Assembly: GCA_902609285.1 (NCBI GenBank)
Contig: CACLRL010000011.1
Location: 1-33,364, forward strand
Length of the DNA: 33,364 bases
DNA from: an uncultured Candidatus Actinomarina sp.
GTDB lineage: Bacteria > Actinomycetota > Acidimicrobiia > Actinomarinales > Actinomarinaceae
Reading direction: 5' to 3'
Shown here: in pieces, positions 1 through 33,364 of the stretch
How the letters are laid out: every line of letters begins with the position of its first letter
Numbering within the stretch: position 1 is the stretch's first letter
Notes under the pieces: generated by a model
The model's input: only the letters and a program-made list of their open reading frames with translations
The model's database searches: none
Told to the model about the DNA's origin: nothing
Translations under genes and position numbers: made by a program

Positions 1-41
1 TTGAGATCAACTTGGTCTACTCCAATTCCATAAATACTCAT
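1..41 (-). CDS. acpS: Partial N-terminus of a probable holo-ACP synthase (AcpS-type phosphopantetheinyl transferase), truncated by the window edge
   Basis: The minus strand reads ATG AGT ATT TAT GGA ATT GGA GTA GAC CAA GTT GAT CTC = MSIYGIGVDQVDL, resembling the AcpS N-terminal GIGxDxV(D/E) motif. Only 13 aa are visible. Confidence 0.5.
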   Translation of the reverse strand, partial: MSIYGIGVDQVDL

Positions 42-43
42 AT

Positions 44-1732
44 CTATCCTATTTCAACCAATATATCGCCCTTATTTACAGGCTGTCCTTTTCTTATATT
101 GAATTCTTTGATAACACCACCAATAGGGGCAGTTACTACATTTTCCATTTTCATAGCTTCAAGAACGAACAATGAATCACCTTTTTTAACCTTTTTACCT
201 TTCTTTGTCATGGTATCCATAATTGTTCCTTGCATATCTGCTTTTATGATTCCAGGATTTCTTATATTTCCAGTAAGATCCATACCGATTTTCTTTGGTC
301 TTTGTGGAGCTAATGATGGACTGTCATTATCGTTAAGAGATATGTTGACCTTGATTGGTCTATCAGTAAATATCTCATCTTCAGAAACATCTTTAATTTT
401 AAAATTTTCTTCCAAAAATTTAACATGAATCTGGCTTTCTTTGAATTCTTTAGTAGATATAACATCGGAAAGGAGAGATATAGTTGTTGGTATCCCTCCA
501 ATTATATATTCATCTAAACATCTTTTACCTTTTGAAATTGCTTCTTCTCTAGAAACTCCCCATACAACTAATTTTGAAATTAAATTGTCATAAAAATGTG
601 ATATTGATGTACCAGTCTTTACCCAACCATCAACTCTTACACCGTTCCCCATAGGTTCTCTATATTCAGTAATGGTTCCTGGAGTTGGCATAAAATTATT
701 GGTCGGATCTTCTGCATTTATTCTAAATTCTATGCTGTGACCCCTAGCTTCAGTTTTGAAATCTTCTAAAGAATTACCAAGCGCCACTTTAATTTGCTCT
801 TTGACCAAATCAATACCATATCTCATTTCTGTAACGGTATGCTCAACTTGTAATCTTGTATTCATTTCTAAAAAATAAAAATTTTCGTCTGTATCAGCTA
901 AAAATTCTACAGTTCCTGCGTTAATATAATTTGATGACTCAGCAATCTTAATCGTTGCTTTTTTTAATTCCTCTCGGCCAAAGTCAGATAACCATATAGG
1001 AGGACTTTCTTCGATAAGTTTTTGATTCCTCCTCTGCAGAGAGCAATCCCTTTCTCCAAAATAGACATGATTTCCATACTTATCACTTAATATTTGTGTC
1101 TCTACATGTCTTGCTAGTTTTATAAATTTTTCGACGTAAATTTGATCTGATCCAAAATATGCTTCACTTTCACGTTTTACAATTTCAAAATTTTCATTTA
1201 ATTCTTTTTCATTACTGACAATTCTTAACCCCTTTCCACCGCCTCCGTGAGCAGCTTTCAGAGCAACTGGATAGCCAAAACTATTTGCGTCTTTCAAGGC
1301 TTCTCTTTTTGTTCGTGATGGTTTCAATTGTCCTGGAACTGGCATTAACCCAACCTTTGAGATTAATTTTCTAGATTCTATTTTGTCTCCCATTGATTTT
1401 ATTGTTTCAGGGTTGGGTCCAATCCAAATCACATCTTTCTTTTGAACTGCTTTTGCAAAATCTGCATTTTCTGCCAAAAAGCCATATCCTGGATGGACCA
1501 TATCTGCTTTTGTTTCTACAACAGCCTTAATTAAATTTTTTAAGTTCCTATAACTATCAGCAGGAAGTGATCCGCCTAAATAAAATGATTCATCAGCTCG
1601 CTTTACATGCAAAGAGTCACTATCAATATCTGAATAAACAGCGATTGCATGCATGTCCATTTCTTTTACTGATCGGATTATTCTTAGTGCAATTTCACCA
1701 CGATTAGCAATTAGTACTCTTTTTTTTGTCAT
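44..1732 (-). CDS. Acyl-CoA (acetyl/propionyl-CoA) carboxylase alpha subunit: biotin carboxylase plus C-terminal biotinyl carrier domain
   Basis: 562 aa: KKRVLIANRGEIALRI start, HGGGGKGLRIV ATP-grasp loop, EMNTRLQVEHTVTE, and C-terminal EAMKMEN biotinylation motif. Confidence 0.95.
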   Translation of the reverse strand: MTKKRVLIANRGEIALRIIRSVKEMDMHAIAVYSDIDSDSLHVKRADESFYLGGSLPADSYRNLKNLIKAVVETKADMVHPGYGFLAENADFAKAVQKKDVIWIGPNPETIKSMGDKIESRKLISKVGLMPVPGQLKPSRTKREALKDANSFGYPVALKAAHGGGGKGLRIVSNEKELNENFEIVKRESEAYFGSDQIYVEKFIKLARHVETQILSDKYGNHVYFGERDCSLQRRNQKLIEESPPIWLSDFGREELKKATIKIAESSNYINAGTVEFLADTDENFYFLEMNTRLQVEHTVTEMRYGIDLVKEQIKVALGNSLEDFKTEARGHSIEFRINAEDPTNNFMPTPGTITEYREPMGNGVRVDGWVKTGTSISHFYDNLISKLVVWGVSREEAISKGKRCLDEYIIGGIPTTISLLSDVISTKEFKESQIHVKFLEENFKIKDVSEDEIFTDRPIKVNISLNDNDSPSLAPQRPKKIGMDLTGNIRNPGIIKADMQGTIMDTMTKKGKKVKKGDSLFVLEAMKMENVVTAPIGGVIKEFNIRKGQPVNKGDILVEIG

Positions 1733-1739
1733 AAATAAT

Positions 1740-2279
1740 TTATTTTAATTTTTGTGCAATTCCTATTGCTAGACTTGCTTTAATCAGATCTCCAATAATA
1801 AATGGATAAACACCAATTCCAATTGCTTCAATTGGCGATATATTTAAAGTAATCATTAAACCAATTACACCGCACGTATATATTGCAAATGTGCCTGTTG
1901 CTATACCTATTGTTGGTTTTTGTGACATATTTCCTATTATTTGGGCAGCAATAAAGAAACCGATAATGTAACCAATTGTTGGACTTTTTAAAATAGCTAA
2001 TCCAGCAACACTTCCTGAGAAAAAAGGAAAACCTACAAGACCTGTAAATAAATAAAAAATCATACTTAATGAACCAAATTTACTTCCAAGAAGCAAGCCT
2101 GACAAAATAACTACAAATGTCTGAGCTGTTATTGGAACAGGGGTAAATGGAAGTTCAAATCTTATTTGTGCACTTAAAGCAGTTAATATTGCAAAGCCAA
2201 AAGATAATGATAGGTTCCTAAGCAAAGAGCCTTTTTCAACCCAAGCAATAGATATATTTTTAGAGGGGAATGTTTCCAT
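1740..2279 (-). CDS. bioY: BioY family biotin transporter substrate-binding (S) component
   Basis: 179 aa hydrophobic protein with BioY-like segments (LTALSAQIRFELPFTPVPITAQTFVVILSGLLLGSKFG), lying inside a biotin-carboxylase operon. Confidence 0.88.
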   Translation of the reverse strand: METFPSKNISIAWVEKGSLLRNLSLSFGFAILTALSAQIRFELPFTPVPITAQTFVVILSGLLLGSKFGSLSMIFYLFTGLVGFPFFSGSVAGLAILKSPTIGYIIGFFIAAQIIGNMSQKPTIGIATGTFAIYTCGVIGLMITLNISPIEAIGIGVYPFIIGDLIKASLAIGIAQKLK

Positions 2280-3747
2280 GTTTATCTCCTATGTTTGTTT
2301 TATTAACTAGTTCTTTGAATGCTTCACTAACAACTTTTCTTGTTTCATTAGGTTTTATTATTTTATCTACTAATCCTAGTTTTGCTGCAATGTCAGGATT
2401 ACTAAATTTATCATTATATTTATCAACAAATTTCTTCTTAAGCTCTTCAGGATTATCACTGTCTTTTAATTCTTTTCTATGAATGACATCTACAGCACCC
2501 TCGGCACCCATTACTGCAATTTCTGCAGTGGGCCATGCAAAAAGTTTATCTGCCCCTAAACCCATTGAATCCATAACAATGTAAGCACCTCCATATGCTT
2601 TACGAATAACTACACAAACTCTTGGAACAGTGGCTTCTGAATAAGCATAAAGAAGTTTTGCCCCACTTCTGATGATTCCTCCATGTTCTTGTTCAACACC
2701 GGGCAAGAATCCTGGTACATCAACGAGTGTTAAAAGAGGAATATTAAATGCATCGCAGAATCTAACAAATCTTGAGGCCTTTATAGATGAATTGATATCT
2801 AATACTCCTGCAAGCTCCATTGGTTGATTTGCAATGACTCCTATAGTATTTCCATTTATTCTTACAAACGAAGTAATGATATTTAATGCATAGTTTGCAT
2901 GAACTGGATACTGCTCTCCATCATCAACAATAGAGTTAATTACTTCATTCATATCGTACGGTTGGTTTCTTTGTTCTGGAATTAAGGTTTCCAGAGAATC
3001 CACATTTCTCAATGGGTCATCTTCAGTTATAAAAGCTGGGGGCTTTTGGTCTGATGACTGTGGAAAAAAACTAAGAAGATATCTCACTTCTTCAAAAGCT
3101 TGTACTTCTGTCTCACATACCTGGTGACTTACTCCTGATTGAGTTCCATGCGCTTCGACACCACCAAGTTCTTCATAACTTACTTCTTCTCCAGTCACCG
3201 TTTTAACAACATTAGGACCAGTTACGTAAAGTTGTCCTATATCTTTTACCTGAAAGATAAAATCCGTTAAGGCCGGACTGTAAACAGCTCCGCCTGCTGA
3301 CGGACCTACAATTACAGATATTTGAGGAATTTTTCCAGATGCTTCGACATTTTTTCTGAAAATCTGAGCATATCCATACAGAGAAGAAATGCCTTCTTGA
3401 ATTCTTGCACCTCCTGAATCTTTGATTCCAATTACTGGAGCTTTCGCTTCAAGAGCTAAATCCATTATTCTAAGAATTTTCTTTGCAACTATTTCTCCAA
3501 GACTTCCACCCATTACAGAAAAGTCCTCGGAGAAAACAAAAACGGGTCTTCCATGGATCGTTCCAGATCCTGTTACTACCGCTTCACCATCAGGATTTTC
3601 TTCTGATACGACATTTTCATCAATTTCAGAAAAGGAATCTTCATCTAAAAGAAGGTGAATCCTCTCGTATGCTGTTAATTTACCTTTAGGATGCTGAATT
3701 TTTTTTGCTTTTTCATTACGTAAACTAGCTAAATTTTCTTCCGACAT
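2260..3747 (-). CDS. Acyl-CoA carboxylase carboxyltransferase (beta) subunit, AccD/PccB type
   Basis: GDSGGARIQEG-like (IKDSGGARIQEGISSLYGYAQIF), PSAGGAVYSPALTDF, VPGFLPGVEQEHGGIIRSGAKLLYAYSEATVP. ORF track begins at 3810, but MSEENLASLRNEK at 3747 is the more plausible start. Confidence 0.94.
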   Translation of the reverse strand: MSEENLASLRNEKAKKIQHPKGKLTAYERIHLLLDEDSFSEIDENVVSEENPDGEAVVTGSGTIHGRPVFVFSEDFSVMGGSLGEIVAKKILRIMDLALEAKAPVIGIKDSGGARIQEGISSLYGYAQIFRKNVEASGKIPQISVIVGPSAGGAVYSPALTDFIFQVKDIGQLYVTGPNVVKTVTGEEVSYEELGGVEAHGTQSGVSHQVCETEVQAFEEVRYLLSFFPQSSDQKPPAFITEDDPLRNVDSLETLIPEQRNQPYDMNEVINSIVDDGEQYPVHANYALNIITSFVRINGNTIGVIANQPMELAGVLDINSSIKASRFVRFCDAFNIPLLTLVDVPGFLPGVEQEHGGIIRSGAKLLYAYSEATVPRVCVVIRKAYGGAYIVMDSMGLGADKLFAWPTAEIAVMGAEGAVDVIHRKELKDSDNPEELKKKFVDKYNDKFSNPDIAAKLGLVDKIIKPNETRKVVSEAFKELVNKTNIGDKHGNIPL

Positions 3748-3770
3748 GCCCAACTTTCTTATTATTATTA

Positions 3771-3796
3771 ACCTATATATTTGACCTATGTATATG
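3771..3796. promoter_or_regulatory. Tandem 13-nt direct repeat in the divergent carboxylase/birA promoter region
   Basis: ACCTATATATTTG followed directly by ACCTATGTATATG (11/13 identical) within the 64-bp divergent intergenic region. Confidence 0.35.
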
Positions 3797-3811
3797 TAAA
3801 GAAGTAACACT

Positions 3812-4468
3812 ATGAAGTCTATTTTTTTTGATGAAATTGCAAATACTCAAGATTATGCAATTAAAGAGTTTAAAGCAGAACCTTTGCTAATTGTCAGTAA
3901 AGCTCAAACTGCAGGTCGCGGTACAAATAAAAATAAATGGGAAAATGCAGATCAAAGCTTAGCTACCTCGCTAGTTTTTAACAAAAAGATTGTTAATTTT
4001 AAAAAGACTCTGATCCCATTATTAGCTGGTTATTCATTTGTTTCTTTGCACCAAATTAAAGACCTGAAATTAAAATGGCCAAACGATATAACTTTAAATG
4101 AAGAAAAGGTCGGAGGAGTTCTCGTAGAAGAAGATAATGATTTGATTTGTATAGGTTTAGGAATTAACTACTTTTGGAGTAATCCTCTCATTCCAGGTGC
4201 AGGAGGGTTGTATAAAGAAAAACAAGATGATCATCAAATATTTTACGACGCTGAAGTATGGGCAAAAAAAGTAATGCAGTTTATAACAAAAGAAGACTTC
4301 AGTCTCGAGGATTACAAATTAAAACTTACTACTTTAGGAAAAGTTGTTGAATACCCTGATGGAAGGGGTTGGGCTAGAGATATAAACAGTGATGGTTCAT
4401 TGAAAATAGAAACGCCTACAGGTGAATTATTAAATCTAACCTCACCCTTAATAAGCGAGATAATATAG
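3812..4468 (+). CDS. birA: Biotin–[acetyl-CoA-carboxylase] ligase (class I, no N-terminal HTH)
   Basis: AQTAGRGTNKNKW active-site loop, LKWPNDI, KVGGVLVE, GLGINYFW. The protein starts directly in the catalytic domain. Confidence 0.9.
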   Translation: MKSIFFDEIANTQDYAIKEFKAEPLLIVSKAQTAGRGTNKNKWENADQSLATSLVFNKKIVNFKKTLIPLLAGYSFVSLHQIKDLKLKWPNDITLNEEKVGGVLVEEDNDLICIGLGINYFWSNPLIPGAGGLYKEKQDDHQIFYDAEVWAKKVMQFITKEDFSLEDYKLKLTTLGKVVEYPDGRGWARDINSDGSLKIETPTGELLNLTSPLISEII

Positions 4469-4493
4469 TTATCATTAATTCTTGAGAGGTTTT

Positions 4494-6587
4494 ATGAAAC
4501 AATTAGTTGTTGAAAAAAATAATCCTGAACCAATTTTGTGGGAGACTTCGATTCCAAAGCCCGGTCCAGGAGAGATATTAATTCAAAATTATTATTCAGT
4601 CGTTTCAACGGGTACTGAAATTTCAACAATTGAATCTGCTAACAAGTCTGTATCTGAAAAAATGCAAAATTCTTCAAACATTGAAAAAGGTCTTGAGCTT
4701 CTTGAAAATGAGGGAGTGAGGGCGGTTTGGAATGCTGTATTTCCAAAAAACATTCTCCCAATTCAGCTTGGATATAGTTCTTGTGGAAAAATCATAGAGA
4801 TAGGTAAAGATGTAAAAAATTTTCACATTGGAGACATGGTTGTATCTAACGGCAGCCACGCAGAATTTGTTGTAGTAAATCAAAATTTATGCTCAAGAAT
4901 ACCATCTGAAACAAACGAAAAAGAAGCAGCCTACACAGTTTTAGGAAGTATAGCTTTGCATGGATTACGCTTATCCGAAACCTCATTAGGTTCTACAGTT
5001 GTAGTTGTAGGTTTGGGTATTGTGGGTCAATTAGTTTGCAGATTAGGCGAAGCACAAGGATCAGAAGTTTTTGGTATCGATCCTGATGAAATGAGGAGAG
5101 CGGATAATCAAAATTATTATGCTTCAATTGATGATTTGCCTATAAATGAAGCGGATGCTGTAATAATTACTGCTGCTTCTGAGAGCAATGAACCAATTGA
5201 GGCTGCAACAAAAATTGCTAGGAATAAGGCAAAAATTGTTGTTGTGGGTGATATTCCGTTGAATATTTCACGTAACGAGTTTTATTATAAAGAACTAGAG
5301 CTTGTTGTCTCAAAGTCTTATGGACCTGGAAGATATGACAAGCAGTACGAGGTTCTTGGTAATGATTATCCAATAGAGTATGTGAGGTGGACAGAAAATA
5401 GAAATTTTGAAGCTTTTTTGAAACTTTTATCTCAAAAACAAATCAGTATTAAAGATTTAATAACTAAAGAGGTTGAATTTACTGAATCTCCTGATATTTA
5501 CAATTCATTTAGTTCTGAAGAAAAACCTTTATCAATTCTTCTTAGATATGACTTAAAAACTGAACCAAAGATTCAATTTGAGAAAAATGAAATTATTTTC
5601 GAAAATAACAAAAAAATTAAAGTTGGTGTAATCGGTGCAGGAAATTTTGCTTCCTCAACAATAATTCCTATTTTGAAAGAATTAAAAAGATCGTGTCAGA
5701 TATTAGGGGTTGCATCTTCTGGAGGATTGAGCTCTGAGGCACTAGCAAAAAACTTTAAAATTAAAAATAAATATCAAACAGAAGATGAAATATTTGAATC
5801 GGATGAAATAGATGCTGTATTTGTTTTAACCCAACACTTTAATCATGCTGAACTAGTGATTAGAGGAATAAATTCTGGTAAAGCTGTTTATGTTGAAAAA
5901 CCACTTGCTATAAATGTTGACTCAATAACTAAAATTGAAGAGGCCATGTACAATGCAGAAGATCCCAAGATTTTCCTTGGATTTAATAGAAGATTTAGTA
6001 ATGCCTCCATGTTTATAAAAGAAAAACTCAATGCTTCGCCAGCTAATGCACTAAATTTTAGGTTCAGTGTTCCAAAACTTGAAAGAGATCACTGGACAAA
6101 TATAAAGGAAATTGGAGGGGGAAGAATAGTAGGTGAAGCAATTCATGCTATTGATCTTGGAACATATTTCTTTGATTCCCTGCCACAGAGCATATCTTCA
6201 TATTCTCCAATTGATAAAGAATCTGATGAGGCTCTTGACAATCAAGTCTTCATCAATATAAATTATGCAGATGGTTCACATGCTGCTATACAATATTTTT
6301 CTGACACTAATAACAAATTATCAAAAGAAAGGTTGGAGATTCATGGAAGTGACAATTCGTTTATAGTTGAAGATTTCAAACTTTTAAGATATTTAATTGG
6401 CTCAGATGACAAGAGTAAAGTATTTTCAGATGGAAAAGGTCATAAACAAGCTATTGAAACTTTTTTAAGTTATGTTAAAAATGAAGCCCCTAATCCTTTT
6501 ACCTGGCTTGAAATAAAGTCAGTATCTCTTGCTGGTATATATGCACAAAATTATATGAATTCAGGTTCTCAAAAAAGTATTTTTTAA
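4494..6587 (+). CDS. Bi-domain oxidoreductase: zinc-type (MDR) dehydrogenase domain fused to a Gfo/Idh/MocA-family dehydrogenase domain
   Basis: Two Rossmann motifs (VVVVGLGIVGQLVCRLGEAQG and KVGVIGAGNFASSTIIPIL) plus EKPLAIN typical of Gfo/Idh. ATG at 4494 is preceded by gagagg. The ORF track starts upstream at TTG 4482. Confidence 0.85.
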   Translation: MKQLVVEKNNPEPILWETSIPKPGPGEILIQNYYSVVSTGTEISTIESANKSVSEKMQNSSNIEKGLELLENEGVRAVWNAVFPKNILPIQLGYSSCGKIIEIGKDVKNFHIGDMVVSNGSHAEFVVVNQNLCSRIPSETNEKEAAYTVLGSIALHGLRLSETSLGSTVVVVGLGIVGQLVCRLGEAQGSEVFGIDPDEMRRADNQNYYASIDDLPINEADAVIITAASESNEPIEAATKIARNKAKIVVVGDIPLNISRNEFYYKELELVVSKSYGPGRYDKQYEVLGNDYPIEYVRWTENRNFEAFLKLLSQKQISIKDLITKEVEFTESPDIYNSFSSEEKPLSILLRYDLKTEPKIQFEKNEIIFENNKKIKVGVIGAGNFASSTIIPILKELKRSCQILGVASSGGLSSEALAKNFKIKNKYQTEDEIFESDEIDAVFVLTQHFNHAELVIRGINSGKAVYVEKPLAINVDSITKIEEAMYNAEDPKIFLGFNRRFSNASMFIKEKLNASPANALNFRFSVPKLERDHWTNIKEIGGGRIVGEAIHAIDLGTYFFDSLPQSISSYSPIDKESDEALDNQVFININYADGSHAAIQYFSDTNNKLSKERLEIHGSDNSFIVEDFKLLRYLIGSDDKSKVFSDGKGHKQAIETFLSYVKNEAPNPFTWLEIKSVSLAGIYAQNYMNSGSQKSIF

Positions 6588-6658
6588 AAAAAATCACACT
6601 AAAAAAATAACAACGTTACTGTTACTGTGTCGTAAAGATAGTTAAAAAAAGGAAGCAA

Positions 6659-6856
6659 ATGCCAAAGGGTAAAGTTAAATGGTTTAACAAAACTAAAGGT
6701 TATGGTTTTATTGAACCTGAAGAAGGCGATAAAGATGTCTTCGTACATATTTCAGCAGTAAAAGATTCAGGAATGGAAGATCTTGATGAAGGTCAGGAAC
6801 TTGAATTTGAAATTGTTGAAAATAACGGTAAAAGTTCAGCAGAAAATCTAAAGTAG
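6659..6856 (+). CDS. Cold shock domain protein (CspA family)
   Basis: 65 aa: [31 protein letters not shown], with RNP1/RNP2-type motifs. Confidence 0.95.
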
Positions 6857-6864
6857 CTTTCTTG

Positions 6865-6937
6865 CGGCCACGGCAGGATTCGAACCTGCGACACCAGGTT
6901 TAGGAAACCTGTGCTCTATCCCCTGAGCTACGCGGCC
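6865..6937 (-). tRNA. tRNA-Arg (anticodon CCT)
   Basis: Minus strand GGCCGCGTAGCTCAGGGGATAGAGCACAGGTTTCCTAAACCTGGTGTCGCAGGTTCGAATCCTGCCGTGGCCG. Acceptor, D, anticodon (loop TTCCTAA) and T arms fold by eye. No encoded CCA. Confidence 0.95.
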
Positions 6938-6992
6938 ATTAATAGCAGACTTAAGTATTATTTCATATAATGAATTCTATGAAAGTTAAAAG

Positions 6993-7994
6993 TTGAAAGC
7001 TGTCGAAGTTAATAATCTTCATAAAATTTTTACTTCAAAAAAAGAATCAGTAGAAGCTGTCAATGGCGTCTCGTTTGCAGTCGAACAAGGTGAGGTATTT
7101 AGTATTCTAGGTCCAAATGGTGCTGGAAAAAGTACAACAATTTTGATGCTTACAACTTTATTGGGTATCAGTAAAGGGACTGCTTCAATTATGGGTTTAG
7201 ATGTTGAGAATCAAGATAAGGAAGTAAGAACGAAGATAGGTGTAGCTTTACAAGATACTGGCATTGATTTATTACTAACAGCAAGAGAATTACTTTATAC
7301 CACTGGAAGGCTTTGGGGTCTGAACAAACAAGAATCAAATACAAGAACTGAAGAGCTTCTTCAATTAGTAGGATTAACAGAATCAGCAGATAGAAGAGTC
7401 AAAACATACTCTGGGGGAATGAAAAGAAGACTCGATTTAGGTCTTAGTCTTGTTAATGAACCTGAAGTATTATTTTTAGACGAACCTACAACAGGTCTTG
7501 ATCCAGCATCAAGAAGAGTAATTTGGGATGAAATTAAAAGACTAAACAATAATGGAGTCACCGTCATCCTAACAACACAATATCTTGAAGAGGCCGATGA
7601 ACTTTCCGATAGGTTATTGATAATAGACAAAGGTGTAGTTGCCACAGAGGGAACATCTGATGAGCTGAAAGCAAGTGTAGGTGGTGACGTCGTAACTTTT
7701 GATTTCGAAAAAGAAGAAAACGTGGAAGTGGCACAAAGATTAATTGATAATGCAAATGTTAATCAGAAGCAGCTTCGTATAACTGTTGAGAATGGGGCAG
7801 AGCATATCCCAATATTTATGAAAACATTTACAGAAAATAATTTAATTGTTAAATCTGTTTCAGCTAGTAAGCCAACTTTGGACGATGTTTTTCTAAAAGT
7901 CACAGGATTCAGGATGGAAAATGATAATCAATCAGAGAACAAACAAAGTAAAAAATCTAATTATGAAAAAAGAGGAAGGAGGATTAGAAGATAA
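6993..7994 (+). CDS. ABC transporter ATP-binding protein (DrrA-like, drug/polyketide exporter type)
   Basis: GPNGAGKST Walker A, YSGGMKRRLDLGLSLV signature, VLFLDEPTTGLDP Walker B. TTG start. Confidence 0.93.
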   Translation: MKAVEVNNLHKIFTSKKESVEAVNGVSFAVEQGEVFSILGPNGAGKSTTILMLTTLLGISKGTASIMGLDVENQDKEVRTKIGVALQDTGIDLLLTARELLYTTGRLWGLNKQESNTRTEELLQLVGLTESADRRVKTYSGGMKRRLDLGLSLVNEPEVLFLDEPTTGLDPASRRVIWDEIKRLNNNGVTVILTTQYLEEADELSDRLLIIDKGVVATEGTSDELKASVGGDVVTFDFEKEENVEVAQRLIDNANVNQKQLRITVENGAEHIPIFMKTFTENNLIVKSVSASKPTLDDVFLKVTGFRMENDNQSENKQSKKSNYEKRGRRIRR

Positions 7995-8795
7995 ATGTCT
8001 GATGACCAAGCTCCATTTTTTACCCAATTAGGAATACTAACAAAAAGATTACTTTTGAGAGTCGTTAGGCGTCCTCTAAGTGAGCTTCCAAATTTAATTA
8101 TTTCTGCATTCTTTCTTTTTATATATGACGGAGCTTTAGGAAGAGTATTTGGAGCTAGCGCTGTAGGTACTTCTTTGGATTTTGCTCAAGGAAATTTTGT
8201 AAACTTTATACTTCCGGTATCAATTGTTTCCGCATCTTTAAGTGGTTCTGCCTCAGGGTTCTATATTATTGAAGATATTGAATCGGGAGTTTTTAAAAGA
8301 TATCAGGGAATGCCAATTTCTAAATGGTCAATAATACTTGCTCCCATGGTCATAGGTGCAATCAGAGTATTAATTCAAGCAAGTCTTATTCTTCTTATAG
8401 GAAATTTTATTGGGGCAGATCCTGCAACGGGCTTTAGTGGCTATTTAGCTGTACTTGGTTTTGGTTTTTTGTGGGGACTTGGATTTGCAGGTTATTCTGT
8501 TGCTGCAAGTGTAAAATCAGGATCATCTCAAGGGGCTCAGGCTGCGTCTTTTTTCTTTTTTCCAGCCTTGTTTATAGCTCCAACTTTTGTTCCAAGAGAA
8601 GCGTTAAAAGGATGGTTGTCTACTGCAGCAGCATTTAACCCTACTACATACGTTATAGAAGCAATCAGAGGAATCTTGATAGAAGGATGGGTTTTTAATG
8701 TGATTTTACCTGGATTAATAGTCGGTGGAATATTTGCTCTTATTACTCTTGCATACGCTGTTTCATCAGCAAAGAAAGTAAATGAAAAAGGATAA
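7995..8795 (+). CDS. ABC-2 type transporter permease (DrrB-like)
   Basis: 266 aa polytopic protein directly following the DrrA-like ATPase. ABC-2 features such as FNPTTYVIEAIRGILIEGW. Confidence 0.88.
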   Translation: MSDDQAPFFTQLGILTKRLLLRVVRRPLSELPNLIISAFFLFIYDGALGRVFGASAVGTSLDFAQGNFVNFILPVSIVSASLSGSASGFYIIEDIESGVFKRYQGMPISKWSIILAPMVIGAIRVLIQASLILLIGNFIGADPATGFSGYLAVLGFGFLWGLGFAGYSVAASVKSGSSQGAQAASFFFFPALFIAPTFVPREALKGWLSTAAAFNPTTYVIEAIRGILIEGWVFNVILPGLIVGGIFALITLAYAVSSAKKVNEKG

Positions 8796-8851
8796 ATAAA
8801 GACTTTAATTAATTATTAAACCCTAATAATCTATATACTTCGTAAGGAATT

Positions 8852-9544
8852 ATGGAAATAACATTAGAAGCTACAAATAGAGGTAAAACAGGTTCGGCTG
8901 AATCAAGAAGATTACGATCAACAGGTTTCATACCTGCTGTTATGTATGGCTTAGGTTCAGAACCTGAGTCATTGCTGATAAATGCAAGAGAATTCAATAA
9001 TGCATTAAAGACTGAAGCTGGGTCTAACGTAATTTTAAATGTAAATGTTGGTAAAGACAGCATTCCAGCTCTAGCAAGAGAAATACAGCGTCATGCATAT
9101 AAAGATGAAATCGTACATGTTGATTTAATAAGAATTGATCTGTCACAAACTGTTGAAGCTGATGTTCAAGTTAATTTTCTTGGCACACCTCTTGGTGTGA
9201 AAGAGGAAGGTGGAGTTGTACAAACTGTTAACAACACAATATCAATTACTGCACTTCCTACAAGTATTCCCTCATCTATAGACATCGATATATCCGATCT
9301 AAATGTTGGTGATAATGTTACTGCAACCGATATAGACTTACCTCAAGGCGTAGAGCTTACTTCTAAAGATGATGAATCTATTCTCGTTACTATAACTATT
9401 CCGAGAGCTGCTGTTGAAGAAGAGGAAGTCTTGGAAGAAGGCCTTGAAGGAGAAGAAGGTGAAGAAGAGGCTGGTGAAGGAGATGAGGACTCTGGAGAAG
9501 TTGCTTCAGAAGATACTGAATCAGCAGAGGAAAGTGGAGAATAA
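8852..9544 (+). CDS. rplY: 50S ribosomal protein L25/general stress protein Ctc with long acidic C-terminal tail
   Basis: RGKTGSAESRRLRSTGFIPAVMYG N-terminus, HVDLIRIDLSQTVEADVQVNF, and C-terminal Glu/Gly-rich tail. Confidence 0.93.
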   Translation: MEITLEATNRGKTGSAESRRLRSTGFIPAVMYGLGSEPESLLINAREFNNALKTEAGSNVILNVNVGKDSIPALAREIQRHAYKDEIVHVDLIRIDLSQTVEADVQVNFLGTPLGVKEEGGVVQTVNNTISITALPTSIPSSIDIDISDLNVGDNVTATDIDLPQGVELTSKDDESILVTITIPRAAVEEEEVLEEGLEGEEGEEEAGEGDEDSGEVASEDTESAEESGE

Positions 9545-10130
9545 ACCAAAAACTATTTTAGTTGGCCTTTGGAATCCTCAACCAAAATATATCAATACTC
9601 GTCACAATATTGGTGCAGACATTCTTTTTTCGTACAGTCAAAAAAATAACTTTAAAATAAATTTAGATAATTCAGGCCAGTTCCAATTTGGAAGGTTTGA
9701 AATCATGAATCAGGAAATATTATTAGTTATTCCAATGACGTCTATGAATAATTCAGGACAGGGCCTCAAATCCTTTTTAATAGGTGAAAACATTAAAGAA
9801 TTCAATCTTTTGGTAATACATGATGATATTGATTTAGCATTTGGTAGATTTCGTTTAAAAAAAGGTATTTCAGATGGCGGCCATAATGGCATCAAGTCTA
9901 TAGATAGTGCTCTGGGAACTAATCATTATTGGAGGTTAAAAATTGGTTTGGGAAGACCACCTATAAGTCAAGATCCAGCAGATTATGTATTGTCAAAATT
10001 TAATAATGATCAGACCGATGAAGTTGAGTTTATAATTGAGGACAGCATGGAGATCATTGACTTATTTTTTAGGGACATAGAATTTGCAATAAAGAAAGCA
10101 TCTGAAAGAAGAATTATTGATGTGGTCTAA
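9534..10130 (+). CDS. pth: Peptidyl-tRNA hydrolase
   Basis: VENKPKTILVGLWNPQPKYINTRHNIG, then VIHDDIDLAFGRFRLKKGISDGGHNGIKSI. Likely GTG start at 9534. The ORF-track extension to 9414 lies out of frame in the rplY tail. Confidence 0.92.
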   Translation: MENKPKTILVGLWNPQPKYINTRHNIGADILFSYSQKNNFKINLDNSGQFQFGRFEIMNQEILLVIPMTSMNNSGQGLKSFLIGENIKEFNLLVIHDDIDLAFGRFRLKKGISDGGHNGIKSIDSALGTNHYWRLKIGLGRPPISQDPADYVLSKFNNDQTDEVEFIIEDSMEIIDLFFRDIEFAIKKASERRIIDVV

Positions 10131-10678
10131 TGAAAAATAAATTACCTGATTTACTCGCATGGTTTAGGCTTTTATCGTCTCCAGTTTTATTATTTCTCAT
10201 ATTAGAGGATGGGTCTGATACGGGATTAATGTTTTATCCTGCAATAATTGCTTTTATTGCAGCATGGACTGATTATTTTGATGGTTATCTTGCAAGAAAA
10301 TGGGATGTAAGTAGTAAGTTAGGAGCATTTTTAGATACTATTGCCGATAAAATTTTTGTAACATTCGTATTTGCAGGATTCGCAATTATTGACAGAGTAA
10401 GCATCTGGGTAACCGTATTACTAATTGCTCGAGAATTTATGATTATGGGCCTTCGTGGTTTGGCAGGAAATGATGGAATAATGATACCTCCAAGTAGATT
10501 TGGAAAAGCAAAGGCTAGTCTACAATTTTGGGCTATAGGCTTTGTAATGATAGATTTTTCTTTCACAATATTAAGTTTGACTATTGCAGAATTATTCGTC
10601 ATGCATGCACTCATATTTTCATACATCTCTGCATACCAATATGTAGTATCTTATTTTCAATCAAAAAATGAAATTTAA
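10130..10678 (+). CDS. pgsA: CDP-diacylglycerol–glycerol-3-phosphate 3-phosphatidyltransferase
   Basis: CDP-alcohol phosphatidyltransferase motif DYFDGYLARKWDVSSKLGAFLDTIADK. Confidence 0.9.
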   Translation: MKNKLPDLLAWFRLLSSPVLLFLILEDGSDTGLMFYPAIIAFIAAWTDYFDGYLARKWDVSSKLGAFLDTIADKIFVTFVFAGFAIIDRVSIWVTVLLIAREFMIMGLRGLAGNDGIMIPPSRFGKAKASLQFWAIGFVMIDFSFTILSLTIAELFVMHALIFSYISAYQYVVSYFQSKNEI

Positions 10679-11672
10679 AAATATTTTCATTACGGGATCT
10701 ACCGGAGTTGTTGGTAAGCCTATTTTCCTTAAATTAATAAATGAAGGTCATAATGTTTTTGCTTTATCAAGAAATATTAAAAATGAGGATTTCATTAGAA
10801 CCAATAAAAGTGAGGTTATAAATGGAGATCTCTTTAGTGAAAATATTTATTCTCAACTTAAGGATAAATCGATTGATGCAATATTTCATGTAGCTGGAGC
10901 AAATCAAAAATGTCAAAAAGATCCATCTTCAATGCATAAAACAAATATTGAAGGAACAAAGAAAATGCTAGAACTTGGAAATAATTTACAAATAAAAAAA
11001 TTTATTTATACTTCTTCAGCTGTAACACTTGGCGAGCAAAAAGGAAAAATTGGTAATGAGAAATCAGATCATAGAGGCTCATTCTTAAGTGATTATGAAG
11101 AATCAAAATTCCTCGCAGAACAAGTAGCTTTTGCATTCAATAAAAACTTTGAATTTGTATCTATTAATCCTTCATCAGTTCAAGGACCCGGAAGAATATC
11201 TGGAACAGCAAAATTATTGATATCTTCCCTAAATAAAAAATTTCCTCCTCTTATAAAAAGCTCTGTTTCCGTAGTTGATATTGAGGATTGTACGGAAGGT
11301 CATTACCAAGGATTAATTAAAGGCAAAAATAATGAAAAGTATGTTTTAAATAGTTTTCGATTAAATGTTGAAACTTTAATTGAACATTTAAAAGATCTTA
11401 CAACTTGGAAAGGCTCTCCAATATATATTCCAAAAAGATTTCTAGTTGGCTTGGGTCCTATTTTTGACATCTTTGGTAAATTTTCATCTCTTGGAGGAAT
11501 TATTTGTGGGGAAACAATTAGAGTTTTGACACATGGACATCTATATGATGGGTCAAAAGCAAGTAGAGAGTTAGGTCTTGAATATACGACTGTTGATGAA
11601 TTCATATCAAAAACTATTTCATGGCTTAATAGAGAAAACTTAGTAAATGTAAATGTAAACCCGCATGAATGA
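10668..11672 (+). CDS. NAD(P)-dependent epimerase/dehydratase (extended SDR family)
   Basis: FITGSTGVVGKPIF nucleotide-binding motif and YEESK (YxxxK). Confidence 0.85.
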   Translation: MKFKNIFITGSTGVVGKPIFLKLINEGHNVFALSRNIKNEDFIRTNKSEVINGDLFSENIYSQLKDKSIDAIFHVAGANQKCQKDPSSMHKTNIEGTKKMLELGNNLQIKKFIYTSSAVTLGEQKGKIGNEKSDHRGSFLSDYEESKFLAEQVAFAFNKNFEFVSINPSSVQGPGRISGTAKLLISSLNKKFPPLIKSSVSVVDIEDCTEGHYQGLIKGKNNEKYVLNSFRLNVETLIEHLKDLTTWKGSPIYIPKRFLVGLGPIFDIFGKFSSLGGIICGETIRVLTHGHLYDGSKASRELGLEYTTVDEFISKTISWLNRENLVNVNVNPHE

Positions 11673-12405
11673 ATTTGATAATTTATTAGATATTGTTGCT
11701 CAACTAAGAAAAGATTGTCCATGGGATAAAGAACAAACTCATGAAAGTCTCGCAAAGCATTTGATTGAAGAATCATATGAACTATTAGATGTTTTAGCAA
11801 GACTAGATGATTCAAAAAAAACCTTTGATGAATTTAAACATGAACTAGGAGATTTGCTTCTACAGATATTACTTCATGCCGAAATAGCATCAGAGAAGAA
11901 TTATTTTTCTATTATTGAAGTCATAAAATCATTACAAAAAAAATTAATAAAAAGACACCCCCATGTTTTTGAAAACAAAAACTTAAAATCTTCTGACGAA
12001 GTTGAGAAACAATGGGAAGAAATAAAAAAAGAGAATAACAATTCAATTTTTGATGATATTAACACAAATTTACCTCCAGTGAATACTGCTTTTAAAGTTC
12101 AACGAAAAGCAAAAACAATTAATTTAAGTTATAAAAATTATGATGAAGCTTTAGATGACTTAATTTCAGAAATTAATGAATTAAAAGAAGCTAAAACTCT
12201 TGAAGAAAAAAAATCTGAATTGGGTGATGTCTATTTTTCCTTGATTAACGTATCAAGATTTTTAGAAGCTGATCCAGAAATTCAGTTAAAAAAGACAATC
12301 CAAACCTTTATTGGTCGTGCAAAGTATGTTGAGGACAATCTAGATAAAAATTCTGATATGAATGAGCTTTGGTCTCTTGCAAAGAAAAATCAAATAGATT
12401 CGTAA
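11665..12405 (+). CDS. mazG: Nucleoside triphosphate pyrophosphohydrolase MazG
   Basis: LRKDCPWDKEQTHESLAKHLIEESYELLD and FKHELGDLLLQILLHAEIA. Confidence 0.94.
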   Translation: MNEFDNLLDIVAQLRKDCPWDKEQTHESLAKHLIEESYELLDVLARLDDSKKTFDEFKHELGDLLLQILLHAEIASEKNYFSIIEVIKSLQKKLIKRHPHVFENKNLKSSDEVEKQWEEIKKENNNSIFDDINTNLPPVNTAFKVQRKAKTINLSYKNYDEALDDLISEINELKEAKTLEEKKSELGDVYFSLINVSRFLEADPEIQLKKTIQTFIGRAKYVEDNLDKNSDMNELWSLAKKNQIDS

Positions 12406-12442
12406 AGATCTTTTTTTCTGTTAGATTTTTAATAACAGGGTT

Positions 12443-13711
12443 ATGAATAAAAAAATTAAAAGTATAAAAGCTCGACATATATTAGATTCCAGAGCAAATC
12501 CAACAATTGAAATTGAAATATTCTTAGATGATGAAATTTTTGGACGTGCAGCTGTTCCATCAGGTGCATCTACCGGCGCACTTGAAGCCCATGAACTAAG
12601 AGATAACGATGATGCTTACAGTGGAAAAGGCGTAAATCAAGCAATAAAAAACGTAGAAACAATTATTGCAAAAGAATTAATAGGTTTAGACATTACAGAC
12701 CAAGAAGCTATAGATAAGAAGTTGATTCAATTAGATGGAACAGAAAATAAAAACAATTTGGGTGCAAATGCAATCTTAGGAGTGTCAATGGCTGCTTTTA
12801 AAGCCAATGCAAACTTACAAAAAAAACAACCATTTGAACTTTTTCCAAATATTTACAACTCACCATCTTTACCAGTACCGTTTATGAATATTCTTAATGG
12901 CGGTGCCCATGCTGACAATTCTGTTGATATACAAGAATTTATGATTGTTCCGTTTGGATTTGATACTTTTGATAGGTCACTTAGGGCAGGTGTTGAAATA
13001 TATCATGTTCTAAAAAAAAGGCTTAAAGAAAATAAATTAGCAACAAATGTTGGTGATGAGGGAGGCTTTGCTCCTAATTTTAAATCTTCAACAGAAATTT
13101 TAGATGAAATAATGCTTTCCATTTCAGAAGCAGGCTATGCACCAGGTGAAAATGTTTCACTTGCACTAGATGTTGCTTCCTCAGAATTTTATGAAAATAA
13201 TTATTACAACATTGAAGGTAAAAAGTTTAACAATATTGAGATGTCTGATTATTTAATTAATCTAACTCAGAATTATCCAATTCTTTCCATCGAAGATGGA
13301 TTAGGCGAAAATGATTGGGAAGGTTGGAAATATCTTACCGAGAAACTTGGAGAAAAAATTCAACTTGTAGGAGACGATTTATTTGTGACTCAGGAAAAAA
13401 TTCTCCAAAAAGGAATTGATGATGGATGTGCAAATTCAATTCTCGTAAAGGTTAACCAAGTAGGAAGTGTTACTGAAACTATAGACACGATGAAGCTTGC
13501 AGAAAAAAATAATTATAGCTCTCTAGTATCACATAGATCGGGAGAAACTGAAGACACTTTTATAAGTCATTTATGTGTCGGAACATCAAGTGGTCAAATT
13601 AAGACAGGTGCTCCTGCACGATCTGAAAGAACTGCAAAATATAATGAGCTACTTCGTATTGGTGAGATAGTTGGTTTTGATTCATTCAATACAAGAAATT
13701 GGGGAAAATAA
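12443..13711 (+). CDS. eno: Enolase (phosphopyruvate hydratase)
   Basis: KARHILDSRANPTIEIE, GAAVPSGASTGALEAHELRD-like start, NVGDEGGFAPN, LVGDDLFVTQ, SHRSGETEDTFI. Confidence 0.98.
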   Translation: MNKKIKSIKARHILDSRANPTIEIEIFLDDEIFGRAAVPSGASTGALEAHELRDNDDAYSGKGVNQAIKNVETIIAKELIGLDITDQEAIDKKLIQLDGTENKNNLGANAILGVSMAAFKANANLQKKQPFELFPNIYNSPSLPVPFMNILNGGAHADNSVDIQEFMIVPFGFDTFDRSLRAGVEIYHVLKKRLKENKLATNVGDEGGFAPNFKSSTEILDEIMLSISEAGYAPGENVSLALDVASSEFYENNYYNIEGKKFNNIEMSDYLINLTQNYPILSIEDGLGENDWEGWKYLTEKLGEKIQLVGDDLFVTQEKILQKGIDDGCANSILVKVNQVGSVTETIDTMKLAEKNNYSSLVSHRSGETEDTFISHLCVGTSSGQIKTGAPARSERTAKYNELLRIGEIVGFDSFNTRNWGK

Positions 13712-13713
13712 GC

Positions 13714-14091
13714 ATGTTAAGACAAAATCTATTTTCCAAAATAATATTTTTAATCACATCATTTATTTTTGTTTTCTTTATTTTTGATACATGGGAATTA
13801 AGCTTTAAAGATTATCAATCTTTAGAATCACAACTCGAGAGTCGTATACAAAAAGCTGATGAACTAAGAAGTGAAATCACCTTTATTCAAGAAAAGATAG
13901 AGGACCTTGAAGATCCAGAAAAATTAGATATTATTCTACGACAACATGGATACGGATTACCTGGAGAAAATATATATCGATTTAAAGTTCCAGAACCTGT
14001 TACACCTCTTGAAGAAACTCTTCAACGTGAAAGAAGTAAAGGTCTGTTGGAGTTTGTTGTAGAGTTTATTGTCGGTACAAACAGTGACTAA
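13714..14091 (+). CDS. FtsB/DivIC-like septum formation initiator
   Basis: Small protein with one N-terminal TM helix followed by a coiled coil (LESQLESRIQKADELRSEITFIQEKIEDLED) and RQHGYGLPGE. Located between eno and DUF501 as in actinobacteria. Confidence 0.8.
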   Translation: MLRQNLFSKIIFLITSFIFVFFIFDTWELSFKDYQSLESQLESRIQKADELRSEITFIQEKIEDLEDPEKLDIILRQHGYGLPGENIYRFKVPEPVTPLEETLQRERSKGLLEFVVEFIVGTNSD

Positions 14092-14599
14092 TGAAAAACA
14101 GACTGTAGAAATTCAGTTAAATAGAAAAGTTAGAAGCAACATTGATGTAGTTGCAAAATGTCATTTTGACTTGCCAGTTGTTGTTGATGTTCCAAAAAAT
14201 TTAGATGACGGCACTCCATTCCCAACTATGTATTGGCTTACGTGCCCAATGTATGTCAAAAAAGTCAGCACATTAGAGTCAAACGGTATGGTTAAAAATC
14301 TTGATAAGCAATTAGTAGATAATAAAAAACTAAATAAATTATGGCGTAAAAGGCAGAAATCTTATGAAAACGAAAGAAATAAAAAATATAAAAGTCTTCC
14401 TAATATAATTTCGCCTAATGGCGGAGTTGGAGGGACAACAAAGTCAATAAAATGTTTACATTCACATCTTGCTGACGAATTAGTTAGTGGAAAAAATGTT
14501 ATAGGAAAGATTGTTCTGAAAAGCGTAGGTGGGTGCAACTGTAATGAACCCTGCATTGTTAATGGTTCTAAAAATGATAAATGGCGAATTGAATGGTGA
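14069..14599 (+). CDS. DUF501 family protein
   Basis: FPTMYWLTCP...SNGGVGGTTKSIKCLHSHLADEL, characteristic of DUF501. Syntenic with mycobacterial eno–divIC–DUF501–ppx. TTG 14069 or GTG 14084 start. Confidence 0.85.
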   Translation: MSVQTVTNEKQTVEIQLNRKVRSNIDVVAKCHFDLPVVVDVPKNLDDGTPFPTMYWLTCPMYVKKVSTLESNGMVKNLDKQLVDNKKLNKLWRKRQKSYENERNKKYKSLPNIISPNGGVGGTTKSIKCLHSHLADELVSGKNVIGKIVLKSVGGCNCNEPCIVNGSKNDKWRIEW

Positions 14600-15489
14600 G
14601 AGTTGCAGCAATTGATTGTGGCTCAAACTCCACTAGATTGCTTATTTCAAATGTTGAAAACGGAAGACTAGAGAATCTTTTAAAACAACATGAAGTTACT
14701 AAATTAAGTGAAAATTTAATACAAACAAACAAAATTTCTGATGACTCAAAAAAAAGATTTTATAAAGTTTTAAAAAAATACTTGAAAATTATTGAGAATA
14801 ATAAAGTTGAAGAAGTGCTTTGCATTGGAACAGCCGCATTAAGAAATTCAAGAAATTCTGAAGAGATCATTGAAGATGTAAAAAGTAAATTTAAGTTAGA
14901 TTTGAAAGTAATTTCAGGAGAAGAGGAGGGCTTTCTTACAGGTATAGGTGTGCAATCTTCATTTAAAGATTTAGAAAACTATTTAATTGTTGATATTGGG
15001 GGCCAGAGCACCGAGTTAATTTACGACATTGATAAAAGAGTAAATGTTGATTCAAAAGAAATAGGCGTGGTAATGATGAATGAAAATTTCTTAAATCAAA
15101 ACCCCATCTCATTAGTTGACGAAGATAATGCAATTCAATTTTTCGATGAAATATTTTATGCCAGTGATTTTTCAGATAGAAATTTTACAGGTGTTTCAGG
15201 CACTTTCACTTCGATTGGTTCAATGTATCTAAATCAAACTAGATACAATGAGGATGAAATTGATAGAATCGATATATCTTACGAATCAATACATAATCTT
15301 TATGAAAATCTAAAATTATTAACAATTCCTCAAATTATTAATTCTTATCCAAGTCTTGATCCAAAAAGGGCAGAAACAATAACTTCTGGGGTTTTTCTTG
15401 TAAGAAATTTACTGAAAAAATATGAAATTAATCAACTAAAAGTTTCAAAAAGTGATATTTTGGAAGGACTCATCCTAAAATATTTTTAA
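14593..15489 (+). CDS. Ppx/GppA family exopolyphosphatase
   Basis: VAAIDCGSNSTRLLISN, SGEEEGFLTGIGV, YLIVDIGGQSTELIY, GVSGTFTSIGSMYL. Confidence 0.93.
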   Translation: MVRVAAIDCGSNSTRLLISNVENGRLENLLKQHEVTKLSENLIQTNKISDDSKKRFYKVLKKYLKIIENNKVEEVLCIGTAALRNSRNSEEIIEDVKSKFKLDLKVISGEEEGFLTGIGVQSSFKDLENYLIVDIGGQSTELIYDIDKRVNVDSKEIGVVMMNENFLNQNPISLVDEDNAIQFFDEIFYASDFSDRNFTGVSGTFTSIGSMYLNQTRYNEDEIDRIDISYESIHNLYENLKLLTIPQIINSYPSLDPKRAETITSGVFLVRNLLKKYEINQLKVSKSDILEGLILKYF

Positions 15490-15497
15490 TTATGGTA

Positions 15498-15581
15498 GCC
15501 CGGGTGGCGGAATTGGTAGACGCGACGGACTTAAAATCCGTTATTCGAAAGGATGTGGGGGTTCGAGTCCCCCCTCGGGCA
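15498..15581 (+). tRNA. tRNA-Leu (anticodon TAA)
   Basis: GCCCGGGTGGCGGAATTGGTAGACGCGACGGACTTAAAATCCGTTATTCGAAAGGATGTGGGGGTTCGAGTCCCCCCTCGGGCA. Long variable arm, anticodon loop CTTAAAA, acceptor stem pairs. Confidence 0.96.
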
Positions 15582-15677
15582 CTTTTATACATAATATGAA
15601 TAAAAAAATCAACTTAGATTCAAAAAGTTTTGTTAATAAGCTAGAAAATAACTGTAAATTCAATATTCTAACTGGTA

Positions 15678-15713
15678 GCTAAAAATTATCCGATTTTTAG
15701 CATACGTACGTAT
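15678..15713. promoter_or_regulatory. Two adjacent inverted repeats upstream of the sugar solute-binding protein gene (candidate operator region)
   Basis: GCTAAAAAT-tatccg-ATTTTTAGC (15678–15701, 9-bp perfect arms), then the perfect 12-bp palindrome ATACGTACGTAT (15702–15713), overlapping TATAAA and followed by gggag and ATG 15730. Confidence 0.45.
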
Positions 15714-15729
15714 AAAAGGGAGATAAATA

Positions 15730-17049
15730 ATGAGAAAGTCTATTTTTGGACTGTCTCTTCTTACCTTAGCTTTAATTGCTGCAGCATGTGGTGGTGGAAG
15801 CTTAGAGGGAGAAGAGGTTCTTGTATTTGGTGCCCCAGCAACTGATGGACCTGACGGAAAAGCTATCCAAGAAGTCTTCGATGATTTCACCGAAGAAACT
15901 GGAATTATAGCTACTTATGTTGGTTCAGAGAACTTCGAATCAGAAGTTCAAGTTCAACTTGAATCAGGAGATGTTCCTGATATTATCTACTGGCCTCAGC
16001 CAGGTGGTGTAGTTGATGCAGCTGAAAGAGGATTACTTGTTCCTCTTGAAGATTTAGACATTGACTTGGACGAATATGAATCACGTTACTCACCATATCT
16101 TGTGAGCCTAGGTGTAGTTGATGGAGTTGCTTATGGAGGCGCTAATGCGGTTAACCTTAAGAGTATTGTTTGGTACCAACCAGCAGAATTTGACAAGAGA
16201 GGATATTCAATTCCAGCAACATGGGATGAAATGATTGCTCTTGCTGATCAAATTGTTGCAGATGGAATGAATCCATTTTGTTTTGGTATGTACTCAAACG
16301 GTGCAACAGGTTGGCTTGCAACTGACTGGATGGAAGATGTAATGCTTCGTACCGGTGGCGGAACTGCAACATATGATCAATGGGTAAATCATGAAATACC
16401 ATTTAATGATCCAGTTGTTAAAAATGCTGCTGAGTACTTAAGTCAGATTATGCACACACCTGACTACGTTGTTGGTGGAACTGATGCAATTGTTTCTACA
16501 TTCTTTGGAAACGCTCAGGACCCAATGTTTGAAAGAGATGCAGATGGCAACCCAGGTTGTTTGATGCACAGACAAGCTTCATTCATTGTTGGTTTCTGGC
16601 CTGAAGATGCTCAACCTGGAGCAGGAACAGAAACTACTGTATTTCCGTTCCCAGTAATAGATGCTAGCTTGCCAAAGGCTGCTCTTGGTGGTGGTGATAT
16701 GTTCGCCGCTACAAACGATAGAGAAGCAACTGCTGCTCTAGTTCAATATCTATTACTTGATGATGAAGCATGGACACCTGTTGCTACAAACAGAAATGGT
16801 CATGGATCAACACGTATCACTGCAAACGTAAATTTTGATACTTCATTGTATGAATTAGAAATTACGCGTGTTTTAGGTGCTACAATTAATGCTGCTTTAA
16901 GTGAGAATGCATTCAGATTTGATGCATCAGACTTAATGCCAGTTGAAATTGGTCAAGGTGCTTTCTGGTCAGAAATGACAGAATTAGCAAGTAATGGTCC
17001 TAGTTATATCGATACTGCATTAGACAATATCGAAAATGCTTGGCCGTAA
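15730..17049 (+). CDS. Sugar (CUT1, alpha-glucoside-like) ABC transporter solute-binding lipoprotein
   Basis: Signal peptide with lipobox (ALIAAAC), SBP family 1 features, followed by two permease genes. Confidence 0.92.
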   Translation: MRKSIFGLSLLTLALIAAACGGGSLEGEEVLVFGAPATDGPDGKAIQEVFDDFTEETGIIATYVGSENFESEVQVQLESGDVPDIIYWPQPGGVVDAAERGLLVPLEDLDIDLDEYESRYSPYLVSLGVVDGVAYGGANAVNLKSIVWYQPAEFDKRGYSIPATWDEMIALADQIVADGMNPFCFGMYSNGATGWLATDWMEDVMLRTGGGTATYDQWVNHEIPFNDPVVKNAAEYLSQIMHTPDYVVGGTDAIVSTFFGNAQDPMFERDADGNPGCLMHRQASFIVGFWPEDAQPGAGTETTVFPFPVIDASLPKAALGGGDMFAATNDREATAALVQYLLLDDEAWTPVATNRNGHGSTRITANVNFDTSLYELEITRVLGATINAALSENAFRFDASDLMPVEIGQGAFWSEMTELASNGPSYIDTALDNIENAWP

Positions 17050-17072
17050 ACCAAATTAAAAAAAATTAAGTT

Positions 17073-17098
17073 TATAGCCACCTTTAAAGGTGGCTATA
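17073..17098 (+). terminator. Intra-operon hairpin (attenuator/partial terminator or 3' stabilising hairpin) between SBP and permease genes
   Basis: Perfect palindrome TATAGCCACCTTTAAAGGTGGCTATA 24 nt after the SBP stop, followed by a weak T-rich stretch (ttctttg). Confidence 0.7.
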
Positions 17099-17157
17099 TT
17101 CTTTGAAGCAACAAAATATAATGTTTAAACTAAATAGAAACACTTTAAGGTATTAAT

Positions 17158-18390
17158 ATCAAAGAAAATAAATTATTCAACATTGGGATAAGGGTTATTT
17201 CTCTCGGGTTATTCCCTCTTTTTTGGTTTTTGTCCCAAGCAATATTGTTTAGAGAACTAACAAAAGTTTTACCTCGACCTGTCCTAGTAGTCCTTGCAAT
17301 AGTTGTAGGGTCAACTTTTATATTTTTACTCTATCTAGGAATGAACAAGCTAATCAACTACGCACCGGAGAGATATCACGAAGGGCTATATGGAGCAATG
17401 TTCGTCGGTCCAGCAATATTTCTTCTAGGATTGTTTCTTTTATATCCAGCAATTAGAACAATTTATCTAAGCTTTTTTGATAAAAGAGGAAATAATTTTA
17501 TAGGATTTGAAAATTATATTTGGTCTTTTTCAGATCGTCTGATGTTAATCACAATTCGTAACCAAGTAATTTGGTTAGTTGGTGTTGTAACTTTAGTGAT
17601 TTTATTTGGATTGGTTGTAGGTTACATTTCAGATAGGTTAAAAAAAGGAGAAGCTTTTTTTAAATCTATTATATTTATGCCAATGGCAATATCTGCAGTT
17701 GGTTCAAGTGCTATTTTTAAATTTATTTATGAATATAGACCACCACCTTTAACTCAAATCGGATTGATAAATGGTTTAAGAGTTGGTGTAGGTTCAGATG
17801 TAAATGGTAATGAATGTGGAAATAATGTTACTTTAGACGATGGTACTAAATTAGATTATGTTAATGAAGGTTGTCTTAAACCAATTGGTTGGCTTCAGCA
17901 AAGAGATTTAACAAACCTTCCATCTTTCGAAAATATTACAAGTACAGAATTTTTCTCAAGTATATTTGTTAATTTTCCAATCAATACTGTGCTTCTAATG
18001 CTTGTTATGGTTTGGATGTTTACTGGTTTTGCAATGGTAGTTTTTTCGGCTGCAATAAAAGCTATACCTGGTGAGATTATTGAAGCAGGTCAGATTGATG
18101 GTGCATCAGAAGGAAAAATATTTTTATCAATAGTAATACCATATTTAAAAACAACTATTTTGGTAGTTGCTACATACATGACAGTTTCAGTTTTAAAAGC
18201 TTTTGATATTATTTATGTCACAACAAGAGGTGATTTCGAAACAAATTTATTGGCTGTCAAAATGTTAGACGAATTCGCAAAATTCCTTAACCAAGGTAGA
18301 TCAGCAGCAGTAGCTGTAATAATATTTATTAGCGTTATACCAATTATTATCCTGAATATTATTAGAAATAAGAGCGAAGCAAAATCATGA
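17158..18390 (+). CDS. Sugar ABC transporter permease (AglF/MalF-type, CUT1); start codon uncertain
   Basis: EAA motif EIIEAGQIDGASEGKIFLSIVIP and a polytopic profile. ORF track starts at TTG 17230, but the frame is open to 17149 and encodes IKENKLFNIGIRVISLGLFPLFWFLSQ upstream. Confidence 0.9.
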   Translation: MKENKLFNIGIRVISLGLFPLFWFLSQAILFRELTKVLPRPVLVVLAIVVGSTFIFLLYLGMNKLINYAPERYHEGLYGAMFVGPAIFLLGLFLLYPAIRTIYLSFFDKRGNNFIGFENYIWSFSDRLMLITIRNQVIWLVGVVTLVILFGLVVGYISDRLKKGEAFFKSIIFMPMAISAVGSSAIFKFIYEYRPPPLTQIGLINGLRVGVGSDVNGNECGNNVTLDDGTKLDYVNEGCLKPIGWLQQRDLTNLPSFENITSTEFFSSIFVNFPINTVLLMLVMVWMFTGFAMVVFSAAIKAIPGEIIEAGQIDGASEGKIFLSIVIPYLKTTILVVATYMTVSVLKAFDIIYVTTRGDFETNLLAVKMLDEFAKFLNQGRSAAVAVIIFISVIPIIILNIIRNKSEAKS

Positions 18391-19286
18391 ATAACCAAGT
18401 TCAAAAATGGTATGACAAACCAATTTCAAAAATTATTCTTGTCTCTATTTCCTTGACTTGGGTTTTGCCATACTTTGGATTTGTTCTCAGTTCTTTTAGA
18501 CCTGGTGACTCTATTAAAAGAGTGTCATGGTGGAGCTCGATTGCTACAGGTGATTTTATAAGGGAATTTACATTTGATAATTATTCTGAAATACTTTTTG
18601 CAGAAAATTTAAGTAGATCTTTTTTTAATTCATTTGCAGTTACGATTCCTTCGACAATAATACCTATTACTATTGCTGCATTTGCAGCATACGCTTTTGC
18701 ATTCATAGACTTTAAAGGAAAAGATATAGCTTTTTTGTTTGTGGTTGCAATGATGATAGTACCTCTACAAATGTCTTTGATACCGTTAATTAAACTCTTC
18801 AGTAAGGGGGCCGTCTTATTTGGAGTAACAGTGATTCCAGAACTAAGTATTAATGGAACGTTCGTGGCAGTCTGGTTTGCTCATACTGGATTTGGTTTAC
18901 CGTTAGCGACATTTTTATTAAGGGATTTTATGATGGGTTTACCTAAAAGTGTCATTGAGTCTGCGAAGATTGATGGAGCTTCACACTTAACAACATTCTT
19001 CAAACTAGCATTACCGTTATCGGTTGCTGGTATTGCAGCATTTGCTACGTTTCAATTTTTATGGGTCTACAATGATTTTCTCGTTGCGAATGTATTTTTA
19101 GGAATTAGACCTCAGAATCTTGTTGTAACATCTCATGTAGCTCAGCTGACAGTTGGAAATTATGGAGAAGCTTGGCATTTAAGAACATCAGGAGCGGTGA
19201 TTTCGATGATAGTTCCCTTAATAGTATTCTTCAGTCTTCAACGATTTTTTATTAGAGGTCTTATTGGAGGAGCAGTAAAGGGTTGA
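18387..19286 (+). CDS. Sugar ABC transporter permease (AglG/MalG-type, CUT1)
   Basis: ESAKIDGASHLTTFFKLALPLSVAG EAA motif, with start overlapping the previous stop. Confidence 0.93.
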   Translation: MNNQVQKWYDKPISKIILVSISLTWVLPYFGFVLSSFRPGDSIKRVSWWSSIATGDFIREFTFDNYSEILFAENLSRSFFNSFAVTIPSTIIPITIAAFAAYAFAFIDFKGKDIAFLFVVAMMIVPLQMSLIPLIKLFSKGAVLFGVTVIPELSINGTFVAVWFAHTGFGLPLATFLLRDFMMGLPKSVIESAKIDGASHLTTFFKLALPLSVAGIAAFATFQFLWVYNDFLVANVFLGIRPQNLVVTSHVAQLTVGNYGEAWHLRTSGAVISMIVPLIVFFSLQRFFIRGLIGGAVKG

Positions 19287-19873
19287 GACCCATACAAATT
19301 TCTCTGCTCATTTTGGTTTTTTCGTTTTGTTCAGTTCTCCAAACATACAACTATGAAATAAATGTCGATGATGAAAATATAAATCATAATGGGAAATTAA
19401 TAATCGATATTATTGATAGTCAATTATTCGATGATTCATTAGAGCTGAATTTTCAATTTTATCCCAACTCGCAAACTTTACCTGAATTTTACGTCTTGAC
19501 TTTTGATATGAAATTTAGAGAAGACTATGAAAGTGATTTTGATGGTGTTTGTGTCGGCCCAACATGGGAAGAAACTAAACCTGGGGAATTAACAGTTATT
19601 TTGAATAAAGAAGATAATTTTAAATCAAAAGTAACCGCAAATTTTGATCCAAATTCATTAGAGGATAGATGTGAGAAATACATTTATTATTTGAGATATT
19701 TTCAAGCAAATATTAATTTTGAACAAAAAATATTTTTTGGAGTGGCTACTGATTATGCAGAACTCTATCCTGATGCACCAAACTATTGGTTAGTAAATAA
19801 AAATAATGAAATTGAAAAAATTGGTACTAGTAACATAAAGAAATACAGCATATATTTTGAATTGAGTAAATAA
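19283..19873 (+). CDS. Orphan secreted/membrane-anchored protein of unknown function in the sugar operon
   Basis: 196 aa ORF with N-terminal hydrophobic segment (ISLLILVFSFCSVL), starting inside the upstream permease stop and ending just before the ROK kinase gene. No family recognised. Confidence 0.65.
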   Translation: MRPIQISLLILVFSFCSVLQTYNYEINVDDENINHNGKLIIDIIDSQLFDDSLELNFQFYPNSQTLPEFYVLTFDMKFREDYESDFDGVCVGPTWEETKPGELTVILNKEDNFKSKVTANFDPNSLEDRCEKYIYYLRYFQANINFEQKIFFGVATDYAELYPDAPNYWLVNKNNEIEKIGTSNIKKYSIYFELSK

Positions 19874-19874
19874 C

Positions 19875-20768
19875 ATGAAAATTGGTATTGACTGGGGCGG
19901 TACAAAAATTGAAGCTATTGCAATTGATCCAATAAATGGTGAAGAATTAAAAAGAATACGTATAGATGCCCCAAAAAATAACTATGATGAAATAATTTCT
20001 GAAGTTGTCCGATTAATCAATGAAATTTCAGGTAGTGAAACTAATTTTACGGTTGGAATTGGTATGCCTGGATCCATAAATCCTCAAACAAATCTTGTAC
20101 AGGTATCAAATACACAAGCATTAGAAAATAAATCAGTAAAAGCAGACTTGGAAACTCAGCTTGGATATGAGATAAAAATTGCAAACGATGCCGATTGTTT
20201 AGCCCTATCAGAAGCGATTGATGGTGCTGGTGAAAAATATAGAAGTGTGTTTGCTGTCATACTCGGTACTGGTGTTGGAGCAGGCTTTTCGTTAAATAAG
20301 AAAATAGTTATTGGACCAAATAGACTGACTGGAGAGTGGGGACAAAATCCAATTCCTGGACCAATGGATGATTATGAAAAGAGTGTAAAACGACATTGTG
20401 GAAGAGTTGGTGCCATTGAGGTATTTATTTCAGGTCCAGGCTTAGAAAATCATTATCACTTTGTTACAAATTTAAAAAAAAGCTCAAGAGAAATTGTATC
20501 TTTATTTAAAGAGGAAGATTCCAATGCTGAAAAAGTAATGGATACTTACTTTGAAAGAATCGCAAGATCATTTAGTACTTTTGTAAATATATTGGATCCT
20601 GATGTCATTGTTTGTGGAGGGGGAATGTCTGAAGTAGATGATATTTATGAAGAAATACCAAAAAGAATAATTCCCTATATAGCGTCAAATTATTTTCTAA
20701 CACCAATCGTCAAAGCAAAACATGGCTCTTCAAGTGGAGTAAGAGGAGCTGCACATTTATGGAACTAA
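19875..20768 (+). CDS. ROK family sugar kinase (glucokinase/fructokinase-like)
   Basis: GIDWGGTKIEAIAID, NDADCLALSEA, GTGVGAGF, TGEWGQNPIP, CGRVGAIEVFISGPGL, VIVCGGGMS. Confidence 0.92.
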   Translation: MKIGIDWGGTKIEAIAIDPINGEELKRIRIDAPKNNYDEIISEVVRLINEISGSETNFTVGIGMPGSINPQTNLVQVSNTQALENKSVKADLETQLGYEIKIANDADCLALSEAIDGAGEKYRSVFAVILGTGVGAGFSLNKKIVIGPNRLTGEWGQNPIPGPMDDYEKSVKRHCGRVGAIEVFISGPGLENHYHFVTNLKKSSREIVSLFKEEDSNAEKVMDTYFERIARSFSTFVNILDPDVIVCGGGMSEVDDIYEEIPKRIIPYIASNYFLTPIVKAKHGSSSGVRGAAHLWN

Positions 20769-22024
20769 ATAAATATTTAATTTTTATTATTTTTATTTTG
20801 GTTACAGTAATATTTTCAATTTTTGGATACAGTCCTGAAGAAGTCGTTATTGCTGGTCCATATTTTCCACAGATTGAATATTTTGAAAATGAATTAGATT
20901 TAATTTCAGCAGATTTAAATATAAAAATAAAATATGTTCCATATTCTGACATCGAAACAGAAATAATCGAGGGTAATAACTCTGATAATTTTGATCTTGC
21001 AATTATTCCAAATCCGCAGGGTGTAGTAAATCTTGGAGAACGAGGTTATCTTTATCCAATATCAATTGCACTTGAAAAAGAAATAATAGAGAATAATTAT
21101 TCAAGACATCTACAAGAAATAACAACATCTGATGTAGATGGTGAGACGTATGGTGTCTTATTTAGGCTTATACCAAACTCGCTAATTTGGTATGATGTAG
21201 AAAAATATAATCAATTAGGATCACCAAAATTTGAAAGTTTTCATGAGATGGTCTTATTTACTGAAGCAAACGTATATGAAGATAGCCCCTTATGGTGTTT
21301 GGATATCGAAAGTGGGGCTTCCACTGGCTGGATAGCAACCAATTGGTTAGAGGACATTATCTTACATGAACAAGGTCCCACTGTATATGATGAATGGTTT
21401 CAACAAAAAATTTCTCCACAGAATGACGAGATAAAACAATCAATTTCAAATATTGGTGAATTAATTTTTATTAAAGATGCAATCTATGGAGGAAATGAAA
21501 GAATAATAAACAAAGAGTTCAGAAATAATTTTCGGAATTTGGTTGATAGCAATAATAAATGTGTTTTCAGCTGGTCAGGACATTTTGCAGGTATGTATTT
21601 CCCTGATGATAAAAACTATGGTTCTGATTATGATTTTTTTAAATTTCCATCTGCAGAAAATAAAAATGCAATGGTCGGCATCGGAGATTCATTAGTAATC
21701 CTAAGTTCAAAAAGAGATTCAATTAATGTTTTTAATTCATTAACTAGCAATTCTTTTGGGCAAGATTGGATTTCACAACAAGACGGAATGTTTATTTCTG
21801 CAAATAAAAATTCAAACATCAATAAAATTAACAGTCCAATGCTTTTAAAGGAAACGTTAATTGTAAGGGATGCATTAAATGAAGATTTATTCAGATATGA
21901 TGCATCTGAACTTATGGAAAGACGAATTGGCGCTGATTATTTGTTACTTGCTTTAAGAGAATACATTTCTTATGGAAACCTCTATATTAACTTGATTACC
22001 CAAGAACTAGATAGCCAGTATTAA
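20759..22024 (+). CDS. Second, divergent solute-binding protein paralogous to the 15730–17049 SBP, with membrane-anchor/signal N-terminus and no lipobox Cys
   Basis: Shared segments, e.g. ASTGWIATNWLEDIILHEQGPTVYDEWF vs GATGWLATDWMEDVMLRTGGGTATYDQWV, and LFRYDASELMERRIGADYL vs AFRFDASDLMPVEIGQGAF. N-terminus MELNKYLIFIIFILVTVIFSIFGYSPEE. Confidence 0.85.
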   Translation: MELNKYLIFIIFILVTVIFSIFGYSPEEVVIAGPYFPQIEYFENELDLISADLNIKIKYVPYSDIETEIIEGNNSDNFDLAIIPNPQGVVNLGERGYLYPISIALEKEIIENNYSRHLQEITTSDVDGETYGVLFRLIPNSLIWYDVEKYNQLGSPKFESFHEMVLFTEANVYEDSPLWCLDIESGASTGWIATNWLEDIILHEQGPTVYDEWFQQKISPQNDEIKQSISNIGELIFIKDAIYGGNERIINKEFRNNFRNLVDSNNKCVFSWSGHFAGMYFPDDKNYGSDYDFFKFPSAENKNAMVGIGDSLVILSSKRDSINVFNSLTSNSFGQDWISQQDGMFISANKNSNINKINSPMLLKETLIVRDALNEDLFRYDASELMERRIGADYLLLALREYISYGNLYINLITQELDSQY

Positions 22025-22029
22025 TATTC

Positions 22030-23205
22030 TTAGATTACATCTCCTGATTCAGGATCAAAAAAATGAAGCTTTGAAGGATTGATCCTAAGTACAATTTCCT
22101 CACCCTCAGCAACAGTAGAGTTTGGATTTATCCTAGCTATAAATTTTGTATTATCTCCAAGAACAGTGATATCTTCACCTTCATCAGCTAATATTTCTTC
22201 AATAGCTTCAGTTTGAACAGGTTTTATGTCTTTATAAAAGTGTACATAAGAGTCTGATCCAAGTTGCTCTAGTAGAGATACTTTCACTTTTATACTCTCT
22301 GAATAGTCGGCTTCATTTGCAAAATATCCATCTTCAAAAGCTTCAGGCCTAATTCCAAGGATTATGTCTTTATTTTCGAATGATTTCAGTTTTTCTTTTT
22401 TTTCATCTTTATATGTAATTTGATTGTCTCCAAAAGTTAATTCAAGTACATCGTCTTTTGATTTAATTTTTGCATATACAAAATTCATTGACGGACTTCC
22501 AATAAATCCAGCTACAAATATATTTTTTGGATTTGAATAAATTTCTCGAGGTGTGTCTATTTGTTGCAATTCACCCTTTCGAATTACGGCAACTCTATCA
22601 CCCATTGTCATTGCTTCAACTTGATCATGGGTAACATATAAGGTTGTTGTTTGTAGTTGAGTGTGGAGTTGTCCTAGCTCAGCTCTCATTTGAACTCTTA
22701 ATTTTGCGTCTAAATTAGAGAGAGGCTCGTCCATTAAGAATGCCTGGGGGTTTCTTACAATTGCTCTTCCCATTGCTACTCTTTGTCTTTGGCCACCAGA
22801 TAAAGCTTTTGGCTTCCTTTCTAAAAGTTCACTTATTTCTAAAGTTTTTGCAGCATCTTTAACTTTTTGTTCAATTTCATCCTTTGGCAATTTTCTAAGT
22901 TTTAGAGAAAAAGCCATATTGTCATAAACTGACATATGAGGATATAATGCATAATTCTGAAATACCATTGCAATATCACGATCTTTTGGCGCAACTTCAT
23001 TTACAGTTTTGTCACCAATGGCAATTTCCCCTTCAGTTATATCTTCTAAGCCAGCAACCATCCTCAATAAAGTAGTTTTTCCACAACCTGAGGGACCTAC
23101 AAGAACTACAAATTCACCGTCATTAATAGTTATACTTACATCTTCTAAAGCTCTAGTGCCATTCGGGTATATTTTCCCAGCTGATACGATATCAATTGCT
23201 CCCAT
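22030..23205 (-). CDS. Sugar ABC transporter ATP-binding protein (MsmK/UgpC/MalK type)
   Basis: GPSGCGKTTLLRMVAGLE, LSGGQRQRVAMGRAIVRNPQAFLMDEPLSNLDAKLR, and C-terminal TOBE-like region. Confidence 0.95.
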   Translation of the reverse strand: MGAIDIVSAGKIYPNGTRALEDVSITINDGEFVVLVGPSGCGKTTLLRMVAGLEDITEGEIAIGDKTVNEVAPKDRDIAMVFQNYALYPHMSVYDNMAFSLKLRKLPKDEIEQKVKDAAKTLEISELLERKPKALSGGQRQRVAMGRAIVRNPQAFLMDEPLSNLDAKLRVQMRAELGQLHTQLQTTTLYVTHDQVEAMTMGDRVAVIRKGELQQIDTPREIYSNPKNIFVAGFIGSPSMNFVYAKIKSKDDVLELTFGDNQITYKDEKKEKLKSFENKDIILGIRPEAFEDGYFANEADYSESIKVKVSLLEQLGSDSYVHFYKDIKPVQTEAIEEILADEGEDITVLGDNTKFIARINPNSTVAEGEEIVLRINPSKLHFFDPESGDVI

Positions 23206-23256
23206 ATAGGGGTAATTTTAACCATATATTTTTTAATTTAAAAATGAATTCAATCT

Positions 23257-23262
23257 TATAAT
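23257..23262 (+). promoter_or_regulatory. -10 box (TATAAT) of a probably leaderless photolyase transcript
   Basis: TATAAT lies 6 nt upstream of the ATG at 23269, with no Shine-Dalgarno sequence between. Confidence 0.55.
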
Positions 23263-23268
23263 ATTTCT

Positions 23269-24744
23269 ATGCTTAAAGTTCCAATAAATAGAATTTCTAC
23301 TATAAATGATGAGCAACCAAATATGGATGCCCCCTATGTTTTATATTGGATGATTGCCTTTAGAAGAGTAAATTATAATTTCTCACTTCAACGTGCAATA
23401 GAATGGGCTAATAAATTATCAAAACCTCTTCTTATTTTTGAACCAATCACTATTGATTATCCTATGGCAAGTATCAGATTACATAAATTTGAAATTGAGG
23501 GCATAAAAGATATTCAGAAAAAAATTAAAAATTCCAAAGCTTTTTATTTTCCATACGTTGAAGAATCTAAAGGCGTTAGTGATAAACTATTATTTCATTT
23601 AGCTAAGGATGCTGCTGTTGTAGTCACAGATGATTATCCAACTTATTTTGTTCCCCAGATGACTGCAGAAGCAAAAGGCAATATAAATACGACATATGAA
23701 CTAGTAGATTCAAATGGAATACTACCGATCAGGATTGCAGAAAAAGAATACGTCAGAGCTCATGATTTTAGAAGGTTCATGCACAAAAATATTGAAGACT
23801 TTCTTGTTGAATTTCCTTTAGAAAGTCCATTGGACTATTTAAACATCAGATTTGATCAGAAACTTTTAAAATCAGTGATTGGAAAATATAACTTAGTAGA
23901 TTTTAATGAAATAAATATTAATAAATTTTTAGAAAATTTAAATGTCGATAAATCTGTTGAAGTAAGTGACATAGTTGGTGGTTATGATGCTGCAAAATCG
24001 AGACTAGATTATTTTACGAAAAATGGCTTTAACGATTATGCAAAAAGAAGAAGTCATCCATCAGAGGATGCTAGTAGTCAGTTATCGCCATATTTTCATT
24101 TTGGACACATTTCAACTTTTGAAGTATTTGAAAAAATAATTAGCAATGAATCATGGTCGGTAGAAAATATTGATCCTAATTTTGTTGGTAGAAGAGAGGG
24201 TTGGTGGGGTGGCTCATCAAATCTTGAAAGTTTCTTTGATGAATTAATTACCTGGCGAGAACTTGGATATCATACATGTGTTAAAAGAGCTAATTATGAT
24301 CAATATCAGTCTCTTCCTGAATGGGCAATAAAAACATTAGATGAACATACGAATGATGAGAGAGAACACATTTATGATTTAGCGGAACTTACAAATGGAG
24401 AAACTCATGATGAGATCTGGAATGCTGCACAAAATCAACTCAGAATTGAAGGAAGGATTCATAATTATTTGAGAATGTTATGGGGAAAAAAAATTCTTGA
24501 ATGGACTCCAAATCCTCAGATCGCCCTTTCTTATTTAATAGATCTTAATGATCGTTTTGCTCTTGATGGAAGAGACCCAAATTCTTATTCTGGTGTTTTT
24601 TGGATTCTAGGAAGATATGACAGAGCTTGGGGCCCAGAAAGGCCAATATATGGAAAAATTCGCTATATGACATCAAAATCAACAGCCACTAAATTTAATC
24701 TAAAACCTTATTTAGAAAAATGGAATCAAGAAGTAAAAGCATAG
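23269..24744 (+). CDS. Deoxyribodipyrimidine photolyase/cryptochrome family protein, class II CPD photolyase-like
   Basis: VLYWMIAFRRVNYNFSLQRAIEWANKL N-terminus, LSPYFHFGHIS, FFDELITWRELGYHTC, LRMLWGKKILEWT, LNDRFALDGRDPNSYSG, GPERPIYGKIRYM. Confidence 0.9.
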   Translation: MLKVPINRISTINDEQPNMDAPYVLYWMIAFRRVNYNFSLQRAIEWANKLSKPLLIFEPITIDYPMASIRLHKFEIEGIKDIQKKIKNSKAFYFPYVEESKGVSDKLLFHLAKDAAVVVTDDYPTYFVPQMTAEAKGNINTTYELVDSNGILPIRIAEKEYVRAHDFRRFMHKNIEDFLVEFPLESPLDYLNIRFDQKLLKSVIGKYNLVDFNEININKFLENLNVDKSVEVSDIVGGYDAAKSRLDYFTKNGFNDYAKRRSHPSEDASSQLSPYFHFGHISTFEVFEKIISNESWSVENIDPNFVGRREGWWGGSSNLESFFDELITWRELGYHTCVKRANYDQYQSLPEWAIKTLDEHTNDEREHIYDLAELTNGETHDEIWNAAQNQLRIEGRIHNYLRMLWGKKILEWTPNPQIALSYLIDLNDRFALDGRDPNSYSGVFWILGRYDRAWGPERPIYGKIRYMTSKSTATKFNLKPYLEKWNQEVKA

Positions 24745-24826
24745 CTACTATTGTTTACGAATAAAGTTACAAAAATAATCTAAAAAATTTTTTTAAATTT
24801 CAAATTATTGCACAAGGGTGGTACAT

Positions 24827-24865
24827 TTGTCTTGTGAACGTTTCACAATATATAAAAAAAAGGAG
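24827..24865 (+). promoter_or_regulatory. Putative rhodopsin promoter, palindromic operator and RBS
   Basis: Perfect 7-bp inverted repeat TTGTGAA-CGT-TTCACAA (24832–24848), flanked by TTGTCT (24827–24832) and TATATA (24849–24854, 16-bp spacing). aggag RBS at 24861–24865. Confidence 0.55.
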
Positions 24866-24874
24866 TACTTCTAA

Positions 24875-25537
24875 ATGGAAGAACTAACATATCGTCTCTT
24901 TATGGTGGCAACAGTAGGAATGCTTGCAGGAACAGTATTTTTACTTGCTTCATCAAGAGAGGTAAAACCAGAACACAGACGTGGTGTATACATTTCTGCA
25001 CTTGTCTGTGGTATTGCATGGTATCACTATCAAAAGATGGGTGCATCTTGGGAGAGTGGAGCATACGATACAGGGTTAAGATACGTTGACTGGGTCTTAA
25101 CTGTTCCTTTGATGTTTGTAGAGGTCCTAGCCGTTACAAGAAAAGGTGCCGCATATAATGAGGCAGTTCGTAACTGGGGAATTGTAGCAACAGTAATGAT
25201 TGGTGCAGGATACTACGGAGAAACATCAGCAGCAGGAAGCAACGAATATTGGACAGGATTTGTAATTGCTATGGCAGCTTACATCTGGCTAATGAGAAAT
25301 CTTCAAGCTGAAGGAGAAGGTCTTAAGGGTGATCAAGCAGTAGCTTTTGAAAACATTAAGAACTTAATCCTTGTAGGTTGGATTATTTATCCATTAGGAT
25401 ATATTGCACCTGTAGTTGGAGACTTCGATGCTATTCGTGAAGTTCTATACACAATTGCTGACATAATTAACAAAGTCGGTCTTGGTGTATTAGTACTACA
25501 AATGGCTCGAGTTCAGTCAGGAGAAAAAGTTTCGTAA
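24875..25537 (+). CDS. Type-1 microbial rhodopsin, proton-pumping (proteorhodopsin-like; marine actinobacterial clade type)
   Basis: RYVDWVLTVPLMFVE (D72, T76, E83 = DTE pump motif; M80 at the tuning position), IADIINK (D196, Schiff-base K200), GWIIYPLGY. Seven-TM size. Confidence 0.97.
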   Translation: MEELTYRLFMVATVGMLAGTVFLLASSREVKPEHRRGVYISALVCGIAWYHYQKMGASWESGAYDTGLRYVDWVLTVPLMFVEVLAVTRKGAAYNEAVRNWGIVATVMIGAGYYGETSAAGSNEYWTGFVIAMAAYIWLMRNLQAEGEGLKGDQAVAFENIKNLILVGWIIYPLGYIAPVVGDFDAIREVLYTIADIINKVGLGVLVLQMARVQSGEKVS

Positions 25538-25556
25538 CTTTTTCGAATAAAATTTT

Positions 25557-25590
25557 AATGATAGGCGACGAATGTCGCCTATCATTTTTT
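25557..25590 (+). terminator. Rho-independent terminator downstream of rhodopsin
   Basis: AATGATAGGCGAC-gaat-GTCGCCTATCATT followed by a T run: 13-bp stem, 4-nt loop. Confidence 0.93.
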
Positions 25591-25608
25591 GTAGGGTAAA
25601 ATTTTTAT

Positions 25609-26136
25609 ATGGATTTAATGAATCTAACAATTCTACTAAACACTTTTTTTGGATTTCTTACGTTTGTTGCCTGGGTATCATGTGCAGCAATAATTTATCT
25701 TTATTTTTCTAAAAAAACTTTTAAAAAAATTGTTACTGACCAGTTTCTATACTTTGCAATTTCTGTTGCTATCTTTTCTTCAATTGGAAGCATCGTTTAT
25801 TCAGAAATAGTGGGTTTTATTCCATGTAGATTTTGTTGGTATCAGAGATACTTAATGTATCCAGTTGCAATTGCACTGCTCATATCATTGGTGAAGCGAC
25901 CATTTTTTAGAGTTGGATATATAAGTATACTTGGTGTATTTGTTAGCATTTATCACATTTTTTTACAGAACGGTGGGGGAGGCGGTGGAACCTGTGCTGT
26001 TGATGTTCCCTGTGATTTAAAATATGTAGATATTTTTGGATTTATAAGTATTCCTGTAATGGCCGGAACAGGATTTTTAACGATATTTGTATCTTTGCTG
26101 TACTATGATTTTGCAAGAGAGGAATTAGTTGAGTAA
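25609..26136 (+). CDS. DsbB/BdbC-like disulfide bond formation membrane protein
   Basis: FIPCRFCWYQRYLMYPVAIAL (CxxC in a DsbB-like context), periplasmic-loop CAVDVPC, DIFGFISIPVMAGTGF. Confidence 0.88.
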   Translation: MDLMNLTILLNTFFGFLTFVAWVSCAAIIYLYFSKKTFKKIVTDQFLYFAISVAIFSSIGSIVYSEIVGFIPCRFCWYQRYLMYPVAIALLISLVKRPFFRVGYISILGVFVSIYHIFLQNGGGGGGTCAVDVPCDLKYVDIFGFISIPVMAGTGFLTIFVSLLYYDFAREELVE

Positions 26137-26731
26137 AAATTTCATTATCGCTGGAGCTGTTGTACTTGTACTGGGTCTAGCTATTGCAATTGGTGTGACT
26201 TTAAGTTCTGAACCAGTAGCTGCTGGACTCCCTGAGGGTGAGATCAACGTTGATGGAGAATTTCTTCCTCAATATGCTGGAGAAAATGATGACAACATTG
26301 CACTTGGGCTTTCGGCACCAACATTTTCAGCACCAGATCAAAATTCAGAAATTTTTAACTTAGAAAAAAATGGAAATTCTAAAGCATTATTGTTTTTAGC
26401 TCACTGGTGTCCTCATTGTCAACGAGAAGTTCCTGTAGTTCAAAGCTTTATTGATTCAAATGGCGTTCCACCAGGAATCGATGTCATAGCAGTTGCTACA
26501 TCTATTGACAGAGGAAGAGATAATTATCCTCCTCAAGAATGGTTAGAACGTGAGGGTTGGAGTGAAACCCAAATTTATGATTTAGATCGTGAAATTGGGG
26601 AAGCTTACGGACTTAATGCATTTCCTTATTGGGTATTTCTAGATAAAGACCTCAATGTTATTGCTAGAAGAACAGGAAACCTGCCGGAGGATATGGTTGG
26701 AGCCCTTCTTGTTCAACTTGCTAATCAATAA
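26129..26731 (+). CDS. Membrane-anchored thioredoxin-fold oxidoreductase (TlpA/DsbA-like) with CPHC active site
   Basis: N-terminal TM anchor, FLAHWCPHCQREVPVVQSF active site, NAFPYWVFLDKD cis-Pro loop. TTG start overlaps the dsbB-like stop. Confidence 0.9.
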   Translation: MSKNFIIAGAVVLVLGLAIAIGVTLSSEPVAAGLPEGEINVDGEFLPQYAGENDDNIALGLSAPTFSAPDQNSEIFNLEKNGNSKALLFLAHWCPHCQREVPVVQSFIDSNGVPPGIDVIAVATSIDRGRDNYPPQEWLEREGWSETQIYDLDREIGEAYGLNAFPYWVFLDKDLNVIARRTGNLPEDMVGALLVQLANQ

Positions 26732-26732
26732 T

Positions 26733-27362
26733 TTAATTGTTATTTTCAAAAACTCCCAAATAAACAAACCCAAAAAGGCCAGTTCTTTTTAACATCTTTT
26801 TTTCTAAATTTATATCAGTTAACAAATCTTCAGGTGGTGGAAGCTTATCTAAGGAAAAGTGTAAAAATCTATATTCTCTCAGATTAAATGTAATCAATCC
26901 AATCAAATGCAAAACGATGTAAGTTCCAATTTTATGAAATCGTTTAAGGATACTATTACGAGGTCTTGACATATCTAGTATTATAAATTTTCCATCTTTT
27001 TTTAAAACTCTTGAAACTTCACTAAAAGTTTTATCAATATTGTCAACATTTCTTAATACGAAACAACAAAATATATTGTCAAAGTAATTATTATCAAAAG
27101 GTAAATTTTCACTTATGCCGATCACTTTATTTTGAAATTTATTTAACGACAACATATTTTCATCAGGATCTAGAGCTACGACATCAAACCCTTTGAGATC
27201 CTCATATGATGCCCCTGTACCACTACCGAGATCAAGGACATTTCCAGGTTTAAGATTTGTAGCAGCTTGACGACGCCATGATTTATCAAATCCAAATGTT
27301 ATCAATGAATTGATGAAGTCGTAAAATTTATGAATGTTTGAAAAGTTAGCAGATTTGTTCAA
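26733..27362 (-). CDS. Demethylmenaquinone methyltransferase (UbiE/MenG family)
   Basis: VLDLGSGTGASYEDL SAM motif, LPFDNNYFDNIFCCFVLRNV, REYRFLHFSLDKLPPPEDLL. TTG start abuts the upstream menA-fusion stop. Confidence 0.88.
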   Translation of the reverse strand: MNKSANFSNIHKFYDFINSLITFGFDKSWRRQAATNLKPGNVLDLGSGTGASYEDLKGFDVVALDPDENMLSLNKFQNKVIGISENLPFDNNYFDNIFCCFVLRNVDNIDKTFSEVSRVLKKDGKFIILDMSRPRNSILKRFHKIGTYIVLHLIGLITFNLREYRFLHFSLDKLPPPEDLLTDINLEKKMLKRTGLFGFVYLGVFENNN

Positions 27363-28880
27363 TTAAATTAGATATGCAACAGCAAGTAATAATCCTGTTA
27401 CAAAGTGTATGCCAATAGTTGAAACGTTTACAAGCAATAATTCATAAGGTACCTTTTGCCTATCAGCATTAGGATTATTCCATTTAATCATCCACTCATC
27501 AGCCATTTTGAATGCTTTCCAAACTAATGCCACAGGTAGCAAAGCAATGAAAGCATAAACAGTTCCAAACTCCGTGAAAAAGCTTAGGATACTAATTAAT
27601 CCAACGGAGAGAAAGGCTTCGATCATAAACTGTTTGTATAAAGATAATGGTTTTTCAAGTCTCATCCAACCATCATTTACGGCTGTTCTAACTACCCAGG
27701 TATTTTTACCAACTGCAGCGTCTGAGGGTGCGTCTTGAAACTGATTTATCCAAACTATGAGCATTACCAATAGTGCAATAGGTATTGAAGCAAGTAATGC
27801 TTCAGCCCAATTCCAAAGTGATAAATCATTATTATGCATAGGAAATGTTAGAACATAGTGTGCTCCCATTACCATCACAGGACCAAATCCGAGTGCTATT
27901 GCAATTTCTCCAAAACCTTTATATCCAAGCCTCACAGGATCTCCTGTATATCCTAATGCAAGAAAAGTTCCAAGAACTCCAGTCCATAATATAGGTGTAT
28001 TTCCAAATATATAACCACTTATTTGTTGATTAATATAGAGTCCTATACCGATCGTTCCAAGAATACTTACTAAGGCCGTAATTAAAACTTGTCCAGGAGT
28101 CATTAAACCAACTTGAATTACCCTACTACCTCCGTTGAATGGACTAGCAACCTTATTTATTTCATCAGCACTAGATGTATGGTCAAAATAATCGTTAGAA
28201 GCGTTTGTTGCTATCTGTGCTAAACATGCACCACCAAGAACAAGCCAAAACATATTCCATGACCACGTACTATTTAAATTTTCTGATTTCAGATCATTCC
28301 AAGCAACGGATGCGCCAATTAATATAGGTGCAATAGTTGCAGTGAGAAAGGGGGCTCTTACAGTACGTAGCCACAGACCAATTCTTTTCAACGCTAGTTT
28401 AAATGTGAATTTTACAGCTGAGGTTTTATTACTTGGGTATGTTCTCCACTCAAATTGTTCTTCTTGATAAAAATCTACATATTTTATTGTTATTGGTTTT
28501 ATGCGGTAATAACCAACAACGTCATTTTCTTTTAAAAAGTCATCTTCCATATATTCTTTGAATGCCTCAGTTGTAGATAAAACCATTTCATACGCTTTTT
28601 CTTTTTCTTGTTCATCTTTTATTTTGTAACATTCACCATCAATCTGAAGGCCTTTAATTCCTTCTTGTCCTTTTGGCCATATCACTACGTGCACTCTTGG
28701 ATTCAAACGAATTTGCTCTGCTTTTCTTGTCGGGTTAAAGGTAAAAAATACAAGATCCTCACCATCGCGAGCATAGAAAACTGATGCACCTGAGGAATTT
28801 CCACCAACACTTGTTGCTATGAACATTCTGTCAGCAGAATCTAAAACATCTTCAATTTTTTTATCAAGAACATCATTCAT
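27363..28880 (-). CDS. Fusion protein: N-terminal PNPOx-like split beta-barrel (flavin-binding family) domain plus C-terminal MenA/UbiA-type prenyltransferase
   Basis: N-terminus: MFIATSVGGNSSGASVFYARDGEDLVFFTFNPTRKAEQIRLNPRVHVVIWP. C-terminus: NASNDYFDHTSSAD, YTGDPVRLGYKGFGEIAIALGFGPVMVMG, QFQDAPSDAAVGKNT. One uninterrupted 505-aa ORF. Confidence 0.87.
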   Translation of the reverse strand: MNDVLDKKIEDVLDSADRMFIATSVGGNSSGASVFYARDGEDLVFFTFNPTRKAEQIRLNPRVHVVIWPKGQEGIKGLQIDGECYKIKDEQEKEKAYEMVLSTTEAFKEYMEDDFLKENDVVGYYRIKPITIKYVDFYQEEQFEWRTYPSNKTSAVKFTFKLALKRIGLWLRTVRAPFLTATIAPILIGASVAWNDLKSENLNSTWSWNMFWLVLGGACLAQIATNASNDYFDHTSSADEINKVASPFNGGSRVIQVGLMTPGQVLITALVSILGTIGIGLYINQQISGYIFGNTPILWTGVLGTFLALGYTGDPVRLGYKGFGEIAIALGFGPVMVMGAHYVLTFPMHNNDLSLWNWAEALLASIPIALLVMLIVWINQFQDAPSDAAVGKNTWVVRTAVNDGWMRLEKPLSLYKQFMIEAFLSVGLISILSFFTEFGTVYAFIALLPVALVWKAFKMADEWMIKWNNPNADRQKVPYELLLVNVSTIGIHFVTGLLLAVAYLI

Positions 28881-28899
28881 GGTAAAAAGGTTAATATGC

Positions 28900-28917
28900 T
28901 TGTGAAATAATGCACAA
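28900..28917. promoter_or_regulatory. CRP/GlxR-like palindrome in the menA-fusion/ABC exporter divergent region
   Basis: TTGTGAAATAATGCACAA; TGTGA-N6-GCACA differs by one position from the actinobacterial GlxR/CRP consensus TGTGANNTANNTCACA. Confidence 0.4.
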
Positions 28918-28959
28918 AGTCCTTACTGTTTATTTGTTATCCATTTAATATTGTTAAGT

Positions 28960-30720
28960 ATGTTTGATGTGTTCAAAACTTCTGAGTTTAAAAAAGCTTT
29001 AAGATTCTATATTGAAGAAGTAAAAAACAATAGAAAGCATTTTCTCATATCTATGTTTTCTGCAATCATTTGGTGTTTTTTAGTCATTCTTCATCCATAT
29101 CTAATTAAGCGAATTGTTGATGATGGAATTGTTGCAAGTGATCAACAAGTTATAATCGTTTTTCTTTCCTTCTTAGTAGCAATTGGTTACGTGAGAGCCG
29201 CATCTATTGGGGTAAGAAGATATTTTAGTATGTCAGTCTCGTTTAATGTTGAAGCTGAGATCAGAAATACTATTTTTGGACACATGCAAAGATTAGCTTT
29301 TAAATATCATGACAAAGTTCCTACAGGCGAGTTAATGGCAAGAGCATCAAGTGATGCATCTCAAGTTAGACTTGCTTTTGCAATTGCTCCTTTAGCAACA
29401 GCTAATGTTTTTCTTTTATTATTACTTAGTGTCACACTTGTTTCTATTGATTTTATTTTAGGATTAATAGTCCTACTATCGATTCCTTTAGTTCTTTATA
29501 TAGCCGGAAACTTTGCGTCAAGAGCAATGGAAGTATCTTTGAAGGTCAAAGAGGCTGAGGCAGAAATGACGACCGAAGTTGAAGAACAACTTGGGGGCAT
29601 CAGAGTAGTAAAAGCTTTTGGAAATGAAGATGAAGCTTCTATAAAGGTCGAGAGATCTATTGAAAAGATTTATGAAACATCTGTAAATTTCCTGCATTTA
29701 CGAACAAGATTTGTCCCTTTGTTTGAATTAATACCAATGATTATTACATTAGTAGTTCTTTTATTGGGTGGTTATTTAGCAATAAATGAATTTATTACTT
29801 TAGGAGATTTTATAGCTTTTACACAATACGTAATTTTATTAATTTGGCCCCTCAGAATTACAGCATGGTTTTTATCAGAAATACCATCAAGTGTCTCAGC
29901 TGGAAATAGAATTTTAGAATTATTAGATGAGCAACCATCGATAATAAATAATGATGAGCTATTAGAATTTCCTACTGATGGAAATGGAACTATAGAATTT
30001 GAAAATGTTGATTTTAGTTACGGAAATGATACGATTTTTAATGAACTTTCGTTCAAAGTAGAAGGACAAAAAACTATTGCTATTGTTGGAGCAACAGGAT
30101 CGGGAAAATCAACTTTGTCATATCTTCTTCCAAGGCTTTATGATGTCAAATCTGGAACAATAAAAATTGATAATGTTGATATTAAAAAAATTAAACTAGA
30201 TGATTTAAGAAATAATGTAAGTTTAGCTTTTGAAGAAAGTTTTTTATTTTCAAATTCTGCCAAGGACAACATTGCCATAGGTTCAATTGAAGCATCACAG
30301 CAAGAAGTCGAAGAGGCTGCAATCATTGCAAAAGCTCATGAATTCATTTCTCAATTACCTGAAACCTATGAAACCAAAGTAGGCGAGAGAGGTTATGGTT
30401 TATCTGGAGGGCAAAGGCAAAGAATTGCACTTGCTAGAGCAATTGTTAGAAATCCAAAAATATTAATACTAGATGATGCACTTTCAGCGGTTGATGCTTC
30501 TACAGAAGAAGAAATAAGAAATGAACTACAAAAAGTCATGAATAAAATGACAACTTTAATTATTACAAATCGTGTGCCTACAATTGAGCTTTGTGACGAG
30601 GTATTATTTATTGAAGATGGAAAAATTAGAGCGCAAGGTAAACATGAAGATATTCTTAACAAAGTTAAGTCTTACAGAAGCTTATTTCTAGAACAAGAGA
30701 AAGCATCAAAATTAAATTGA
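28960..30720 (+). CDS. ABC exporter half-transporter (TMD-NBD), degenerate-site subunit of a heterodimer
   Basis: ATGSGKST Walker A, LSGGQRQRIALARAIV signature, ILILDDALSAVD (Glu->Asp), IITNRV (switch His->Asn). ATG 28960 preferred over TTG 28951. Confidence 0.92.
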   Translation: MFDVFKTSEFKKALRFYIEEVKNNRKHFLISMFSAIIWCFLVILHPYLIKRIVDDGIVASDQQVIIVFLSFLVAIGYVRAASIGVRRYFSMSVSFNVEAEIRNTIFGHMQRLAFKYHDKVPTGELMARASSDASQVRLAFAIAPLATANVFLLLLLSVTLVSIDFILGLIVLLSIPLVLYIAGNFASRAMEVSLKVKEAEAEMTTEVEEQLGGIRVVKAFGNEDEASIKVERSIEKIYETSVNFLHLRTRFVPLFELIPMIITLVVLLLGGYLAINEFITLGDFIAFTQYVILLIWPLRITAWFLSEIPSSVSAGNRILELLDEQPSIINNDELLEFPTDGNGTIEFENVDFSYGNDTIFNELSFKVEGQKTIAIVGATGSGKSTLSYLLPRLYDVKSGTIKIDNVDIKKIKLDDLRNNVSLAFEESFLFSNSAKDNIAIGSIEASQQEVEEAAIIAKAHEFISQLPETYETKVGERGYGLSGGQRQRIALARAIVRNPKILILDDALSAVDASTEEEIRNELQKVMNKMTTLIITNRVPTIELCDEVLFIEDGKIRAQGKHEDILNKVKSYRSLFLEQEKASKLN

Positions 30721-32444
30721 AAGATAAAACATTTTCTCGATCATTGAAACTTGTCCCAGAGGTTAGAAACAAATTCATAATAAGTTCTTTAATCGCTTTA
30801 TTCGCTACAGCAATAAGAATGGTTGGACCATATTTGATAAGAAATGGAATAGATGGTGGTGTAACAGAATCAGATTATGGATATGTATTACAACAATCGT
30901 TTTACTACTTTCTAACTCTCGTTTTGTTATATTTTGTAACAAGTCAAGCTCTACTTTATATCGGTATGGTTGGCGAGACATATGTAAAAAGGGTTAGAGA
31001 GAAATTATTTAGGCATATGTCATCTCTTGATATAAATTATTTTGAAAAAAATAAGACTGGAGTTTTAGTTGCAAGATTAACATCTGATATGCAAAGCTTG
31101 ACTGAATTTGCAAAAGAAGGTGCAAGTAGTGTGTTAACTGCCTTGCTAACAATATTTGGAGCTGTAATAGCGGTATTTATTGTCGATGTGCAACTTTCAA
31201 TATTAGCTTTTGTAGTTATGCCAATATTGGCTATTGCTACAAAAATATTCAGAAATTATGCAGATACTACTTATTGGGAAGTTAGAGAATGGATAGGACA
31301 GGTACTTTCTTCATTACAGGAAGGTATATCGGGAGTTAGAGTAATTCAAGCTTATACAGATGAAGATACCCAAATAAAAAGATTTAAAAAAGTAAATAAA
31401 GAACATTTCAAAGCAAATATGAGATCAGCAAGAAATATTGCTGTTTACTTTCCATTTCTTGAATTCACCAGGGTTTCCTCTATTGCTACTGTGTTGTGGT
31501 TTGGCTCACAAAGAATATCTGAGGGAACACTCTCTGTTGGCGAATTGGTTGCTCTTTTATTTTATTTGAACTACTTTTTTGATCCGTTAATTCAATTGTC
31601 ATTTAATTACGATACTTTAAGATCTGCTGGCTCATCTATGAAGAAAGTTTTCTCAATTCTTGATGAACAACCTAATTTAAGTAAGAAAGGGGAAAAATTT
31701 CCAGATACTTCTCCTGAAAATGCTGTCGAGTTTGACAATGTTAAATTTTCATATGGAAGAGAAAACGTATTACATGAAGTATCTTTTTCTATTAATAAAG
31801 GAGAGAAAATTGCAATAGTTGGAGAGACTGGTGCAGGAAAAAGTACGATTGCTAAATTAATCCTTCGATTTTATTTACCTACTGGTGGAGCAATGAAATA
31901 TTTTGGAATTGACTCTAAAGAAGTTGATGAAGAATGGGTTAGAAATAATGTTGCATTTGTTCCACAAGAGAGCTTTTTATTCAGAGGAACAATCAGAGAA
32001 AATTTAAATTATTCACAGCCAGATGTTACCTCGTTAGAAGAAGAACTTGCATCAATTGGTGTTCTTGACTGGTTTGATAGATATGAGAAAAAATTAGATC
32101 AAGAGGTAGGTGAAAGAGGTGGAAATATATCAGCCGGTGAAAGACAATTTGTTGCTTTATTAAGAGCAGTTTTAGCAAAAAGAAAAATTATTGTCTTTGA
32201 TGAAGCAACTGCAAATTTAGATATAGAGTCTGAATCATCGATACTTGATGCAACTGAAAAACTTTTAACATTTCAGACATCAATAGTTATTGCACACAGA
32301 CTTGAAACTGTACTTAATGCAGAAAAAATTATAGTCATGGAAAACGGTAATCTAACTGGATTTGATAGTCATGAAAATTTATTAAAAGATAATCAGACGT
32401 ACAAAGATCTTTTTTCTGCTTGGAATCTAGTTAACGAGAGTTAA
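30717..32444 (+). CDS. ABC exporter half-transporter (TMD-NBD), partner subunit with canonical Walker B/H-loop and degenerate signature
   Basis: ETGAGKST, VPQESFLF, ISAGERQFVALLRAVL signature, IIVFDEATANLD, IVIAHRL. TTG start overlaps the upstream stop (TTGA). Confidence 0.92.
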   Translation: MKDKTFSRSLKLVPEVRNKFIISSLIALFATAIRMVGPYLIRNGIDGGVTESDYGYVLQQSFYYFLTLVLLYFVTSQALLYIGMVGETYVKRVREKLFRHMSSLDINYFEKNKTGVLVARLTSDMQSLTEFAKEGASSVLTALLTIFGAVIAVFIVDVQLSILAFVVMPILAIATKIFRNYADTTYWEVREWIGQVLSSLQEGISGVRVIQAYTDEDTQIKRFKKVNKEHFKANMRSARNIAVYFPFLEFTRVSSIATVLWFGSQRISEGTLSVGELVALLFYLNYFFDPLIQLSFNYDTLRSAGSSMKKVFSILDEQPNLSKKGEKFPDTSPENAVEFDNVKFSYGRENVLHEVSFSINKGEKIAIVGETGAGKSTIAKLILRFYLPTGGAMKYFGIDSKEVDEEWVRNNVAFVPQESFLFRGTIRENLNYSQPDVTSLEEELASIGVLDWFDRYEKKLDQEVGERGGNISAGERQFVALLRAVLAKRKIIVFDEATANLDIESESSILDATEKLLTFQTSIVIAHRLETVLNAEKIIVMENGNLTGFDSHENLLKDNQTYKDLFSAWNLVNES

Positions 32445-33261
32445 TTCTTTTTTTAGCAAGATCACAGTAATCATTATTTACCTCATAGCCTACATAGTCT
32501 CTTTCTAAATTTTTTGCTGCTAGCCCTGTAGTTCCACTTCCAAAAAAAGGATCAAGAATAATTTCATTTTTATAAGAATAAAGATTAATAAATCGTTCAA
32601 CCAACTCTTCTGGGAATGGAGCAGGATGACCAATTTTTTTAGCTTTGGCAGGAAGAATATTCCATATTGAGAGAGTAGAGTCCATAAACTCTTCTTTTTC
32701 AATTGTTGATTCACCTTCTTTATTTCTATTCATTGACTCTTTTGAGAACACTAAGCAATACTCATGAAGATCACGTATTACTGGGTTTGATGCTGACAGC
32801 CAACTTCCCCAGGCAAAATTTGCATTTGCGCCCTTTGATTTTTGCCAAATAATCTCTCCACGCATAATGAAACCCAAATTTAAAAGTAGTTCTGTGAATT
32901 GATTAGAAAATGGAATATATGGCTTTCTTCCAAGATTTGCAACATTCACCACTAAACGACCCCCAGATTCGGTTACTCTGTAAACTTCCTCAAAACAAGA
33001 TTTCATCATCTTCCAATATTTTTTATCATCAAGATCAAGATCGCTTAATTTACCTACATTGTATGGAGGTGAAGTTATGGTTAGCGAGATACAATTGTCA
33101 ACGAGCTCACTCATATTTTCTGAACTTTTATTAAATATTCTATTTCGAATTTTTGATATGTTATTTTCTGTTTGCATATCGAAATTATTTTCTGTTTGAA
33201 ATTTGGAGACGAAACCTTTTCTAGATCCCGACCCTTCTTTAAAAACAGATTCTTTTGACAT
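32431..33261 (-). CDS. Site-specific DNA methyltransferase (beta-class m4C/m6A amino-methyltransferase)
   Basis: TSPPYN catalytic motif IV upstream of the DPFFGSGTTGLAA SAM-binding motif. Confidence 0.92.
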   Translation of the reverse strand: MSKESVFKEGSGSRKGFVSKFQTENNFDMQTENNISKIRNRIFNKSSENMSELVDNCISLTITSPPYNVGKLSDLDLDDKKYWKMMKSCFEEVYRVTESGGRLVVNVANLGRKPYIPFSNQFTELLLNLGFIMRGEIIWQKSKGANANFAWGSWLSASNPVIRDLHEYCLVFSKESMNRNKEGESTIEKEEFMDSTLSIWNILPAKAKKIGHPAPFPEELVERFINLYSYKNEIILDPFFGSGTTGLAAKNLERDYVGYEVNNDYCDLAKKRINSR

Positions 33262-33263
33262 TT

Positions 33264-33364
33264 TTAATCTTTGTTTATCTTTTTATGGCCAAAATCTATC
33301 TCTTCTTGGCTTTCTAACTCAAGTACGTTTTCAATAAGATTTCTATAATCTTCATGTTGTAAGT
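33264..33364 (-). CDS. Partial C-terminus of an unidentified gene directly upstream of the methyltransferase
   Basis: The minus strand reads ...LQHEDYRNLIENVLELESQEEIDFGHKKINKD*, with the stop 2 nt from the methyltransferase ATG. Only 32 codons are visible. Confidence 0.45.
   Translation of the reverse strand, partial: LQHEDYRNLIENVLELESQEEIDFGHKKINKD

What the first reader, a model, noticed from the sequence alone, without database searches (positions are those of the whole stretch)
27363..28880. PNPOx-like flavin/deazaflavin-type domain fused to a MenA prenyltransferase
Seen: one 505-aa ORF joins a complete N-terminal pyridoxamine-phosphate-oxidase-like split barrel (about aa 1–145) to a UbiA-family domain with both Asp-rich motifs (NDYFDHTSSAD; DAPSDAAVGKNT) and the MenA-like YTGDPVRLGYKGFGE segment. 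The next gene, menG/ubiE, starts immediately after its stop. Established: MenA attaches the isoprenoid tail to DHNA and MenG methylates the product. Canonical MenA has no redox domain. Inference: the barrel may act on the quinol/quinone intermediate, keep DHNA reduced, or protect against photo-oxidation in a rhodopsin-bearing cell. It could also bind F420, heme or FMN for another purpose. I am not aware of this architecture as a described enzyme.
Basis: partly seen in the sequence, partly recalled or inferred. Interest (0 to 1): 0.72.

Follow-up and report, generated by a model that had tools for sequence, protein, structure and literature searches.

The report
Flavin-barrel domain fused to quinone prenyltransferase
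Abundant tiny ocean bacteria carry a MenA-like enzyme (which puts the greasy tail on respiratory quinones) permanently joined to a flavin-type domain, and they keep it although no known quinone-ring pathway was found in them, which suggests they either take up the ring from neighbours or make it by an unknown route.

Summary
A 505-aa protein joins a complete PNPOx-type split barrel (aa 1–148) to a nine-helix UbiA domain of the MenA branch, and a MenG-like gene starts at the next base. It is not an artefact: the architecture occurs in 35 of 42 Actinomarina genomes, about 30 of 199 Fidelibacterota (SAR406) genomes, and in Calditrichota, Gammaproteobacteria, Chloroflexota and others (47–97% identity). 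The FMN-phosphate signature (T/S)RK and the Asp-rich motifs are nearly invariant. Most other carriers lack F420 synthesis, so FMN is the likelier cofactor. The fusion is their only quinone-type prenyltransferase, retained with MenG. That gene set resembles known DHNA scavengers (Porphyromonas pasteri). Best reading: an FMN-assisted naphthoquinol prenyltransferase fed by scavenged or non-canonically made precursor, the barrel keeping the ring reduced. The prenyltransferase role is well supported; cofactor, barrel chemistry and ring source are inferred. No paper describing the architecture was found in the library searched.

The parts
27363..28880 (-). 505-aa fusion protein, FMN-type split barrel + MenA-like UbiA prenyltransferase
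   Evidence: relatives
28437..28880 (-). N-terminal split-barrel domain (aa 1-148); FMN-phosphate signature T51-R52-K53, with T47
   Evidence: PF01243; AF2 pLDDT 93.3; Foldseek to FMN split barrels 2i02, 3db0, 3ec6; R52 25/25, K53 24/25, T51 as T/S 24/25, T47 24/25 among 25 representatives under 80% identical
28377..28436 (-). linker (about aa 149-168), the least conserved stretch
   Evidence: mean majority-residue frequency 0.42 versus 0.68 (barrel) and 0.64 (UbiA)
27363..28376 (-). UbiA domain (aa 169-505), MenA branch
   Evidence: PF01040, NCBIfam MenA models below cut-off, tree, UBIAD1 8djk
28164..28196 (-). first Asp-rich motif NDYFDHTSSAD (aa 229-239)
   Evidence: N229, D230, D233, H234, D239 invariant in 25/25 representatives
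27720..27746 (-). second Asp-rich motif NQFQDAPSD (aa 379-387)
   Evidence: N379, Q382, D383, D387 invariant in 25/25 representatives
26733..27362 (-). MenG/UbiE-like methyltransferase, 209 aa, TTG start at the base after the fusion's stop
   Evidence: PF01209 83.3 bits; TIGR01934 117 bits, below its 158 cut-off; also next to the fusion in Fidelibacterota

Best explanation
The protein is a quinone prenyltransferase of the MenA branch with a built-in FMN domain. The UbiA half attaches a polyprenyl tail to a naphthoquinol-type ring, and the MenG-like product of the next gene methylates the result, giving the cell's membrane quinone. Because no pathway that makes DHNA or the futalosine-route precursor was found in Actinomarina or in a streamlined SAR406 genome, the ring is probably taken up (DHNA or a related naphthoquinone released by other plankton) or made by an unrecognised route. 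Such a precursor oxidises easily in oxygenated sea water, and prenylation needs the reduced quinol; the barrel, likely a dimer with FMN at its interface as in related split barrels, would reduce the precursor or hold it reduced and pass it to the membrane domain. Shown here: the fusion, its spread, conservation of both active-site signatures, the MenG linkage, and the failure to find MenB/MenD/MqnA. Inferred: FMN as cofactor, the reductase role, and the scavenged ring.
For: Domains and folds. The only solved relative found by the full profile is UBIAD1, which from general knowledge makes MK-4 from menadione and needs the reduced form. MenA branch, apart from CtaB/UbiA/MqnP at 100/100 support. 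FMN-phosphate residues equivalent to E. coli PdxH T83, R88 and K89 (alignment; conservation). The barrel is at least as conserved as the UbiA half, and the two domain trees agree on the main groups, as expected for one old fusion. MenG homologue next to or near the fusion in Actinomarina (gap 0) and in 7 larger-genome Fidelibacterota, one of them upstream. Need for a quinone: complex I, Rieske-type protein and aa3 oxidase in G058. Only two UbiA proteins in G058 and in SAR406 G330, heme O synthase and the fusion; G330 keeps a MenG above cut-off. No MenD over cut-off in 23 Actinomarina versus 12 of 16 sister Acidimicrobiia; no MqnA/D; no HPPD; no MenB over cut-off. P. pasteri, with the two last genes but without five upstream genes, grows on DHNA (PMC9704088).
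Against: Some carriers have a known route of their own: one Calditrichia genome has MenB, MenD and a separate MenA-like gene (G013), three others have two MqnA/D-family genes, and gammaproteobacterial carriers have UbiA-type prenyltransferases, so the protein is not always the only quinone prenyltransferase and may have another substrate there. MenA equivalog cut-offs are not reached. The Actinomarina MenG is short and below its family cut-off. No uptake system for DHNA was sought. Absence rests on draft genomes, although 23 of one genus agree. No cofactor or activity data exist.
Confidence: 0.45

Rival explanations
1. An undiscovered ring-forming pathway feeds this enzyme: these lineages make a quinone head group by enzymes unlike the Men, Mqn, Ubi or HPPD routes, and the fusion is its prenyltransferase.
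For: No Men or Mqn marker was found in Actinomarina, HPPD is absent, and relying on a scarce dissolved precursor would be risky for a free-living cell (inference). MenG is retained. Unusual quinones are still being described (PMC12324825, listed, not read).
Against: No candidate ring enzyme sits beside the fusion in any lineage; neighbours other than MenG are unrelated between phyla. The reciprocal-best-hit list of G058 versus G330 was only inspected at its top and showed mainly housekeeping proteins.
Confidence: 0.25
2. The barrel is a flavin- or ligand-binding sensor or structural module (dimerisation, regulation by redox state) with no catalytic turnover, and the UbiA half is an ordinary MenA-like enzyme.
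For: Many small split-barrel proteins have no known turnover; the barrel matches PdxH only over its FMN-binding part and far below the PdxH cut-off.
Against: Very high conservation of the barrel across phyla, including R52, K53, D39, D113, G82 and G123, shows selection but cannot separate sensing from catalysis.
Confidence: 0.2
3. The protein prenylates a different aromatic compound (a redox-active or antioxidant lipid), not the respiratory quinone.
For: Carriers with a separate quinone route exist, and the NQFQDxxxD motif and SPFNGGSR loop differ from textbook MenA (sequence; the comparison with textbook MenA is from memory).
Against: In Actinomarina G058 and SAR406 G330 no other quinone-type prenyltransferase was found although they have an aa3 oxidase, and MenG is adjacent in two unrelated phyla.
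Confidence: 0.1
4. Assembly or annotation artefact, or a chance read-through of two neighbouring genes.
For: None found.
Against: More than 60 contigs from single-cell genomes and MAGs of many projects, one open frame.
Confidence: 0.01

Closest known systems
MenA, 1,4-dihydroxy-2-naphthoate polyprenyltransferase (NCBIfam PRK06080 / TIGR00751)
   Same: Best-matching family for aa 165-455; both Asp-rich motifs; followed by MenG.
   Different: All equivalog cut-offs missed (105.9 of 264; 71 of 102); N-terminal flavin-type barrel; no DHNA-producing genes found in Actinomarina; the fusions fall outside the canonical MenA clade.
UBIAD1 (human vitamin K2 synthase; PDB 8djk, 8djm)
   Same: Only solved structure found by the full-length profile. 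From general knowledge, it too makes a menaquinone from a pre-formed naphthoquinone.
   Different: No flavin domain; eukaryotic; low sequence identity.
FMN split-barrel proteins: general stress protein 26 type (3ec6), NPUN_R6570 (2i02), Lin2891 (3db0), PdxH (1dnl)
   Same: Same fold (TM by query length 0.70-0.73 for 2i02, 3db0 and 3ec6; 0.60 for 1dnl) and the same T..(S/T)RK FMN-phosphate motif.
   Different: Stand-alone soluble proteins; no membrane domain.
DHNA-scavenging bacteria (Porphyromonas pasteri; Lactiplantibacillus plantarum)
   Same: Final step(s) of menaquinone synthesis kept, ring pathway missing; exogenous DHNA used (PMC9704088, PMC10746273).
   Different: Host- or food-associated; no flavin-fused MenA mentioned in the passages read.

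Membership tests
UbiA prenyltransferase superfamily | UbiA Pfam match over cut-off | tested here: met
   77.8 bits versus 34.2
UbiA prenyltransferase superfamily | two conserved Asp-rich motifs on a helical membrane bundle | tested here: met
   Invariant in 25 representatives; helices; UbiA structures matched
MenA (DHNA polyprenyltransferase) | NCBIfam equivalog cut-off | tested here: not met
   Best 105.9 of 264, and TIGR00751 71 of 102.15
MenA (DHNA polyprenyltransferase) | groups with MenA rather than CtaB, UbiA, MqnP | tested here: met
   100/100 split; the tree warns of long branches among the outgroups
MenA (DHNA polyprenyltransferase) | DHNA-producing genes in the same genome | tested here: not met
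   No MenD over cut-off in 23 Actinomarina and no MenB over cut-off in those searched
MenA (DHNA polyprenyltransferase) | converts DHNA to demethylmenaquinone | not testable with these tools
   Needs enzyme assay or complementation
FMN-binding split barrel (PNPOx-like) | PF01243 over cut-off and split-barrel fold | tested here: met
   41.4 versus 28.1 bits; Foldseek
FMN-binding split barrel (PNPOx-like) | FMN-phosphate residues equivalent to PdxH T83, R88, K89 | tested here: met
   Alignment; T47 24/25, R52 25/25, K53 24/25
FMN-binding split barrel (PNPOx-like) | binds FMN | not testable with these tools
   Needs purified protein
Pyridoxamine 5'-phosphate oxidase PdxH | NCBIfam TIGR00558 cut-off | tested here: not met
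   20.0 of 180 bits
F420-dependent PPOX-class oxidoreductase | subfamily cut-off TIGR03618 | tested here: not met
   22.4 of 79.05 bits
F420-dependent PPOX-class oxidoreductase | carrier genomes make F420 (cofD) | tested here: not met
   Present in Actinomarina and in G016; no match in the other 16 carrier genomes searched

The most novel reading that the evidence does not exclude
Two of the ocean's abundant streamlined lineages, Actinomarina and small-genome SAR406, are quinone-ring auxotrophs (or use an unknown ring pathway), and complete their respiratory quinone with a single flavoenzyme that reduces a scavenged naphthoquinone and prenylates it in one polypeptide.
Probability: 0.3. Interest if true: 0.85.

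Novelty: new variant of a known kind. Interest (0 to 1): 0.64.

Why it matters
If right, it gives a concrete reason why some of the most numerous uncultured marine bacteria resist culture (they may need a dissolved quinone precursor) and a direct test: add DHNA or menadione to dilution cultures. It would also describe a new way to couple quinone reduction to prenylation, in one gene that could be expressed in E. coli and tested, and a possible cross-feeding currency in the surface ocean. If the ring is instead made by an unknown route, these small genomes (about 0.9 to 1.1 Mb) are the easiest place to look for it.

Tried and rejected
Artefact: rejected. F420 cofactor: not favoured, because cofD was not found in 16 carrier genomes, although Actinomarina itself has cofD and an F420-type LLM oxidoreductase. 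Homogentisate/plastoquinone-like route: no HPPD over cut-off in any genome searched and no match at all in Actinomarina. A second quinone prenyltransferase in Actinomarina G058 or SAR406 G330: none; the other UbiA is heme O synthase. Heme-binding HugZ-type barrel: fold similarity only, to longer proteins, so not favoured. Gene-neighbour clues in Calditrichota, Chlorobiota and gammaproteobacteria led nowhere apart from a cytochrome c gene near the fusion in two contigs. The PDB search with one barrel sequence was uninformative. A light-protection role was considered and not pursued for lack of any test.

Full report
What is there. The finding's coordinates are right but the gene lies on the minus strand: window 28880 to 27363 encodes 505 aa. 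Pfam finds PNPOx_N at aa 5–96 and UbiA at aa 202–454, both over their curated cut-offs. AlphaFold with an 18-sequence alignment gives a confident two-domain model (pLDDT 88.7, pTM 0.82); the barrel alone reaches pLDDT 93.3. Foldseek places the barrel among FMN split barrels such as 2i02, 3db0 and 3ec6 and the helical part among UbiA enzymes including DGGGP synthase and UBIAD1. The MenG/UbiE-like gene (27362–26733, minus) starts at the very next base.

It is not an artefact. One scan of species-representative genomes returned more than 45 full-length fusions besides the window's own, and more came from genome searches. In Actinomarina 35 of 42 genomes have it, and the seven without are at most 77% complete; no other Acidimicrobiia among the 198 genomes searched has it, only small stand-alone barrels at 36–44 bits. 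In the phylum of L034 (Fidelibacterota, SAR406), 31 of 199 genomes have a match, 30 of them strong, many in genomes of only 0.7–1.0 Mb. Other carriers are Calditrichota, Gammaproteobacteria (including the Olavius algarvensis Gamma 3 symbiont), a Chloroflexota MAG, and MAGs labelled Chlorobiota, Bacteroidetes and Caldisericaceae. Identity to the window protein is 47–97%.

Conservation. Among 25 representatives under 80% identical, the barrel's T..(T/S)-R-K motif is nearly invariant (T47 24/25, R52 25/25, K53 24/25), as are D39, D113, G82, A54, Q56 and N60; N229, D230, D233, D239, D383 and D387 of the UbiA half are invariant. The alignment to E. coli PdxH puts T47, T51, R52 and K53 at T83, S87, R88 and K89, which from general knowledge of PdxH lie at the FMN phosphate. 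The barrel is at least as conserved as the UbiA half (0.68 versus 0.64 mean majority frequency), while the linker drops to 0.42. Trees of the two halves recover the same main groups (Actinomarina with L031; the gammaproteobacterial groups; Chlorobiota with RSWS12), though the barrel tree is weakly resolved. This fits one old fusion spread by horizontal transfer; Actinomarina very likely acquired it, since its class otherwise lacks it (inference).

Cofactor. F420 is the main alternative for such barrels in actinobacteria. Actinomarina does have cofD, but of the 17 carrier genomes outside the genus searched only G016 had it. FMN is therefore the likelier cofactor of the family; heme is not favoured; neither is shown.

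Which prenyltransferase. All best NCBIfam matches are MenA models but below cut-off. The UbiA domain falls with MenA-like proteins and away from CtaB, UbiA and MqnP (100/100). The only solved structure found by the full profile is UBIAD1.

The surprise: no ring pathway. No MenD over cut-off occurs in 23 Actinomarina genomes (best 54 bits; the one scanned is acetolactate synthase), versus 12 of 16 sister Acidimicrobiia. No MqnA/MqnD was found in any of the 39. MenB matches are ordinary crotonases and HPPD is absent. A 93% complete genome, G058, has complex I subunits, a Rieske-type protein, aa3 oxidase and a polyprenyl diphosphate synthase but only two UbiA proteins: heme O synthase and the fusion. 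A SAR406 genome read in full (G330, 0.92 Mb in five contigs) shows the same: aa3 oxidase, a MenG over cut-off (231 versus 158 bits), heme O synthase and the fusion, and no MenB, MenD or Mqn. In Fidelibacterota, MenB over cut-off occurred in 1 of 30 fusion carriers and 6 of 20 non-carriers sampled; relatedness was not corrected for. In three other carriers lacking Men and Mqn markers (G003, G009, G016) the remaining UbiA proteins checked resembled CtaB, GGGP-type enzymes or decaprenyl-phosphate phosphoribosyltransferase, and one had no family match.

Context. The fusion and MenG are adjacent in Actinomarina and next to or near each other in seven Fidelibacterota, which ties the protein to quinone synthesis in two unrelated phyla. 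In twelve small SAR406 genomes the fusion instead sits in one fixed neighbourhood of housekeeping-type genes. Elsewhere no shared neighbour emerges.

Mechanism. Bacteria that keep only the last steps and live on exogenous DHNA are known: Porphyromonas pasteri lacks five menaquinone genes, has the two that convert DHNA, and grows on DHNA (PMC9704088); L. plantarum uses exogenous DHNA (PMC10746273). Actinomarina and SAR406 G330 have a similar gene set with a flavin-type domain added. In oxygenated water a dissolved naphthoate would be oxidised; an FMN barrel that reduces it next to the prenyltransferase would make sense (inference). The order of confidence is: quinone-type prenyltransferase (high), FMN binding (fairly high), barrel reducing the aromatic substrate (moderate), scavenged ring (moderate; an unknown pathway is the main rival).

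Limits. Carriers with Men or Mqn genes, or with a ubiquinone-type UbiA, show the protein is not always the sole quinone prenyltransferase. Genomes are drafts. No paper on the architecture was found in the open library, which does not cover all literature; it may be listed as an uncharacterised architecture in InterPro, which could not be checked.

Noticed in passing
window 24875-26731: Bacteriorhodopsin-family gene followed by a DsbB-like and a ResA/redoxin-like gene on the same strand; conserved in order in other Actinomarina contigs.
   Followed up: no
window 15730-22024: Sugar-type ABC transporter region with two related solute-binding proteins (15730-17049 and 20759-22024) around two permeases and a ROK-like kinase (from sequence appearance).
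   Followed up: no
L031:5001-6515: A contig binned as Draconibacterium carries a fusion 70% identical to the Actinomarina one with different neighbours: either a mis-binned related lineage or a transfer.
   Followed up: partly
L047 and L043: In gammaproteobacteria the fusion follows a cytochrome c gene (L043, L047), and in the Olavius Gamma 3 symbiont it precedes a nos_propeller/cupredoxin protein (NosZ-like).
   Followed up: no
L254, L255, L258-L267: Twelve streamlined SAR406 genomes keep the fusion in one fixed neighbourhood, from sequence appearance ftsH - folP - dacA-like - fusion - prfB - lysS.
   Followed up: partly
L230, L231: Two MAGs that carry the fusion also have a UbiA-matching ORF of about 550 aa, possibly another UbiA fusion; not identified.
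   Followed up: no
L189:11387-12202 (G058) and G000:C13:17650-18528: Actinomarina has an F420-dependent LLM oxidoreductase and cofD, so this roughly 1 Mb genome keeps F420 metabolism.
   Followed up: partly
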